The position numbers and the translations under genes are program-made. This document shows, piece after piece, positions 1 through 64,000 of a DNA stretch of 64,000 nucleotides (the stretch's first letter is position 1; every line of letters begins with the position of its first letter). The notes under the pieces are model-generated. The model ran no database searches. It was not told where the DNA came from and saw only the letters and a program-made list of their open reading frames with translations. The stretch spans positions 2,690,279 to 2,754,278 of the forward strand of contig NC_014212.1 in NCBI RefSeq assembly GCF_000092125.1, read 5' to 3'. The DNA comes from Allomeiothermus silvanus DSM 9946 (lineage in GTDB: Bacteria > Deinococcota > Deinococci > Deinococcales > Thermaceae).

Positions 1-44
1 CAAGGCACAAAGAAATGAGCTAGAGCCAATCCAGGGGCAGCAGC

Positions 45-107
45 AGTTGAATTGGTAGACAAGATCTGGCCCTGGGCTAGTCTCGGATCTCCCCCTGCAA
101 TTCAACT
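45..107. repeat. 10-bp inverted repeat, unknown role
   Basis: AGTTGAATTG at 45-54 is matched by its exact reverse complement CAATTCAACT at 98-107, with a 43-bp spacer. No gene is recognised across 1-168. The pair could be a decayed mobile-element end or a hairpin. No flanking target duplication is visible, so the role is open. Confidence 0.25.
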
Positions 108-123
108 CACCGCCAGCAAAGTT

Positions 124-137
124 ACCGGGTTCCCGGT
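124..137 (-). terminator. Weak terminator-like hairpin after the 169-477 frame
   Basis: ACCGGG-TT-CCCGGT forms a compact hairpin about 30 bp past the stop of the minus-strand frame at 169. On the minus strand it is followed by a short AACTTT. It would suit a weak terminator for that frame, but the U-tract is poor. Confidence 0.3.
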
Positions 138-168
138 GGAACTTGTAGGAGCATCGGTAGGAACCGCC

Positions 169-477
169 CTAGTGCAATACCCGAGCCGGTGGAGTGGCAA
201 ACCCCAAAGCCGCATAGAGTTGATCCATTTCGCGCGCGAGGTAGAACATGCTCTCCTCGAGCTGGTCGAGGTAGTGGGGGATCCGAGGATCATTGTGCGC
301 CACCGCCTGGCGGAAGCAGGCACAGATATGGCGAATCCGAGCGATAGATTGCCGCAAAACAGGTTCTCGAGCGGCGAACTGGGCGTACGACGGATGGGCA
401 GAAACCTGATCCCAACGGCGCTCCTGCTGCTCGATCTGCCGGAGCAGGTGTTGGATGCGGTCTTCGAGGAGCGCGGC
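169..477 (-). pseudogene. Small helical protein frame without a good start codon
   Basis: This minus-strand frame is open for 103 codons, from just after a TGA at 478-480 to a TAG at 169. The translation is rich in charged and hydrophobic residues in a heptad-like pattern, for example QIEQQERRWDQV and LDQLEESMFYLAREMDQL, which reads like a real helical-bundle protein. No ATG or GTG precedes the conserved-looking part. A TTG at 355-357 would give only 62 residues, and two in-frame stops lie just upstream. It is either a 5'-truncated gene or a short protein using a weak start. I do not recognise the family, and codon pattern and helix periodicity are the only support. Confidence 0.35.
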
Positions 478-583
478 TCAGTCTAGCAAAATTCAAAGGA
501 AAATCAGGTGCAAATCAGCCGGGACTCAGCTTATAAAATTACAATGGTGTTTTTACAGGGGCAGACCAAGCCCAGATACGGGT

Positions 584-1675
584 TAGGACTTACGCAGTTG
601 GCTGAAGGATGTGGAGGGGATGGGCGAGATAACTTCGTATTGCCTCGCGAACAATGGACGCCTTGGCCTCGTACCAGCTCACCCCCCTGCGCAGCCGGTA
701 GACCTCCAGCCGGAGGAAGGCCCGCAAAGCCAGGAGGAGGTGCCGCAGGATGGAGACCGCCTTCCTCACCTGGGCCCGCTCCACCCCACAGCACTGCTTG
801 AGCCCCCGATGGTACACTTCGATCCCCCATCCTTGCCGCTCTAACTCCGCCCGCTTCTCTTCGCTCATCCCCAGATGGTTCGTGGCCCAGTACTCCGCCT
901 CCCCGTCCTTGGAGAGCGTTCGGAACACCCTCACGAACCCAAAACCCCGAAGATGAACCACCCTCCCCTCCCCAGGGATTTCCACCTCACGGATGGGTAC
1001 ATTTCCCTTCCCCTCCGGGTTGACCAGGCGGTTGCCCTTCAGCCGCGTCAGAAACCGCCAGCCAAAGCTGACTATGGCCTTGAGGTTCTCCAAGCTGGCA
1101 TACCAGCTGTCCATCAGGACATATTCCGGCTGAAACCCCCGCTCCTTCGCTTTCTGGAGCATGGTCTGAAAGTGGTCGTTTTTGCTCTTCCCATCCTGGG
1201 GCTTGTCGTAGACCCGAAAGTCGCAGGGGATCAGGGCCTGCCCCTCCGTCCACAGCAGGGTCATGAGGGCGATGCCCCTAACCACCCTTTGGTGTTTGCC
1301 GCTCCAGTGGTAACTCACCAGATCCATGTCCCGAGCGTAGGGCTTATCCAGGGTGGTGTCGTCCAGGATCAGCAGCCCCTCCCTGAGCTTCACGAAGGCC
1401 TTGGCCTCCTGCCACAGCGCCGCCGTGTCGGGCGGCTGTCTTTGCAGCAGGCGGGTAAAGGCATCATGGGCGGGAGGGCTCTTCTCCTTTGGACTACAGC
1501 GAGCGGCCTCGGTACAGGTGAAGACCCGCTGAGCGGCGATGAGAAAGTGGATGTAGTCCAGGTCATCGCACTTCGGTGGGTTCATGGGCATCACCCCCTT
1601 TGGAGAAGCTTGGCTAAGCACTCTCCTCCTAGCACACAGAAGAATGTCCAGTCAACTGCAACTGCGTAACTCCTA
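584..1675 (-). mobile_element. ISA copy 1 (IS4-superfamily, IS701-like), 1092 bp
   Basis: This is a complete element bounded by terminal inverted repeats TAGGACTTACGCAGTTG on the left and, on the complement of the right end, TAGGAGTTACGCAGTTG. It is flanked by a 6-bp target duplication, ACGGGT, at 578-583 and 1676-1681. The same element recurs at 16206-19167 and 60668-61759. It sits 18 bp upstream of the alpha/beta-hydrolase start, so it probably separates that gene from its original promoter; a TATAAAAT-like box lies left of the element near 531. Confidence 0.9.
590..1621 (-). CDS. ISA transposase, DDE type
   Basis: This 343-residue transposase of the IS4 superfamily, closest in style to IS701, would cut and rejoin the element ends. 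The visible DDE residues are the Asp pair in LLILDDTTLDK, the Asp in YVLMDSWYAS, and the Glu in GIEVYHRGLKQCCG near the C-terminus. The first possible start is a GTG at 1621. A better start may be the ATG of MNPPKCDDLDY about 12 codons in, which has a GGGGGTG ribosome-binding site ahead of it. It looks intact and is identical in translation to the copies at 16212-17243 and 60722-61753. Large frames on the opposite strand are shadows. Confidence 0.9.
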   Translation of the reverse strand: MLSQASPKGVMPMNPPKCDDLDYIHFLIAAQRVFTCTEAARCSPKEKSPPAHDAFTRLLQRQPPDTAALWQEAKAFVKLREGLLILDDTTLDKPYARDMDLVSYHWSGKHQRVVRGIALMTLLWTEGQALIPCDFRVYDKPQDGKSKNDHFQTMLQKAKERGFQPEYVLMDSWYASLENLKAIVSFGWRFLTRLKGNRLVNPEGKGNVPIREVEIPGEGRVVHLRGFGFVRVFRTLSKDGEAEYWATNHLGMSEEKRAELERQGWGIEVYHRGLKQCCGVERAQVRKAVSILRHLLLALRAFLRLEVYRLRRGVSWYEAKASIVREAIRSYLAHPLHILQPTA

Positions 1676-1693
1676 ACGGGTGTAAGATTTGGA

Positions 1694-2500
1694 ATGCCGC
1701 AAGAACGCCCGATAGAGGGTTTTTTCAGCCGAGGGTCGGCCCAGATTTACTACCAAAGCTACGGCCAGGGGGTTCCGGTGGTCTTTCTGCATGGCTTCGG
1801 ACTCGACAGCCGGATGTGGGAGCCGCAGCTCGAGCCGTTTGCCCAAGCCTTCCGGGTTATCCGCTATGATCTGCGCGGCTATGGCCGTTCTTCCTTGCCA
1901 GCAGAGCCTTACGCGCAGACCGATGACTTACTCTGGCTGTTGCGCTATCTGGATGCCATACCCGCTCATCTGGTAGGCCTTTCGATGGGAGGTCAGTTCG
2001 CCTTGCGGTTCGCCCTCACCTACCCCCAAGCGGTCCGCTCGCTGGTGCTAGCGGGCAGCGCCCTCGATGGTTACCGCTGGTCGGTGCAGTGGCAGGAGCG
2101 CTGGCAGGGAATCCTCAGCGTAGCCCGTGCGGGAGACCTCGAAGAGGCCAAGCGGCGCTGGCTATCCCACCCCCTTTTTGCCCCAGCCCTCGAGCAACCT
2201 CTTGTTGCCGCTAGCTTGGCTACCCAGATTAACGGATATTCCGGCTGGCACTGGATCAACCGGGACCCAGACCAACCTCCTAATCCGCCTGTCCTGGATC
2301 GGCTCGAGCAGGTTGTTCAGCCCGCTTTGGTAGTGGTCGGCGAGCGCGACCTGGCGGACTTTCAAACCATCGCCCACACCCTAGCAAGCAGGCTGCCCCA
2401 CTCCCGCAAGGTGGTGATCCCGAAAGCCGGTCATATGGTCAATCTGGAGGCTCCCGATCGCTTCAATCAGGAGGTTCTGGAGTTTTTGAGTCGAGGGTAG
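1694..2500 (+). CDS. Alpha/beta-fold hydrolase
   Basis: This 268-residue cytosolic hydrolase is of the size and pattern of 3-oxoadipate enol-lactonase or esterase relatives. An HGFGLDSRMW oxyanion-hole motif lies near residue 34. The nucleophile elbow GLSMGG, with its serine, is near residue 96. A catalytic Asp is likely in GERDLADF, and the catalytic His is in AGHMVNLEAP near the C-terminus. Substrate cannot be told from sequence. There is no good Shine-Dalgarno sequence before the ATG. ISA copy 1 ends 18 bp upstream, so present expression may depend on the element. It converges with the dehydrogenase genes to its right. Confidence 0.85.
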   Translation: MPQERPIEGFFSRGSAQIYYQSYGQGVPVVFLHGFGLDSRMWEPQLEPFAQAFRVIRYDLRGYGRSSLPAEPYAQTDDLLWLLRYLDAIPAHLVGLSMGGQFALRFALTYPQAVRSLVLAGSALDGYRWSVQWQERWQGILSVARAGDLEEAKRRWLSHPLFAPALEQPLVAASLATQINGYSGWHWINRDPDQPPNPPVLDRLEQVVQPALVVVGERDLADFQTIAHTLASRLPHSRKVVIPKAGHMVNLEAPDRFNQEVLEFLSRG

Positions 2501-2511
2501 TACCCAAGCAG

Positions 2512-3504
2512 CTAGAGCTGCACCGGTTCTTGGGCTTGGGTGGATTGATAAGCCGCTAAGGCTACCCTTAGGGCTTGGTAACCATCGTTCCAGGTGACCA
2601 AGGGTGGCCGGTTTTGGCGGATACTAGCGACAAACTCTTCCAACATACCCCGGTTGGGATCAGGGCCAAAGCCCACCCAGCTCACCTTACGGGGAGCATT
2701 GCGCGCGTAAAGCGTCACGTACTGGGCAAAAGCATCCAGCACCAGCGCGCCGCGCTCTCCCACTACCTCCATCTTTAGGTGACCCCACCGCGGATACCAG
2801 AGGGGGCGGCTCCAGGAGCAGTCAATGCTGGCCTGGACCCCATTCGAAAGCGAAAGGAGTAAGAGCCCCGCAGTATCTACTTCGACGGCACCTGGGTAAA
2901 AGAGGTTATCCACCTCGGCGTAAACCTCGGTGACTTCGGCCCCGAAGTACCAGCGCAGCAGGTCGGCTAGGTGGACCACGTGGTCCATCACCGCCCCACC
3001 CCCGGCCCGTTCCTTATCGGCGAACCAGGCCCGGTGGGCGGTGGGAATCTCTGCGTGGTTGATCCCGTTCACGCCATATACCTGGCCCAGCTGCCCTTGC
3101 TGGATCGCGGCACGAACGCTTTGTACGGAGGGAGCAAAACGCATGGGGAAGGCGGTCATGAAGTGTACTCCGTTCCGTTCGCAGGCTTCTCGCATAGCCT
3201 GAGCATCCTCGAGACTGGCCTCGATAGGTTTCTCGCAGAGGACGTGGCACTTGGCCTCGGCCGCCATCTCCACCAGTTCGCGGTGGCGAGCGTTCTCCGA
3301 GCAGACCACCACCCCATCTAGCCCTTCAGCCAGCAGTTCCTGATGGCTTGGATACCAGCGCAAGCCGTATTCCGCCGCGAAACGCCGACCCTCCTCGGCA
3401 TCCTCGTGGGAAAACCCCACCAGCTCGACTCCGGGAAGCGTCGGGAGGCTAGCTTGATACCCCTCGGCGTGTAGATGGGCGAAGGAAAGAATCCCGATGC
3501 GCAT
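2512..3504 (-). CDS. Gfo/Idh/MocA-family oxidoreductase (second copy in operon)
   Basis: This 330-residue NAD(P)-dependent sugar or polyol dehydrogenase relative begins with a Rossmann segment (MRIGILSFAHLHAEGY, a weak glycine motif). The family signature CEKPIEASLEDA near residue 93 carries the Lys of the EKP motif. The C-terminal alpha/beta domain has DHVVHLADLLRW with a likely catalytic His. It is the last gene of the minus-strand sugar-uptake operon, six bases after the paralogue at 3511-4488. Family knowledge suggests oxidation or epimerisation of a sugar brought in by the upstream transporter. The exact substrate is not visible. Confidence 0.85.
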   Translation of the reverse strand: MRIGILSFAHLHAEGYQASLPTLPGVELVGFSHEDAEEGRRFAAEYGLRWYPSHQELLAEGLDGVVVCSENARHRELVEMAAEAKCHVLCEKPIEASLEDAQAMREACERNGVHFMTAFPMRFAPSVQSVRAAIQQGQLGQVYGVNGINHAEIPTAHRAWFADKERAGGGAVMDHVVHLADLLRWYFGAEVTEVYAEVDNLFYPGAVEVDTAGLLLLSLSNGVQASIDCSWSRPLWYPRWGHLKMEVVGERGALVLDAFAQYVTLYARNAPRKVSWVGFGPDPNRGMLEEFVASIRQNRPPLVTWNDGYQALRVALAAYQSTQAQEPVQL

Positions 3505-3510
3505 AGGGCC

Positions 3511-4488
3511 TCACAAATGCACAGGCTTGCCGCTGCGGATAGATTCCTTGGCGGCCAGGGCGATACGAAGGGCCTCGAGGGCGTCCTGAGGGGTCACCTC
3601 AAAGGGTTCGCCGCTCACGATGGCACGGTAAGCATGTTGCAGCTCGAGAGCATAAGGGTCGTCCGAAAGCCCCGAGGTCGGCAGACCCACCGCGGCGGCG
3701 CTGCCCTCGCGGGTAAGCGTGAAGCTTCGCACCGGGGCGTGCTCGTCGGAACTCCACTCGATGAGGCCGTCGGTGCCGGAGAGGTCAAGGGCAGTGCGGA
3801 ACACGCCAGGTGGGTACGCCCAACCTCCCTCTATAAGGGCCATCGGACCGCTTTTGTGCCGTAAGATTACCTGAGCGTACTGCCCGGGGCCATCGGTGGC
3901 CCGGTTGGCGCGAGCGAACACCCGCTCCACCTCACCCCCCAACCAGCGGGCATAGTCGAAGTCGTGGATCATCAGGTCCACCACCATCCCGCCCGAACGG
4001 GCCTCGTCGGCGTACCAATTATCCCCCGGCTTTTGCGGCACATAGGAAACGCGCTTGAGCCGCAACACCCCCAGCTGGCCAATCTGCCCCTTGGCTACCA
4101 GTTCGCGGGAGAGCCGGTACTGAGGGAAAAACCGTACCACCATCGCCACGAAAAAACGCACCCCGGCCTCTTCGCAGGCAGCGATCATCTGCTGTCCGTC
4201 TTGCAGCGAGAGGGCGATGGGTTTTTCGCAGATCACGTGTTTTTTAGCCGCGGCGGCCTCCAGCACCATGGCTTTGTGCAAGTATGTCGGTACGCAGATG
4301 TCGATGATGTCCACGTCCTCGAGCAACGAGGGATAGTCTGCGTAGACCTTCATCCCGTACTCTTCAGCAAGGTGCTGAGCCTGCTCCGGGTTTGCCGAAA
4401 AACACCCCACCAACTCGGCCTCAGTGCTTCGCCACCCGGCCGCGTGAACCTCGCCCATTACCCCGCTTCCTACAATGCCTACCCGCAT
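3511..4488 (-). CDS. Gfo/Idh/MocA-family oxidoreductase (first copy in operon)
   Basis: This 325-residue NAD(P)-dependent dehydrogenase has a clear Rossmann start, MRVGIVGSGVMGEVHAAGW. The CEKPIALSLQDG motif lies near residue 93 and DLMIHDFDYARWL near 170, giving the Lys and His of this family. The ATG at 4486-4488 has GGAGGAC just upstream and starts at the conserved N-terminus; a longer open frame upstream overlaps the permease gene and is not used. Two different paralogues in tandem behind a sugar ABC importer suggest successive steps on an imported sugar or inositol-like compound, which is inferred only. Confidence 0.87.
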   Translation of the reverse strand: MRVGIVGSGVMGEVHAAGWRSTEAELVGCFSANPEQAQHLAEEYGMKVYADYPSLLEDVDIIDICVPTYLHKAMVLEAAAAKKHVICEKPIALSLQDGQQMIAACEEAGVRFFVAMVVRFFPQYRLSRELVAKGQIGQLGVLRLKRVSYVPQKPGDNWYADEARSGGMVVDLMIHDFDYARWLGGEVERVFARANRATDGPGQYAQVILRHKSGPMALIEGGWAYPPGVFRTALDLSGTDGLIEWSSDEHAPVRSFTLTREGSAAAVGLPTSGLSDDPYALELQHAYRAIVSGEPFEVTPQDALEALRIALAAKESIRSGKPVHL

Positions 4489-4553
4489 GGGTCCTCCTCC
4501 GAAGGGAAGCAAAAGATTTTCCAGAGCCTCTAACCCGGCGCCCGGCACTTCTG

Positions 4554-5384
4554 TCATTTCACCGCCCCCGCTGTGATGCCCTTGATGAGTTGCTGTGAAA
4601 AGATCAGGTATAAGACCACCGCCGGAACAATAGCTAAGGTCAGCGCGGCCAGCACCGCGTTGTAATCGTTGACAAACTGCCCCAAAAACACGCTGGCCCC
4701 CAATACGATAGTTTTGGTCGACTCGCCGGGAGCCAGGATGAGAGGGAACCAAAGATCGTTCCAGATGGGGATCATTGAGATCGCCAGCACCGAGCCGATA
4801 GCGGGGCGCACCAGGGGCAGGGTGAGCCAGTAGATACGGTACTCGCTGGCGCCGTCTATGCGGGCGGCATCTTTTAGGTCCTTGGGCAGTTGCCGCATGA
4901 AAGACGTCAGCACGAAGACCGCGAGCGGGATGCCCTGAGCAGTATAGACCAGGATCAAGATCCACAAAGTATTGACCAAATCGAGCTTAACTGCAAGCTG
5001 GAGAATCCCGATGGTGCCCAGCCGGATCGGCACCATGATGCCGATGGAGAGATAAAGGGCGATGAGGGTGTTAAGCCGAAAAGGATACTCGGCGATGGCA
5101 AAAGCGGCCATCGAGCTCACCAGGATGATAAGTAGCAGCGAGCCCGCCGTGACCAAAAAGCTGTTGAGGAAGTAAGCCGGAAAGTTGGCGGTGGCCGCGA
5201 GGGTGCGGAAGCCCTCGAGGGTAAACGTCTGTGCGTTCGGCAAGGCGTAGGGTGCGCTGAAAATTGCAAGCTTGTCCTTGAAGGCGTTGAGAACCACCAG
5301 CAACACCGGGAACAAAGCCAGGATCGAATACGCCATCAAGGCGGCATGGATGCCCATGATTTGAGGCCAGCGGGACTTAAACAC
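4554..5384 (-). CDS. Sugar ABC transporter permease (MalG-type)
   Basis: This 276-residue inner-membrane permease of the carbohydrate uptake family CUT1 has six predicted membrane segments. The EAA loop DAARIDGASEYRIYWLTLPL, which contacts the ATPase, lies near residue 190, and the protein ends with a typical MalG-like C-terminus. The GTG start has GAGGAGGGG ahead of it. It lies 95 bp after the partner permease and precedes the dehydrogenases. No ATPase gene is present in the operon. Confidence 0.9.
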   Translation of the reverse strand: MFKSRWPQIMGIHAALMAYSILALFPVLLVVLNAFKDKLAIFSAPYALPNAQTFTLEGFRTLAATANFPAYFLNSFLVTAGSLLLIILVSSMAAFAIAEYPFRLNTLIALYLSIGIMVPIRLGTIGILQLAVKLDLVNTLWILILVYTAQGIPLAVFVLTSFMRQLPKDLKDAARIDGASEYRIYWLTLPLVRPAIGSVLAISMIPIWNDLWFPLILAPGESTKTIVLGASVFLGQFVNDYNAVLAALTLAIVPAVVLYLIFSQQLIKGITAGAVK

Positions 5385-5479
5385 TTACCCCTCCTCGCCG
5401 TAGACCGAATCTGCCGGGGGCTCGATGTTTACCGCTCGCACTTTGTAGGGGAGGTAAGATTTGTACAAAATCCACCACC

Positions 5480-6394
5480 TCAAAACTGGATATCTTGTAA
5501 ACGGCGCTGCCAAGCGAACAGGTACACGAGCACCCCGCTCAAGATGATCAGAAGCATCACCCCTGCCACCGTAGCCCCCATGTAGGGATCTCCGGGCTGG
5601 AGTTGGTAGCCGAAGAACGTGCGGAAGAAAAAGGTTCCCAAGATGTCTGAGGCGAAGTTCGGCCCGGCCAAGGCACCCTGAGTGGCGTAGATCAGGTCGA
5701 AGGCGTTGAAGTTACCCACGAAGGTCAGCACCGCGACGATGCCCACTGTGGGCAGGATGAGGGGAAACTGGATTCTCCAGAAGATCGTCCAAGCGCCCGC
5801 CCCGTCTACCCGGGCGGCTTCTATCAGCTCGTCGGGAATGCGGATCAGGGCGGCCAGGAAAAGCATCATAGGGATGCCGATGTTCTGCCACACCGAGATC
5901 AGCGATAAGGTAGACAGGGCAGTGGACTCGAGCCCCAGCCATGGCTGGTTGAGGTTTCCCAGCCCCACCGCATCAAGAATCCCCTGCGAGATGCCCCAGG
6001 CCGGGTTTAGGATCAGCTTCCAGGCGAAACCGATGATCACCACCGAGAGGATGGTGGGGGTGAAGATAATCGTGCGGTAGAGCCAAGCCCCCCGAATACG
6101 GGTGACTAGCAAGGCCGCCAGCAGCAAGCCCACCGGGTTTTGCACCAGCATATGAATGACAAAAAACTTGACATTGTTCCAGAAAGCGTTCCAGAAAGGT
6201 TTCGACCACTCTGGGGCCGTAAAGAGGGTGTGGTAGTTGTGCAGCCCTACGAAGGTCTCCGGACCCGCGGCAGGCTTGTTCTGCAAGGACAGGGCCAGCG
6301 AACCCAGCAGCGGGTAGGTCATGAACAGCGTATATATAATGACCGCCGGGGCCAAAAAGACCACTAGATGCCAGGGGAATGGCCTGCGCTTCAT
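5480..6394 (-). CDS. Sugar ABC transporter permease (MalF/UgpA-type)
   Basis: This 304-residue CUT1 permease starts with a cytoplasmic MKRRPFPW segment, then a first membrane helix. It carries the EAA motif [20 protein letters not shown] near residue 205, and the C-terminal helix ends in [13 protein letters not shown]. It would pair with the product of 4554-5384 to form the translocation channel for a sugar delivered by the binding protein encoded just upstream. The gap to the binding-protein gene is 68 bp. There is no sign of damage. Confidence 0.9.
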
Positions 6395-6462
6395 CGTTAT
6401 GAAAATCCCGCTTTCGCACAGTGGGGAGGACTTCTCCTCCTCCCCACTCCCTGGCTAGGGGC

Positions 6463-7731
6463 TTACTTGCCCTTCTGCGGTCCGTACCACGAGGCTAACC
6501 GCGACTGCACAAAGTCGGCGGCCTGCTTGGGGGTCATAGTGCCGTTCAAGACCTGCGCCGAGGCATTCCAAAGGTCATTCTCGTTATTGGGGTTAGCGTT
6601 GCGGGAGAGGATCTGGTAGGCAGTGCGGAAGGAAGCCTGGCACTCCTTGCGCCAGCTGAGGAAGGTTTGGGCCACCGGGTCAGAGACGGTGTAGCTCACG
6701 TTAGCCAGCGGGAAGAAACCCGGAAGAGCGTTGGCATACAGCTGGGCGAACTCGTCGCTGGCGACCCAGGAGAGGAAGGTGCGGGCCGCCTCTTTATTTT
6801 TGCTGGCGGCGTTGAGGCCGATGGCGATGTCGGGGTGGTCGTTGATGACACACTGGGTGGCTCCGAGATTGGGGAAGGTGTAGGGTTTGAATGCTCCTAG
6901 CTCGAGCTTGGGGTTCATCTGGCGGAAGGTAGCGATATCCCACGAACCCGCCGGATAGATAGCCCCGCGCCCCTGGGCAAAGAGGTTTTGCGCGTCGGGG
7001 TAGGCCAGGGCTTGGTAACCGCGGGGCAGGAAGGGCCGCCACTTGGCGAGGGCCTCGAAAGCCTGCAAGAAGCCCCCCTTGTTGTACTGCTGGGTTCCAG
7101 CGATCAGGCCTTTGCGCCCCACCTCCCCTTTCCAGAGGGTGGGGCCGATGTTCTGGTAGCCCATGGTGGCGGATTCCCACTGGTCCTTGGTGCCCATCAC
7201 CAAGGGCGAGTACTTACCGCTAGCCTGGATTTTTTGCAGAGTGGCGAGAAATTCGGCCTCAGTCTTGGGCTCGCTAAGGCCGAGTTCGCGGAAGATGGCC
7301 TTGTTATAGAGGAAGCCATGGATCACCGAGGCCATGGGCACGCAGAAGGTGGTCTTGCCGTCGTCGGTGCTCCAGGCAGCCTTGGCAACCTCGGAGAAGT
7401 TGTTCATGCCGGGGAGGTTGTTGAGGCTCTCGAGGTGCTTGGCGTTGAAGAGCTCGAGGCTTTTGTCAAAGGGGCGGCAGGTGATGAGATCCCCGGCGGT
7501 TCCGGCTTTGAGCTTGGTATCAAGCACCGCGTTGTACTCGGTGGGGGCCGAGGGTGCAAATACCACCTCGATGTTGGGGTACTTCTTCATGAAAGCCGGG
7601 AGGATGGTCTCCTGCCAGATCTTGAGGTCGTCGTTACGCCAGCTTTCGATGGTGAGCTTGACCTTGTTCTGGGCCAGCGCTGGGGATAGCGCTACAAGAC
7701 CCAACAGCAAGATTCCCAAATACTTTTTCAT
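6463..7731 (-). CDS. Sugar ABC transporter substrate-binding protein
   Basis: This 422-residue extracytoplasmic solute-binding protein of the family-1 (MalE/UgpB) type is the first gene of the operon. A signal peptide is clear (MKKYLGILLLGLVALSPALA, cleavage before QNK). The body has typical features such as an early IESWRNDDLKIWQ segment, an AGTAGDLI ligand-loop segment, and AGSWDIATFRQ in the middle. There is no lipobox, so it is probably secreted free or held by its partners. The ATG has a strong AAGGAGG site. Many carbohydrates remain possible ligands. Confidence 0.9.
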   Translation of the reverse strand: MKKYLGILLLGLVALSPALAQNKVKLTIESWRNDDLKIWQETILPAFMKKYPNIEVVFAPSAPTEYNAVLDTKLKAGTAGDLITCRPFDKSLELFNAKHLESLNNLPGMNNFSEVAKAAWSTDDGKTTFCVPMASVIHGFLYNKAIFRELGLSEPKTEAEFLATLQKIQASGKYSPLVMGTKDQWESATMGYQNIGPTLWKGEVGRKGLIAGTQQYNKGGFLQAFEALAKWRPFLPRGYQALAYPDAQNLFAQGRGAIYPAGSWDIATFRQMNPKLELGAFKPYTFPNLGATQCVINDHPDIAIGLNAASKNKEAARTFLSWVASDEFAQLYANALPGFFPLANVSYTVSDPVAQTFLSWRKECQASFRTAYQILSRNANPNNENDLWNASAQVLNGTMTPKQAADFVQSRLASWYGPQKGK

Positions 7732-7743
7732 TCGCTTAGCCTC

Positions 7744-7757
7744 CTTACCCTATGGGG
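7744..7757. promoter_or_regulatory. Small palindrome upstream of the sugar operon
   Basis: TACCC-TATG-GGGTA lies directly upstream of the binding-protein ribosome-binding site. It might be an operator or an mRNA hairpin controlling the transporter operon. The rest of 7758-7975 shows no gene and no convincing promoter for the operon. Confidence 0.25.
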
Positions 7758-7975
7758 TAGCAGATATTGCATTGTCCTCGGATCGTCTTTTCCCGAGAGA
7801 TTTCCCTACCCTTTACGTCGGGTCACCCTCAATTTGGTTCGCTATTGGTATACACTTACTCGAGAACCACGTCAAGGCTGGATTTTGTGATTTCGCTTGC
7901 ATATCTGCTTTACCGTGCCCTTTGGATTTGGAATGTCTAGCAAAGGGATCCCCGATAAACTTACTCTTAGCGCAC

Positions 7976-8008
7976 TTGACAGATTGCGCATCTTATCCCC
8001 TATATAGT
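7976..8008 (+). promoter_or_regulatory. Candidate topA promoter
   Basis: TTGACA at 7976-7981 is a consensus -35 box. TATATAGT at 8001-8008 offers a -10 box at a spacing of 19 to 21 bp, longer than ideal. It lies about 75 bp upstream of the topA start codon. Confidence 0.5.
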
Positions 8009-8083
8009 GAGCCGAGCATCTCACCCCGCCTTCCCCTTCTTTCTTCCCGGGTGAGCCCAGCCCCTCTCGGGCACTGGAGCAAC

Positions 8084-10663
8084 ATGGCAAACAAAGGAAC
8101 TTTAGTCATCGTCGAATCCCCGGCCAAGGCCAAGAGCATCGCCAAGATGCTCGGGACCGGTTACGAGGTCAAAGCCAGCAAAGGCCATGTGGCCGACCTC
8201 CCTGAGCGCGATTTGGGAGTGGATGTCGAGCGGGATTTCGCTCCCGAATACGAGGTCAAGAAGGACAAAAAACCGGTGGTGGACGAACTCAAACGGGCCG
8301 CCAAGGGCAAGGATGTGCTGATCGCCACCGACCCTGACCGCGAGGGTGAAGCCATCGGCTGGCATGTGGCGCGGCTACTGGAGTTGGACCCCTCGAGGCC
8401 CATGCGCGTCGAGTTCCATGAGATTACTCCTAGAGTGGTACGCGAGGCTATCCGTAAACCCCGCCCTATCGACCAAAGCCTGGTGGATGCCCAGCAGGCC
8501 CGGCGCGTCCTCGACCGGCTGGTAGGGTATAACCTTTCTCCCTTACTGGCCCAAGAGTTTCGCCGCCGGGCGCTCTCCGCCGGGCGGGTGCAGTCGGTAG
8601 CCCTCCGCTTATTGGTTGAACGCGAAGCCGAGATCGAAGCTTTTGTTCCGCAGGAGTACTGGACGGTTGCGGGGCTATTTGAGAGCACTCAGGCCCGTTT
8701 TAAGGCCATGCTCTACAGCGTCGAAGGCGAGCGGGTGCAGACCGCCGAGAAGTTTCTCCTTACCGGTGAAGTCCAAACCCGCGAGGTAGTGGAGCGCATC
8801 CGGCAGGTTCCTCAGTGGCGGATCAGCAAGATCGACCGACGCGAACGAAGGCGCTCTCCAGCAGCTCCCTTCACCACCTCGACCTTGCAGCAAGCGGCCA
8901 GCGGACGCCTGGGCTGGACCGCAGGGCGCACCATGCGCGTCGCCCAAAGGCTTTACGAAGGTATTGACCTGCCCGAGGGCACGGTGGGCCTCATCACCTA
9001 TATGCGCACCGACTCGGTACGGGTCTCGCAGGAAGCCCTCGCAGAAGTGCGCAAGGTGATACCCCAGATGTTCGGGCAGCCCTATCTGCCCGATAAGCCC
9101 AACTTCTACAGCGCCAAGAAAACTGCGAGCACACAGGACGCCCACGAGGCCATCCGCCCAACCTCGCCCAGCCGCACCCCCGATTCGGTACGCTCGTATC
9201 TCAGCGAAGAGGAATACCGACTCTACGACCTGATCTGGCGGCGCTTTGTAGCTAGCCAGATGACCCCGGCGGTATTCGACCAAACCACGGTGACGGTGGA
9301 GGGCGGGGATTTCGTGTTTCGTGCCACGGGCTCGATCCTCAAGTTTGACGGCTTCTTGAAGGTCTGGGGCCGCGAATCCGAGGAGGAGGCCGACAACCTA
9401 CTGCCCCGCCTCGACGAAGGAAGCCCCGCTAGGCTCCTGGCCCTCGAGCCTGAACAGCACTTCACCGAGCCACCCCCCCGCTACACTGACGCCTCGCTGG
9501 TGAAGACCCTGGAGGAGCTGGGCATCGGGCGGCCTTCCACCTACGCCCCTACCATAGATACCCTGGAGAAGCGGCTGTACCTCGAGCGCAACGGAAAAAC
9601 CCTCAAACCTACCCCGCTCGGCAAGGACGTGGTGCGCTGGTTGGTGGAGAAGTTCCCCCGGGTAGTGGCCTACGACTTCACCGCCACCATGGAAGATCAC
9701 CTTGACCAGATCGAAGAGGGCAAGGTGCCCTGGCCTAAGGTGGTGCGCGAGTTCTATGAACCCTTCATGGAGGAGGTGAGCCGCCTGCCGCGCCGGACGT
9801 GCCCGGTTTGTGGCCGGCCGATGGAGGTGAAGGTGAGCCGCTTTGGGCAGTTCTTGGGCTGCACCGGTTATCCCGAGTGCCGCCACACCGAGCGGCTCGA
9901 GGCCAAGCGGGCCGCCGAGCCCATCGGTGAACCGTGCCCCAAGTGCCACCAGGGTGAGCTGGTGCGCCGCCACGGGCGCTACGGCAGCTTCATCAGCTGC
10001 AGCCGTTACCCCGAGTGCGACTACTCCCGCGACGAGGCCCCATCCACGGGCATAGAATGCCCCAAGTGCCACGCCGGGGAGATCGTGCAGAAGATCTCCA
10101 AGCGCGGCAAGCCCTACTACCGTTGCAATAACTGTGATTTCCTCTCCTTCGACAGGGTGCTCGAGTCCAGGTGCTCTATCTGCGGGTGGAACGAGATCCA
10201 AAAAGGACGCGACAAAACCGCCTGCTCCAACCCCGACTGCGAACGCTACGGCGGGCCAGACCTCAAGGCGCTTTCCGAGCGGCGGGGGAATGGGAAGGCC
10301 ACCCCACCCCGCTTCGCGGCGAAAGAAGCATCTCGCTCGGCTCGGCGAAACCACGCCACGAACGCTAAACGCAAAACGCTAAGCGCGAAAGGGTCGAACG
10401 CTGACGGCAAAAAGAAAAAAGCTACCCAGACGAGCAACAAGCCTGCGGCCTGGAAGGACCTCGAGCCCTTCCTAGCGCGGCTAAACCTACCCGCCCAAGA
10501 AGCCGAGATAGTACGGCGTACCCAAGGGCAGCAGAAGGCAGTTCCCGAAGCCGCTAAAGCCCTGAACCTACCTGAAAACGAAGCCCTCACCCTCTTCCGC
10601 AAGGGCATGTTCAAGCTGCGCATGGCCTACGGGCGCAGCAAGAAGGAAGCCGTTACCGCCTGA
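8084..10663 (+). CDS. topA: DNA topoisomerase I
   Basis: This 859-residue type IA topoisomerase relaxes negative supercoils. It starts at MANKGTLVIVESPAKAKS, which is the conserved N-terminus; the frame stays open upstream into the sugar operon but that part is not coding. A Toprim domain includes ATDPDREGEAIGWH near residue 83. The active-site Tyr is in GLITYMRTDS near residue 306. Four Cys4 zinc ribbons follow from about residue 570 (CPVCG, CPKCHQGE, CPKCHAGE, CSICGW). A Lys/Ala-rich linker and a small helical C-terminal domain end the protein. The linker DNA near 10350-10400 is oddly repetitive. Confidence 0.96.
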   Translation: MANKGTLVIVESPAKAKSIAKMLGTGYEVKASKGHVADLPERDLGVDVERDFAPEYEVKKDKKPVVDELKRAAKGKDVLIATDPDREGEAIGWHVARLLELDPSRPMRVEFHEITPRVVREAIRKPRPIDQSLVDAQQARRVLDRLVGYNLSPLLAQEFRRRALSAGRVQSVALRLLVEREAEIEAFVPQEYWTVAGLFESTQARFKAMLYSVEGERVQTAEKFLLTGEVQTREVVERIRQVPQWRISKIDRRERRRSPAAPFTTSTLQQAASGRLGWTAGRTMRVAQRLYEGIDLPEGTVGLITYMRTDSVRVSQEALAEVRKVIPQMFGQPYLPDKPNFYSAKKTASTQDAHEAIRPTSPSRTPDSVRSYLSEEEYRLYDLIWRRFVASQMTPAVFDQTTVTVEGGDFVFRATGSILKFDGFLKVWGRESEEEADNLLPRLDEGSPARLLALEPEQHFTEPPPRYTDASLVKTLEELGIGRPSTYAPTIDTLEKRLYLERNGKTLKPTPLGKDVVRWLVEKFPRVVAYDFTATMEDHLDQIEEGKVPWPKVVREFYEPFMEEVSRLPRRTCPVCGRPMEVKVSRFGQFLGCTGYPECRHTERLEAKRAAEPIGEPCPKCHQGELVRRHGRYGSFISCSRYPECDYSRDEAPSTGIECPKCHAGEIVQKISKRGKPYYRCNNCDFLSFDRVLESRCSICGWNEIQKGRDKTACSNPDCERYGGPDLKALSERRGNGKATPPRFAAKEASRSARRNHATNAKRKTLSAKGSNADGKKKKATQTSNKPAAWKDLEPFLARLNLPAQEAEIVRRTQGQQKAVPEAAKALNLPENEALTLFRKGMFKLRMAYGRSKKEAVTA

Positions 10664-10700
10664 GTAGGGCTCCCTCTGTCGCGGCACAGCTAGGAAAAAC

Positions 10701-10961
10701 GTGAAACTTCACCTGATCCGTCTTTGCAAAGCCCAAGGCGAAGCCCGCTTCCCCGGCGTGGAAGGGTTTCGCGCTTACTACCTGCAAAAACCCGAGGACG
10801 TGCACGAACCCCGGATGTACCTGGTGCTAGAAGGCGAAGTAGTAGTAGACCTCCCCGAGGGCAACTACTTGCACCTGCGCCGGGGCGAGGCGGCCTACTT
10901 GCCCGCCGAACACAAGATCACCCCCATCGACCCTAGCGTAGTCGCGGTATGGAAGCCTTAG
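10701..10961 (+). CDS. Small cupin-like protein
   Basis: This 86-residue protein fits one cupin beta-barrel. YLVLEGEVVVDLPEG matches the turn of cupin motif 1, and LRRGEAAYLPAEHKI matches motif 2 with one His. The metal-binding His set is incomplete, so it may bind a small ligand without catalysis. Its end overlaps the LysE-type gene by 13 bp, suggesting translational coupling, and it follows topA by 37 bp. No enzyme function should be assigned. Confidence 0.7.
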   Translation: MKLHLIRLCKAQGEARFPGVEGFRAYYLQKPEDVHEPRMYLVLEGEVVVDLPEGNYLHLRRGEAAYLPAEHKITPIDPSVVAVWKP

Positions 10962-11524
10962 TTCTGGGGTTGACCTTAGGGCTTTGGGCGGGGGTGAACC
11001 CTGGCCCGTTGACTTTGCTGGTAATCCGCCAAGCCCTCAGCCACGGAGCCCGACCTGCCCTGATGGCCTCCTTAGCCCCACTGCTGACCGATTCCGCAGC
11101 GATTGTGCTGGCATTTTTCCTGGCTCGAGAGCTTCCTCAAGGCCTCACCCGTGCGCTCGAGGCTGCAGGCGGGGTCTTCTTGCTTTACCTGGGCTACAAA
11201 GGCTTACGGGGGCAAGCCACGCTCGATAGCGCGCCCCATACCTCCACCCAAAGCCTGCGCGATGCGGTAATCGTGAACCTTACCAACCCCCATATGTACT
11301 TGTTCTGGTTTACAGTGGGACTTTCTCAGCTCAAACGCCCGTTACCGGAGCCGCTATGGTTCATCCTGGGTTTCTACCCGGCTATCGTCGGCAGCAAGGC
11401 TCTCATCGCCCTCACGGTAGCGAGGGTACGCCAGGCAACCTGGACTCAGCCCCTAGCTCGGTACTCCAACGTCTTGCTGTTAGCTCTCGGCAGTTATTTG
11501 CTCTTCCTGAGCGCGCGCCCGTAG
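10949..11524 (+). CDS. LysE/RhtB-family exporter
   Basis: This 191-residue membrane protein has about six hydrophobic segments. The family opening is GLTLGLWAGVNPGPLTLLVI near residue 5, with the NPGP motif. LYLGYKGLRG near residue 70 and NLTNPHMYLFWF near residue 107 are also typical. Members export amino acids or similar small metabolites. It is coupled to the preceding cupin gene by a 13-bp overlap, so a shared ligand is possible. Its 3' end overlaps the convergent NYN gene by 45 bp. Confidence 0.85.
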   Translation: MEALVLGLTLGLWAGVNPGPLTLLVIRQALSHGARPALMASLAPLLTDSAAIVLAFFLARELPQGLTRALEAAGGVFLLYLGYKGLRGQATLDSAPHTSTQSLRDAVIVNLTNPHMYLFWFTVGLSQLKRPLPEPLWFILGFYPAIVGSKALIALTVARVRQATWTQPLARYSNVLLLALGSYLLFLSARP

Positions 11525-12025
11525 CCGTTCCCAGGGCAGCTCATCGAGCGGGAAGAAACGGTCAGCCTGCTGGGCCAAGCGGTGCGAAGAGAGGGCCTGG
11601 AAGGTAGAGTTTTCTACCTGTTTGCCCATATCCTGGATCACCTTGACTACGTCGGCGAAGTCCCCATCGCCCGATACCAACACCGCTACGTCGTAGGCAT
11701 TGGCGTAGGCCAGCTTGAGCAGGTCGATGGCGATCTGGATATCCACCCCTTTTTCCACAAAACCCTCGCCCCGGCGCTCGAGCCTTCCCAGCCGTACTGC
11801 CACATAAGGAACCCGCTTCAAGTAATTGAGAAAACTCTGGTGGGCCTTGGCCGCAGGATCTTCGACGGGCAAGGGGGCATTATAGTAATAGGCCCGCAAG
11901 AGCTTGCGCCCGGCTACCAGGGTCTCGATGAACTGCACAAAGTCAAGCCGGTAATCAGAGCTTAGGCTGGATACGAGCCCTTTATAAAGATTGCTTCCAT
12001 CTATAAATACCGCTACCCGTTCCAT
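11480..12025 (-). CDS. NYN-domain (LabA/DUF88-type) putative ribonuclease
   Basis: This 181-residue protein is an almost bare NYN domain of the PIN-like nuclease fold. The first strand carries VAVFIDGSNLYKG with the catalytic Asp. GVDIQIAIDLLKLAY near residue 95 and LVSGDGDFADVVKVIQ near 115 supply further acidic residues. Such proteins are predicted to cut RNA. The ATG has GAGGTG upstream. A TATAGT box lies 20 bp before the start, and a further promoter lies at 12177-12205 next to ISB copy 1. The 3' end overlaps the convergent exporter gene. Confidence 0.85.
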   Translation of the reverse strand: MERVAVFIDGSNLYKGLVSSLSSDYRLDFVQFIETLVAGRKLLRAYYYNAPLPVEDPAAKAHQSFLNYLKRVPYVAVRLGRLERRGEGFVEKGVDIQIAIDLLKLAYANAYDVAVLVSGDGDFADVVKVIQDMGKQVENSTFQALSSHRLAQQADRFFPLDELPWERLRARAQEEQITAES

Positions 12026-12045
12026 ATGTATACACCTCGCTTTTT

Positions 12046-12051
12046 ACTATA
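12046..12051 (-). promoter_or_regulatory. Proximal -10-like box before the NYN gene
   Basis: On the minus strand TATAGT lies 20 bp upstream of the NYN start codon. There is no clear -35 at 17 bp, so this is weaker than the upstream promoter at 12177-12205. Confidence 0.3.
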
Positions 12052-12106
12052 GGCGGGAAGAGATGAGAACGTTTCGCTCCCAGGGCGGGATGAACGAAGA
12101 GGATAA

Positions 12107-12172
12107 ACCACCGTTGCTGTGCCCAACGGTGGTGCAGTATAACTGATCAAGACGCTTTGCCCCTGAGGGCAA
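12107..12172 (-). ncRNA. Candidate structured leader or small RNA
   Basis: Downstream of the promoter at 12177-12205 the minus strand holds two hairpins. TTGCCC/GGGCAA (12157-12172) starts at the expected transcription start. ACCACCGTTG/CAACGGTGGT (12107-12133) has a perfect 10-bp stem followed by TTTATCC. The second may end a short transcript of about 70 nt or attenuate the NYN gene. No known RNA family is recognised. Confidence 0.3.
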
Positions 12173-12176
12173 GCTG

Positions 12177-12205
12177 AGTGTAACACGGCTTACTCCTGAG
12201 CGCAA
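12177..12205 (-). promoter_or_regulatory. Promoter directly next to ISB copy 1
   Basis: On the minus strand TTGCGC (12200-12205), 17 bp, then TACACT (12177-12182) form a plausible housekeeping promoter pointing to the NYN gene. The 5-bp target duplication of ISB copy 1 (12206-12210) touches the -35 box directly. Confidence 0.55.
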
Positions 12206-12210
12206 GATGA

Positions 12211-13349
12211 TGTAATCGGTCAACACATTTGAGACTCTTTGAGGAACCGACTCCTCTTGCATCTTAGCCAAAAACTCCAGCGGAGCAAGACCCCCCAGGG
12301 CCATGTGAGGCCTTCGGCGGTTGTAGTAGTCCAGGTAGGTATCCAGCTCTGCCTGCAGCTCGCTGAGCGGGGTGGGCAAAGGCCGGGTGTAGAACTCCTC
12401 CTTGAAGGTCCGCTGCATCCGCTCCACGTGACCATTGAGTTTAGGACTCCTCGGCGGTAGCACAAACAAGGCAATCCCCAGAGCACAGCAGGCCTCCTCA
12501 AACTCGGCCATGAACTCGCTGCCCCCATCCACCTGGATGGCCCGGATGGGAAAAGGGGCCCTGGCCAGAAGCAAGGACAAGAACCCCTCAGAAAGCTTAG
12601 CCGTGGCCCGGCTGTGCACCTCCGCCAGGACAAACCGGCTATGGAGGTCAATCGCCGAGAAGTGCTTGACCATGCTTCCCGGTCCTAAGGTCAGGGTGAG
12701 GGTGTCCACCTGGACCAGGTCCCCAGGAGCCCTGGCCTCGTATCCTCGGGGCTTCCTTTTGGCGTAGGGCCGGTTTACCCTTCGCTTTAGCTTCCCTCTT
12801 TGAGTCCGGGCCAGGTAGCCGGCCACGCTCTCGATACGTCGGTGCTTCTCCAGGTAGGCCAGGATGCGCCCCACCGTGCGTTCGCTCATCTGGAAACCCT
12901 CCTTGCGGAGGGTAAGCCAGATGGACCAGCGTCCCCAGGTGGGGTTTTCCTTGCGGAGAGTTTCTATTCTAATGAGCAGCCCTGGGGTCCAGTGGACCTT
13001 TGTGCGCAGTGCTTAGGGCGGCGGGAGCGGGGTTTGAGTCCAGCCAGGCCCTTTTCTTTTAGGGCTTTTTGCCAGCGGTGGTAGGTGGCCCGGCTGATCC
13101 CGACCAGGTCCTGGATCTCCTTCCAGCTCTTTTTACTTTCACGCAGGGCTTTGACCAGTCGGAGCTTGCGCAGACGTTCCTGGACCTCTGGGTCGCTTGC
13201 GTTGGCCTCGGCCAGCCTCTGTGCTTGTCTAGCGCCTCTCCATATCTCTCGGCCAACGGTGGTAAACTGCACCTGGGGAACCTCCTTTCCTGGTCGGTTC
13301 CCCTCTTTTTATCCCAGCTTAGAGTCTCACATGTGTTTGTCCGGGTTCA
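12211..13349 (-). mobile_element. ISB copy 1 (IS481-type), 1139 bp, frameshifted
   Basis: The left end TGTAATCGGTCAACACATTT and the right end, read on the complement as TGAACCCGGACAAACACATG, are imperfect inverted repeats. The flanking duplication GATGA is at 12206-12210 and 13350-13354. It is 1 bp shorter than the copies at 27946 and 41269 because one G is missing at about 13011, inside the transposase gene. The element lies 5 bp beyond the stop of the 89-residue gene at 13360. Confidence 0.9.
12213..13272 (-). pseudogene. ISB transposase, inactivated by a 1-bp deletion
   Basis: This is the same transposase as at 27946-29008 but split by a deletion: here GCAGTGCTTAGG replaces GCAGGTGCTTAGG near 13011. 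The N-terminal helix-turn-helix part (SWKEIQDLVGISRATYHRW) runs for about 100 codons and stops early. The rve core with its Asp, Asp and Glu (VQVDTLTL, IQVDGGSEF, NGHVERMQRTF) remains open in another frame. The copy is probably dead on its own but could be mobilised by the intact copies. The GTG start at 13272 has AAGGAGG upstream. Confidence 0.88.
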
Positions 13350-13359
13350 GATGAGGATC

Positions 13360-13629
13360 TTAATCCTGAAGGGCTTTGAGAAAGCGCTTCCTCATGGTCT
13401 CTGCCGGGAAGAGTCCGTTCTTAATCCGCTGCCTCACCCTGGGATTTTTTCCAACTACTCCCCGAGCGGAAAGCTCGAGGGCTACCCTTTCCAGCGCTTC
13501 TCCAACGTCAGGGGTGGAGGGGTAAAACTTCTCCGAGCGCAGACGGCCCAGCGGGTCGAAGAGGTCCACCTGCACTACCACCCGGCCCTCCTCCTTCCAA
13601 TAGATCACCTGGTCGAGCCGCCAATCCAC
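13360..13629 (-). CDS. Small conserved-looking protein of unknown function
   Basis: This 89-residue basic protein opens with a beta-rich half (LDQVIYWKEEGRVVVQVDLF) and ends in a basic helical tail (NPRVRQRIKNGLFPAETMRK). A GTG start at 13629 is the most likely. It has no membrane segment or cysteine motif. It lies on the same strand as the putative peptidase gene upstream but behind a terminator-like hairpin. ISB copy 1 is inserted 5 bp past its stop codon. I do not recognise the family. Confidence 0.55.
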   Translation of the reverse strand: MDWRLDQVIYWKEEGRVVVQVDLFDPLGRLRSEKFYPSTPDVGEALERVALELSARGVVGKNPRVRQRIKNGLFPAETMRKRFLKALQD

Positions 13630-13645
13630 GAAAACAGCCTAACTC

Positions 13646-13660
13646 GCCCCGAACCGGGGC
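13646..13660. terminator. Hairpin between the 89-aa gene and the putative peptidase
   Basis: GCCCCG-AAC-CGGGGC is a strong stem. An adjoining GTAGGGG-AT-CCCCC palindrome begins at 13664 and overlaps the stop of the gene at 13678. Together they look like the transcription end of the putative peptidase gene. Confidence 0.5.
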
Positions 13661-13677
13661 TTTGTAGGGGATCCCCC

Positions 13678-14577
13678 CTACCCAAAATATCCCGACTCCT
13701 GCACGATCTCCCGCCAGGAGGTGTACGTAGCTTCCGCCGCGGTGCGCCCGGTGCGCTTTAGGTAAGCCCGCACCACCTGGTAACCGAGCGTATACCCCGC
13801 GTAATCGGGCATCCCTTGCTTGGGGTAACCGAACTGTTCCGCCGCCCAGTCACCAAAGATGTAGCCGCGCAGGGTGTCGAAGCCGGTGGTCTCGAGCGCC
13901 TCCTGGAAGCGGGGCTTGACCGCTTCGATCTGCTCGGGGGTGAGCGCGGCGGAGTAAGGGCCCACCAAGCTCGCATCGCCCACCACCTCCACCCCGAAAG
14001 CTTCAGCCAGCCCCTCGGCCACCATGTACTGCCCCACCGTGGTCTGGGGGGTCCAGGGCTCGTACTTGAAGCGCACGATGTGGTTGAGTTCGTGGGCCGC
14101 TGCGACCGGCAGACGGGGCGAGCCGACCGGGTTGGGCCAGCCCATCACCAGAGCGAAACCGGGCTGCTGGGCTCCGGTGTAAGCCCCGTACTCGAGCCGC
14201 AGGATCCGCAGGCTACCCAAGAGAAGGGTGAACCGCACCGGCTCTAGCTCGATGCCGTGGGCGGCGGGGTCGAGCGTTTGCAGGGCCTTCTCGATGGCGG
14301 CCACACAAGCTGGCCAGGTTCCCTCACGCTCAAAGACCCGGAGGGCCTCGAGCCCCGCCTCGATATCGTCCTCGGGGCTGTAGAAACCCCAAGCCCGGGC
14401 AATAGCGAGGGCCGGGTCGACCCCAGGATCGGTCGGGGGCATTCGATGCAAGAAAGGTTTCCAGAAGTCGCTCAAGGGCTCTATCACCCGTTCGCGGAAG
14501 ACCTCGAGCCTGCTCCCTACCGGAGCCTGCAAAGCGGCCCGCTGACCGGCCAATGCATTGATGGGAATAATCGGCAT
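13678..14577 (-). CDS. Putative Zn-dependent protease (DUF2268-like)
   Basis: This 299-residue protein has the zinc-site motif AAHELNHIVRFKYEPW near residue 165, an HExxH variant, followed by EGLAEAFGVEVVG with a possible third ligand. The pattern fits the DUF2268 family of predicted zinc proteases. There is no signal peptide, so it is probably cytosolic. The ATG at 14575-14577 is preceded by GGAGGTGGTGAT, a near-perfect ribosome-binding site, so the longer open frame to 14649 is not used. It diverges from the MerR-type regulator, whose start is 127 bp away, suggesting possible control by it. Confidence 0.75.
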   Translation of the reverse strand: MPIIPINALAGQRAALQAPVGSRLEVFRERVIEPLSDFWKPFLHRMPPTDPGVDPALAIARAWGFYSPEDDIEAGLEALRVFEREGTWPACVAAIEKALQTLDPAAHGIELEPVRFTLLLGSLRILRLEYGAYTGAQQPGFALVMGWPNPVGSPRLPVAAAHELNHIVRFKYEPWTPQTTVGQYMVAEGLAEAFGVEVVGDASLVGPYSAALTPEQIEAVKPRFQEALETTGFDTLRGYIFGDWAAEQFGYPKQGMPDYAGYTLGYQVVRAYLKRTGRTAAEATYTSWREIVQESGYFG

Positions 14578-14704
14578 ATCACCACCTCCGAAGAGCAAGG
14601 GTAAAGTCTCTAGTTGCTGGAGAGTCAAGGCGTCTTCGGTTCTGACCAAACGGCATATGACTCACCCGAATCAGGCTAAACTCTTCAGTAGCTCGAGGGT
14701 CAAG

Positions 14705-15672
14705 ATGCAACAGGGTCTGTATACGATTGGCGAGGTCTCCAAGCTGAGCGGGCTGCCGGTGCAGACCATTCGCTACTACTCGGACATCGGGGTGCTGCCC
14801 TCCTCGGGGGTCACGGAGGCCGGTTACCGGCTCTACTCGGAGGCCGACTGCGCCCGGCTCGAGTTGGTGCGCACCCTGCGCGGGGTAGGCTTCGACCTCA
14901 AGACCATCACCGGTCTCCTCAACGGCGAACTCGGGCCGGTGGACGCGGTGAGGCTCCAGATCGAAGCCCTGGAGGTTCAGGTGCGGGCATTGAAGCGGCA
15001 ACAAACGCTCTTGAACGCCGTCCTGCAAACCGATGAAACCACCTTGCTAACCCGCCTGAACCGGATGCAGACCCTGGCCAAGCTGGATAAGCTCGAGCGC
15101 GAACACTTTCTGGCCCAGCACGTCCGGCGCGGCTTGGGTGGCGGGCAGGGGGATCCGACAGTGTGGCGGGCCGCCGTCCTCGATCTTCCGGAGGAGATGA
15201 GCGAAGCCCAACTGGAAGCCTGGCTCGAGCTAGCCGAGATCGCCTCCGACCCAAGTTTTCAGCAGGGGCTCCAGAACCAGACCCAAGCCTTTAGCCAGCT
15301 CGAGCGGCTGGACTGGGCAAAATGGAAAAAAGTCAACGACAGGCGACAAAAGCCGCTATCGAAGCGGTGCAGACAGGCCTTTCTCCGGGAGGGCAACAAG
15401 CGCAGAAAATCATCGGAAAGTGGGTAGCGGGATTAGCTCGAGCCATGCAGCGCAAAAATGACAAGCGCTTTGCTGCTTGGCTGCTCGGGCGCTTCGAAAC
15501 CACCACCGACCCCCGGATGGATCGCTACTGGGGGCTCATCGCGGTGCTCAAAGGGTGGACCTACACCCCCGACTACGCAAAGGCCTATGGCTGGCTGCTC
15601 GAAGGGCTGCGCCAACACATCACCCCGGTGAAACCAACAACGATATCGCACCGAAGCACCCGTAAAGGGTGA
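14705..15672 (+). pseudogene. MerR-family regulator with TipA-like C-terminal domain, frameshifted
   Basis: The N-terminal 70 residues are a MerR winged helix (YTIGEVSKLSGLPVQTIRYY, then GYRLYSEADCARLELVRTLR), followed by a coiled-coil dimerisation helix. The first frame continues to 15427, but after about residue 208 it becomes basic nonsense. The sensible continuation (EAVQTGLSPGGQQAQKII, then RMDRYWGLIAVLKGW) runs in the +1 frame to 15672. The switch falls at six A residues (15326-15331). Either the gene is broken, the sequence lost a base, or slippage makes the full protein. It diverges from the HELNH-type peptidase gene. Confidence 0.7.
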
Positions 15673-15727
15673 GGGAGAGTCAAGGGGCAGATCTGCGGCC
15701 AACTATTGCCACACCATAGCCAAAAGA

Positions 15728-15745
15728 AGGGCGACCCATCGCCCT
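15728..15745. terminator. Bidirectional terminator-like hairpin
   Basis: AGGGCGA-CCCA-TCGCCCT lies between the convergent MerR-type gene and the peptidase C-terminal fragment. There is no long U-tract on either side. Confidence 0.4.
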
Positions 15746-15771
15746 AGGAAATGGCCAAGCATCCGACAGGA

Positions 15772-16205
15772 TCAGCGCTTGATTTCCTGGCGCAAGGTAT
15801 TGATCCCATCCGAGAGCACTACCTCGAAGACCCCACCCGCCGGGAGCCCTCGGGTGGAAACGCGGACCGAGCCGCCTTCTTGCCACAGGGCCAAGGTGGT
15901 GCGCTGGGCCCCTAGATGGGCCACCGAGAGGTGGTGATAGGCGACGGAGTTCCAGGAGAGGAAGAGGCTCTCCCCTTCCTCGCGAAGTTGGAGGTTGGAC
16001 GCAGTCTGGAGCTTGACCCCCGCCTCGAGCCGGGCCAGCGACACCCCACCCCGGCGCACCTCGAGCGCCTTCAGTACCCCCGGATCAGCCACCGTAAAAA
16101 CAAACTGCTCCAGGGTCTGAGGGGCGGAGGCGGGCATGGCCTGGAAGTGCCCGGTGTGCTCATCGTGGTTGGGCATCACGATGGCGGTCTGGGTGGCAAA
16201 AGGAA
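15772..16205 (-). pseudogene. C-terminal fragment of the split metallopeptidase gene
   Basis: This is the 3' part of the gene whose 5' part is at 19168-20421. The residues after the IS junction (ATQTAIVMPNHDEHTGHF onward) form a beta-rich domain that ends in DGINTLRQEIKR. Removing ISA copy 2 and one AGGAA duplication joins GMREIP directly to FATQTAIVM in frame. The fragment therefore has no start of its own. It is probably a domain trailing the protease of about 560 residues. Confidence 0.85.
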
Positions 16206-16211
16206 TAGGAC

Positions 16212-17243
16212 TTACGCAGTTGGCTGAAGGATGTGGAGGGGATGGGCGAGATAACTTCGTATTGCCTCGCGAACAATGGACGCCTTGGCCTCGTACCAGC
16301 TCACCCCCCTGCGCAGCCGGTAGACCTCCAGCCGGAGGAAGGCCCGCAAAGCCAGGAGGAGGTGCCGCAGGATGGAGACCGCCTTCCTCACCTGGGCCCG
16401 CTCCACCCCACAGCACTGCTTGAGCCCCCGATGGTACACTTCGATCCCCCATCCTTGCCGCTCTAACTCCGCCCGCTTCTCTTCGCTCATCCCCAGATGG
16501 TTCGTGGCCCAGTACTCCGCCTCCCCGTCCTTGGAGAGCGTTCGGAACACCCTCACGAACCCAAAACCCCGAAGATGAACCACCCTCCCCTCCCCAGGGA
16601 TTTCCACCTCACGGATGGGTACATTTCCCTTCCCCTCCGGGTTGACCAGGCGGTTGCCCTTCAGCCGCGTCAGAAACCGCCAGCCAAAGCTGACTATGGC
16701 CTTGAGGTTCTCCAAGCTGGCATACCAGCTGTCCATCAGGACATATTCCGGCTGAAACCCCCGCTCCTTCGCTTTCTGGAGCATGGTCTGAAAGTGGTCG
16801 TTTTTGCTCTTCCCATCCTGGGGCTTGTCGTAGACCCGAAAGTCGCAGGGGATCAGGGCCTGCCCCTCCGTCCACAGCAGGGTCATGAGGGCGATGCCCC
16901 TAACCACCCTTTGGTGTTTGCCGCTCCAGTGGTAACTCACCAGATCCATGTCCCGAGCGTAGGGCTTATCCAGGGTGGTGTCGTCCAGGATCAGCAGCCC
17001 CTCCCTGAGCTTCACGAAGGCCTTGGCCTCCTGCCACAGCGCCGCCGTGTCGGGCGGCTGTCTTTGCAGCAGGCGGGTAAAGGCATCATGGGCGGGAGGG
17101 CTCTTCTCCTTTGGACTACAGCGAGCGGCCTCGGTACAGGTGAAGACCCGCTGAGCGGCGATGAGAAAGTGGATGTAGTCCAGGTCATCGCACTTCGGTG
17201 GGTTCATGGGCATCACCCCCTTTGGAGAAGCTTGGCTAAGCAC
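16212..17243 (-). CDS. ISA transposase (copy 2)
   Basis: This 343-residue DDE transposase is identical in translation to the copies at 590-1621 and 60722-61753, with LILDDTTLDK, LMDSWYAS and EVYHRGLKQ. The reading frame is intact. The nested element interrupts only the right terminal region of the IS, so the protein could still act on the other copies while this copy is probably unable to move unless the nested element moves with it. Confidence 0.88.
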   Translation of the reverse strand: MLSQASPKGVMPMNPPKCDDLDYIHFLIAAQRVFTCTEAARCSPKEKSPPAHDAFTRLLQRQPPDTAALWQEAKAFVKLREGLLILDDTTLDKPYARDMDLVSYHWSGKHQRVVRGIALMTLLWTEGQALIPCDFRVYDKPQDGKSKNDHFQTMLQKAKERGFQPEYVLMDSWYASLENLKAIVSFGWRFLTRLKGNRLVNPEGKGNVPIREVEIPGEGRVVHLRGFGFVRVFRTLSKDGEAEYWATNHLGMSEEKRAELERQGWGIEVYHRGLKQCCGVERAQVRKAVSILRHLLLALRAFLRLEVYRLRRGVSWYEAKASIVREAIRSYLAHPLHILQPTA

Positions 17244-17285
17244 TCTCCTCCTAGCACACAGAAGAATGTCCAGTCAACTGCAACT

Positions 17286-19149
17286 CGGGTTTGACAGTTG
17301 ACGGCCCTTCTCGGTGCCACGCCGCCCCAGGAACCCGCATGAATCAAGGGGTTTCCATGGGGCGGCGGTTCTTTGGGGTCAAAAGTGTAGTGCCACGTTT
17401 TTCAGATAAGATCTTGAAGGCGAATAGTTTTGATGCTACGTTAGTTGTGCCATGTTCATCCGCCAGAAGGCCTTCAAGAACAAAGACGGCTCCACCCGCA
17501 CCTACCTCCAGCTCGTCGAGAGCGTGCGCCAGGGCGGCCGCGTCCGCCAGCGGGTGGTCGCTACCCTGGGCCGGCTGGAGGATCTCCAGGACGGCCGGCT
17601 CGATGCCCTCATCGAGAATCTGGCCCGCTTCTCCCAGAGCACCTGGCGTCGGCTGGAGGAACAAGCCGAGCGCCTGAACGTCCGGTGGTCCAAGCAGTGG
17701 GGACCGGCGCTGATCTTCGAACGGCTGTGGCGCGAGGCCGAACTGGACAAGGCCTTCGAGGCCCTGCTGGAGGATCGCCAGCTGGCCTTCGACGTGGCCG
17801 AGGCCGTCTTCACCATGGTACTCAACCGCCTCACCGACCCCTGCTCCAAGCGGGGCCTCGTGCGCCAGTGGCTGCAGGGCGTCTACCGGCCCCAGGCCGA
17901 GCAGCTGGAACTGCACCACTACTACCGCGCCCTGGACGTCCTGGCCGAGCACAAGGAGGCGATCGAGGATCGCCTTTTCGCCCGGGCTCGCGACCTGTTC
18001 TGGACCGAGGTGGACGTCGTCTTCTGGGACACCACATCTAGCTACTTCGAAGGCCGGGGGCCCGAGGGCTTGGCGGCCTACGGGTATTCCCGGGACAAGC
18101 GCCCGGATCGGCCCCAGCTGGTGGTGGGCGTGCTCATGACCCGGGACGGCTACCCCATCGCCCACGAGGTCTTCCCAGGCGACACCGCCGACAAGGCGAC
18201 CGTGGAGACCGTGCTGGATGCGCTCAAGCGGCGCTTCCACCTGCGCCGGGTGATCTTCGTCGCCGACCGGGGCATGGTCAGCCGCCAGATCCTGCGGGCC
18301 ATTGAAGAGGCCGGGATGGAGTACATCGTCGGCATGCCCCTGCGCCGGCACCGGGCGGCCGAGGCGGTCTTGAGCCAGCCGGGGCGGTATCGCAAGGTGA
18401 ACGACCAGCTCCAGATCAAGCAGGTGACCCACCAAGGCCAGCGCTATGTGCTCTGCTACAACCCCCTCCAGGCCGAGCACGACCGCCAGGCTCGGGAGGC
18501 GGCCCTCGCGCACCTGAAGCAGCGGATCGAGCGCGGCCAAGCCAAGGAGCTCCTGCGAAACCGTCTCCTGGCCCGTTACCTCAAGGCCCTGCCCCAGGGC
18601 GCGCTGGTGGTCGACACCGATGCCGTGAAGCGGGCGGCCCGCTACGACGGCAAGTACCTGCTGCGGACCAACACCGACCTCGACCCGGAGGCCGTGGTGC
18701 GGGCGTACAAGGATCTCTGGCGGGTCGAGCGCGCCTTCCGCACCCTCAAGTCCGCCCTGGACCTGCGGCCCATGTTCCACTGGACGGAGCGGCGGGTGCG
18801 GGGGCACGTCATGGTCTGCTTCCTGGCGCTGGTCCTGGAGAGCCTCTTGTTGCGCAAGCTCCGCCAGCAAAACCCCGATGTGAGCTACGAGGACGTGCTC
18901 CACGACCTCTCGCAGCTGCACGCCGTGGCCGTGGAGCTGGACGGCGAGGCCTGCCTCACCCGCACCGAGCTGGTCGGGCAGGCCTACGAGGCCTTCAAGG
19001 CCGTGGGCCTGCGGCCGCCGGCGCGGGTCCAGCCGCTGCCACGTCCCGAGACGACCCCCGCCGGGTAGTGTAGTGGTACGCGACCCCCGTGTGCCCAAGA
19101 AAGCCTTGTGTTTCAAGGGTTCTCAAGGATCACGGTGTCAAAGTCGAGT
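17286..19149 (+). mobile_element. IS1634-type element nested in ISA copy 2
   Basis: The element begins CGGGTTTGACAG, and the complement of its right end reads CTCGACTTTGACAC. It is flanked by GCAACT at 17280-17285 and 19150-19155. Depending on where the ends are set, up to 14 bp of inverted repeat (ACTCGGGTTTGACA against ACTCGACTTTGACA) can be drawn, so the exact boundary is uncertain by 1-3 bp. It is a single copy in this window and has higher GC than its surroundings. Confidence 0.8.
17452..19068 (+). CDS. IS1634-family transposase
   Basis: This 538-residue IS4-superfamily transposase starts MFIRQKAFKNKDGSTRTYLQ. The first catalytic Asp is in FWDTTSSYFEG near residue 195. GYSRDKRPDRPQLVVG follows. 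The second Asp is in FVADRGMVSRQ, and the Glu is in WRVERAFRTLKSALDLRP near residue 430. Length and motif order match IS1634 members. The frame is intact, with strong third-position GC bias and a long antisense shadow frame. It is the only copy seen here, so it may be a recent arrival. Confidence 0.9.
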   Translation: MFIRQKAFKNKDGSTRTYLQLVESVRQGGRVRQRVVATLGRLEDLQDGRLDALIENLARFSQSTWRRLEEQAERLNVRWSKQWGPALIFERLWREAELDKAFEALLEDRQLAFDVAEAVFTMVLNRLTDPCSKRGLVRQWLQGVYRPQAEQLELHHYYRALDVLAEHKEAIEDRLFARARDLFWTEVDVVFWDTTSSYFEGRGPEGLAAYGYSRDKRPDRPQLVVGVLMTRDGYPIAHEVFPGDTADKATVETVLDALKRRFHLRRVIFVADRGMVSRQILRAIEEAGMEYIVGMPLRRHRAAEAVLSQPGRYRKVNDQLQIKQVTHQGQRYVLCYNPLQAEHDRQAREAALAHLKQRIERGQAKELLRNRLLARYLKALPQGALVVDTDAVKRAARYDGKYLLRTNTDLDPEAVVRAYKDLWRVERAFRTLKSALDLRPMFHWTERRVRGHVMVCFLALVLESLLLRKLRQQNPDVSYEDVLHDLSQLHAVAVELDGEACLTRTELVGQAYEAFKAVGLRPPARVQPLPRPETTPAG

Positions 19150-19167
19150 GCAACTGCGTAACTCCTA

Positions 19168-20421
19168 AGGAATTTCCCGCATCCCCTTTTCGGTCTGCAA
19201 ACGGAGCGTATACGGCCCCGGCTTGGGCAGGCTGAGGGGGGCTTGCATCGGGGTGGGTGGGTCAAGCACCACCCCCTGCGCGGTGACCCGACCGCTTACC
19301 AACAACACGTTCTGGAGCTGGGGTTCGGTTTGAGCCTGGGGCGGCGAGGTTTCCAGGAAGGTCTGAGCTTTCTGGTACATGTAATCGGAGACCCAGCCAA
19401 AGCCGCAGTAGCCCATCACGTCTTTGATCTTGCTGTCGGCGGGATCGACCAGGGATCCCTTGCTGAGGCTATAGCCCCAGGAGCCGATGCCCCCTCCGGC
19501 ATAGGGGTAGTTGGGGTCGGGGTTGGAGGCGTTGCCGCAAGGAGCGTGGGAGAGGTTGAAGTTATGTCCCAACTCGTGCGCCATGACCCCACTGCTGGGG
19601 TTGCCCACCCCGACCGGTAGACCCAGCCAGGCGATCCCCCCATTCAAATTGAGGTAACCATAGTAGTAGCGTCCGCTTTTATCGGCAGCCCGTAAGGCGG
19701 TGATCTCGTTCAAAAGCTGACCCCAACCGGTGGTGTTGGTGGAGTAAGCGGTCCGCATCTGTATGTCCACCGCTTTGAGCGGCCAGATATCCACCAGGCC
19801 CTGTTTGAGCGTGCCCAGGTCGGGGGTGGGGGGCTGGATTCCCCCCTGGATGACCGGCACCAGGGTCAGGTAGAGGGTGGTGTCCTTACCCACGGTAGGG
19901 GTCACGGTGCGGAGGTTGTTGGTCTCGTCGGTTTCCGCGATTTGGTTGTCGGGGTCGGCCTGGAGACGAAGCTCGAGCCCCGGCTGCACCAAGCTGGCCG
20001 GGAGGGTGGCCCGGAAGCTCTGGCTCAGGTCGGAGACGTTTTCGCTAGGAGGAAGGGTGGCAGGGCCAGCAAGGTCGAGGTCTTGCTGGAACTGGCTATT
20101 CAAGTAGACCGAAGCCCGTACCTTGACGCTTAGCCCGGCCTTATCCCCCAGCACGTAGGCGCGAAGCAAAGCAGGCTTCCCCGCCACCAACCGAAGGTCT
20201 TCCTTTACGACAGTCTGCCCCCACTCCACTCGGCTCAGCACCACTTCTCCGTATTGGGTTTGGCCGGGAGGCGCCTTCTGAGCACAAGCCAATAAAAGCA
20301 ATATCAGCCCCAATAACGTGGATTTAGGCGATATTACAAGTCTATGGGGTATACGCTTTAGCTCCGCAAGGGATATCTTGCGCCTTGCAGCGCCCCTCAG
20401 GCGTCCTCGCCGATGCTCCAT
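19168..20421 (-). pseudogene. N-terminal part of a lipoprotein metzincin, split by IS insertion
   Basis: Residues 1-55 include a basic leader and a lipoprotein signal (LLGLILLLLACAQKAPP), so the protein would be lipid-anchored. A CARDB-like adhesion domain follows (VVLSRVEWGQTVVKEDLRLV, then ADPDNQIAETDETNNLR). The protease site MAHELGHNFNLSH is near residue 295 and has the HExxHxxxxxH metzincin pattern. DVMGYCGFGWVSDYM carries the Met-turn. The ATG at 20421 has AAGGTAAG upstream. ISA copy 2 cuts it after GMREIP, and the rest lies at 15772-16205. Confidence 0.85.
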
Positions 20422-20482
20422 CGGGATCAACTTACCTTGGCGCAACTTATAGAGAAGGATAGCACCCAAACCTGGGTTCTCC

Positions 20483-20509
20483 AAGCCGCAAATGACTATG
20501 CGGCTTTTA
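20483..20509 (+). terminator. Terminator-like hairpin upstream of proB
   Basis: AAGCCGCA/TGCGGCTT with an 8-nt loop is followed by TTTAT. A small ACCCA/TGGGT hairpin lies just before it. No plus-strand gene precedes it, so it may insulate proB from read-through or attenuate a longer transcript. Confidence 0.4.
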
Positions 20510-20530
20510 TGCCAAGTGGATTAGGAATGA

Positions 20531-20536
20531 TATGCT
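20531..20536 (+). promoter_or_regulatory. -10 box for a probable leaderless proB transcript
   Basis: TATGCT ends six bases before the proB ATG and there is no Shine-Dalgarno sequence. This is the layout of leaderless genes common in Deinococcus-Thermus. No convincing -35 is seen. Confidence 0.5.
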
Positions 20537-20542
20537 CGCTTT

Positions 20543-21694
20543 ATGCGTGCCGAGCGCCCCCTTTTGGACTCGAGGAGCTATCGCCGGGTGGTGGTCAAAG
20601 TCGGCAGCGCGGTATTGAGCGGGGCTGCCGGGCGGGCCCGGCAGCTGGCGATTGCCGAGCAGATCGCGGCCCTCAAAGCCGAGGGGCGTCAGGTAGTGCT
20701 GGTGTCCTCGGGGGCGGTAGCGAGTGGAATGGCTAAGCTCGGGCTCAAGGAGCGCCCCAAGACCATGCCCGGCAAACAAGCCGCCGCCGCGGTGGGGCAG
20801 CCGGTACTGATGCAGCTGTGGGAGCAAGCCTTCGCCTGGTATGACCTGCGGGTAGGGCAGGTCTTGCTCACCGCCGAAGATCTAGCCCACCGCCACCGCT
20901 ATCTGAACGCCCGGCACACCCTCGAGACCCTGCTGGAGTGGAATGTGGTCCCTATCATCAACGAAAACGACACGGTGATGATAGATGAGATCAAGTTTGG
21001 CGACAACGACCAGCTCTCGGCTCTGATCGCCTCCTTGGTGGGGGCCGATCTTTTGCTGGTGCTTTCCGATATCGATGCGCTCTACGACGCGGATCCACGG
21101 ATGAACCCAACCGCTAGTCCAGTGCGCTATGTCGAGCGGGTGGATGCCGAGGTGATGCGGATGGCGGGGGATACGCCGGGCCACGCAGGCACCGGAGGTA
21201 TGAGAAGCAAGCTGCTAGCCGCGAAAAAGGCGCAAGATGCGGGAATTCCCATGCTGCTTTTGCCGGGAGAGGATCCCCGTAGCATCACCCGGGCGCTGCA
21301 AGGCGAACCGGTGGGTACTTTCTTTGCTGGGGGCAATAAACGCTATAGCGGGCGGAGACTTTGGCTTTACCAATTGCCCAAACCCGCTGGGGAGATTGTA
21401 GTGGACGCCGGGGCGGCGCGAGCTTTGCGTCAGGGCGGGGCCTCGCTGTTACCCGCTGGGATCCGGGAGGTGCGCGGGAATTTTGGGGTAGGCGAAGCGG
21501 TGCGCTGCCTAGATGCAGGAGGGGAGCTCATCGGAGTAGGGCTGGTGAATTACTCTTCGGCAGAGATCGAGCGGATCAAGGGGGCCAAGACCAAGGACAT
21601 CGAGAGAATCCTGGGCTATAACCACTCCGACGAGGTGATCCACCGTGACCACTTCGCCCTCGCAGGCGAGCTGAGTCCGTCCGATGGGTCGTAG
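20543..21694 (+). CDS. proB: Glutamate 5-kinase
   Basis: This 383-residue enzyme carries out the first step of proline synthesis, using ATP to make glutamyl 5-phosphate. The amino acid kinase domain opens with VVVKVGSAVLSG. VVLVSSGAVASGM lies near residue 55, and NENDTVMIDEIKFGDNDQLS near 140 holds substrate-binding residues. GTGGMRSKLLAAKKAQ lies near 215. A C-terminal PUA domain covers about 280-370, as in full-length ProB. It is followed after 18 bp by proA, so the two form an operon. The start lies just after a TATGCT box, which suggests leaderless translation. Confidence 0.95.
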   Translation: MRAERPLLDSRSYRRVVVKVGSAVLSGAAGRARQLAIAEQIAALKAEGRQVVLVSSGAVASGMAKLGLKERPKTMPGKQAAAAVGQPVLMQLWEQAFAWYDLRVGQVLLTAEDLAHRHRYLNARHTLETLLEWNVVPIINENDTVMIDEIKFGDNDQLSALIASLVGADLLLVLSDIDALYDADPRMNPTASPVRYVERVDAEVMRMAGDTPGHAGTGGMRSKLLAAKKAQDAGIPMLLLPGEDPRSITRALQGEPVGTFFAGGNKRYSGRRLWLYQLPKPAGEIVVDAGAARALRQGGASLLPAGIREVRGNFGVGEAVRCLDAGGELIGVGLVNYSSAEIERIKGAKTKDIERILGYNHSDEVIHRDHFALAGELSPSDGS

Positions 21695-21712
21695 AATACC
21701 TCGGAGCATCCT

Positions 21713-22966
21713 ATGATTGCCCCATCCGAACTGCACGCCTACGGCCTAAGAGCCAAAACCGCTAGTCAGACCTTGGCCAAGGCCTCGCCCCAGGCCAAGA
21801 ACACTGCCTTGCTGGGCATGGCCGAAAGGCTACGCGCTCGCCGAGCGGAGATCGAGGCGGCCAATCGGGCCGACCTCGAGGCCGCCCGGTTGGGAGGGCT
21901 TTCTACAGCCAAGCTAGACCGGCTCAGGCTCGATGAGAAGATTTTGGCCGATTTGATCGCCGGGCTCGAGCAGGTCGCGGCTATGCCGGACCCCATTGGG
22001 GAAATCGAGGGGATAACCACCCGACCCAATGGGCTACAGGTAGGCCGGATGCGCATTCCCCTGGGGGTAGTGGGCTTCATTTATGAGTCGCGCCCCAACG
22101 CTACCGTGGAGGCCAGCGCCCTTACCCTCAAAGCCGGAAACGCCATCTTGTTGCGCGGGGGCAAAGAAGCTTTCCGCTCCAACCAAGTGCTGGTGGAGTT
22201 CTTCCGCGAGAGCCTGAGCGAAGCCGGGCTGCCTGAGGACGCCGTGCTGCTGGTCCCGACCACCGACCGCGCTGCGATCCTGGAGATGTGCCATATGGAA
22301 ACCCTGGATCTTCTGATCCCCCGCGGTGGCAAGGACCTCATCGAACTGGTACGGCGGGAAGCCCGGATGCCGGTGCTGGCCCATGCCGAGGGGGTCAACC
22401 ACCTTTACGTGGACGCCGGGGCCGACCTGGAGATGGCAGTGCGTATCACCCTCAACGGTAAAGTGCAGCGCCCCGGCACCTGCAACGCGCTGGAGAAGGT
22501 GCTGGTCCACGCCGCGGAAGCCGAGCGGTTTTTGCCCCGGCTCGAGACCGCCCTGACCGCCACCGCGGTGGAGCTTAGGGGGGACGAGCGGGCCCGGACC
22601 ATCCTGCCCCAGATTAACCCCGCTACCGAGGCCGACTGGAGCACCGAGTACCTGGACCTGATCCTCACCCTCAAGGTGGTGGACTCGCTCGAGGAAGCGC
22701 TCGAGCACATTGCCCGTTACGGTTCCCACCACACCGAGGCCATCTGCACCAACCACCACCCCCACGCCATGCGCTTTTTGCGCGAGGTGGACGCCTCGCT
22801 GGTGTTGGTGAACGCCTCCCCACGCTTCAACGACGGCTTTCAGCTAGGGCTAGGGGCCGAGATCGGTATCAGCACTTCCAAGCTCCACGCCTACGGGGTG
22901 ATGGGAGTGCGCGAGCTGACCACTACCAAGTGGATAGCGCTAGGGAGCGGGCAGATTCGGGAGTAG
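21713..22966 (+). CDS. proA: Gamma-glutamyl phosphate reductase
   Basis: This 417-residue NADPH-dependent aldehyde-dehydrogenase-type enzyme carries out the second step of proline synthesis, using the ProB product. Family motifs are visible: GVVGFIYESRPNATVEAS near residue 115, LRGGKEAFRSN near 145, and VQRPGTCNALEKVLVH near 250 with the nucleophilic Cys. LGAEIGISTSKLHAYGVMG is near the end. Length matches the family. It lies 18 bp after proB on the same strand, and the pair forms a simple two-gene biosynthetic operon. Confidence 0.95.
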   Translation: MIAPSELHAYGLRAKTASQTLAKASPQAKNTALLGMAERLRARRAEIEAANRADLEAARLGGLSTAKLDRLRLDEKILADLIAGLEQVAAMPDPIGEIEGITTRPNGLQVGRMRIPLGVVGFIYESRPNATVEASALTLKAGNAILLRGGKEAFRSNQVLVEFFRESLSEAGLPEDAVLLVPTTDRAAILEMCHMETLDLLIPRGGKDLIELVRREARMPVLAHAEGVNHLYVDAGADLEMAVRITLNGKVQRPGTCNALEKVLVHAAEAERFLPRLETALTATAVELRGDERARTILPQINPATEADWSTEYLDLILTLKVVDSLEEALEHIARYGSHHTEAICTNHHPHAMRFLREVDASLVLVNASPRFNDGFQLGLGAEIGISTSKLHAYGVMGVRELTTTKWIALGSGQIRE

Positions 22967-23016
22967 GGCGTGGCAGGAGTAACCTTTCAGGGGCCCTTTA
23001 GAGTGGTTCCCACGAA

Positions 23017-23124
23017 TACTCGGTACAGCGGGGTTTGCTGGGCCGAGTACATTACGCCTCACCGTGGGAGGCGTAATGGTGGGAAACGCGATAGGTCTAG
23101 AGCGTGGCGCAAAACCCCTATCGC
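23017..23124 (+). ncRNA. Candidate structured leader RNA before the YihY-type gene
   Basis: Three consecutive hairpins fill the proA-yihY gap. TACTCGG/CCGAGTA is at 23017-23049, the perfect 10-bp stem ATTACGCCTC/GAGGCGTAAT at 23051-23077, and GCGATAGG/CCTATCGC at 23088-23124. The density of perfect stems suggests a structured RNA or a terminator cluster. I do not recognise a riboswitch family. Confidence 0.35.
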
Positions 23125-23174
23125 TACCCCCCTGTTCGCAGATGCCTGGCAGGCCCGAGATCGGGATCGGTAAC

Positions 23175-23975
23175 ATGGATTTTCTACGGCATGCTTACCG
23201 GCTCTATAACCAATCGCACATCCCCTTCTTCGCGGCCTCTCTAGCCTATTACGCACTCTTCAGTCTGATGCCTCTATTATTCTTGCTGGTAGGTGTTTTC
23301 GGGCTGGTGCTCGCAGGGAATGAGGCCCTGCTCGAGGCCGTCCGGCAACGCCTTAGCGAGGTAGCACTGCTTCTTTTTCCTACTCAACCGGACTTGGCCC
23401 AGGGCCTCTTAAAATTTCTCACCAGCGGCGCTGCTCCCCTCACGGCAGGCAGCTTCTTGGTGCTCTTTTGGAGTGCCAGCAACTTCTTCGCCGCGTTAGC
23501 CTACGCGATGGGGGTTATCTTCCAGACCCCACCCGGCTTTCGCAACCGGCTCATCGCCCTGATCGCCCCAGGAGCGCTGGGGTTGGGGTTGATCCTACTG
23601 GCCTTGGGAGGACTTTCTTTAGCCTTTATCTTGCGTTATCTACCACCAGAGCTGGGATTTTTGCGGGGGAGCCTCGAGCATGTATTGCCCGTGCTGGTAA
23701 CGGTGGGGCTGTTCTACCTCACCTACCGGTTACTGCCCCGCCCTGCCCCCCGGCGGCTCCACGCTTTATCCGGAGCAGGGTTTGCCGCTTTGGTGTGGGA
23801 GGGAGTGCGGCTGGGGATCCCGGCTTTGTTGCCCCGTTCGCAGTATGAACTGTTCTACGGCCCGCTGGCGGGGTTCTTGCTGGCTATGCTGGGCTTTTAC
23901 CTGAGCATGTGGATTTTGCTGGTAGGGGGGTTGCTGGCTCGGGTCCTGGAGGATTGGCATGCGCCCAAAGGTTGA
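23175..23975 (+). CDS. YihY/BrkB-family membrane protein
   Basis: This 266-residue inner-membrane protein has about six hydrophobic helices. The family opening MDFLRHAYRLYNQSHIPFFA is followed by ASLAYYALFSLMPLLFLLVG near residue 25, typical of YihY/BrkB (formerly mis-called RNase BN). The ATG at 23175 matches the conserved start; an ATG 33 bp upstream would also be in frame. Function in this family is unsettled; transport or envelope roles have been proposed. A structured leader precedes it. Confidence 0.85.
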   Translation: MDFLRHAYRLYNQSHIPFFAASLAYYALFSLMPLLFLLVGVFGLVLAGNEALLEAVRQRLSEVALLLFPTQPDLAQGLLKFLTSGAAPLTAGSFLVLFWSASNFFAALAYAMGVIFQTPPGFRNRLIALIAPGALGLGLILLALGGLSLAFILRYLPPELGFLRGSLEHVLPVLVTVGLFYLTYRLLPRPAPRRLHALSGAGFAALVWEGVRLGIPALLPRSQYELFYGPLAGFLLAMLGFYLSMWILLVGGLLARVLEDWHAPKG

Positions 23976-24071
23976 AAACGACCGCGTTAGCCCTGGCATC
24001 GGGTAAGAACGGCGGGCACAAAACTTCAGTTTGGTTTCACTTTGCCCGGAAAACTAAGGGGTGGATCTTGG

Positions 24072-24103
24072 ATGGGCCCAAATCGCTTTTGGGTTTGGCC
24101 CAT
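24072..24103. repeat. Hairpin upstream of the deacetylase gene
   Basis: ATGGGCCCAAA and TTTGGCCCAT can pair with one bulge around an 11-nt loop. It may mark the end of the yihY transcript. There is no T-run. Confidence 0.3.
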
Positions 24104-24131
24104 CGAATTACAATGATCGTCAGGAGCTACA

Positions 24132-25373
24132 ATGCCCTTCATTCTCTTTTTTTTGGCAGTTTTTTCGTTTGCCCTTGCGGGTCCTCTGGCCCCCCTGCCC
24201 GACATCGTGCCAGCAGTACCAGGGGAAGCCCAACCTACCGCTCCCGGCACTCGGCCTGCCCCGCCGCTTCCGCAGCTCGAGCTAACCCCCCCCATTCCCG
24301 AGGTGCAAAAGGTCGAGTATGCCTCCAACGGGTTCATCGAGGTAGCTCATGCCCTGGTGTTGGTGAGTGACCTCCAACCCCCCCTGATGCTGCGCAAGGC
24401 CCAGCAGGTGGTGGCCCAGGTCTTCCTTACCCGGCCCAGTCTTTCCGAGGTGGACATTTCGGTGTATCGGCGCGAGGAGTATGCAGGCTTCGGCGGCCCG
24501 CTGCCGCGACTGACGGCTTCGGTGCCGCGTACTCGGCTGGAAGCCTTCCAGCGCCTCACCCCAGCCAACTTAAAGAGCTATGACCGGCTTTGGCTCAACC
24601 CCCGTGACCAGATCTACGGACCGTTTCGCACCCCCACCGATGAGCTCGAGACCAACCTGCAGTTTCAAGGTTCGCCGGTACAGCTCAAAGCCCAGCGCTT
24701 GGAGCAGGCCGCTGCAGCGCTCCAGGGCGGGGTGGTGGGAAGCCGCTTTTACCACGGCGACCCCGCGGTTCCTCTAGCCGCCCTCACCTTTGACGACGCC
24801 CCCCACCCGCTTTATGCCCCGCTGCTTTTGGACACGTTGCGGCGAGCTGGGGTCAAAGCCACCTTTTTTTGTATTGGGCGCAACGCCCTGGCTTATCCCT
24901 ACTTCGTGCGGGACATGGTCCGAGACGGCCATGAGATCGGCAACCATACTTTTCACCACGTCCGCCTTAACAACCTCGACAAATCTACGGTACTCATGGA
25001 AATCCAGTCCGCCAACCAAGTACTCGAGCGTATCACCGGGCGTCCGGTGCGTTACTTCCGCCCTCCTGGCGGGCGCTTTTCGCCTACGGTGCTCGAGGTG
25101 GTGCGCGAGTTGAACATGACCATAGTTTTCTGGACCGATGACCCCGGCGACTTCCAGAATTTACCCGACACCACCCTTGAAAACCGTCTAGAACGTAAAT
25201 TACGCCGAGGGGGGATCGTCTTGTTGCATGACAATGTACTCTCGACCATCGAGGTTCTTCCGGATTTCCTGCGCCTCGCCGAGCGGCGGGGGATTCGGCT
25301 CGGCACGGTAGACGAGTTGGCTCGAAGCCACCTAAGCAAGACCTCCGCCGAGTCCCTAACCACCCGCAAATAG
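24132..25373 (+). CDS. Secreted polysaccharide deacetylase (NodB-like)
   Basis: This 413-residue exported protein has a hydrophobic signal peptide (FILFFLAVFSFALAG). An unassigned N-terminal region runs to about residue 210. The NodB homology domain follows: ALTFDDAPHPLYAP holds the catalytic and metal Asp pair, GNHTFHHV the metal His residues, RYFRPPGGRFSP the motif-3 Arg, WTDDPGDF motif 4, and IVLLHDN the final His. It would remove acetyl groups from a cell-wall or exopolysaccharide sugar using a divalent metal. AGGAGCT precedes the ATG. Confidence 0.92.
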   Translation: MPFILFFLAVFSFALAGPLAPLPDIVPAVPGEAQPTAPGTRPAPPLPQLELTPPIPEVQKVEYASNGFIEVAHALVLVSDLQPPLMLRKAQQVVAQVFLTRPSLSEVDISVYRREEYAGFGGPLPRLTASVPRTRLEAFQRLTPANLKSYDRLWLNPRDQIYGPFRTPTDELETNLQFQGSPVQLKAQRLEQAAAALQGGVVGSRFYHGDPAVPLAALTFDDAPHPLYAPLLLDTLRRAGVKATFFCIGRNALAYPYFVRDMVRDGHEIGNHTFHHVRLNNLDKSTVLMEIQSANQVLERITGRPVRYFRPPGGRFSPTVLEVVRELNMTIVFWTDDPGDFQNLPDTTLENRLERKLRRGGIVLLHDNVLSTIEVLPDFLRLAERRGIRLGTVDELARSHLSKTSAESLTTRK

Positions 25374-25453
25374 TGCTCAGGCCCACCCCGGCCCTTCCCC
25401 GCCGGATTCACACTCCATTCATGGCCCGCGTTTTAGCTAGAGGGGCCAAAGGT

Positions 25454-26587
25454 ATGGCCGTGCTTCGGGATAACCCACCAACCCAAGATCAGCAAACCGA
25501 AACCCCGTTTCCCTCGCGCAAGACCGCTATGCGCCTGGGGTCGTTGGATGTGTTCCGCGGGCTCACCATCCTGCTGATGCTGCTGGTGAACAACGTTGCA
25601 CTGGATGCCAACACTCCGTATCTGCTCACCCACGCCCCTTGGAAGGGTGGAGTCTATCTGGCTGATTTGGTGTTTCCCTGGTTCTTGCTAGCGGTAGGGG
25701 TGGCCATCCCCTTCGCAGCGGCGAGCTTCCGCAAAAAGAACCTTCCGAGTTGGCGCTACGATCTCAAGATCATCCAGCGGAGCATCGTACTCTTCGGGTT
25801 GGGCCTATTGATTGTGAGCAGCATCGCTCGGCGCCCGGTGTTCGCGCTGGACGTGCTCCAGCTCATCGCCATGGCGTATTTGGTGGCGGCTTGGCTGTAT
25901 GACCTCCCCGCCCATCGCCGGGCGATGATCGCGGGGTTTTTCCTGCTGGCTTACTGGGCGGCCATCCGCTACCTGCCGGTGCCGGGGGTGGGACGGGCTA
26001 TCTTCGAGGAGGATCAAAACCTCATCCTACGCTTCAACAACACCTTTTTGGACGCAGTCAACCTGCGGGGGTTGCTCTCGGTGATCCCCACTTCGGCGTT
26101 GGTGATGCTGGGCAGCCTGATCGGGGACTTGTTTCGTCTGGAGCTTTCCCCTTTGCGCCGCTCAGCCTGGCTCCTGGTGATCGGCCTCGGGCTCACCATA
26201 CTGGGAATGCTATGGAACCTCAGCTTGCCGTATAGCAAAACCTTCTGGACCCCTTCCTACATTTTGCTCACCGCAGGTTTAGGTACGCTCTTGTTGGGAA
26301 TCTTCCACTATTTGGTAGATACCCGAGGCTGGCACGGCTGGACCTTTCCCCTCACGGTGTTTGGTTCAAACGCCCTTTTCGCCTACGTGGTGCCTATTCT
26401 AGTCAAGGTCTGGCTGTTGCAGAGGATCGAGGTGGGCGGGGTCTCGATCCAGCAAAATATCCTCAATTTCTGGCGGAGCTTAGCCGGAAGTTATAGCGGA
26501 GGCTGGCTCTACACGCTTAGCTACATCGTCTTCTGGTGGCTGGTGCTGTGGGTGCTGTACCGACGGAGGATTTTCCTGCGGGTCTGA
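25454..26587 (+). CDS. Acyltransferase-like membrane protein (DUF5009/HGSNAT type)
   Basis: This polytopic membrane protein of about 377 residues has ten or so helices. The signature opening RLGSLDVFRGLTILLMLLVN is followed by a loop and FPWFLLAVGVAIPFA, as in heparan-alpha-glucosaminide N-acetyltransferase relatives, which carry acetyl groups across the membrane. The start is uncertain: the frame is open from a GTG overlapping the previous stop at 25373, with ATGs at 25421, 25454 and 25529. It follows a polysaccharide deacetylase gene directly, so the two may act on one glycan, which is inferred from position. Confidence 0.8.
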   Translation: MAVLRDNPPTQDQQTETPFPSRKTAMRLGSLDVFRGLTILLMLLVNNVALDANTPYLLTHAPWKGGVYLADLVFPWFLLAVGVAIPFAAASFRKKNLPSWRYDLKIIQRSIVLFGLGLLIVSSIARRPVFALDVLQLIAMAYLVAAWLYDLPAHRRAMIAGFFLLAYWAAIRYLPVPGVGRAIFEEDQNLILRFNNTFLDAVNLRGLLSVIPTSALVMLGSLIGDLFRLELSPLRRSAWLLVIGLGLTILGMLWNLSLPYSKTFWTPSYILLTAGLGTLLLGIFHYLVDTRGWHGWTFPLTVFGSNALFAYVVPILVKVWLLQRIEVGGVSIQQNILNFWRSLAGSYSGGWLYTLSYIVFWWLVLWVLYRRRIFLRV

Positions 26588-26660
26588 TCCAAAGCAAAGA
26601 GGCTTCTCTCGGTCGGCCTTCATTGCGTAGGTTGAGATTGCGCAGAAGGCGATAAAGCAA

Positions 26661-26687
26661 AAACCCCTGAGCCTAAGCCCAGGGGTT
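26661..26687. terminator. Bidirectional terminator between the membrane protein gene and rplL
   Basis: AACCCCTGAGC...GCCCAGGGGTT forms a strong stem between convergent genes. A run of A residues precedes it on the plus strand, giving a U-tract for minus-strand transcripts. It would end the rplJL transcript. Confidence 0.75.
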
Positions 26688-26702
26688 AGCAGACGAAAGG
26701 TC

Positions 26703-26732
26703 TTACTTCAGTTCGACCTTGGCGCCGGCACC
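26703..26732 (-). pseudogene. Fossil 3' end of a second rplL
   Basis: Read on the minus strand, this stretch encodes GAGAKVELK followed by a TAA stop. The true rplL ends in DAGAKVELK and TAA at 26776. The two differ at several wobble positions, so this is not a simple recent duplicate. It looks like the tail of another L7/L12 gene left after recombination or deletion. The 40 bp between the two stops has no coding sense. Confidence 0.65.
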
Positions 26733-26775
26733 CAAACACAAGGACGTTTTGGTTTGAGGTGGGCAAATCTCAAAA

Positions 26776-27156
26776 TTACTTCAACTCCACCTTCGCACCG
26801 GCGTCCTCGAGCTGCTTCTTGATCTTCTCGGCCTCCTCCTTGGAGACGCCTTCCTTGATCACGCCACCCTGCTCGGTGAGGTCCTTGGCTTCCTTGAGAC
26901 CCAAGCCGGTAATGGCGCGGACTTCCTTGATGACGTTGAGCTTGTTGGCTCCAGCTTCCTTGAGGACTACGTCAAACTCGGTCTTCTCCTCAACAGCGGG
27001 AGCAGCAGCAGCGGCAGCGCCGGGGACAGCAGCCACGGCTACCGGAGCGGCGGCGGTTACCCCCCACTCCTCCTTGAGTTCATCGATGAGTTGCTTGAGT
27101 TCCAACACGGTTGCGTTGGAGAGCTGTTGTTTGATCGCAGCGATATCCAAAGCCAT
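26776..27156 (-). CDS. rplL: 50S ribosomal protein L7/L12
   Basis: This 126-residue stalk protein of the large ribosomal subunit binds elongation factors through its C-terminal domain. The N-terminal dimerisation region ([20 protein letters not shown]) is followed by an Ala/Val-rich hinge at about 38-56 and the conserved C-terminal domain [20 protein letters not shown], with [11 protein letters not shown]. The ATG at 27156 is preceded by GAGGAGAAAG. It is 42 bp after rplJ, and the two are co-transcribed. A second C-terminal fossil lies 40 bp past its stop. Confidence 0.97.
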
Positions 27157-27198
27157 GATCTTTCTCCTCTAACTACGCGCACAAAGCGCGTCCAAAGC

Positions 27199-27723
27199 TT
27201 AAGCCGCCTCCTGTTTGGCGACGAAAGCATCCAAAATGCCGACGAATTCCTGGGCCTTCCCACCCAGCACGCCCACGAAATTGCTCATGGTGGCCGAGAG
27301 CACGCCCACCAGTTCGGCGCGCAGCTCGGTTTGGCTGGGGAGGTCCGCCAAGGCTTCGACCTGCTTGGCATCCAGTGCCTGTCCCGAGAGCAGCCCCGAC
27401 TTGAGCTTGGGGATGCCTTTATCGTTCGTCTTGGCGTACTCCTTGAGGGCCTTGGCCACGGCAGCGGGTTCTTTGAAGATCACCACCGCCGAAGGTCCGG
27501 CCAGCCCCTCGAGCTCGGGCAAACCCAGGTTGCTCAGGGCTTTACGGATCAGGGTGTTTTTGGCGACGATTAGCTCGCCACCCTTTTCCCGCAACGCCCT
27601 ACGGAGCTTACCGGTGGGGCCCGCCTCGAGCCCTTGGTAGTCCACCACGAAGAACGAGCCTTCGGCCCCCTTTAGGGTCGCCGTGAGCGCCTCGAGATGT
27701 TCGATGTTGCGCTGACTAGGCAC
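27199..27723 (-). CDS. rplJ: 50S ribosomal protein L10
   Basis: This 174-residue protein is the base of the ribosomal stalk, to which L7/L12 dimers bind. The GTG at 27721-27723, preceded by GAGGAGGATAC, gives the proper start [12 protein letters not shown]; an upstream extension in frame is leader sequence. [26 protein letters not shown] and [11 protein letters not shown] are typical L10 segments, and the C-terminal helix [14 protein letters not shown] binds L12. It is the first gene of the rplJ-rplL operon. L10 often represses its own mRNA via the leader. Confidence 0.96.
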
Positions 27724-27911
27724 GTATCCTCCTCGACTCCTGGAAGGAGCCTGGTGTTTGGTTTTGAGAGTGGGGGCTCCCAACTGTTACGGCGAAAAAC
27801 GCTTCCCCTCGAGCGCCTCGGCGAGATTTTTAAGGCTTTAAGGTTTCGCCCAAAAGGCTTGCCCTCGCGCCCCTCGCTGTCTTAGGCCACCCCTACGGGT
27901 GCCAAGAAGAC
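27724..27911 (-). promoter_or_regulatory. rplJ mRNA leader (probable L10 autoregulatory region)
   Basis: About 180 nt lie between the promoter at 27912-27940 and the rplJ start. Several stems can be drawn, for example GGCACCCGTAGGGGTGGCC near 27885-27903. In many bacteria L10-L12 binds such a leader to limit its own synthesis. The specific binding fold was not confirmed here. Confidence 0.5.
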
Positions 27912-29008
27912 AGTATAGCAATCCACCTAAAAAGTCGCAAGTCCTTGTAATCGGTCAACACATTTGAGACTCTTTGAGGAACCGACTCCTCTTGCATCTT
28001 AGCCAAAAACTCCAGCGGAGCAAGACCCCCCAGGGCCATGTGAGGCCTTCGGCGGTTGTAGTAGTCCAGGTAGGTATCCAGCTCTGCCTGCAGCTCGCTG
28101 AGCGGGGTGGGCAAAGGCCGGGTGTAGAACTCCTCCTTGAAGGTCCGCTGCATCCGCTCCACGTGACCATTGAGTTTAGGACTCCTCGGCGGTAGCACAA
28201 ACAAGGCAATCCCCAGAGCACAGCAGGCCTCCTCAAACTCGGCCATGAACTCGCTGCCCCCATCCACCTGGATGGCCCGGATGGGAAAAGGGGCCCTGGC
28301 CAGAAGCAAGGACAAGAACCCCTCAGAAAGCTTAGCCGTGGCCCGGCTGTGCACCTCCGCCAGGACAAACCGGCTATGGAGGTCAATCGCCGAGAAGTGC
28401 TTGACCATGCTTCCCGGTCCTAAGGTCAGGGTGAGGGTGTCCACCTGGACCAGGTCCCCAGGAGCCCTGGCCTCGTATCCTCGGGGCTTCCTTTTGGCGT
28501 AGGGCCGGTTTACCCTTCGCTTTAGCTTCCCTCTTTGAGTCCGGGCCAGGTAGCCGGCCACGCTCTCGATACGTCGGTGCTTCTCCAGGTAGGCCAGGAT
28601 GCGCCCCACCGTGCGTTCGCTCATCTGGAAACCCTCCTTGCGGAGGGTAAGCCAGATGGACCAGCGTCCCCAGGTGGGGTTTTCCTTGCGGAGAGTTTCT
28701 ATTCTAATGAGCAGCCCTGGGGTCCAGTGGACCTTTGTGCGCAGGTGCTTAGGGCGGCGGGAGCGGGGTTTGAGTCCAGCCAGGCCCTTTTCTTTTAGGG
28801 CTTTTTGCCAGCGGTGGTAGGTGGCCCGGCTGATCCCGACCAGGTCCTGGATCTCCTTCCAGCTCTTTTTACTTTCACGCAGGGCTTTGACCAGTCGGAG
28901 CTTGCGCAGACGTTCCTGGACCTCTGGGTCGCTTGCGTTGGCCTCGGCCAGCCTCTGTGCTTGTCTAGCGCCTCTCCATATCTCTCGGCCAACGGTGGTA
29001 AACTGCAC
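27893..29008 (-). CDS. ISB transposase (copy 2), reads out of the element
   Basis: This IS481-type transposase has about 355 residues inside the element plus 17 beyond it. The N-terminal helix-turn-helix is SWKEIQDLVGISRATYHRW near residue 50. The integrase core has Asp in VQVDTLTL, Asp in IQVDGGSEF and Glu in NGHVERMQRTF, and ends YYNRRRPHMALGGL. The GTG start at 29008 has AAGGAGG ahead. The element ends inside the frame, after LTDY, without a stop; translation continues over the target duplication and the rplJ promoter to 27893. The copy is otherwise intact. Confidence 0.9.
   Translation of the reverse strand: MQFTTVGREIWRGARQAQRLAEANASDPEVQERLRKLRLVKALRESKKSWKEIQDLVGISRATYHRWQKALKEKGLAGLKPRSRRPKHLRTKVHWTPGLLIRIETLRKENPTWGRWSIWLTLRKEGFQMSERTVGRILAYLEKHRRIESVAGYLARTQRGKLKRRVNRPYAKRKPRGYEARAPGDLVQVDTLTLTLGPGSMVKHFSAIDLHSRFVLAEVHSRATAKLSEGFLSLLLARAPFPIRAIQVDGGSEFMAEFEEACCALGIALFVLPPRSPKLNGHVERMQRTFKEEFYTRPLPTPLSELQAELDTYLDYYNRRRPHMALGGLAPLEFLAKMQEESVPQRVSNVLTDYKDLRLFRWIAILSSWHP
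27912..27940 (-). promoter_or_regulatory. rplJL promoter
   Basis: On the minus strand TTGCGA (27935-27940), 17 bp, then TATACT (27912-27917) is a good housekeeping promoter. The target duplication of ISB copy 2 (27941-27945) touches the -35 directly. Confidence 0.75.
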
Positions 29009-29085
29009 CTGGGGAACCTCCTTTCCTGGTCGGTTCCCCTCTTTTTATCCCAGCTTAGAGTCTCACATGTGTTTGTCCGGGTTCA
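27946..29085 (-). mobile_element. ISB copy 2 (IS481-type), 1140 bp, intact
   Basis: The ends are TGTAATCGG at 27946 and CCGGGTTCA at 29085. The flanks are GTCCT (27941-27945) and GTCCA (29086-29090), a 5-bp duplication with one mismatch. It is inserted between the stop of the formamidase-family gene, 6 bp away, and the -35 box of the rplJL promoter. Confidence 0.9.
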
Positions 29086-29091
29086 GTCCAG

Positions 29092-30027
29092 CTAGCTCGT
29101 CTGCAACCCAAGTAAGCGCTCGAGCAGCCTCTTTGGCATCTTGCATACCATCGTGTAAGCCGGGTCAAAGACGTTGCCCAAGTCATAGCGCACACCCTGG
29201 CCCATCAGCAAGGAGGCTTGGGTGGTGTCCAAACCCCGCTGCTCGAGCCAGCGCAGCATCTCTGAAGTGGCGTGCTGCACGCACTGGTCGAGCGGGCGGG
29301 CATTGCCCACGGTGAAGATATATTCTTCGTTCTCGCCCCTCGGCCACTCGATCTTCTGCCCTTTAATCAGGTCCACGCTGAACCGCACCTCCATGGAAAC
29401 CTCGATGCCGGTCCCGCAAATTTCCCCGTCGCCTTGCAAAGCATGCCCGTCGCCAAGAAAAAAGAGTGCCCCCGGAACGAACACCGGGAAGTAGACCGTG
29501 ACCCCTTCGCGAAACCCTCGGTAATCCATGTTGCCGCCATGGGGGCCGGAAGTAGCGGTGGAGATGGCTTGATTACCCTCGGGAGCCACTCCGAAACAGC
29601 CCAGCATAGGCTCGAGCTCTAGTACCAAGCCGTGCAAGGGGCTTGCAGGGTGGTTGAGCCGGGCGGTTCCAGCTTTGGCATCCACCTCCCAGTCCCAGAC
29701 GAAGTATCCCCCGGCCTGGGCCAGCCTGCCCGCGTCGGTGGGCTCTACCACGTTAGGAGCGAGTAGCACCCCAGACCAGCCGCGCCGCCGGTTAGGGCGC
29801 AGGTGCTCCAGCTTTATCACTAGGGTGTCGCCGGGCTCAGCTCCCTCGATGAAGAATGGACCCGTCATGGGGTTGCCCCGCGGGGTAACAGGCTGGTCGT
29901 GCTCGTCGAAGCCTCGAGCGTCTACACAGGTGGTGATCACAGTATCGCCGGGTTGAATAGTCAGCACCGGGGGGTGAGAGCCTAGGGTATGGTGGTAGTG
30001 ATCCGGTTTAAACAAGCGAACGGCCAT
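29092..30027 (-). CDS. Acetamidase/formamidase-family protein
   Basis: This 311-residue amidohydrolase is of the FmdA/AmdA family, which releases ammonia from formamide or acetamide. Early motifs are VLTIQPGDTVITTCVDARG near residue 22 and MTGPFFIEGAEPGDTLVIK near 52. HGGNMDYRGFREGVTVYFPV near 172 and FLGDGHALQGDGEICGTGIE near 195 carry the metal-binding acidic and His residues. The start MAVRLFKPDHYH at 30027 leaves only 22 bp to the divergent CoxL-like gene. The neighbouring tryptophan dioxygenase makes a formamide (N-formylkynurenine), so a role there is conceivable but unproven. Confidence 0.87.
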   Translation of the reverse strand: MAVRLFKPDHYHHTLGSHPPVLTIQPGDTVITTCVDARGFDEHDQPVTPRGNPMTGPFFIEGAEPGDTLVIKLEHLRPNRRRGWSGVLLAPNVVEPTDAGRLAQAGGYFVWDWEVDAKAGTARLNHPASPLHGLVLELEPMLGCFGVAPEGNQAISTATSGPHGGNMDYRGFREGVTVYFPVFVPGALFFLGDGHALQGDGEICGTGIEVSMEVRFSVDLIKGQKIEWPRGENEEYIFTVGNARPLDQCVQHATSEMLRWLEQRGLDTTQASLLMGQGVRYDLGNVFDPAYTMVCKMPKRLLERLLGLQTS

Positions 30028-30049
30028 ATAGCGATAGCATATAAGGCGT
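30028..30049. promoter_or_regulatory. 22-bp divergent intergenic region with overlapping -10 boxes
   Basis: CATATA (30038-30043) ends six bases before the plus-strand ATG. TATGCT on the minus strand (30036-30041) lies eight bases before the minus-strand ATG. The two boxes overlap, so both genes appear leaderless and their promoters may exclude each other. Confidence 0.45.
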
Positions 30050-32347
30050 ATGTCTATCACCCTGGAAAACAAAACCCATGGCCGCTACATTGGCCAGTCG
30101 GTCAAGCGGCTCGAGGACGGAAAGTTCCTCACCGGGAAGGGAACCTACCTCGACGATTTGGCCCTCGAGGGCACGCTACACGTCGCGCTCGTACGTAGCC
30201 TCTATGCCCACGCCCGGATCGTAGGCATAAACACCCGTGAGGCCCTCCAGGTGCCCGGCGTGGTGGCGGTCTACACTGCCGCTGACCTACCCCCACTCTA
30301 CGCCCCGGGCTCGGGGGGACGCGATGCCAGGGTGGTGCGGCATCCGGTGCTAGCCCAGGGCATGGTGCGCTACGCTGGACAACCCGTAGCGGCGGTGTTG
30401 GCGACCTCGCGGGCCTCGGCCGAAGACGCACTGGGGCGGGTAGAGGTGGACTATGAAGCCCTCGAGGCTGTAGTCGACCCGCTGGTGGCGCTCGAGGATC
30501 GTACCCCAGTCCATCCCCAACTCGGTACCAACCGCGCCCTAGAGCGCAAGACCTCGGGCGGGGACGTAGCGGCAGCCTTCGCCACGGCCCACAAGGTGGT
30601 AGGGGCGCGGCTGGTGCAACAGCGCCTGGCCCCTACCCCAATGGAACCGCGCGGTGTGGTAGCCGCCTGGGACGGAGCGCACGAGGCCCTCACGATATGG
30701 TCGAGCACCCAGATGCCCCACGACCTCAGGAGCGAGGTAGCCGAAGCGCTAGGCCTGGCAGAGAACCAGGTGCGGGCCGTGACCCCCGATGTAGGTGGGG
30801 CTTTTGGGGCTAAGATCAACATCTATCCCGAAGAGATACTGGTGGCCTACCTGGCCCGCGTCTTGGCAAAGCCGATCAAGTGGGTGGAAAGCCGCTCCGA
30901 GAGCTTCGTGGCGACCATCCACGGTCGAGCCCAAGTCGCGGACTTGGAGATGGCCCTAGACCCAGAGGGAAAAATCCTGGGCCTACGCGGCCGGGTGGTG
31001 GCCGACCTGGGAGCCTACATCCTGGAGACCACCCTGGGCAACGCCCCCGGCACCCTCCTCATGCTGCAAGGCCCCTACGCAATCCCGGCGATAGAGGTAG
31101 AACTGGTTGCGGTGTACACCAACGCCACCCCCACCGGGGCTTACCGGGGCGCGGGGCGGCCCGAGGCTACCTACTACCTCGAGCGGCTGGTAGACATCGC
31201 CGCCCGCGAGCTGGGAATGGATCCCGCCGAGCTGAGGCTCAGAAACCTGATCCGGGGGCCCTTCCCCTACAAGACCCTCACCGGCGCCAAATACGACAGC
31301 GGGGCCTACCCTGAGACCTTGCACAAGCTGCTCGAGCTGGCCGATTACAAAGCCCTGCGGGCCGAACAGGCCAGGGCACGGGCCGAGGGCCGCCTGCTGG
31401 GAATCGGGCTCACTACCTACGTAGAGATCACCGGTTACGGCTGGGACACCGGTGGGGTGCGCATCAACCCCGACGGCAGCGCCTTGGTCTTCACCGGCAC
31501 CTCGCCCCATGGGCAGGGCACCGGCACCGGCTTCGCTCAGATCGTGGCCGAGCGGCTGGGTATCCCCTTGGAGCGGATTCACATCGTGCAGGGCGATACC
31601 CTGGCCATCCCCTACGGCATGGGCACCGCTGGCAGCCGCACGCTATCGGTAGGGGGCTCGGCCATTCTGAACGCGGCGGAGAAGGTGGCCGAGAAGGTGA
31701 AGCGCATCGCCGCCCACCTCTTGGAGGCTGCCCCCGAGGATATCACACTGACCGAGGCGGGCTGGGGGGTGCGCGGCACCGATAAGGCGGTGAGCCTCGA
31801 GCAGGTCGCGCAGGCCGCCTACAATCCCCGCAAGCTGCCTGCGGATCTAGAACCGGGGCTCGAGGGCCAGGCCACCTTCACCCTCAAGGAGGCCAACTAT
31901 CCTTTCGGAGCGCACTTGGCCGTAGTCGAAGTGAGCCGGGAGACCGGAGAGGTACGGGTGCTGCGGTATGTCGCGCTCGACGATGTGGGGCCGCTGGTGA
32001 ACCCGAGGCTCGTCGAAGGGCAACAGCAAGGCGGGGTGGCGCAGGGGCTTGGGCAGGCGCTTTACGAGGGCATCCGCTACGACGAAAGCGGGCAGAGCCA
32101 CAGCACCAGCCTCCTTGAGTACAACCTCCCCCGCGCCGACCAAATGGTGTGGGTAGAGGCCCACCACGGCGATACCCGCTCCCCTACCAACCCGCTAGGC
32201 GTGAAGGGGATTGGCGAGGCGGGGGCCATCGGGGCCACCCCCGCGGTGGTCAACGCGGTGATGGACGCGCTGGGCATCAAGCACCTGGACATGCCGCTCA
32301 CGCCGGAGAAAGTGTGGCGGGCACTGCGGCAGGAGTTGGGGCGATGA
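30050..32347 (+). CDS. Molybdenum hydroxylase large subunit (CoxL/xanthine dehydrogenase-like)
   Basis: This 765-residue molybdopterin-binding subunit of the xanthine oxidase family opens with IGQSVKRLEDGKFLTGKGTYLDDL. VGGAFGAKINIYPEE lies near residue 255. The active-site loop AYRGAGRPEATYYLERLVD near 365 is of the type II, non-AYxCSFR kind. GVKGIGEAGAIGATPAVVNA at the end carries the catalytic Glu. No small FeS or FAD subunit gene lies beside it, unlike the cluster at 47-51 kb, so partners must come from elsewhere. Its stop overlaps the dioxygenase start (ATGA). The substrate is unknown; an N-heteroaromatic tryptophan catabolite is one guess. Confidence 0.9.
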   Translation: MSITLENKTHGRYIGQSVKRLEDGKFLTGKGTYLDDLALEGTLHVALVRSLYAHARIVGINTREALQVPGVVAVYTAADLPPLYAPGSGGRDARVVRHPVLAQGMVRYAGQPVAAVLATSRASAEDALGRVEVDYEALEAVVDPLVALEDRTPVHPQLGTNRALERKTSGGDVAAAFATAHKVVGARLVQQRLAPTPMEPRGVVAAWDGAHEALTIWSSTQMPHDLRSEVAEALGLAENQVRAVTPDVGGAFGAKINIYPEEILVAYLARVLAKPIKWVESRSESFVATIHGRAQVADLEMALDPEGKILGLRGRVVADLGAYILETTLGNAPGTLLMLQGPYAIPAIEVELVAVYTNATPTGAYRGAGRPEATYYLERLVDIAARELGMDPAELRLRNLIRGPFPYKTLTGAKYDSGAYPETLHKLLELADYKALRAEQARARAEGRLLGIGLTTYVEITGYGWDTGGVRINPDGSALVFTGTSPHGQGTGTGFAQIVAERLGIPLERIHIVQGDTLAIPYGMGTAGSRTLSVGGSAILNAAEKVAEKVKRIAAHLLEAAPEDITLTEAGWGVRGTDKAVSLEQVAQAAYNPRKLPADLEPGLEGQATFTLKEANYPFGAHLAVVEVSRETGEVRVLRYVALDDVGPLVNPRLVEGQQQGGVAQGLGQALYEGIRYDESGQSHSTSLLEYNLPRADQMVWVEAHHGDTRSPTNPLGVKGIGEAGAIGATPAVVNAVMDALGIKHLDMPLTPEKVWRALRQELGR

Positions 32348-33174
32348 AAGACGAAAAGGTGTACCAGGAAGCCTACACCGACTTCCGCCACGCGCTCTCC
32401 TACGGGGATTACCTCTCCCTCGAGACCCTCCTCGCTGCGCAGAAGCCCCTCACCGAAGCCCATGACGAGATGCTCTTCATCGTCATTCACCACGTCCAGG
32501 AACTCTGGATGAAGCTCTTGATCCACGAGCTGAAGAGCGCGATGAAGCTCTTGGAGCAGGACATCATCGACCCGGCCCTCAAGATGCTGACCCGGGTCTG
32601 CCGCGCCCAGGAGCAGATGGCTGCCAGTTGGGAAGTGCTCAAGACCATGACCCCCGCTGACTACCTGGAGTTTCGCTCGAGCTTCGGGCAGGCCTCGGGG
32701 TTCCAGTCACACCAATACCGACTCATCGAGTTCCTGCTGGGCAACAAAAATCCCTTCATGATGCGCCCTCACCAGCACCACCCCCAGCACTACGGGCTCT
32801 TGGAGGATGCGCTCAAGGCCCCAAGCCTCTACGACCTCGCGCTGCAGATCCTGGCCAAGCGGGGCCTCACGGTCCCCAGGGAGGTCCTCGAGCGGGATTA
32901 CGCGAAGCCGTATGAGCCCCATCCGGCGGTGCTCCAAGCCTGGCTCAGCGTGTACCGCAACACGCTCGAGCACTGGGATCTGTACTATTTGGCCGAGAAA
33001 CTCATTGACGTAGAGGATAACTTCCGCCGATGGCGCTTTAATCACCTGGTCACCGTAGAGCGGATGATCGGCCACAAACGCGGGAGCGGGGGCACGGCGG
33101 GGGTGGGGTATCTAAAAAAGGTGCTTGAGGTGGTGCTATTCCCCGAGCTGTGGCAGGTACGCACCGAGTTGTGA
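32344..33174 (+). CDS. kynA: Tryptophan 2,3-dioxygenase
   Basis: This 276-residue haem enzyme opens the indole ring of L-tryptophan to N-formylkynurenine. FIVIHHVQELWMKLL near residue 50 contains the active-site His. FQSHQYRLIEFLLGNKN near 120 contains the substrate-contacting Arg. The haem-ligand His is in RMIGHKRGSGGTAGVGYL near 245. The ATG overlaps the TGA of the upstream hydroxylase gene, so translation is coupled, which is an unusual pairing. Other kynurenine-pathway genes are not in the window, except possibly the divergent formamidase-family gene. Confidence 0.95.
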   Translation: MKDEKVYQEAYTDFRHALSYGDYLSLETLLAAQKPLTEAHDEMLFIVIHHVQELWMKLLIHELKSAMKLLEQDIIDPALKMLTRVCRAQEQMAASWEVLKTMTPADYLEFRSSFGQASGFQSHQYRLIEFLLGNKNPFMMRPHQHHPQHYGLLEDALKAPSLYDLALQILAKRGLTVPREVLERDYAKPYEPHPAVLQAWLSVYRNTLEHWDLYYLAEKLIDVEDNFRRWRFNHLVTVERMIGHKRGSGGTAGVGYLKKVLEVVLFPELWQVRTEL

Positions 33175-33195
33175 CCCACCTCCTCCTGAAGGGGC

Positions 33196-33256
33196 TTGAG
33201 TACCCGATGAATATGATCTACACAAACTAAGTACAAAGGAGTATGATTTAGACAAA
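33196..33256 (+). promoter_or_regulatory. Candidate promoter with two direct repeats
   Basis: TTGAGT (33196-33201), 17 bp, TACACA (33219-33224) form a possible promoter. TATGATCTACACAAA (33212-33226) and TATGATTTAGACAAA (33242-33256) are near-identical direct repeats 30 bp apart, about three helical turns. The first covers the -10, which fits a repressor operator pair. Confidence 0.5.
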
Positions 33257-33280
33257 TCGATCGCGACTGGGGAGGTAACG

Positions 33281-34396
33281 ATGGCGAATGTGCGGGTATT
33301 GGTGGGGACGCGGAAAGGTGCCTTCGTTTTGACTTCGGACGGCAGGCGCCAATCGTGGCAGGTCAGCGGCCCGCACTTCGCGGGTTGGGAGGTCTACCAC
33401 CTGAAAGGCTCGCCGGTAAACCCTGACCGGATCTACGCCTCGCAGTCCACCGGGTGGTTCGGGCAGAAGATCCAGCGCTCCGACGACGGGGGAAAGACCT
33501 GGCAGGCGATGGAAGGGGAATTTACCTACCAGGGCGTTCCCGGCACCCACCAGTGGTACGACGGCACCCCGCATCCTTGGGAGTTCAAGCGGATATGGCA
33601 CCTCGAGCCCTCCCTCACCGACCCCGACGTGGTCTACGCCGGGGCGGAGGACGCCGCTTTGTTCCGCTCCGATGACGGCGGGCGAACCTGGCACGAACTC
33701 GCGGGATTGCGCGGCCACGGCTCAGGCCCCCACTGGCAGCCCGGCGCGGGTGGGCTTTGCCTCCACACCATCGTGCTCCACCCCAGCGACCCTAAGCGCA
33801 TCTTCGTCGCTATCTCTGCTGCGGGCTCTTTCCGCACCGACGACGGCGGACAGACCTGGCGGCCCATCAACCGGGGGCTGAAATCCGAATACCTCCCCGA
33901 CGGGGAAGCCGAGGTAGGACACTGCGTCCACCGCATCGCCCTACACCCCAAGCGCCCCGATGTTTTGTTTATGCAAAAGCACTGGGACGTGATGCGAAGC
34001 GACGACGCAGGGGAAAACTGGTACGAGGTCAGCGGGAACCTTCCCAGCGATTTCGGCTTCGTGGTAGACGTGCACGCTCACGAACCCGACACGGTTTACG
34101 TGGTCCCCATCAAAAGCGACTCTGAGCACTACCCGCCCGAAGGGAAACTCCGGGTGTATCGCAGCCGCACCGGGGGGAACCAGTGGGAAGCGCTCACCCA
34201 GGGCCTACCCCAGCAGGATTGCTATGTAAACGTCCTGCGCGACGCGATGGCGGTAGATTCGTTAGACGAGTGCGGGGTGTACTTCGGCACCACCGGCGGA
34301 CAGGTGTACGCCTCGGCGGACGGCGGGGATAGCTGGAGGGCAATCGTGCGTGACCTCCCTCCAGTACTTTCGGTGGAGGTACAGACCTTTTCATGA
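33281..34396 (+). CDS. BNR/VPS10-repeat beta-propeller protein
   Basis: This 371-residue protein has repeated Asp-box motifs: [10 protein letters not shown] near residue 67, [11 protein letters not shown] near 130, [11 protein letters not shown] near 185, RSDDAGENW near 240, and [10 protein letters not shown] near 345. Such proteins fold as beta-propellers. They are often labelled sialidase, but the sialidase active-site set is not evident. There is no signal peptide, so it is cytosolic. AGGTAACG-type spacing precedes the ATG. Its stop overlaps the start of a MoaD-like gene, so the two are coupled. Function is unknown. Confidence 0.85.
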
Positions 34397-34689
34397 TCCG
34401 GGTGATTCTGCCGCACCACCTGCAAGTCCTGGCCGGGGTAGGTAAAGAAGTGAAGCTCGAAGTAGCGGGCCAGCCGACACTATGCTCGGTGCTGGACGCT
34501 TTGGAAGCTGCTTACCCGGTGTTGCGCGGAACCATCCGGGACTCGAGCACCAAAGAACGCCGTGACCTCCTACGGTTTTTCGTTTGCGGGGAGGATTGGT
34601 CGCACCAGTCCGCGGAGGTTCCTTTGCCCCAAGCCGTCACTACAGGGCAAGAACCGCTGATCGTCCTCGGTGCGATCGCGGGGGGTTGA
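34393..34689 (+). CDS. MoaD/ThiS-like ubiquitin-fold protein
   Basis: This 98-residue protein has the beta-grasp pattern and the family ending [10 protein letters not shown], with a C-terminal Gly-Gly that could be adenylated or made into a thiocarboxylate. [22 protein letters not shown] matches the MoaD helix region. The ATG overlaps the stop of the beta-propeller gene. MoaE and other molybdopterin synthase genes are absent here, so it may be a sulfur carrier or a protein modifier linked to the propeller protein, which is inferred. Confidence 0.82.
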
Positions 34690-34721
34690 GCCCTCAAGCG
34701 GGGGGTTCCGGGTAGCCGGTC

Positions 34722-34762
34722 GCCCGAACTGTTCGGGCTCGGTCAGCCATAAACAGGCTGAC
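34722..34762. terminator. Tandem hairpins after the MoaD-like gene
   Basis: GCCCGAAC-T-GTTCGGGC (34722-34738) and GTCAGCC...GGCTGAC (34742-34762) are perfect adjacent palindromes between convergent genes. They probably act as transcription ends, although T-runs are lacking. The rest of 34690-34853 holds nothing recognisable. Confidence 0.4.
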
Positions 34763-34853
34763 GAGTCACTGCCCCAAACCACCTCCATCTCCCCCGCGCT
34801 GTGCGCCAGGCGAGGGGTTCCGCCGAGGCTTCCACTCTTTCCCAGGGTGGGGT

Positions 34854-35828
34854 TTATTCTGCCCCCTCGCTGCTTTCGCGCAGCGAAACACACGCTTCGA
34901 GGATCGCTCGAACCGCCTCTATCACCTTCGCCCGCAATCCTATAGGCTCCAGCACCCTCACTTTTGGCCCTAAACTGAGCACCCAAGCCAAGGCATCCTC
35001 CTCCACCTCGAAGCGAATCTGCGCCTCGAGCCAGCCCTCCTCCACCGGCGCGGCCCGCAGGAGCCGCGCCCAGCGGCCCATCAGGCCAAAGCGCTCAAGC
35101 GCCTTCTGCTCGACCTGCACCCGCACGTCATAGCGGGGCAACTGCTCTTTGAGTTCGGTCTGCGACCGCTCCCAAAAGCTTTGCAGATCAAAGTCGGGGG
35201 GTCGAATCGCAGGCTCGAGGCTCAGGCGGGCCTCCTGGACGCGGGAGACCCGGTAAGTGCGGTAATCGTCACCGTTCCAGGCCACCAGATACCAGGTACT
35301 CCCCTTGGCGACCAGCCCCAGCGGGTCGAGCAGGCGTTCGCTGATTTTCCCGTCGTTGCGTCGGTAGATCGTGTGCAGCTTGCGGTTTCGCCAGAGGGCC
35401 TCGAGCAGGGTCGGCAGGTGGGGGACCGGCTCGGCGGCCCCCCTGGGTTCGATGTAGATTCGCCCCCGCACCGACTCGGCCTCGCGGCGGTATAAGGCGG
35501 GCAGGCTCGCCAGCAGCTTGATCCAGGCCCCTTCAGAAGCCCTCGAGAGCCCCAGATCCTCGAGCAGACGGTTCGGCTGCCCCACCAGCAGCGCTTGGAC
35601 CTCGCCGGGTTTGAGCCCGGTGAGGTCGGTGCGGTAATCCGCTAGGAGCCGCCAGCCGCCCCGCGAACCCCGCTCGGCGTACACCGGCACCCCGGCAGCG
35701 GTGAGGGCTTCCATGTCGCGGTGGATGGTGCGCTCGGAGACCTCGAGGCGCTCGGCGAGCTGTCTCGAGGTAACCCGCCCCCGAATCTGCAGGATCAACA
35801 GGATGGACAACAGCCGGTCGGCCCGCAT
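34854..35828 (-). CDS. HTH/WYL-domain transcriptional regulator
   Basis: This 324-residue regulator begins with an HTH_11 winged helix (RADRLLSILLILQIRGRVTS, then LAERLEVSERTIHRDMEAL). A WYL domain lies at about residues 135-220 (RLLDPLGLVAKGSTWYLVAW), with a WCX-type C-terminal domain after it. The ATG at 35828 starts just before the helix-turn-helix; an upstream extension is possible but unlikely. WYL regulators usually sense a ligand and often repress a divergent neighbour. Here that is the dehydrogenase gene at 35901, and a palindrome sits between them. Confidence 0.9.
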   Translation of the reverse strand: MRADRLLSILLILQIRGRVTSRQLAERLEVSERTIHRDMEALTAAGVPVYAERGSRGGWRLLADYRTDLTGLKPGEVQALLVGQPNRLLEDLGLSRASEGAWIKLLASLPALYRREAESVRGRIYIEPRGAAEPVPHLPTLLEALWRNRKLHTIYRRNDGKISERLLDPLGLVAKGSTWYLVAWNGDDYRTYRVSRVQEARLSLEPAIRPPDFDLQSFWERSQTELKEQLPRYDVRVQVEQKALERFGLMGRWARLLRAAPVEEGWLEAQIRFEVEEDALAWVLSLGPKVRVLEPIGLRAKVIEAVRAILEACVSLRESSEGAE

Positions 35829-35850
35829 GAGCCCATTGTGCTCCCAAATT

Positions 35851-35867
35851 ATGACAGGAGATGTCAT
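35851..35867. promoter_or_regulatory. Candidate operator between WYL regulator and SDR
   Basis: ATGACA-GGAGA-TGTCAT is a perfect palindrome with 6-bp arms in the 72-bp divergent gap. It overlaps the likely -10 region (CATATA) of the dehydrogenase gene, so it is a natural binding site for the WYL protein. Confidence 0.5.
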
Positions 35868-35900
35868 ATATGGCGGCTAGGCTCGAGTAAGGAGGTGAAC

Positions 35901-36824
35901 ATGAGTCTCGAAGGCAAGGTGGCGGTGGTGGCGGGGGCAACCCGGGGCTGCGGGCGCGGAATAGCGGTCGAGTTGGGTGCGGCGGGAACAACCGTGTACT
36001 GTACGGGGCGCAGCACCCGCGGTAATCCCTCCGACCTGAACCGTCCGGAGAGCATCGAGGAGACTGCTGAACTCGTCACGAAGGCGGGCGGGATAGGGAT
36101 CGCAGTGCGGGTGGACCACACCCAGGAAGATCAGGTCAAGGCCCTCTTCGAGCGCGTGCGGGCCGAGCAGAACGGGCGGCTCGACATCTTGGTGAACGAC
36201 GTGTGGGGTGGAGATCCTCTGGTCGAATGGGGCAAGCCCTTTTGGGAGTTGGACGTGGCCCAGGGGTGGAGGCTCCTAGAGCGCTCGGTCTACAGCCATA
36301 TCCTTACCAGCCGCTACGCCGTCCCGCTGATGGTCGAGCGCGACGCAGGGCTCATCGTCGAGGTCACCGATGGCGACGGGCTGCACTACCGGGGCAACTT
36401 CTTCTACGACCTCGTCAAGACTACCGTGATCCGGCTGGCCTACGCGATGGCGGAGGAGTTCAAGGGCAAACGCATCAACGTCAATGGCGAGCCCGACTCC
36501 ACCGCCGCCAACATCACCGCGGTGGCCCTCACCCCCGGCTTCCTGCGCTCGGAAGCGATGTTGGATCACTTCGGCGTGACCGAGGCCAACTGGCGGGATG
36601 CCATTGCCAAAGACCCCTACTACGCCGAGTCGGAGACCCCCCACTACATCGGGCGGGCAGTGGTGGCGCTGGCCTGTGACCCCAACGTCCACCAAAAAGC
36701 CGGAAAGGCCCTGGCGACCTGGCACCTCTCGAGGGAGTACGGCTTCAAGGACATTGACGGCAGGCAACCCCACTGGCAGGAGTTCTTCGACCGGATGCAA
36801 GCGCGAAAGTCAAGCGTCGAATAA
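35901..36824 (+). CDS. Short-chain dehydrogenase/reductase
   Basis: This 307-residue NAD(P)-dependent oxidoreductase has the cofactor motif VVAGATRGCGRGIA near residue 9 (TGxxxGxG variant) and ILVNDVWGGDP near 97 in place of NNAG. The usual YxxxK is replaced by a FFYDLVKTTVIR segment near 170, with Tyr and Lys kept. It is longer than the common 250 residues because of a C-terminal extension (DIDGRQPHWQEFF). GGAGGTGAAC precedes the ATG. It is probably controlled by the divergent WYL regulator. Substrate unknown. Confidence 0.88.
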   Translation: MSLEGKVAVVAGATRGCGRGIAVELGAAGTTVYCTGRSTRGNPSDLNRPESIEETAELVTKAGGIGIAVRVDHTQEDQVKALFERVRAEQNGRLDILVNDVWGGDPLVEWGKPFWELDVAQGWRLLERSVYSHILTSRYAVPLMVERDAGLIVEVTDGDGLHYRGNFFYDLVKTTVIRLAYAMAEEFKGKRINVNGEPDSTAANITAVALTPGFLRSEAMLDHFGVTEANWRDAIAKDPYYAESETPHYIGRAVVALACDPNVHQKAGKALATWHLSREYGFKDIDGRQPHWQEFFDRMQARKSSVE

Positions 36825-36931
36825 ACCGTCTAGTCCGGCAACCAAGCTTTGATCACATACTGGAGAAATCGTACTGGACGCCATTGCCGCGCTCAGGTTG
36901 GGTCAGCTTGGTATGCATCAGGTTCATCGTT

Positions 36932-36955
36932 GCGGGTGGGATCATTCCCATCCGC
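36932..36955 (+). terminator. Hairpin downstream of the SDR gene
   Basis: GCGGGTGGGA-TCAT-TCCCATCCGC pairs over ten positions with one G-T pair, about 110 bp after the dehydrogenase stop. 36825-36931 shows no gene. Confidence 0.45.
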
Positions 36956-36983
36956 GCAATGGGAGTCCGCATTAAAAAGAGAA

Positions 36984-37007
36984 ACCCGCCCCTCCCTTGG
37001 GGCGGGT
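36984..37007 (-). terminator. Rho-independent terminator of the rplK-rplA operon
   Basis: ACCCGCCCC-loop-GGGGCGGGT is followed on the minus strand by TTTCTCTTTTT. It lies 19 bp past the rplA stop and is the strongest terminator in the window. Confidence 0.88.
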
Positions 37008-37025
37008 GGTAAAGAGAAACCAGGT

Positions 37026-37715
37026 TTAGGCGTGGGGGTTTACCCGGATCGAGGGGCCCATGGTGGTGGTGATGTAGACGGTGCGCAGGAAGGTCCCCTT
37101 GGCGCTCTCGGGTTTAGCCCCCTCCACCGCCCGGATAAAAGCCCGCAAGTTCTCGGCGATCTTGTCCGGGGTGAAGCTGGCCTTGCCGATGGGAGCGTGG
37201 ACCACCCCGGTCTTGTCGTTGCGGAACTCGATCCGACCGGCTTTGATCTCGCGCACGATCTCGGCGATATTGAAGCCTACCGTCCCGGCTTTGGGGTTGG
37301 GCAGCAGGCCGCGTGGGCCGAGCACCCGGCCCAGCTTGGAACCCACCGCACCCATCACATCGGGGGTGGCGACTACGGCATCGAAGTCGGAGCGGCCCGC
37401 CAGGATCTCCGGGATGATCTCTTCCCCGGCGGCAATGTCGGCTCCGGCGTCGCGGGCCTCGATGATCTTGTCCCCCTTGGCGATGGCCAACACCCGCACG
37501 CTGCGGCCTGTGCCGTGGGGCAAAGCCACGGTAGAGCGCACATTCTGGTCGGATTTGCGGGCATCGATGCCGAGCTTGATGTGGGCCTCGACGGTCTCGT
37601 CGAAACGAGCCGACTTGATTTCAGGGATCAGCTTGGCGGCCTCCTCGATGGAGTAGACCTTGTTGGGGTCAATCTTCTCCAGCAAGGCGCGGTAGCGTTT
37701 ACCGTGCTTAGGCAT
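37026..37715 (-). CDS. rplA: 50S ribosomal protein L1
   Basis: This 229-residue protein forms the L1 stalk that helps move deacylated tRNA out of the ribosome, and in many bacteria represses the L11 operon. It starts [16 protein letters not shown]. The family segment [20 protein letters not shown] lies near residue 128, and the end [14 protein letters not shown] is typical. Length equals that of Thermus L1. Its start overlaps the rplK stop by 8 bp, and a strong terminator follows. rplJL, which often comes next in bacteria, lies about 9 kb away. Confidence 0.97.
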
Positions 37716-38142
37716 GGGGCACCCCCGTCACTTCCAGGCCCATCGAGCGGGCCGAACCGGCGATCATGCGGGCCGCCGCCTCGAGGTCGGTAGCGTTCAT
37801 ATCGGGCATCTTTTGTTTGGCGATCGCCAGACACTGCTCCCAAGTGATTTTCCCAGCCTTCTCGCGACCCGCTTTCTGGCTACCTTTCTCGATCCCCGCA
37901 GCCTTGCGGATGAGGTACGAAGCAGGTGGGGTTTTCGTGACGAAGGTAAAGCTACGGTCAGAGAAGATGGTGATCTCCACCGGCACGATAGCATCGCCCA
38001 TGTTGGCCGTAGCTGCGTTGAACTGCTTGACGAACTCCATGATGTTCGCACCGTGCTGACCCAAAGCCGGGCCGACAGGCGGCGCGGGTGTAGCTTTCCC
38101 AGCTGGAAGCTGGAGTTTGACGATGGCGTTGATCTTTTTCAT
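37708..38142 (-). CDS. rplK: 50S ribosomal protein L11
   Basis: This 144-residue protein binds the GTPase-centre rRNA. The N-terminal [20 protein letters not shown] motif is near residue 10, and FVKQFNAAT follows. The C-terminal rRNA-binding domain has [19 protein letters not shown] near 85. The ATG at 38142 has GGGAGAAAA upstream. It overlaps rplA by 8 bp and lies 108 bp after nusG; a hairpin in that gap may be part of the L1 control site. Confidence 0.97.
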
Positions 38143-38199
38143 TTTTTCTCCCTCTGGCTCCCTCTAAATTCGAGGTGTTATCGCCTTGGCACCTTGTGC

Positions 38200-38228
38200 T
38201 GCTGATCGGTGGTAAAACACCATCAGCA
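38200..38228 (-). promoter_or_regulatory. Hairpin in the rplK leader
   Basis: TGCTGAT.GGTG pairs with CACC.ATCAGCA around a short loop between nusG and rplK. It could be an attenuator, an mRNA-processing site or part of an L1-binding leader. There is no long U-tract. Confidence 0.35.
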
Positions 38229-38250
38229 ATTATTTGGTTAAGCGGTTGTA

Positions 38251-38808
38251 TTAGGCGCGAACGACCTGGGCGAAGTCGAGCTCCACCGGGGTCTCACGCC
38301 CAAAGATACTGACCAGCACCTTGACCTTCTGGCGTTCGAGGTTGACCTCGCCTACCACCCCGGTGAAGTCCGCAAAGGGACCGCTTACCACCCGCACCAC
38401 GTCGCCCTCCTTGAAGGAGACCTGCGGTTTGGGGGCTTCTTTCTTCCCGGCTAACCCACTGACCTCGAGGATGTGCTGCACTTCGTCGGGGGTGAGCGGA
38501 ACCGGGCGAGTAGCGGTGCCAACGAAACCGGTCACACCGGGGGTATTCCGGACTGCTTCCCAGGCCTCGTTGACCTCGGCGGGGTCATCCCCCATGTCCA
38601 TCTGCACGAAGACGTAGCCGGGGAAAAGCTTGCGGCGCACCACGTCTTTCTTGCCGCCGTCGCGGTGCTCAACCACCTCTTCGGTGGGAATCAGGACCTG
38701 GTAGATCAAATTCCCCATATTAAGGGCGGCAACCCGCTTCTCGAGGTTGGCCTTGACCTTGTCCTCGTACCCTACGTAGGTGTGGACGGCGTACCATTCG
38801 ATGCTCAT
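38251..38808 (-). CDS. nusG: Transcription antitermination factor NusG
   Basis: This 185-residue factor bridges RNA polymerase and the ribosome or Rho. The NGN domain opens [19 protein letters not shown] and contains [13 protein letters not shown] near residue 60. The KOW domain near 135 reads [20 protein letters not shown]. It lies 13 bp after secE, the usual neighbour, and is followed by rplK. Confidence 0.97.
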
Positions 38809-38821
38809 AAGTCCGCCTACC

Positions 38822-39043
38822 TTACCTGCTGATGAAGCTGATCAGGTTTCGGAACACCAGATCGTAAAGACCCAGCACCACCATGAAAAAAACCGTCACC
38901 AGCAGGATGACCTCGGTGGACTGGACGATCTCCTGACGGGTAGGCCAGGTGACCCGGGAAAGCTCGGCCCGCGACTCGCGGAAGTAGTTCACCACGCGCT
39001 GGGGGAAGCTCCGCCGGGGGGTGAGCTCGCTCTTCTCGGCCAT
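38822..39043 (-). CDS. secE: Preprotein translocase subunit SecE
   Basis: This 73-residue single-span subunit clamps SecY in the inner membrane. The amphipathic segment [20 protein letters not shown] is the conserved SecE motif, with RVTWPT, followed by one membrane helix ([20 protein letters not shown]). Its ATG overlaps the rpmG stop by one base. Confidence 0.95.
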
Positions 39044-39207
39044 TAGACTTTGACTTCCTTATGGACGGTATGCTTCTTGTCCCAGGGGCAGTATTTACGC
39101 AACTCGAGCTTACCGGTACTGTTGCGCCGGTTCTTCTCGGTGGCGTAGTTGCGACGCTTGCACTCAGTGCACTCGAGCAGAAGCTTGATGCGGACATCGC
39201 TAGCCAT
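39043..39207 (-). CDS. rpmG: 50S ribosomal protein L33
   Basis: This 54-residue zinc-ribbon ribosomal protein starts [20 protein letters not shown]. It has the pair CTEC, then one Cys in [11 protein letters not shown], so the second pair is incomplete. The start at 39207 is chosen because the upstream extension is derived from the intergenic hairpin. It lies between tuf and secE, the usual order. Confidence 0.93.
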
Positions 39208-39237
39208 ACGTTCACCTTCTTTGGCGCGGCTGCGCCG

Positions 39238-39271
39238 TGTGCACCCAGCCGGGTTGCCGGCTGGGTGCACA
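39238..39271. terminator. Strong hairpin between tuf and rpmG
   Basis: TGTGCACCCAGCC and GGCTGGGTGCACA pair perfectly over 13 bp. A T-run (GCTTTTTATT) follows only on the plus strand, so for tuf transcripts it is more likely a partial attenuator or processing site. Confidence 0.6.
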
Positions 39272-39281
39272 GCTTTTTATT

Positions 39282-40499
39282 CTACTCCAAGATTTTGGTC
39301 ACGACGCCAGCGCCGACGGTACGTCCACCTTCACGGATCGCGAAGCGCAGACCTTCCTCCAGGGCAATGGGTTTGATCAGCTGCACGGTGAAGGTGATGT
39401 TATCCCCCGGCATCACCATCTCCACCCCCGCCGGCAGCGTCACATCCCCCGTCACGTCGGTGGTGCGGAAGTAAAACTGCGGACGGTACCCCGTGAAAAA
39501 CCCCGTGTGCCGTCCCCCTTCCTCCTTCTTCAGCACGTACACCGACGCCTCAAACTTGGTGTGCGGGGTGATGCTCCCAGGCTTCGCCAGCACCTGCCCC
39601 CGCTCCACCTCTTCCCGGCTCACCCCACGCAGCAGCAGCCCTACGTTGTCCCCCGCTATCCCCTCGTTCAGGGTCTTGCGGTGCATCTCCACCCCCGTCA
39701 CCACCGTCTTCTTGGTGTCGGTCAGGCCCACAATCTCCACTTCCTCCCCTACCTTGATCTTCCCCCGCTCGATCCTCCCCGTCGCTACCGTTCCCCGCCC
39801 GGTGATCGTGAAAACATCCTCCACCGGCATCAGGAACGGCTTATCCACATCCCGCTGCGGCGTGGGTATGTACGCGTCGATCGCATCCAGCAACTCCCAG
39901 ATCCGATCCACCCACTCGTTCTCCCCGCGCTGCGTCTTGGGATGGGCCTGCATATGTTCCAACGCCTTCAGCGCTGAACCCCGGATGATCGGCGTATCGT
40001 CCCCGGGAAATTCATACTGCGACAGCAGATCCCGCACCTCCATCTCCACCAAGTCCAACAGCTCGGCGTCGTCCACCATGTCCACCTTGTTCAGGAACAC
40101 CACGATGTACGGCACCCCTACCTGCCGTGCCAGCAATATATGTTCCCGGGTCTGCGGCATCGGTCCGTCCGCCGCCGATACCACCAATATCGCCCCGTCC
40201 ATCTGTGCCGCACCCGTGATCATGTTCTTCACATAATCCGCGTGCCCAGGACAGTCCACGTGTGAATAGTGCCGCTTCTCCGTCTCGTACTCCACGTGCG
40301 CCGTGTTGATCGTGATCCCCCGCGCCTTCTCCTCCGGCGCCTTGTCGATCTGGTCGTACGCCTGTACCTCGATGCTGGGGTTCGCCGCCGCCGCTACAAA
40401 CGTGATCGCCGCCGTTAGCGTGGTCTTCCCGTGGTCCACGTGACCAATCGTCCCTACGTTCACGTGTGGCTTCGTCCTCTCAAATACGCCCTTCGCCAT
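39282..40499 (-). CDS. tuf: Elongation factor Tu
   Basis: This 405-residue GTPase brings aminoacyl-tRNA to the ribosome. The G1 motif GHVDHGKT is near residue 18, G3 DCPGHADY near 81, G4 NKVDMVDD near 136, and SALKALE near 174 is G5. It starts [20 protein letters not shown] after GAGGAAATC. Four tRNA genes lie upstream on the same strand, as in the classical tufB operon, and rpmG-secE-nusG follow. Length and sequence closely match Thermus EF-Tu. Confidence 0.98.
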
Positions 40500-40685
40500 G
40501 ATTTCCTCCTGTTTGGCTACCGCTCGCTCCAGCTACGCGCCGCCCGCAGCGGTGGGCGGGCGGCGCTTAGACAATCCCCATGTTGAGACTTGACCAACTT
40601 GTTGTTCTCTCCCAGGGGCTTACGGCTGCCCTCAACGCCGCTCAACATGGGGCCCCTAATTGCTACGGCTCGAGAGAGAACTTTC

Positions 40686-40761
40686 TGGAGCTCGAGGCCG
40701 GGATTGAACCGGCGACCTCACCCTTACCAAGGGTGTGCTCTACCAGCTGAGCTACTCGAGC
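40686..40761 (-). tRNA. tRNA-Thr (GGT)
   Basis: On the minus strand the acceptor stem is GCTCGAG/CTCGAGC, with encoded CCA. The anticodon loop is TTGGTAA, so the anticodon is GGT. GGTTCAATC gives the T-loop. It is the last tRNA before tuf. Confidence 0.95.
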
Positions 40762-40763
40762 AC

Positions 40764-40839
40764 TGGAGCGGGAAATGGGACTCGAACCCACGACCCTCTG
40801 CTTGGGAAGCAGATGCTCTACCAACTGAGCTATTCCCGC
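40764..40839 (-). tRNA. tRNA-Gly (CCC)
   Basis: The acceptor stem is GCGGGAA/TTCCCGC, then T and encoded CCA. The anticodon stem-loop is TCTGC-TTCCCAA-GCAGA, so the anticodon is CCC. The equivalent E. coli gene glyT has TCC. Two bases separate it from tRNA-Thr(GGT). Confidence 0.93.
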
Positions 40840-40938
40840 ACATGGCGCTTTGCGCCGCTTGTAGCTGATAGTTAGCTTGTTGCCAAAGCCGTATCTGGCA
40901 CTTCGCTATTTCGCCTATCAGCGCGCCCGAAAGGCGCT

Positions 40939-41024
40939 TGGTGGGCAGGGATGGATTCGAACCATCGAAGGCTTCCGCCAACGGTTTTACAGACCGTCCC
41001 CTTTGGCCGCTCGGGCACCTGCCC
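40939..41024 (-). tRNA. tRNA-Tyr (GTA)
   Basis: This is an 86-nt class II tRNA with acceptor GGGCAGG/CCTGCCC, encoded CCA and an extra arm around GGCGGAAGCC. The anticodon loop CTGTAAA gives GTA. Confidence 0.95.
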
Positions 41025-41092
41025 AAACACTGTCAAAGCGCCCATCGTGCAATCCCAGTATAGGTGATCGCGCAACAACCTCTGAAGCTTTG

Positions 41093-42331
<1,239 letters not shown>

Positions 42332-42516
42332 CTGGGGAACCTCCTTTCCTGGTCGGTTCCCCTCTTTTTATCCCAGCTTAGAGTCTCACATGTGTTTGTC
42401 CGGGTTCAGGAGAATTAGCGCCAAGACAGGAGAAAAGCTCTGGTCTAGAGTTGGCCTTCAGGCTGTGGGCACTGCTCGAGGTGTACATTGCAGCATTTTC
42501 GCCGCAACGAATCCGG

Positions 42517-42522
42517 TAGATT
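42517..42522 (+). promoter_or_regulatory. -10 box for a probable leaderless RNase transcript
   Basis: TAGATT ends six bases before the ATG at 42529 and no Shine-Dalgarno sequence is present, which fits leaderless expression. Confidence 0.45.
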
Positions 42523-42528
42523 ACACCT

Positions 42529-43881
42529 ATGCGCATCACCCCTTACGGCGCGGCTCAGACCGTTACCGGAAGCTGTCATCTGGTCGAGACGTTTTCAAAG
42601 GGTGGGTACAAACTGATCTTGGACTGCGGTGCCTATCAGGGTGCTGAGGACGACCGCAACGCCCAACCTTTCGGCTTCGAGCCCAATACTGTAAATGCGG
42701 TGGTGATCTCCCATGCCCACCACGACCACATTGGGCGGCTCCCGATCCTCATCCGGCGGGGCTACCGCGGCCAAATTTACCTCAGCGAGCCTACCTTGCG
42801 GTTTCTGCCGGTGATCCTGGAAGACTCTTTGCGGTTGATGACCGAGGAGCACGAAAGAGGGGAGCGTTCGGGAAGAAAGATCCCCGAGTTGCTGTGGGAT
42901 CAAGCGGACCTGAACGAGCTTTATCAACGGCTCGAGCCGGTTCCGCTCCATCAGGAATTGGCCTTTGGCCCCTTCACCCTGCGGCTGCGGGGGGCTGGGC
43001 ATCTTCCGGGGAGCGCCTTCATCGAAGTGCGGGAGGGAAAGCAATGTCTGATCTTTTCAGGGGATCTGGGCAACCGCAGCAAGGAGGTCCTCCCCGATCC
43101 CGAAGACCCCCCTTCCGCCGACTTAGTACTGTGCGAAGGTACTTACGGCGATCGCCCCCACCGCCCCTTCGATGAGACCATCGCCGAGTTCGCCCAGGTT
43201 CTGGGCGAACATCTAAGCCAAGGAGGTAAGGTCTTTATCCCCAGCTTCGCCCTCGAGCGCGCCCAGGAAGTGCTGTATCACCTGCGGGAACTCGAGCAGC
43301 AAAACAAAATCCCCAGCGTGCCGGTCTATGTGGACTCCCCCATGGCCGACAAGATCAGCGAGATCTACCCACAGGTCAAGCGCTACTTCAGCCCTGAGGT
43401 GCAAGCGCTCTACGACCAGGGCATCGACCCCTTCCGCCCCCGGCAGCTGCGCCACACCCACACCGTAGACGAATCCAAGGCCCTAGGTGACCTATCCGGC
43501 CCCTTGGTGATCGTGGCTGGGAACGGGATGCTTTCGGGCGGACGTATCCTCCATCATCTGCGCTACGGGCTTTCTGACCCTAAAAACGCCCTGGTGATCA
43601 CCGGCTACCAGCCTCGAGGTGGCCTGGGGCGGATCCTGCTCGAGGGAGCCGAGCGGGTGCGGATGTTCGGCGAAGAGGTGCGGGTGAAGGCCCAGACCTA
43701 CACCCTGGGCGGTTTCTCGGGACACGCTGGGCAAGACGAGCTGCTCGATTGGCTCAAAGGGGAGAACCGGGTAGCCCTGGTTCACGGCGAACCCGAGAAA
43801 CTGCAAACCCTGGCCCGAGCCCTGGGTTCTCGCGGCCAAACCGCACAAGTGGCAGAGTGGGGAAAGCCCATCGAGGTTTAG
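42529..43881 (+). CDS. CPSF-like metallo-beta-lactamase ribonuclease
   Basis: This 450-residue enzyme combines a metallo-beta-lactamase domain with an inserted beta-CASP domain. The zinc motif HAHHDHIGRLP is near residue 62, and further ligands are in GAGHLPGSAF and FSGDLGN. LCEGTYGDR near 200 is beta-CASP motif A, and GGFSGHAGQDEL near 395 holds a late His. It resembles the Thermus RNase of this class encoded next to tuf, which degrades RNA. Here it diverges from the tRNA-tuf operon, with ISB copy 3 between them. Confidence 0.92.
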   Translation: MRITPYGAAQTVTGSCHLVETFSKGGYKLILDCGAYQGAEDDRNAQPFGFEPNTVNAVVISHAHHDHIGRLPILIRRGYRGQIYLSEPTLRFLPVILEDSLRLMTEEHERGERSGRKIPELLWDQADLNELYQRLEPVPLHQELAFGPFTLRLRGAGHLPGSAFIEVREGKQCLIFSGDLGNRSKEVLPDPEDPPSADLVLCEGTYGDRPHRPFDETIAEFAQVLGEHLSQGGKVFIPSFALERAQEVLYHLRELEQQNKIPSVPVYVDSPMADKISEIYPQVKRYFSPEVQALYDQGIDPFRPRQLRHTHTVDESKALGDLSGPLVIVAGNGMLSGGRILHHLRYGLSDPKNALVITGYQPRGGLGRILLEGAERVRMFGEEVRVKAQTYTLGGFSGHAGQDELLDWLKGENRVALVHGEPEKLQTLARALGSRGQTAQVAEWGKPIEV

Positions 43882-43953
43882 CAAGCAGGCCTACCCCGCC
43901 GACTCCGTATATTGTGTAGCCCCCCCGATAGCACCCTTGGGGATGCTTCGGGC

Positions 43954-45741
43954 TTATCGCTTAACCGTAGGGCCAGAACCGGGCGAGGCGGGTTTGTAAA
44001 ACAGCAAATTCACCGGCAAGAACGACCCCGGAGCCGGGATAAACTCAAGCTCCATACGCGGGCTCAGGAAGGGCCCATCCAGGTTACGGTAGAAGATCAT
44101 AGGTAAGTCCCCGCGCACAAGCACCCCGCTTTGGGGCACTTCCACATACAGCCCGTTGACCCGGATAGCCCCGCTATAAAGCCCCCCCCGAGGTACAAAG
44201 GCCCCTACGGTCCCGGCAGCGTTCTCCACGCTGATGCGATAGGTCACCCCATAATTGCCCAACAAGCGATAGGTGTTGCCGCTGATAGCGTCGCGGCCCT
44301 CCAGAGCGGGGTCGAGAAGGTTATCGCCTAGCACCAACCGGCGGGCCGAGCCTGGCTCGAGGCCAGAGAGGTCCAGCCGCAAGCGGCGCACCGCCCCCCA
44401 GAACGTGCCCCGTACATGGGCACTATCCGGCTCCAGAACCGGCAAGGCCCGCAGGGCGTCAAGGGTTTCGGGGGCGCTTAGGTTGCTGAGGCTCGAGAGC
44501 AACGGCTCCTCGAGCATGTATAGGCTAAGCTGCACCGTTCCGCTGGTTTCTACGTCGAGTTGCAACGATAGCCCCTCGCCCGGCGCGAGCGGCGGTGAAA
44601 GGTATAGGGGAAGAGCCTCATTACCCCCTAGCGCAAGCTGGCCAGCGGGCCTCGAGGTGAGGAAGTCGAGTAAGCTCACTTGCCCCAATAGGGCTACTAC
44701 CGAGGTTGAGGCAACGCTCCCCTGGCGTAGCAAGCGTACCGTCTGGGGGGTGTTGCTCAGGTTGGTGGCGATCAAGAGCAGCCGGGCCGGTACGCTAAGG
44801 CCGTTGCTGTGGTAGGCCAAGACCCGAGCTGACCCTGGCACCGCATCCTCATAAAGCAGGCCTGAGGTGGGGACTTTCTCTGGCGAGTTGCTCAGCAGCA
44901 AGGGCAGCGGATCGTCCTGGCGCTCGGGGGTAAGGGCCGGGTAGGTCATCACCGAGCCGTCGAGAAAAGTACGGCCCACCGAGAAATACCGCAGGGCGTA
45001 GTCGCGGGGGCTTAGGTAGGGCTGGTCGAGCACCTGGATTTGCAAGCTGTAGGGCTGGCTGGTTCGGCCCGCCGAGTTGGTGACGGTGAGGGTGAGGGTT
45101 TTAGGGCCCGGGGTGAAATAGGCTTCCTCACGCCCGCTCCAGCGGGCATAGACGGGGAGGCCATCGGGGTCGTAGGAATAATCGGTGATCTGTACCGGCT
45201 CGCCGAGGCGATACTCCAGCTTATCGGTGGCGAAGCGGGCTACTGGCAGGCGCGGGGTATCGGCCAGAGGAGGGCTATAGATGAGGCTCACCAGACGCTG
45301 GGTGGGGTCAAAGTTGACCCGCAGGCCTAAAGCGGCCTCGAGCGAGCGGGCCGCCACATACAGCACCCCGCCCTCCACCGTGCCGACCTCCTTGAGTTCG
45401 AGTTGCTTTCCGTTCAGGCGGGCCAGTTTGAGGCTGGGATAGACCTCGAGCCCCCCCAGCCGTACCCCGTCGGGGACGCTGGGGATGCTCTCCAACGGCA
45501 GCCCAAGGAGCCGGGCTAGCTCGCGCAAGGGAAGCACCGCCCGCCCCTCGAGGAGGCGGGCCGGGGCCGAGGCGGTACTCGGGTTCCCGTTGATGAAAAC
45601 CGTACCGGACTCGAGCGGCCAGAAAAGCTGGCAGGCTGCCAGTAGACAGCTGCTGGGAGAGGCGCTGGCTAGGGCAAACACTTGAAGAGCTAGAAGCAGG
45701 AAAAATTGCAGAAGTCGTCTCGGGCCCACGGGCTCGAGCAT
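43954..45741 (-). CDS. Secreted protein with copper amine oxidase N-like domain
   Basis: This 595-residue protein has a signal peptide (LLQFFLLLALQVFALASA). A domain at about 60-170 has the pattern of the copper amine oxidase N-terminal stalk (VFINGNPSTASAPARLLEGR, AVLPLRELARLLGL), a domain often found in surface proteins of thermophiles. An Ig-like segment follows (YSYDPDGLPVYARWSGREEA). The remaining 350 residues are beta-rich and unrecognised. The ATG at 45741 is chosen just before the signal peptide. It is convergent with the RNase gene. Probable envelope or exopolysaccharide role, unproven. Confidence 0.75.
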   Translation of the reverse strand: MLEPVGPRRLLQFFLLLALQVFALASASPSSCLLAACQLFWPLESGTVFINGNPSTASAPARLLEGRAVLPLRELARLLGLPLESIPSVPDGVRLGGLEVYPSLKLARLNGKQLELKEVGTVEGGVLYVAARSLEAALGLRVNFDPTQRLVSLIYSPPLADTPRLPVARFATDKLEYRLGEPVQITDYSYDPDGLPVYARWSGREEAYFTPGPKTLTLTVTNSAGRTSQPYSLQIQVLDQPYLSPRDYALRYFSVGRTFLDGSVMTYPALTPERQDDPLPLLLSNSPEKVPTSGLLYEDAVPGSARVLAYHSNGLSVPARLLLIATNLSNTPQTVRLLRQGSVASTSVVALLGQVSLLDFLTSRPAGQLALGGNEALPLYLSPPLAPGEGLSLQLDVETSGTVQLSLYMLEEPLLSSLSNLSAPETLDALRALPVLEPDSAHVRGTFWGAVRRLRLDLSGLEPGSARRLVLGDNLLDPALEGRDAISGNTYRLLGNYGVTYRISVENAAGTVGAFVPRGGLYSGAIRVNGLYVEVPQSGVLVRGDLPMIFYRNLDGPFLSPRMELEFIPAPGSFLPVNLLFYKPASPGSGPTVKR

Positions 45742-45831
45742 AGCAGAGCCGGGCGGTTTGCGCTTTTTACTCGTCACACCCAGGCAACCGGGGCCGCCTC
45801 CTGGGATCGCACAGGCCGGGTAAGGGACGTC

Positions 45832-46293
45832 TTACGTGGTTCGCGAAGCGCTTTCCACAGCTACCGTCTTCACGTTGGCGAAGGTTTGGCTGATGAGCTT
45901 TTGGGCCTGGGCATCGAGTACCCGCCCCCCTACCGTCGCCACCGGGCCGCGCACCACCGCCTCACCGCTCCAGTCGAGCAGGGTGTTACTCCCCTGTTCC
46001 TTTAGGTCGGCGTGAGCCGTGAGGTCTACTACGCTGCCCAACCCGCCTCCACTGATCTTTACCCCCATGCGGTGGTTGGCCGGATCGGGTTGCAGTTCGA
46101 TCTTGAACTTGAAATTACCCCGCACCGGGCCGATCCCCACCCGTGCGGTCACGTCCATATGGGTAGGGTCGTGCACCTCCACCGCCTGCACATCGGGCAA
46201 GCAGGAGGCAATCTTGTGGGGGTCGTTGATAAACTCCCAGACCTGGCTTAGGGGCAGGGGGATGGTCTCTTGGCCGCTGTAGGTTAGTTTCAT
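45832..46293 (-). CDS. coxG: CoxG-like SRPBCC protein
   Basis: This 153-residue START/SRPBCC-fold protein of the CO dehydrogenase subunit G family opens MKLTYSGQETIPLPLSQVWE. FINDPHKIASCLPDVQAVEV follows, with later GPVRGNFKFKIEL. CoxG proteins help recruit or mature molybdenum hydroxylases at the membrane. It diverges from the MocA-like gene, 83 bp away, and so marks the left edge of the cox cluster. Confidence 0.87.
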   Translation of the reverse strand: MKLTYSGQETIPLPLSQVWEFINDPHKIASCLPDVQAVEVHDPTHMDVTARVGIGPVRGNFKFKIELQPDPANHRMGVKISGGGLGSVVDLTAHADLKEQGSNTLLDWSGEAVVRGPVATVGGRVLDAQAQKLISQTFANVKTVAVESASRTT

Positions 46294-46364
46294 CGTTTCA
46301 CCTCGCTAGGTGGTGTATGGGTATTATCTCCCATCGGCGCGCTCCGGGTCCGCCCCCACGCGGC

Positions 46365-46370
46365 TAAACT
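46365..46370 (+). promoter_or_regulatory. -10 box for a probable leaderless MocA-like transcript
   Basis: TAAACT ends six bases before the ATG at 46377 and there is no Shine-Dalgarno sequence. Confidence 0.4.
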
Positions 46371-46376
46371 GTAGCT

Positions 46377-46985
46377 ATGGGCGAAAACCAAGGTCGGTTG
46401 GCCGCGGTGGTGCTCGCAGCAGGAGAAAGCCGCCGCATGGGCCAGAACAAGATGCTGCTGCCATTGGGCCAAGAAAGCGTGGTATGTCGTGCGGTACGGC
46501 AGGTGCTCGAGGCCGATTTCGATGCGGTATGGGTGGTGGTGGGGCGGGATGCCGAGCGGGTGAAAGCAGAACTCGAGGGCCTGCCCGTATTCATCGTCGA
46601 GAACCCCCGCTACCCAGAAGGCCTGGGGACCTCTTTCCGTGCTGCTGTAGAGGCCCTCCCCACGGACGTGGAGGCGGCCATGTTCACCCTGGCCGATCAG
46701 GTGTTTCTCACCCCCGAACTCTACCGAAGCATACTCGAGGCCTACCGCGCCAGCAGGCCCGCGCTGGTGGTCTCCCGCTTTGGGGAAGTGCAGGCCCCGC
46801 CCCACCTATTCCACCGCGCGCTTTTCCCGGCGTTAGGGCAAAACCCCAGCCAAGGGAGCAAGGGGGTATTGCAGCAGTACGCCGCGGAAAGGGTGGAGGT
46901 GCCGATGCCCGAGTCTGCCCTGTTCGATCTAGACACCCCGGAGGACTACCGCGAGGCCCTGAAACGCTTGGCCGCTCTGCCCTGA
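46377..46985 (+). CDS. mocA: Molybdenum cofactor cytidylyltransferase-like protein
   Basis: This 202-residue nucleotidyltransferase has the LAAVVLAAGESRRMGQNKML motif at the start, with the Lys that binds the triphosphate, TLADQVFLTPELY near residue 100 with the metal Asp, and LFDLDTPEDYREAL near the end. It is of the MocA/CoxC type, which makes the CTP form of molybdopterin used by xanthine-oxidase-family enzymes. This fits its place at the head of the cox cluster. It is distinct from mobA at 54559, which makes the GMP form. Confidence 0.87.
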   Translation: MGENQGRLAAVVLAAGESRRMGQNKMLLPLGQESVVCRAVRQVLEADFDAVWVVVGRDAERVKAELEGLPVFIVENPRYPEGLGTSFRAAVEALPTDVEAAMFTLADQVFLTPELYRSILEAYRASRPALVVSRFGEVQAPPHLFHRALFPALGQNPSQGSKGVLQQYAAERVEVPMPESALFDLDTPEDYREALKRLAALP

Positions 46986-47291
46986 CACCCTCCGCTCGAG
47001 TTCGGAATGCAGCCAGGAATACGTTTAAGTTGTGCCTGGGTTTCTTGTCAGCACGGCGGTGCAACCGATATAGTACGCATCGGAAACACAAAGGACTAGC
47101 GGCAGCCGCTACGGTGGGGTTTGCCCGCTTGGAGGCATAGCCGGATCCCTCGGGAGGTTGACTTGAATAGCTTGACTTGTTGGACACTTTCCGCTCCAGC
47201 GCTGGAAGGCCGCGACCGAGGCCCACCGGAAGCAGCACAGCGCACAGTCATCGGAGGCGACGGGGGAGTTGGGTAGCACCTGGAGGGAAAT
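46986..47291. other. Intergenic region before coxS
   Basis: These 306 bp hold no convincing gene. The coxS ribosome-binding site GGAGGGAAAT lies at its end. No clear promoter for the cox genes was found; TTGACTtgaatagc near 47159 is one weak -35 candidate. Confidence 0.5.
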
Positions 47292-47786
47292 ATGGCAGAA
47301 AAGGTCAAGATCCGCGTACGCGTCAACGGGGTTGAGCACACTAGCGAGGTCGAACCCCGGCAGCTTTTAGTCTATTACCTGCGGGAGACGTTGGGCCTTA
47401 CCGGAACCCACGTGGGCTGCGACACCAGCCAGTGTGGGGCCTGTGTAGTACACGTAGACGGCCAGGCGGTGAAGTCTTGCACGATGTTTGCTGTACAGGC
47501 GGATGGCGCTACGATCACCACCATCGAAGGGTTGGGGGAGTTAGGGCGGCTGCATCCGGTTCAGGAGGGGTTCTGGGAGATGCACGGTCTGCAATGCGGC
47601 TTTTGCACGCCGGGGATGATCATGGCCGCGGCCGATCTGCTTAACAAAAACCCCCACCCCTCTGAGGAGGAGATTCGCCACGCCCTCGAGGGTAACCTCT
47701 GCCGCTGCACCGGCTACCACAACATCGTGCGGGCGGTGCAGTACGCCGCGCAGAAGATGCAAGCGGGTGTGGCGGCGGATGACTGA
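47292..47786 (+). CDS. coxS: Molybdenum hydroxylase small subunit, 2x[2Fe-2S]
   Basis: This 164-residue iron-sulfur subunit passes electrons from the molybdenum site to FAD. The plant-ferredoxin-type cluster is held by [12 protein letters not shown] near residue 45 with a further Cys in VKSCTMF. The second cluster is held by QCGFCTPGM near 102 and GNLCRCTGY near 137. It is the first of the coxS-L-M genes, the order typical of form-II clusters. A long palindrome follows before coxL. Confidence 0.95.
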
Positions 47787-47792
47787 TGCTTT

Positions 47793-47849
47793 GTCGTACG
47801 GCGCACGCTATGCGCAAAAGCCTTTAGCGTAAGACGTTGGACGTACGAC
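47793..47849. repeat. Intergenic palindrome 1 in the cox operon
   Basis: GTCGTACG (47793-47800) pairs with CGTACGAC (47842-47849), and inside it ACGCTA (47805-47810) pairs with TAGCGT (47825-47830). The hairpin lies between coxS and the ribosome-binding site of coxL. Confidence 0.6.
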
Positions 47850-47866
47850 GCGACCGGAGGGAACAT

Positions 47867-50236
47867 ATGGCTGACAAGATGATGGGCAAGGCGATGAAGC
47901 GGGTCGAGGACCCCCGGTTCATCACCGGGAGCGGGAACTACACCGACGATATGCAGCTCCCCGGCATGGTGCACGCCGCGATGGTGCGCTCACCCTATGC
48001 CCACGCCAACATCAAGGCGATTCGCACCGAGGCGGCCCAGGCGGTGCCGGGCGTGCTGGCGGTGATCACCGGGCAGGAGATGAAAGACGCCGGAATAAAC
48101 GGCATCCCCACCGGATGGCTGCACCCTGGAATCAAGCTGCCGCCGCACTACGCCATCACCCCCGATAAAGTGCGGCATATGGGCGAGATCGTGGCGGCGG
48201 TGATCGCCGAGACCCGCCAGATCGCCGAGGACGCGGCGGCTTTGGTCGAGGTGGACTACGAGCCTTTGGAAGCGGTAACCATCGGGAGCAAGGCGCTCGC
48301 GCCCGGCGCTCCCCAAGTCCACGCCGAGGCCCCCGGCAATGTCTGCTTCACCTGGAGCATCGGCAACAAGGACGAAGTGGATGCTCTGTTTGCACAGGCC
48401 CACAAGACCGTCCGGCTCGAGATCCGCAACAACCGCCTGGTACCAAACGCCATGGAGCCCCGTGCCTCGCTGGCCCAGTACCACAAGGCTTCCGGTGAGT
48501 ACACCCTCTGGACTACCTCGCAAAACCCCCACATCCACCGTCTGTTGATTGCCGCCTTCATCCTGGGTATCCCCGAACACAAGCTGCGGGTAATCTCCCC
48601 CGACGTGGGCGGCGGCTTCGGTTCGAAGATCTACCAGTACCCCGAGGAAATCATCGTCCTGTACGCTTCCAAAAAACTGAACCGGCCAGTAAAGTGGACC
48701 GCCCGCCGCTCAGAGAGCTTCGTTACCGACTCCCATGGGCGCGACCACGAAACCGTAGCCGAGATGGCGGTGGACACAGAGGGCAGGATCACCGCCTTGC
48801 GGGTAGATACCATCGCTAACATGGGGGCTTACCTCACCACCTTCGCCCCCGCCGTGCCCACCTACCTCTACGGCACGCTCCTGGCGGGCTGCTACAAAAC
48901 CCAGAAAATCTACTGCCACGTCACCGCACCGTTTACTAATACCGTGCCGGTGGACGCTTACCGCGGAGCAGGCCGCCCTGAGGCTACCTACCTGATCGAG
49001 CGGCTGGTAGACACCATGGCCCACGAGCTAGGGATGGACCCCGCCGAGTTCCGCCGCAAGAACTTCATCCAACCCGACGAGTTCCCCTATCAGACCCCAG
49101 TGGCGCTCATCTACGATTCGGGCAACTACGAGGCCGCCCTCGACAAAGCCCTGGAGATGGCAAACTACAAAGCCCTCCGCCAGAAACAAGAAGAGCTGCG
49201 CAAGCAAGGCCGCTACATCGGGATCGGGGTAGTCAGCTATCTCGAGGCCTGCGGGTTGGCCCCCTCGGCCCTGGTAGGGAGCCTGGGGGCTCAGGCCGGG
49301 CAGTGGGAGAGCGCTTTGGTGCGGGTGATGCCCACCGGCAAGGTGGAGGTCTTCACCGGAACCCACAGCCACGGGCAAGGCCACGAGACGGCTTTTGCCC
49401 AGGTGGTAGCCGACGAGCTGCAAATTCCGGTGGAGGATGTGGTGCTGATCCACGGCGACACCGGGCGGATGCCCTACGGATGGGGCTCGTATGGCTCACG
49501 TTCGGCCCCTACCGGCCTATCGGCGATCGTGATGGCCAGCCGCAAGATCACCGACAAGGCTAAGAAGATCGCCGCCCATCTCCTAGAAGCCGCCCCGGAG
49601 GACATTGAGCACGTGGACGGGCAATTTAGGGTAAAGGGCGTGCCCGACCGCTCCAAGAGCTTCTTCGATATCGCGCTGATGGCCCATCTGGCCCACAATT
49701 ATCCGGCTGACCTGGAGCCAGGTTTGGAGGCCACCCATTTCTACGACCCCAAGAACTTCGTCTTCCCCTTCGGCACCCACATCGCGGTGGTGGAGGTGGA
49801 CCCCGACACCGGCAAGGTCAAGCTGCAAAGCTACACCTGCGTGGACGACTGCGGCCCCCTCATCAACCCGATGATCGCCGAGGGCCAGGTCCACGGGGGC
49901 ATCGCCCAAGGCCTGGGTCAGGCCCTCCTCGAAGAAGCCGTCTACGACGAGAGCGGCAACCTGGCCACGGCCAACTTCCTCGAATACGCCCTGCCCCGCG
50001 CCGACGACCTAGTGCAGATCAACGTGGGCCACACCGTCACTCCCTGCCCCCATAACCCCTTGGGCATCAAGGGCATCGGCGAGGCCGGGACCATCGCCTC
50101 TACGGCGGCGGTGGCGAACGCGGTGATCGACGCCTTGCGCCCGTTTGGCGTGGTCCACCTGGACATGCCTTACACCCCCGAAAAGGTCTGGCGGGCCATT
50201 CAGGCCGGGCGGCGGATGCCGCAAGCGGCGGATTGA
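47867..50236 (+). CDS. coxL: Molybdenum hydroxylase large subunit, form-II CoxL-like
   Basis: This 789-residue catalytic subunit binds the molybdopterin-cytosine cofactor. Motifs include AMKRVEDPRFITGSGNYTDD, DVGGGFGSKIYQYPEE near residue 245, and the active-site loop AYRGAGRPEATYLIERLVD near 365. Form-I CO dehydrogenase would have AYxCSFR, so CO oxidation should not be assumed. GIKGIGEAGTIASTAAVANA near the end holds the catalytic Glu. The ATG at 47867 has GGAGGG upstream. It stands between coxS and coxM, and a palindrome follows. Confidence 0.92.
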   Translation: MADKMMGKAMKRVEDPRFITGSGNYTDDMQLPGMVHAAMVRSPYAHANIKAIRTEAAQAVPGVLAVITGQEMKDAGINGIPTGWLHPGIKLPPHYAITPDKVRHMGEIVAAVIAETRQIAEDAAALVEVDYEPLEAVTIGSKALAPGAPQVHAEAPGNVCFTWSIGNKDEVDALFAQAHKTVRLEIRNNRLVPNAMEPRASLAQYHKASGEYTLWTTSQNPHIHRLLIAAFILGIPEHKLRVISPDVGGGFGSKIYQYPEEIIVLYASKKLNRPVKWTARRSESFVTDSHGRDHETVAEMAVDTEGRITALRVDTIANMGAYLTTFAPAVPTYLYGTLLAGCYKTQKIYCHVTAPFTNTVPVDAYRGAGRPEATYLIERLVDTMAHELGMDPAEFRRKNFIQPDEFPYQTPVALIYDSGNYEAALDKALEMANYKALRQKQEELRKQGRYIGIGVVSYLEACGLAPSALVGSLGAQAGQWESALVRVMPTGKVEVFTGTHSHGQGHETAFAQVVADELQIPVEDVVLIHGDTGRMPYGWGSYGSRSAPTGLSAIVMASRKITDKAKKIAAHLLEAAPEDIEHVDGQFRVKGVPDRSKSFFDIALMAHLAHNYPADLEPGLEATHFYDPKNFVFPFGTHIAVVEVDPDTGKVKLQSYTCVDDCGPLINPMIAEGQVHGGIAQGLGQALLEEAVYDESGNLATANFLEYALPRADDLVQINVGHTVTPCPHNPLGIKGIGEAGTIASTAAVANAVIDALRPFGVVHLDMPYTPEKVWRAIQAGRRMPQAAD

Positions 50237-50247
50237 GTCGAGCTTAT

Positions 50248-50312
50248 GTCATACGCCGTACGTCGTACGTCTTGCGCTGGATGCCTCTGGCGTATGGCGT
50301 ACAGCGTATGAC
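50248..50312. repeat. Intergenic palindrome 2 in the cox operon
   Basis: GTCATACGCCGTACG (50248-50262) pairs with CGTACAGCGTATGAC (50298-50312) at 14 of 15 positions. It sits between coxL and the coxM ribosome-binding site. Confidence 0.7.
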
Positions 50313-50334
50313 CTACAACCGAACCGGAGGTTCC

Positions 50335-51162
50335 ATGTACACCGCTCCTTTTACCTACCAAAGGGCCTCGAGCCTACAAGAAGCCATCCAGATGTTGCAG
50401 CAAAACCCCGATGCCAAGCTCTTAGCGGGGGGGCACTCGCTCATTCCCGCCATGAAGCTGCGCCTGGCCCAGCCCTCTATGCTCATCGACATCTCTAAGG
50501 TGGCCGAGTTGAAGAGCATTCACCTGGAGGGAAACACCCTGGTGATCGGGGCCGCCGCCACCTACTACGAGATCGCCAGCAATGACCAGGTTAAACAGGC
50601 CGCTCCCATCCTGGCCGATGTCATCCAGCACATCGGCGACCCCATGGTGCGCCACAAAGGCACCCTGGGTGGCTCGCTGGCCCACGCCGACCCTGCCGCC
50701 GACCTTCCGGCAGCAGTGCTCGCGCTGGAGGCCAAGATGAAGATTCAGGGGCCCGGCGGGAGCCGTGTGGTAGATGCGGCTGACTTCTTCCAGGGGATGT
50801 TCACCACCGCCGTGGGACCGGGCGAAATCCTCACCGAAATCCACATCCCGGCCAACGCGGGCAAGCAGGCTTACGAGAAGTTCCCCCACCCGGCCTCGCG
50901 CTACCCGGTGGTGGGGGTGGCGGTGGTGGTCGGGGCGAATGGGGTACGGGCCGCCCTCACCGGGGCGGGCGAGCGGGCCATGCGGCTTCCCAAGCTCGAG
51001 CAGGCCCTGGCCGGAAAACCCCTCACCGCTGAGGCCATCGAGGCCGCCTGTCAGGGCATCGTGAGCCCACAGGAGCTGATGGGCGACCACCTCCACTCCG
51101 CTGAGTACCGCGCCCATCTCGTGGACGTGCTGGCCAAAAAAGCCCTGATGCGGCTAATTTAG
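50335..51162 (+). CDS. coxM: Molybdenum hydroxylase FAD subunit
   Basis: This 275-residue flavin-binding subunit carries AKLLAGGHSLIPAMKLRLAQ near residue 27, the FAD-binding AGGxS motif, and the second motif GTLGGSLAHADPAADLPA near 105 (TxGGNxxxAxPxxD type). It takes electrons from CoxS and passes them to the respiratory chain. The ATG at 50335 has ACCGGAGG upstream. It completes the S-L-M enzyme. Confidence 0.93.
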   Translation: MYTAPFTYQRASSLQEAIQMLQQNPDAKLLAGGHSLIPAMKLRLAQPSMLIDISKVAELKSIHLEGNTLVIGAAATYYEIASNDQVKQAAPILADVIQHIGDPMVRHKGTLGGSLAHADPAADLPAAVLALEAKMKIQGPGGSRVVDAADFFQGMFTTAVGPGEILTEIHIPANAGKQAYEKFPHPASRYPVVGVAVVVGANGVRAALTGAGERAMRLPKLEQALAGKPLTAEAIEAACQGIVSPQELMGDHLHSAEYRAHLVDVLAKKALMRLI

Positions 51163-51177
51163 AAAGCGTCCTAAAGA

Positions 51178-51219
51178 ACGCCAAACGCTGGGCATTGTTA
51201 TGTGTCTTGCGTTTGGCGT
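51178..51219. repeat. Intergenic palindrome 3 in the cox operon
   Basis: ACGCCAAACGC (51178-51188) and GCGTTTGGCGT (51209-51219) pair perfectly over 11 bp between coxM and coxD. Confidence 0.7.
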
Positions 51220-51244
51220 CTGGCGTCTAGCCAAAGATGAAAGC

Positions 51245-52144
51245 ATGATTCCCACTTCCATCGAGGAAACCCAAAAGGCCCTCGAGGCCCACCACTACAT
51301 CACCGAAAAGGGCTTGGCGGTTTCGGTGTTTTTAGCCCTCAAGCTGGGGCGCCCGCTGCTCCTGGAGGGCGAGCCTGGGGTGGGCAAGACCGAGATCGTC
51401 AAGGTCTTGGCCGATATGCTCCAAACCCGGCTGATCCGGCTCCAGTGCTACGAGGGGCTAGATATCAACAATGCCGTCTACGAATGGGATTATGCCCGCC
51501 AGATGATGCAGATACGACTCTTGGAGGCCAGCGGCGAGCGCGACCAAAGCAAGGTGCGCCACGAAGTCTTCAGCTCCGAGTTCCTGCTCGAGCGCCCCCT
51601 CCTGCAAGCCCTCAAGAGCGTAAATGGTAAACCCCCGGTACTCCTCATTGACGAACTCGATCGGGCCGACGAGGAGTTCGAGGCGTTTCTGCTCGAGTTC
51701 CTCTCCGACTGGCAGATCACCATCCCCGAGGTGGGTACAGTGAAAGCCGAAAAACCCCCGGTGGTGGTCATCACCTCGAACCGGACACGGGAAATCCACG
51801 ACGCACTCAAGCGGCGCTGCCTCTACTTCTGGATCGACTACCCGGATTTTCAGAAGGAGTACCGCATCGTACGGGAGAAGGTTCCCGGCGTGCCGGAGAA
51901 GCTCGCCGCGCAGGTGGTGGCCTTCGTGCAGGAGTTACGCAAAGAAGACCTCTACAAGGCCCCCGGGGTGGCCGAGACCTTGGACTGGGCTTCCTCGCTG
52001 ATGGCCCTGGATGCGGTACGGCTCGAGCCGGCCCTGGTCGAGGAGACTTTGGGCGTCCTCCTCAAATACCAAGACGACGTGGTGCGGGCCAAGAACGCCG
52101 CCCAAGATTTGCTGGCCAGAGCCCAGATGCCAACCCTTCTCTAA
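51245..52144 (+). CDS. coxD: MoxR-type AAA+ ATPase (CoxD-like)
   Basis: This 299-residue ATPase has Walker A GEPGVGKTEIV near residue 38, Walker B VLLIDELDRADEEFEAFLLE near 130, and sensor segment VVVITSNRTREIHDALKRRC near 170. CoxD proteins help insert sulfur and copper or otherwise activate the molybdenum site, working with a VWA partner. Here the VWA gene follows after 5 bp. The ATG at 51245 fits the family start; an upstream in-frame ATG is in the palindrome region. Confidence 0.9.
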   Translation: MIPTSIEETQKALEAHHYITEKGLAVSVFLALKLGRPLLLEGEPGVGKTEIVKVLADMLQTRLIRLQCYEGLDINNAVYEWDYARQMMQIRLLEASGERDQSKVRHEVFSSEFLLERPLLQALKSVNGKPPVLLIDELDRADEEFEAFLLEFLSDWQITIPEVGTVKAEKPPVVVITSNRTREIHDALKRRCLYFWIDYPDFQKEYRIVREKVPGVPEKLAAQVVAFVQELRKEDLYKAPGVAETLDWASSLMALDAVRLEPALVEETLGVLLKYQDDVVRAKNAAQDLLARAQMPTLL

Positions 52145-52149
52145 CGCAG

Positions 52150-53364
52150 ATGTCAACTGAGCCAGCTTTTTCCGGTGGACAACTCCTCTCCCACGCAGTC
52201 GGCTTCGTGCGCGAACTGCGCAGCGAGGGGATGGTCGTGACCCCGGGGCAAACCACCCTCTTCGCCCAAGCTCTGGCCGAAGTTTCCATTTTCGACCCCC
52301 AGATCTTTTATCACACCGCCCGCAGCACGCTCGTCACCCGACACGAGGACTATCCTAAGTTCGAGGGGGCTTTCTGGAAGTTTTGGCAAAAACTGGGCCT
52401 CGAGCGCTTTCCTGGAGAACTGCTGCAACCCACCCCCCTTCCCCCCCACAAGGAACAAAAACCCCGACCCGGCGAAGTCGGGCGCGAAGGGAAGAAGTCC
52501 AGCCAGGGCCAAGGCCCGCCGGTGCGTGTTGTTGACCGGGCGCTCACCTACAGCGAACAAGAGGTCTTACGGCAGAAGCGCTTCGATCAGATGAGCGAAG
52601 CCGAGCTCGAGGCCGCCCGCCGTTTGCTTTCGGGCTTCGAATGGCGCATTTCCGAGCGCCCTACCCGCCGCCTTCGCCCTGCCCCGGCAGGGAGCTACCT
52701 CGATTTGCGCAGGAGTTTCCGCCAGGCCCTCAGACACCAGGGTGAGTTTTTACGGCTCGAGCGGCGAAAACGCAAGACCAAACCGCGCCCCTTGGTCCTG
52801 ATTGCGGATGTCTCGGGCTCGATGGAGCGCTACTCCCGGATGCTGCTGCACTTCCTACACGCCTTCGCTCTGGCCCAGACCCGCCATGGAGTGCGCACCG
52901 TGGAGGCCTTCGTCTTTGGCACCCGGCTCACCCGCATCACCCGTTCGCTGAAAAAGCGCAGCGTGGACGCAGCCTTGGCGGAGGTGGGTAGAACGGTCAA
53001 GGATTGGTCGGGGGGAACCCGCATCGGCAGTAGTCTGCACCAGTTCAACCGCATCTGGGCCAAGCGGGTGCTGGGGCAGGGGGCAGTGGTGCTGTTGATC
53101 TCGGATGGGTGGGACCAAGGCGAGCCGGAGCTGCTAGCCTTCGAGATGGAGCGGCTTCAAAAATCGTGCCACCGCCTGATCTGGCTCAACCCTCTGCTGG
53201 GTACCCCCGGCTACCAGCCCCTCACGCGGGGATTACAGGCCGCTCTCCCCTTCACCGACGACTTCCTGCCGGTGCACAACCTAGCGAGCCTGGAGGGGTT
53301 AGCCAAAGCGCTCGAGTCCCTGTCGCTTCGCCCGGCCACCCGGCGCTCAGGGATGGCAGGGTAG
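52150..53364 (+). CDS. coxE: VWA-domain protein (CoxE-like)
   Basis: This 404-residue cytosolic protein has a helical N-terminal half and a von Willebrand A domain near 215-390. The metal site motif LVLIADVSGSMERYSRMLLH is near residue 216, with later TRIGSSLHQFN and VVLLISDGWDQGEPELL. CoxE works with the CoxD ATPase in maturing molybdenum hydroxylases. It starts 6 bp after coxD and converges with coxF. Confidence 0.9.
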   Translation: MSTEPAFSGGQLLSHAVGFVRELRSEGMVVTPGQTTLFAQALAEVSIFDPQIFYHTARSTLVTRHEDYPKFEGAFWKFWQKLGLERFPGELLQPTPLPPHKEQKPRPGEVGREGKKSSQGQGPPVRVVDRALTYSEQEVLRQKRFDQMSEAELEAARRLLSGFEWRISERPTRRLRPAPAGSYLDLRRSFRQALRHQGEFLRLERRKRKTKPRPLVLIADVSGSMERYSRMLLHFLHAFALAQTRHGVRTVEAFVFGTRLTRITRSLKKRSVDAALAEVGRTVKDWSGGTRIGSSLHQFNRIWAKRVLGQGAVVLLISDGWDQGEPELLAFEMERLQKSCHRLIWLNPLLGTPGYQPLTRGLQAALPFTDDFLPVHNLASLEGLAKALESLSLRPATRRSGMAG

Positions 53365-53382
53365 CCAGACCCCCGACACCTT

Positions 53383-54501
53383 CTAGCTTCCCGCCAGCTC
53401 GGGTCGGTTCGGTATATGAATCCGCCCTTGGCGCCCGCTTAGGAACCCCCCCTCGAAGCCCCGCTGAAGGGCGAGGATCTCCGCAAGGATGGCCATGGCC
53501 ACCTCTTCCGGCGACTCGGCCCCTATGGCCAATCCTATTGGGTTGCGTACTCTACGAATCTGTTCCTCGCGCAAGGGACGACCCTCTTGCGCGAGGCTTT
53601 TTAAGATTTTCTCGAACCGTGCGCGCGGTCCCAACAACCCAATATAAGCAGCAGGGGTTCGCAGGACAAACTCGAGGGTACTCTGATCTACCAAGAGGTT
53701 GTGGTTCATCACCACTACCAAGCTGCGCTCGTTCAGAGGCAGGGTGGGGAACTGCTCGGGACGCAGCAGGTGTACCTCAGCCCCAGGGAAGCGGCTGGGC
53801 AGAGCGAACTGAGTACGCATGTCCACTATCCGTACCCGAAAACCCAGATTCACCGCCATCTGCGACAGAGGGATAGCGTCGTGCCCAGCCCCGAAGACCA
53901 CCAGTTCCGATGGGGGCAGGCTCACGTCGATAAATACCCGGACGCTCCGGCCATCGGAAAGATGGAAGGTGTGGGTTAGGGGCTGGGGTTGGAGCTGCTC
54001 GAGCAAGCCCTTCGCCCTCTCCCGTACTTGGGCTTCCAAGGCTGGGTCCTCGAGCCCCCCCACCTCCGCTTTGGCGGAAATCATCCACCGGCCCAGGCTG
54101 GGCTCGAGGGGGGTCACCAGCAAGGCCGGTTCCCCGCGCTCCAGCACCTCCCACCAGCGGTCCATGACCGCATCCGGTTGGACTTTTTCGATATAGACCT
54201 CTACCGCCCCCCCGCAGCCGATCCCCAGGCCCCAGGTCACCTCCTCATCGAGGTTGTAGCGGGTGAGGAGGGGTTTTCCCGAAGCCACCACGCCCCGGGC
54301 AGCCTCCACGATCTCGGGCTCGAGGCAGCCGCCCGAGAGCATACAGGTGTAGCTGCCGTCGGCGCGGATGAGCATCTTGGTACCCTCCCGGCGGTAGGCC
54401 GAGCCGCTCACCCCCACAATAGTCGCCAGGGCCAGCCCCTCTCCCTGCGCCAGCCCCTCGCGCAAGCCCGCCAAGAGCGCACGAACTTCGTGCTGTTGCA
54501 T
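53383..54501 (-). CDS. coxF: XdhC/CoxF-family maturation protein
   Basis: This 372-residue cofactor-insertion protein has the XdhC N-terminal domain (LALATIVGVSGSAYRREGTKM, MLSGGCLEPEIVEAA, TWGLGIGCGGAVEVYIE). A Rossmann-like C-terminal domain follows (LVVFGAGHDAIPLSQMAVNL near residue 210). Such proteins sulfurate molybdopterin and load it into the enzyme. It faces the coxE gene and is downstream of mobA on the minus strand. Confidence 0.9.
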   Translation of the reverse strand: MQQHEVRALLAGLREGLAQGEGLALATIVGVSGSAYRREGTKMLIRADGSYTCMLSGGCLEPEIVEAARGVVASGKPLLTRYNLDEEVTWGLGIGCGGAVEVYIEKVQPDAVMDRWWEVLERGEPALLVTPLEPSLGRWMISAKAEVGGLEDPALEAQVRERAKGLLEQLQPQPLTHTFHLSDGRSVRVFIDVSLPPSELVVFGAGHDAIPLSQMAVNLGFRVRIVDMRTQFALPSRFPGAEVHLLRPEQFPTLPLNERSLVVVMNHNLLVDQSTLEFVLRTPAAYIGLLGPRARFEKILKSLAQEGRPLREEQIRRVRNPIGLAIGAESPEEVAMAILAEILALQRGFEGGFLSGRQGRIHIPNRPELAGS

Positions 54502-54558
54502 GCTTCCATTTTATCGAGACCACCCGGGACAAAAGTGGCATCGCCGCTCAAAATCGCT

Positions 54559-55110
54559 CTATAGGTCGCCGGGGGTGTTGACGTTGGTGTAGAGGCGGGG
54601 GCCAAAGCGAGGCTCGAGCTTCGACCAAGGAACGTACAGTGTACGGGCGGCCCGTAGTACGGCTTGCAGCTTCAGCTCTCCCCGCTCGAGCCGGGCCTCG
54701 ATCTCGGGCAGGAGGGAACGGTGGTAGAAAGCCGCCAGAGGCTCGGGAAAGCCCGTCGGCCCGACCCCTGCTACCGCCTGGTAGGTCCCTACGCATCGCC
54801 ACAAAAAATCCCAATACCCTTGGGTCAAAAAAGGCAAGTCACACGCCGCTACCGCGACCCAATCGTTTTGCGCGTAGCTCAAGGCCGAGTGCAGGCCGGA
54901 TAGGGAATCCCCGCCCGGGATCCGGTCAGCGTAGACCCGTACAGCGAACTCGGGGTAGGGTTGGTTGGCCACGATGAACCGCTCGGAGGCGCCGGAGAGG
55001 GCCTCGAGCCCCCACTCCATCAGGGTTTTCTCCTGCCAGACAAAGCGGGCCTTATCCTGGCCGAAGCGCCGGGACTTTCCACCCGCGAGAATTGCGCCGC
55101 TGTAGGTCAT
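54559..55110 (-). CDS. mobA: Molybdenum cofactor guanylyltransferase
   Basis: This 183-residue enzyme adds GMP to molybdopterin. The opening YSGAILAGGKSRRFGQDKA has the LAGGxSxRxGxDK motif. AVAACDLPFLTQGYWDF near residue 95 has the metal Asp, and NVNTPGDL at the end is typical. It is 57 bp upstream of coxF on the minus strand. With the MocA-like gene at 46377, the cluster carries both nucleotide-attachment types. Confidence 0.92.
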   Translation of the reverse strand: MTYSGAILAGGKSRRFGQDKARFVWQEKTLMEWGLEALSGASERFIVANQPYPEFAVRVYADRIPGGDSLSGLHSALSYAQNDWVAVAACDLPFLTQGYWDFLWRCVGTYQAVAGVGPTGFPEPLAAFYHRSLLPEIEARLERGELKLQAVLRAARTLYVPWSKLEPRFGPRLYTNVNTPGDL

Positions 55111-55154
55111 GGCTCGAGATTCGCCCTAGGCCTTACGCCAAAGTAAGTTTTCCC

Positions 55155-55182
55155 GTACAGCGTACGACGTTTGACGTACGAC
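55155..55182. repeat. CGTACGAC repeats upstream of mobA
   Basis: CGTACGACGTTTGACGTACGAC contains two direct copies of CGTACGAC and resembles the palindromes between the cox genes. It lies between the histidine kinase stop and the mobA start. Confidence 0.5.
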
Positions 55183-55186
55183 ATCT

Positions 55187-56845
55187 TTAGTAGGGCAACT
55201 CCACCCGCACCGTGGTCCCCTCCCCCGGCACCGACTCGACGGCGAACTGGCCGCCTCGGGCCTCCACCCGCTCGCGCATCTGGGTCAGACCAAAACCGCC
55301 CATCCCGCCTGGGATAGCTTGCGCGAAACCTTTGCCGTTGTCGCGAACCTCGAGCCGCGCCCCCCGCTCGCCCAGCGACACCAAGCGCACCTGGACCAAC
55401 CCCGGTCGGGCGTATTTGGCTGCGTTGGTGAGGGCTTCTTGCAACACCCGGAAGAGCACCAGCTCCGAAGCCTGGGAGAGTTCGACCTGTTCGGGCAGGT
55501 CAAGGCGCACCCGGAAACCGGCCTGCTCGGCGAAGGCCAGGGAGTAGCGGCGCAAGGACTCCAGAAAGCCGTACCGCTCGAGGTCAATGGGCCTGAGCGC
55601 AAAGATGCTCCGGCGTACCTCGCGGATCTGGGCCCTCAAGGTTTCGCGTACCTGGGCCATCTCGGCCAAGGCCCGCTTTCGGTCGGTATCGAGCAACCGC
55701 TCGGCGAGATCTAGCTTAAGCGCCATGAAAGCCAGGGCCTGGGCGATCCCATCGTGGATTTCCCGGGCGATACGGTTGCGCTCTTCGGCCAGGGCCAGTT
55801 CTTCGGCCCGCAGATAGGCTTGGGCGTTGCGCACGGAAAAGGTCACCTGGGCGGCTAAAAAACGCAAAAAGGGCATACGGGTCCGCAGGTTTTCGGCGTC
55901 TCCCCGCACCAATAGGAGGCCCACCGGGGTCTGCTCGCGCAGAGGCAGGGCCAGCAGGTCATCCTGCACAAAGGTGGGGGTCTCGAGCGCCCGTGCCCAG
56001 GCTCCCTCCGGCAGAAAAGCGTGGCCCGGTAGGGATAGCCCCCGGATGATGCGCGGCTGGAGGAAATGGTCCTCGTCCAACAGCATCACCCCACCCCCCT
56101 CGGCCTGGGCCCACTCCAGGATCCGACCGAGGAGCCCCTCGAGCAGCTTTTCTAGGTTGGCCTCTGCCCTGAGGGCCTGGTCCACTTCGTAGAGGGTGAG
56201 CAGGTCACGGGTACGGCTGCGCACCTCGCCCAAAGCGCTGGCAACCTCTCCGGCCAGCACCTCCAGATACTCTCGCTCTTCAGGGCTGGGAGGGTAGGGA
56301 AGCTGAACCTCGAGGCTGCCGGAAAGTCCTACTAGGGGAAAGGTCAGCGTTGCATGAGCGGGTACGAACCCTGCGGAAGCCGCCTGCACCCCCTCGAGCG
56401 TCAGGGCCACCTCCCTCCCTAGGCCCTCGCGCAACTCTTCTGCAATGGCCCTTAGGGCCTGTTCCAGGTTCTCTGCCGAGAGCGAACGCTTCAGCACCCT
56501 CCCCACCATCGACAGTCGGCGGTTGGCCTCGAACAAAGCAGCCTGAGCACGCTCGCGCTCGAGGACTTGCTGAGCGATCCACTCCAAGGTGACGAAGGTC
56601 ACCAGAGGTCCCAAAAGCCCATAGAAGGTCAAGTGCACCCAAAAACTCTGGCTGCTGATTCCCATGGGCCGCAGGGTGACCTCGAAGATTACCACCACCA
56701 TCACGATCAGAAACGGTAGGATCAGCCGGGCCAGGCGGATGAAGCGGTAAACGCTAGGAACTAGATCCATTGAGGCGCTTCCTGCAGGGATCGGCCCCAC
56801 CTCCCCCGGAGGGATAGCAGCTTTGTTGTGCGTGTCTTTGATCAC
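55187..56845 (-). CDS. NarL/DesK-type sensor histidine kinase
   Basis: This 552-residue membrane kinase has two N-terminal membrane helices (LARLILPFLIVMVVVIFEV, then LTFYGLLGPLVTFVTLEWI), a signalling helix and GAF-like segments at about 100-340. The HisKA_3 box REIHDGIAQALAFMAL near residue 362 carries the phospho-acceptor His. ATP-binding motifs are VRDNGKGFAQ and GGFGLTQMRERV at the end. Such kinases pair with LuxR-type regulators, none of which is nearby, so it is an orphan. Its ATG overlaps the stop of the small upstream gene. Confidence 0.9.
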   Translation of the reverse strand: MIKDTHNKAAIPPGEVGPIPAGSASMDLVPSVYRFIRLARLILPFLIVMVVVIFEVTLRPMGISSQSFWVHLTFYGLLGPLVTFVTLEWIAQQVLERERAQAALFEANRRLSMVGRVLKRSLSAENLEQALRAIAEELREGLGREVALTLEGVQAASAGFVPAHATLTFPLVGLSGSLEVQLPYPPSPEEREYLEVLAGEVASALGEVRSRTRDLLTLYEVDQALRAEANLEKLLEGLLGRILEWAQAEGGGVMLLDEDHFLQPRIIRGLSLPGHAFLPEGAWARALETPTFVQDDLLALPLREQTPVGLLLVRGDAENLRTRMPFLRFLAAQVTFSVRNAQAYLRAEELALAEERNRIAREIHDGIAQALAFMALKLDLAERLLDTDRKRALAEMAQVRETLRAQIREVRRSIFALRPIDLERYGFLESLRRYSLAFAEQAGFRVRLDLPEQVELSQASELVLFRVLQEALTNAAKYARPGLVQVRLVSLGERGARLEVRDNGKGFAQAIPGGMGGFGLTQMRERVEARGGQFAVESVPGEGTTVRVELPY

Positions 56846-57159
56846 GGTCGCTCCGTGGCCAGGCGGAACAGTTCCTCCAACGCGCTCAAGTAGACCGAAA
56901 ATCTATCGCGGTCGGCAAAGTTCCTCCCCCTAAACCTCAGGTTATCTCGCCGCACCAGCATCACCAAGAGCCTTAGCTCACGCAAGGACTTTTGCCCTGT
57001 ACCTCGCAAATCCAACACCGGCTCACCCGCGTCCAAAACCCGGTAAACGAGCTTGGCCAACTCGGGGACTTCCTTGAGGTAGGGCCGGGCATCCTGCAAG
57101 AATCCTTGAAAAATCCACTCCTCAACCTGCCAAATCCTGTCATCGGGGAAGCGGATCAT
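56842..57159 (-). CDS. Small protein coupled to the histidine kinase, unknown
   Basis: This protein of about 105 residues starts at MIRFPDDRIWQVEEWIF; the longer open frame upstream is a shadow of the methyltransferase gene. It is mainly helical and charged, with LRELRLLVMLVRRDNLRFRG in the middle and YLSALEELFRLATERP at the end. Its stop overlaps the kinase start (ATGA), which implies coupled translation. It may be an accessory to the kinase. No family is recognised. Confidence 0.65.
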   Translation of the reverse strand: MIRFPDDRIWQVEEWIFQGFLQDARPYLKEVPELAKLVYRVLDAGEPVLDLRGTGQKSLRELRLLVMLVRRDNLRFRGRNFADRDRFSVYLSALEELFRLATERP

Positions 57160-57214
57160 CGGGGTTCGGTTCCATTGTGGTCGCGTCAAGCGTGCGGCGT
57201 CCAGCAGTCCAGCA

Positions 57215-57976
57215 TCACTTGTTTTTCCCGTGCTTGGCATACCAGCGGCTTTGGTGCAAAAACCCGCGCAACATCTTGACCTCGGGGTCGGTGAGGGTAG
57301 CCTTGTGCAGGATCCGGCGCAAGCGGCGGCGGGTGTAGGGCAGGCGGCGGGGATCGGTGAAGCCAATCTCCAGCACGTATCTTTCCAGGTCGTCAAAAAG
57401 GGCCTCGAGGGCATCTCGCGTTGCCGGCTGGTCGGCAGGAGGCTCAGGGGGATTCTCCGCCCCGATGAACAGTTCGTAAGCTACCAAGAGCACCGCCTGG
57501 GCCAGGTTGAGGTTGGTCTGCTCAGGGGCGGTCGGGATGCGCAGGATGTACTGCGCGAGGTCGAGCTCATCGTTGGTAAGACCGAAGGTCTCGCGGCCAA
57601 AGACCAGGGCCACCTTGCCCCTCTGCGCAGCCTTCAGCACCTGCGGGGTGAGGGTGCGCGGGGAAACCAGCGATCCGGGGTAGACATCGCGGCTTCGCAC
57701 GGTAGTTCCGACCACCAGCACACAGTCCTGCACTGCCTCGAGCAGCGTTTTGCTGCGACGGGCTTGGTCTAGGATCACCTCAGCCCGTACCGCCAGATGG
57801 TACGCCTTTGCGTTAAGCGGGGCCTCGAGGGTTTCCGCCACGGTGGGTTCGGGGGCTACCAGCCACAGATCGCCAAGCCCGAAGTTGCGCATGGCGCGGG
57901 CTACCGCCCCGACATTCATAGGCTCCTGCGGGGAAACCAGCACGACGCGAATGGAATCGAGAAGTGAGGGGTTCAT
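57215..57976 (-). CDS. trmJ: TrmH/TrmJ-family RNA 2'-O-methyltransferase
   Basis: This 253-residue SPOUT methyltransferase uses SAM to methylate tRNA, most likely at position 32. Motif 1 NVGAVARAMRNFGLGDLWLV is near residue 23. Motif 2 is KVALVFGRETFGLTNDELD near 120, and motif 3 TNLNLAQAVLLVAYELF near 150. A C-terminal helical extension fits TrmJ length. The ATG at 57976 matches the family start. It lies 24 bp past the PBP1A stop. Confidence 0.88.
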   Translation of the reverse strand: MNPSLLDSIRVVLVSPQEPMNVGAVARAMRNFGLGDLWLVAPEPTVAETLEAPLNAKAYHLAVRAEVILDQARRSKTLLEAVQDCVLVVGTTVRSRDVYPGSLVSPRTLTPQVLKAAQRGKVALVFGRETFGLTNDELDLAQYILRIPTAPEQTNLNLAQAVLLVAYELFIGAENPPEPPADQPATRDALEALFDDLERYVLEIGFTDPRRLPYTRRRLRRILHKATLTDPEVKMLRGFLHQSRWYAKHGKNK

Positions 57977-57999
57977 AGCCTTTAGCCATTCGCATCTTT

Positions 58000-60234
58000 T
58001 TACGGGCACCGGTAACTGTCTACCCGCTCAGGGGCCACCTGGCGGTAGATCATCCGGTCAGGTGGGGTATCGGGTCCCGCCAGACAGCCGGTAAGCCGGT
58101 CTAGGGCCACCGTCTGCGAAGCTGCGGGGACGGCAGGAGTACTGGGACTGGCGGGAAGGCTCGAGGTCGCCGCCGCTTCCTGGTTGCGGATCGGCTCTTG
58201 CGCGAAGAGAACAGGAATTCCCGACGGACTGGGGTTCCCCGAGATCAGGTCTATCCGGCGTGCAACCAACCCCGAGGGCTGGGGGAAGTCCCCACCCGGG
58301 CGCCCCCGCAAGGCCTCCTCCATAAAAGCCCGCCAGATCGGGGGGTTGACCAGCGAGCTACTCGGCTCGCGCCCGTTGGGCAGACGCTGCGGCTTGTGGT
58401 CATCGCGCCCGATCCATAGTGCAGCCACCAACCCCCGGCTGGCCCCAGCGAACCATAGGTCGGTGGCGTCGTTAGTGGTTCCGGTCTTGCCGCCCACTAC
58501 CCGGCCTGGGATCGCAACCGGGGCCAGGCTACGGCTTCCCAGGTCGTAAACGTAGCCCTTGAGCATGTCCCAGACTAGGTAGGCCACCTGGGGGGTAAAC
58601 AGCAGGGTGCGGTTGTCCTCCGGCTGGTAGATCACCCGGCCCGCGGCGTCCTCGACCCGGGTGATCAGCACCGGCTCGACCCGGTAGCCACCGTTGACGA
58701 AAGCCGCATAAGCCCCAGCTAGCCCTACCGGGGTGATCTCTGCACCCCCTCCGATGGCGTTGGAGAGGTTGGCATTCCCCGCCAGCCGGAAACCTGCGGC
58801 CTTAAGTTTCTCTCCGATTTTCCATACCCCTACGGCATCAGCCGTACGGATGGCGGGCAGGTTCAGCGATTGGTCAAGCGCGTAGCGGATGGTCACGGGC
58901 TGATTCAAAAAACGGCCGGAGAAGTTCTTGGGCCGCCAGACCCCGCCGGGCTGGCTGGGGTCGCGGAACTCTACCGGAGCGTCGGGAACAGTGGTGGCCT
59001 GAGTCCAGCCGTTTTCCAAGGCGGTGCCGTACACGAAGGGCTTGATGGCCGATCCAGGGCTGCGCCAGGCCTGGGTGGCCCGGTTAAACTGGCCGCCCGT
59101 GCCGGGCTTCTCTCCTACCATCGCCAGCACCTGACCGGTTTGGGGATCCAGCGCGGCGAGGGCCAGCTGGGCACCTATCGGCAGCCGGGCCCCAGTCACT
59201 GCCCGTTCAGCCGCTTCCTGCATCTTCAGGTCGAGGCTGGTATAGACTTGCAAGCCCCCTTCGCCGTAGAGCTTTTCCTTACCGAAGCGCTTTTCCAGTT
59301 CTGCCCGCACTGCCAGCACGAAGTGGGGAGCGTAGTTCTTGACCAACTCCGGCAGCACCCGGGCCGAGGGATCGACCAGCTTGGCCCAGAGCAGGTTGCC
59401 CTTGTCGTCGTACTTAGCCTGCCATCCGTTGGGGATGAGGGGCTGCTTCCAAGCGGCGTCGGCCTGGGCCTGGGAGATCCAGCCCTCGGCTACCATGTCC
59501 TCGAGCTGGCGCTTCATGCGCGCCCGGCTACTTTTCAGGTCAAAATAGCGGGGGTTGGGGCCGGGGATGAGCTGGGCTAGGTAGACCCCCTCGGCCAGCG
59601 TTAGGGCAGCCGGGTCTTTGCCAAAGTAAGCCTCGGCAGCCGCCTGGATGCCCTGGGCGTTGCCTCCCCAAGGCACCACGTTCAGGTACATCTCCAGGAT
59701 TTCCTGCTTGGAGTAGCGCCGCTCGAGCTCGAGGGCCAGCGGGAACTCCTTGAGTTTACGCTCGAGGGCCCGCTCGTTAGCCAGCTCGCGCAACAGGGTT
59801 TGTTTGACTACCTGGGTGGTGATGGTACTGCCGCCTTGGAGGTCGCCCTTGGCGATATAGTAAAGCGCTCCCACCAACCGCACCGGGTCCACCCCGTAAT
59901 GCTCGTAAAAACGCTTGTCCTCGGAGAAGACCACTGCCGAGATCGCTGCCGGAGATACATCGGAGAGCCGCACCAGGGTGCGGTTTACCGCTCGTCCGTC
60001 CTCCACCGAAGCGATGGTGGCGATGGGAGTGCCGTCGCGGGCGTATAGGGTGCTAGTAGCGGTGAGCCGAAGGTTCTCGAAGGCCTCGAGGGTAGGGAGG
60101 TCACGGGTTGCGGAGTAAAACAGGTATCCCCCCGCCAGCAGCCCACCGAAGAGGGCCGCCAGAAAGAGCATCCCGGCGGCCCGCATCAGGCGGCGGAACA
60201 GCGAGGGTTTTCGAGGAAGGCCAGAAACCTGCAC
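58000..60234 (-). CDS. Penicillin-binding protein 1A
   Basis: This 744-residue bifunctional peptidoglycan synthase has one N-terminal membrane anchor (AAGMLFLAALFGGLLAGGYL). The glycosyltransferase domain carries the catalytic Glu in SEDKRFYEHYG near residue 108 and STITTQVVKQTLL near 138. The transpeptidase domain has the serine motif SPGSAIKPF near 400, SxN in SLNLPAI near 465, and KTGTTND near 590. The C-terminal tail is Pro/Ser-rich and ends in a disulfide-like Cys pair. It follows the receiver-like gene by 5 bp. Confidence 0.95.
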   Translation of the reverse strand: MQVSGLPRKPSLFRRLMRAAGMLFLAALFGGLLAGGYLFYSATRDLPTLEAFENLRLTATSTLYARDGTPIATIASVEDGRAVNRTLVRLSDVSPAAISAVVFSEDKRFYEHYGVDPVRLVGALYYIAKGDLQGGSTITTQVVKQTLLRELANERALERKLKEFPLALELERRYSKQEILEMYLNVVPWGGNAQGIQAAAEAYFGKDPAALTLAEGVYLAQLIPGPNPRYFDLKSSRARMKRQLEDMVAEGWISQAQADAAWKQPLIPNGWQAKYDDKGNLLWAKLVDPSARVLPELVKNYAPHFVLAVRAELEKRFGKEKLYGEGGLQVYTSLDLKMQEAAERAVTGARLPIGAQLALAALDPQTGQVLAMVGEKPGTGGQFNRATQAWRSPGSAIKPFVYGTALENGWTQATTVPDAPVEFRDPSQPGGVWRPKNFSGRFLNQPVTIRYALDQSLNLPAIRTADAVGVWKIGEKLKAAGFRLAGNANLSNAIGGGAEITPVGLAGAYAAFVNGGYRVEPVLITRVEDAAGRVIYQPEDNRTLLFTPQVAYLVWDMLKGYVYDLGSRSLAPVAIPGRVVGGKTGTTNDATDLWFAGASRGLVAALWIGRDDHKPQRLPNGREPSSSLVNPPIWRAFMEEALRGRPGGDFPQPSGLVARRIDLISGNPSPSGIPVLFAQEPIRNQEAAATSSLPASPSTPAVPAASQTVALDRLTGCLAGPDTPPDRMIYRQVAPERVDSYRCP

Positions 60235-60239
60235 GAAGC

Positions 60240-60641
60240 CTAGTCTACCAGGGGGTTCTCTGAGCGGGGGTGAGCCAAGGAACGCAACAGGCTCTTGAGC
60301 CGGCGGCGGTCTATCGGTTTGGGAAGGAGGTGATCCACCCGAGAGACTTCAGCCGTGATGGTAGTACGTTCGTTTTGCTCGGACACCAGGAGTACCAGTG
60401 GCACGTCCCGAAGGCGCTTGATCATTTTAAGCCGCCCGGCGATGGCAAAAGCATCGGGGTTCAAGCCTTCATCCAAGATGATGGCTGCAGGGGTGTGTTC
60501 CTTGAGGAACTCCAGCCCCTCCTGTGCTTGGGAGAAGCTCACCCATCTAAGTCCTAGTTCCTCCACAAGTAGCTCGAGTTGTGCTTTCAAGGTGGGGCTG
60601 GGCGAGACCACCAAGATAGGGGGTGAAGTAGCGTCGACCAT
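60240..60641 (-). CDS. Degenerate response-regulator receiver protein
   Basis: This 133-residue single receiver-like domain keeps the strand and phospho-site region (AAIILDEGLNPDAF, Asp near residue 57) and the Lys of LPKPIDRRRL near 113. The usual acidic pair at the end of strand 1 is missing (PILVVSPSPT), so normal Mg-dependent phosphorylation is doubtful. It is the first gene of an operon with PBP1A. ISA copy 3 is inserted about 20 bp before its ATG, leaving GGAGGTAACC as ribosome-binding site but cutting off the old promoter. Confidence 0.8.
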   Translation of the reverse strand: MVDATSPPILVVSPSPTLKAQLELLVEELGLRWVSFSQAQEGLEFLKEHTPAAIILDEGLNPDAFAIAGRLKMIKRLRDVPLVLLVSEQNERTTITAEVSRVDHLLPKPIDRRRLKSLLRSLAHPRSENPLVD

Positions 60642-60667
60642 AGCGAAAAAGGTTACCTCCTAAATGT

Positions 60668-61759
60668 TAGGAGTTACGCAGTTGCAGTTGACTGGACATT
60701 CTTCTGTGTGCTAGGAGGAGAGTGCTTAGCCAAGCTTCTCCAAAGGGGGTGATGCCCATGAACCCACCGAAGTGCGATGACCTGGACTACATCCACTTTC
60801 TCATCGCCGCTCAGCGGGTCTTCACCTGTACCGAGGCCGCTCGCTGTAGTCCAAAGGAGAAGAGCCCTCCCGCCCATGATGCCTTTACCCGCCTGCTGCA
60901 AAGACAGCCGCCCGACACGGCGGCGCTGTGGCAGGAGGCCAAGGCCTTCGTGAAGCTCAGGGAGGGGCTGCTGATCCTGGACGACACCACCCTGGATAAG
61001 CCCTACGCTCGGGACATGGATCTGGTGAGTTACCACTGGAGCGGCAAACACCAAAGGGTGGTTAGGGGCATCGCCCTCATGACCCTGCTGTGGACGGAGG
61101 GGCAGGCCCTGATCCCCTGCGACTTTCGGGTCTACGACAAGCCCCAGGATGGGAAGAGCAAAAACGACCACTTTCAGACCATGCTCCAGAAAGCGAAGGA
61201 GCGGGGGTTTCAGCCGGAATATGTCCTGATGGACAGCTGGTATGCCAGCTTGGAGAACCTCAAGGCCATAGTCAGCTTTGGCTGGCGGTTTCTGACGCGG
61301 CTGAAGGGCAACCGCCTGGTCAACCCGGAGGGGAAGGGAAATGTACCCATCCGTGAGGTGGAAATCCCTGGGGAGGGGAGGGTGGTTCATCTTCGGGGTT
61401 TTGGGTTCGTGAGGGTGTTCCGAACGCTCTCCAAGGACGGGGAGGCGGAGTACTGGGCCACGAACCATCTGGGGATGAGCGAAGAGAAGCGGGCGGAGTT
61501 AGAGCGGCAAGGATGGGGGATCGAAGTGTACCATCGGGGGCTCAAGCAGTGCTGTGGGGTGGAGCGGGCCCAGGTGAGGAAGGCGGTCTCCATCCTGCGG
61601 CACCTCCTCCTGGCTTTGCGGGCCTTCCTCCGGCTGGAGGTCTACCGGCTGCGCAGGGGGGTGAGCTGGTACGAGGCCAAGGCGTCCATTGTTCGCGAGG
61701 CAATACGAAGTTATCTCGCCCATCCCCTCCACATCCTTCAGCCAACTGCGTAAGTCCTA
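60668..61759 (+). mobile_element. ISA copy 3, 1092 bp, intact
   Basis: This is the same element as at 584-1675 in opposite orientation. The duplication AATGT lies at 60663-60667 and 61760-61764. It separates the receiver-like/PBP1A operon from upstream DNA. Confidence 0.92.
60722..61753 (+). CDS. ISA transposase (copy 3)
   Basis: This 343-residue DDE transposase is identical in translation to the other two ISA copies. LILDDTTLDK, LMDSWYAS and EVYHRGLKQ hold the catalytic residues. The GTG at 60722 is the first start, and GGGGGTG before the ATG of MNPPKCDD suggests the shorter form. Being free of internal damage and with both element ends intact, this copy should be autonomous. Confidence 0.92.
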   Translation: MLSQASPKGVMPMNPPKCDDLDYIHFLIAAQRVFTCTEAARCSPKEKSPPAHDAFTRLLQRQPPDTAALWQEAKAFVKLREGLLILDDTTLDKPYARDMDLVSYHWSGKHQRVVRGIALMTLLWTEGQALIPCDFRVYDKPQDGKSKNDHFQTMLQKAKERGFQPEYVLMDSWYASLENLKAIVSFGWRFLTRLKGNRLVNPEGKGNVPIREVEIPGEGRVVHLRGFGFVRVFRTLSKDGEAEYWATNHLGMSEEKRAELERQGWGIEVYHRGLKQCCGVERAQVRKAVSILRHLLLALRAFLRLEVYRLRRGVSWYEAKASIVREAIRSYLAHPLHILQPTA

Positions 61760-61875
61760 AATGTATATACGAAGCAAGTGGCGCTAAGGATCAGTCTTTT
61801 CCCCCATTCTAACAATTCCGGCATACTACGACCAACCCGAGGGCAAAGCACCCCCGGGTTCTCGCGTCCTGCTGC

Positions 61876-61949
61876 TGGCTGGGGCACGTGGATTCGAACC
61901 ACGACCGACGGTTCCAAAGACCGTTGTCCTGCCATTAGACGATGCCCCA
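61876..61949 (-). tRNA. tRNA-Gln (TTG)
   Basis: On the minus strand the acceptor stem is TGGGGCA/TGCCCCA, then G and encoded CCA. The anticodon stem-loop ACGGT-CTTTGGA-ACCGT gives TTG. The T-loop GGTTCGAATCC is normal. A good promoter lies about 45 bp upstream. Confidence 0.96.
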
Positions 61950-61995
61950 GCGCGTTTAGCTTTGGCTGGTGAGGTTCTGCTCTCCAGCACCGAAT

Positions 61996-62024
61996 ATCTT
62001 AGAGGGAAGTCTCCAAACAGTCAA
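61996..62024 (-). promoter_or_regulatory. tRNA-Gln promoter
   Basis: TTGACT (62019-62024), 17 bp, TAAGAT (61996-62001) on the minus strand. Confidence 0.75.
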
Positions 62025-62049
62025 ATCGCCCTATGCTTCGCCAACCTCC

Positions 62050-62131
62050 AGATTAGGGAGCGGCCGGAAAGTGTCTGAGGTGCGGGCCGAGTACGAGCGA
62101 CTAAAGACCGCCAGCGTGTTCTTTACTTAGC
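62050..62131 (+). pseudogene. Possible gene remnant
   Basis: One plus-strand frame reads sensibly as RKVSEVRAEYERLKTASVFF before a stop at about 62131. It has no start and no recognised family. The rest of 62025-62240 shows nothing clear. Confidence 0.2.
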
Positions 62132-62240
62132 CTCCGTTAGACGCAGGCAACGCGATTACCGCCGTTTCCGATGACACGGATCCGAATCGCGCAAATGAAA
62201 GACTAACAGCCTAATAAGGGTTCGTGCGGATTTTAAAACT

Positions 62241-63084
62241 AACCCAAGTTGCTACCTATTCAGACGGTGCATGTGGAACAATAAAGGCCACTATGAACCG
62301 GACCGTTCTAGTGGCCTATTGCATTATAGGCGATCTGCTCAAAGCCCTCGGACACAAGGACGACCCCCAGAGCAAGACCCCCGCCAGCGTCGTCCTCACC
62401 ATCTGGGTACTGGCCGCCCTCTTCTTCTCCGGTAAGCACAAACATGCCCTGGCCTACTGCAAAGAACACGCCCTGTTCAGTTTTCCAGAAGTCGGTTCTG
62501 CCGCCGCCTGCACAGCCTGTCCCACCTGCTCCCCCTGTGCCAATCCTTGTGGCAGCATCTCTCCTCCGTCCAGCACTACGTCCTCGACACCTTCCCCCTC
62601 CCGGTTTGTGAGAACATCCGCGCCCCGCGCTGCCGCCTGGCCCCAGGCCTGACCTACCGGGGAGCAAGCGGCTCTACTTTCACGGCCTGAAGCTGCACCT
62701 GGTCTGCACCAACCAGCAGTTCATCACCGAGGTGCTGTGCACCCCTGGGTCTGTTGCAGATGTGCAGGGACTGTACCTGATGCCGCTAAACCTGTCGGAG
62801 GGAAGCGAGCTGTACGTGGCCGACTACCTGGCGGAGGACGCGTTGCAGATGGGGGAGGGCATTCGGCTACGGGCTGTGCGAAAGAGGAACTCCAGCAAGC
62901 CTCGCAGTGGATTGCCCTACAGGGCCGGAGGATCATCGGGTCAGTAGGCTCTGCCCTAACCGAGCTGTTCCCCAAACGCATTCATGCCACGACCCTCAAA
63001 GGCTTCGTGCTCAAGGTCTGGGGGTTCATCTTTGCCCACAACTTCAAGCGTCTGGCTAGCGTTTTGTAGGTGGCAACTTGGGTT
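62241..63084 (+). mobile_element. Degraded IS982-type element
   Basis: The ends AACCCAAGTTGCTACCTA (62241) and, on the complement, AACCCAAGTTGCCACCTA (63084) are 18-bp inverted repeats with one mismatch. No clear target duplication is seen. The element has landed inside an older transposase remnant on its right. Confidence 0.75.
62294..63069 (+). pseudogene. IS982-type transposase, multiple frameshifts
   Basis: The N-terminal part reads VLVAYCIIGDLLKALGHKDD and then WVLAALFFSGKHKHALAYCK, which matches the IS982 opening. The frame then breaks near 62500. Later segments in other frames include RLYFHGLKLHLVCTNQQFIT, then VADYLAEDALQMGEGI, and a C-terminal HATTLKGFVLKVWGFIFAHN. At least two frameshifts are needed to join them, and residues around the first catalytic Asp are missing. 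It cannot make an active protein. Confidence 0.75.
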
Positions 63085-63236
63085 AGAGTATGGCGTTGAC
63101 GATCTCCCTTCTAGGCACTTTTGCAGGGCGGCCTCCCGGCTTGGGGGCGGGGATGAGGGGTTCCAGGAAAACCCACTCCGCCTGGCGGTCGCTAAAGCGA
63201 GCCTGATCCGAGAGGTCGCTGGGGTAAAATCTACGT
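63085..63236 (-). pseudogene. IS5-type transposase N-terminal remnant
   Basis: On the minus strand the frame reads FYPSDLSDQARFSDRQAEWV, then FLEPLIPAPKPGGRPAKVPR and REIVNAIL, the typical DUF4096 start of IS5-family transposases. It ends exactly at the IS982-type element boundary, where a TAA arises. It is therefore a fragment cut by that insertion. Confidence 0.7.
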
Positions 63237-63324
63237 GTAGAAGCCACCCTTCAAGCATAGTAGACTTTTACGACAGCCTCTTAGACAGCAAAGCTGGCAA
63301 GGTTTCGAATCGAAAATGGGGGCT

Positions 63325-64000
63325 CTACTCGGGCTTGGCCTCTCTTCCCATCAGCTCGGAGAGTTCTTGCAAGGGGTCCGCTCCCTCGTAGATGACCTCG
63401 TATACCGACTCGGTGATGGGCATCTCGGCGCCGGTTTGCTTGCCCCAGGCGTGCAGCGCCTTGACCGTGTAGATACCCTCGACGACTTGCTTCTGGCCTC
63501 GAGGTCGGCCAAGGTGGCCCCCTGTACGATCTTCTCGCCCGCCCCCCGGTTCCTCGAGTGGGGGCTAGTGGCCGTTGCCACCAGGTCGCCCAGCCCGGAA
63601 AGCCCGTAGAAGGTCTCGGCTTCGGCCCCCTGAGCCACGCCAAACTTCACGATCTCGCGCAAGCCACGGGTCACCAGCGCAGCCTTAGCGTTATCGCCCA
63701 GCCGCAATCCGTCCGACATCCCGGCGGCCAGGGCGATCACGTTTTTGAGCGCACCGCCCAGCTCCACCCCGATCAGGTCGTCGCTGGTGTAAACCCGGAA
63801 GCTAGGGCCGGAGAAGACCTGCTGGACCAATCGCGCTAGGCCCTCATCCGCCGAAGCAGCCACAGCGGCGGCAGGCAAGAAACGCCCCACCTCCTCGGCG
63901 TGGTTAGGGCCAGAGAGGGCGGCTACTCGCGAAACTCCGGTTACCTCGTGGATCACCTGGGTCATGCGCAACAGGCCACCTTCGCTGTGCTCGAGGCTCT
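63325..64000 (-). pseudogene. gpsA: Glycerol-3-phosphate dehydrogenase, partial, with apparent frameshift
   Basis: This is the C-terminal two thirds of NAD(P)-dependent GpsA, which makes sn-glycerol 3-phosphate for phospholipids. The 5' end lies beyond the window. [40 protein letters not shown] (catalytic Lys) and [18 protein letters not shown] are intact. After ADLEA, near 63495, the frame shifts: the proper ending ([20 protein letters not shown], then [20 protein letters not shown]) lies one frame over and stops at 63325. One base appears to be missing. Since the gene is normally needed, a sequence error is possible. Confidence 0.8.

Follow-up and report, generated by a model that had tools for sequence, protein, structure and literature searches.

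In Deinococcus-Thermus, leaderless genes that carry a -10 motif were reportedly treated in earlier work by de Groot et al. in 2014 and Zheng et al. in 2011, and prokaryotic bidirectional promoters with symmetrical -10 elements were reportedly described by Warman et al. in 2021. According to Zhong et al. 2025 (PMC12340547), the leaderless -10 motif has been shown experimentally to be phylum-wide, and about 30% of the phylum's ORFs have such a motif, their mRNA being leaderless. For bidirectional promoters, the published accounts give reciprocal -7T/-11A positions and a distance of 18 bp between start sites (PMC10268837), distances of 10 and 23 bp as also common (PMC12825309), and a range of 7-25 bp between divergent start sites for promoters of the Warman type. 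Warman et al. 2026 (PMC12825309) report that in E. coli competition between the two directions was found in none of five promoters at basal activity, and that repression appeared only once the other side was strongly activated.

The window analysed here, a stretch of 64,000 nucleotides, lies on a chromosome of 3,249,394 bases in a Thermaceae genome of 3,721,669 bases, and contains an FmdA-family gene and a CoxL-like gene that diverge across a short gap (Table 1). Both resemble the leaderless genes of the phylum in having TANNNT a few bp upstream of the start codon, in lacking a Shine-Dalgarno site and in needing no -35 element. Unlike typical members of that group they are arranged divergently across 22 bp, with fused boxes, and their box-to-ATG spacings, while within the range of 6-9 nt in which TANNNT is enriched in this genome, are 8 (FmdA) and 9 (CoxL) where 6-7 is commonest. 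The gap resembles the published bidirectional promoters in that -10 elements on opposite strands overlap, share reciprocal -7T/-11A positions and predict start sites about 18-23 bp apart; it differs from them in that both predicted products would be leaderless mRNAs and the start codons bound the promoter. Among the papers listed by searches of mostly open-access literature, none dealt with a -10 box shared between two leaderless genes. The 22 bp probably act as a compact promoter serving both directions, each gene being leaderless or nearly so, and the two genes very probably have a single near-symmetrical promoter box in common. The locus is an unusually compact example of two things already described, leaderless genes and bidirectional promoters.

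Table 1. Positions in the window of the divergent genes and of the predicted promoter features between them.
Feature	Position	Strand	Evidence
Acetamidase/formamidase-family (FmdA_AmdA) gene, start ATG at 30027-30025	29092..30027	-	Pfam PF03069, 111.7 bits against a cut-off of 27
Intergenic region of 22 bp, which would hold both leaderless promoters	30028..30049		Sequence; 19/22 bases the same in G001
Most likely -10 box of the CoxL-like gene, TAGCAT, 9 nt before the ATG	30035..30040	+	TANNNT in 21/21 CoxL orthologues
-10 box of the FmdA-family gene, TATGCT, 8 nt before the ATG	30036..30041	-	15/15 Thermaceae orthologues, spacing 7-9
Alternative plus-strand boxes CATATA (30038-30043) and TATAAG (30040-30045)	30038..30045	+	Neither is TANNNT
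CoxL-like molybdopterin-binding large subunit gene, start ATG at 30050-30052	30050..32347	+	Pfam PF02738, PF20256, PF01315
Tryptophan 2,3-dioxygenase gene	32344..33174	+	TIGR03036, 409.9 bits against a cut-off of 390.7

The FmdA-family protein scored 66 bits against the NCBIfam FmdA equivalog, under the cut-off of 500 bits, and the best NCBIfam match of the CoxL-like protein was glyceraldehyde dehydrogenase subunit alpha (NF041018; 775.6 bits, slightly below the cut-off of 790). The CoxL-like stop codon and the tryptophan 2,3-dioxygenase start codon overlap as ATGA (32344-32347), so the two genes are probably carried on one transcript. With this dioxygenase behind the CoxL-like gene and an FmdA-type amidase opposite, the locus may conceivably be linked to the breakdown of tryptophan or formamide. 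The CoxL-like subunit itself appears to be an orphan: the FAD-subunit family PF00941 has only two matches in the genome, and both sit elsewhere, one at about 50347-50853 of the window, adjoining another CoxL-like gene, and the other near 1.77 Mb of the chromosome. An IS481-like transposase gene (27893-29008; NCBIfam 212.7 bits, cut-off 224) lies immediately downstream of the FmdA-family gene.

A preliminary description of this DNA had placed the start codons at ATG 30027 (minus) and ATG 30050 (plus) with 22 bp between them, had seen no clear Shine-Dalgarno site for either gene, and had judged that both look leaderless. The start positions agree with the sequence and with the N-termini of relatives: in 13 Thermaceae pairs the FmdA proteins share a conserved N-terminal stretch at which all of them begin, and for CoxL no ATG, GTG or TTG other than the ATG at 30050 lies between an in-frame TAG (30035) and the conserved region. 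A later start for FmdA or CoxL, and the upstream TTG at 30072, were ruled out by the relatives' N-termini. No Shine-Dalgarno site is conserved in either gene; the sole partial match, AAGG at 30043-30046, lies 3 nt from the CoxL ATG, which is too close, and reads AAAG in G001. As far as sequence comparison reaches, the predicted leaderless or nearly leaderless starts and the shared -10 positions are also well supported, by the genome statistics and by the relatives considered below.

The description had further proposed overlapping -10 boxes, TATGCT on the minus strand and CATATA on the plus strand, with a common segment at 30036-30043. The minus-strand box and the overlap as such were retained; on the plus strand TAGCAT fits better, and the boxes overlap at 30036-30040. 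CATATA was set aside since it is not TANNNT, the motif enriched before starts in this genome, and since Calidithermus homologues have TAGCAT at the corresponding place; it is nevertheless a possible plus-strand -10 element, with a spacing of 6 as in most CoxL orthologues. TAGCAT and TATGCT together form one 7-bp near-palindrome, TAGCATA (30035-30041), in which the boxes are shifted by one base relative to each other. A30036 is the -11A for CoxL and pairs with the -7T for FmdA, and T30040 does the reverse, so that these two positions supply the reciprocal -7T/-11A on both strands. Overlap is unavoidable given the 22-bp gap and spacings of 6-9, because any pair of boxes so placed overlaps by at least 2 bp; with the genes this close together it therefore needs no special explanation. 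A discriminator of 6-7 nt would put the plus-strand start on C30047 or a neighbouring G, not on the preferred A. With starts at 30047 and 30029, T30029 would serve the plus direction as the -18 T, a common and not obligatory feature, and the minus direction would be without one, as 30047 is C. Candidate -35 elements 15-19 bp upstream of all candidate boxes gave at best 2/6 matches on both sides, no better than random positions, and a promoter scan of 29500-30600 returned 0 sigma-70-type sites. Neither an extended -10 that would make either direction strong nor an activator site was seen at the locus.

Motif frequencies were determined in 764 kb of this genome, comprising the window and 35 stretches of 20 kb (5000 bases read N), in which a simple gene caller found 736 genes and 85.7% coding sequence. 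TANNNT lay 6-9 nt before the ATG in 119/507 ATG genes, compared with 28/2077 internal in-frame ATGs; at spacings of 6, 7, 8 and 9 the counts were 57, 32, 17 and 20 for genes, and 11, 14, 3 and 0 for internal ATGs. The proportion among genes is close to the figure of about 30% given in the phylum-wide study (PMC12340547), and enrichment at these spacings was present in all three gene-calling versions, the other two comprising 282 genes in 364 kb and 405 genes in 764 kb (the latter without the pair itself). Because TANNNT is enriched before the genome's ATG genes, both boxes resemble the phylum's ordinary leaderless-gene promoters. Ninety-three CAT-N22-ATG strings occur in the 764 kb, and the one at this locus alone carries TANNNT 6-9 nt from the start codon on each strand; when the letters of the 22 bp were shuffled, that arrangement arose in 2.1% of cases. 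Among 91 called divergent pairs, a gap of 16-30 bp was seen in two, and overlapping boxes on both sides only in the FmdA/CoxL pair. Boxes on both sides, overlapping or separate, were present in 7/91 pairs against about five expected from single-gene rates, and this similarity counts against special design. One of these seven pairs (L168, 15182-17115) has a gap of 62 bp and the boxes TAGCAT and TACAAT. A called divergent pair with a gap of only 18 bp (L169, 2327-4177) has no TANNNT at spacing 6-9. Another tight divergent pair, at 35828-35901, joins a WYL-domain regulator and a gene with the N-terminus MSLEGKVAVV; the latter is Shine-Dalgarno led, unlike the FmdA/CoxL pair, because AAGGAGGT precedes its ATG at 35901.

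Fifty Thermaceae genomes were searched with the FmdA protein. Seventeen gave matches, 15 of which, the window's own included, were taken as orthologues at an identity of at least 74%; the weak, remote hits in G029 and G047 were left out, as were the second matches of G005 and G011. For CoxL, G020 (contig end) and G013, G040 and G047 (best match only a paralogue) were left out, and the 21 orthologues examined were those with an intact 5' end. The CoxL-like gene is divergent from and adjacent to FmdA in 13/15 genomes, and the two are on different contigs in G005 and G011. The boxes persist where FmdA and CoxL are not neighbours (Table 1), so each box belongs to its own gene. The CoxL box stands at spacing 6 in 17/21 orthologues (G010 also has one at 9), and at 9 only in four (G000, which is the window genome, G001, G014 and G007). 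ATG-to-ATG gaps in the 13 pairs were 22, 22, 47, 60, 60, 60, 61, 68, 78, 138, 181, 190 and 456 bp; the boxes are fused only in the window genome and G001, of the same genus, and are separate in the 11 pairs with gaps of 47-456 bp. A CoxL-like gene was near 6/80 FmdA-family loci from named genomes, some of which end at contig ends, and all six were in Meiothermus or Calidithermus.

Both genomes with fused boxes have gaps of 22 bp, in which 19 bases are identical, including a run of 12 at 30033-30044. Fourfold sites are identical in 265/405 cases in CoxL and 70/138 in FmdA. Comparison of the intergenic count with the CoxL fourfold sites (binomial p about 0.03) is only suggestive of constraint on the 22-bp region. 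In a tree of 19 CoxL proteins, built without G017, whose frame is broken, and without the truncated copies of G007 and G020, G001 groups with two Calidithermus proteins (97/96) and not with G000. The 22-bp state may have arisen once in this genus, or may be older and have been lost in Calidithermus.

Under the preferred reading, RNA polymerase with the primary sigma factor would recognise the near-symmetrical TAGCATA in either orientation. TAGCAT would drive the CoxL-like gene and, behind it, that for tryptophan dioxygenase, and TATGCT on the opposite strand would drive the FmdA-family gene. The predicted transcript starts coincide with the AUGs or lie no more than about 4 nt from them, and ribosomes would therefore initiate without a Shine-Dalgarno site. 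We infer that both start sites are used; the box positions, their conservation and their genome-wide enrichment are observed. Counting against this reading are the CoxL spacing of 9, unlike that of 17/21 orthologues, the lack of any -35 match above 2/6, the empty sigma-70 scan, the plus-strand start that a 6-7 nt discriminator would place off the preferred A, and the only suggestive level of conservation between G000 and G001.

Three other readings of the gap were weighed. That the boxes are AT-rich matches without function draws on the frequency of both-strand boxes in shuffles of so short and AT-rich a gap and on the near-expected number of divergent pairs with boxes on both sides, but the restricted spacings at which the boxes are held in all 15 FmdA and all 21 CoxL orthologues make this highly improbable. 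Transcription from the shared box might instead run in one direction only, the other gene being served by a promoter inside the opposite gene and its mRNA having a leader. The FmdA frame is indeed open upstream to the TTG at 30072, and the unusual CoxL spacing also fits; yet both boxes are kept at start-proximal spacing in orthologues, including those in which the genes lie apart, no conserved Shine-Dalgarno site awaits a leadered transcript, and the promoter scan of 29500-30600 was empty, so this arrangement is unlikely.

The preliminary description had gone further and proposed a built-in switch, in which polymerase in one direction represses the other gene and two catabolic genes alternate. 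With overlapping boxes two polymerases cannot bind at once, and in E. coli one side can be repressed when the other is strongly activated (PMC12825309). That two polymerases physically exclude each other is likely, but such exclusion does not alone make a regulatory switch. All five E. coli promoters tested in that study were free of competition at basal activity, and neither a -35 element nor an activator site is evident here. Because the overlap is absent in 11/13 divergent pairs, a switch would not be a conserved purpose of the pair. The proposal is thus not supported; the switch is unproven and, on present evidence, unlikely, with odds that we would put below those of one-directional use. 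A near-minimal natural divergon may also be considered, though we hold it doubtful: two once-independent leaderless promoters would share a 7-bp box, with start codons bounding the promoter and upstream contacts inside the opposite coding sequence, and strong induction of one gene would occlude the other.

The locus alone alters no accepted view. With its probable compact bidirectional promoter it neatly brings together, within 22 bp of native sequence, leaderless genes and symmetrical -10 boxes, both known phenomena. Close relatives keep the boxes apart, and the natural series of gaps (22, 47-78 and 138-456 bp) would allow polymerase interference to be tested against distance with native promoters.
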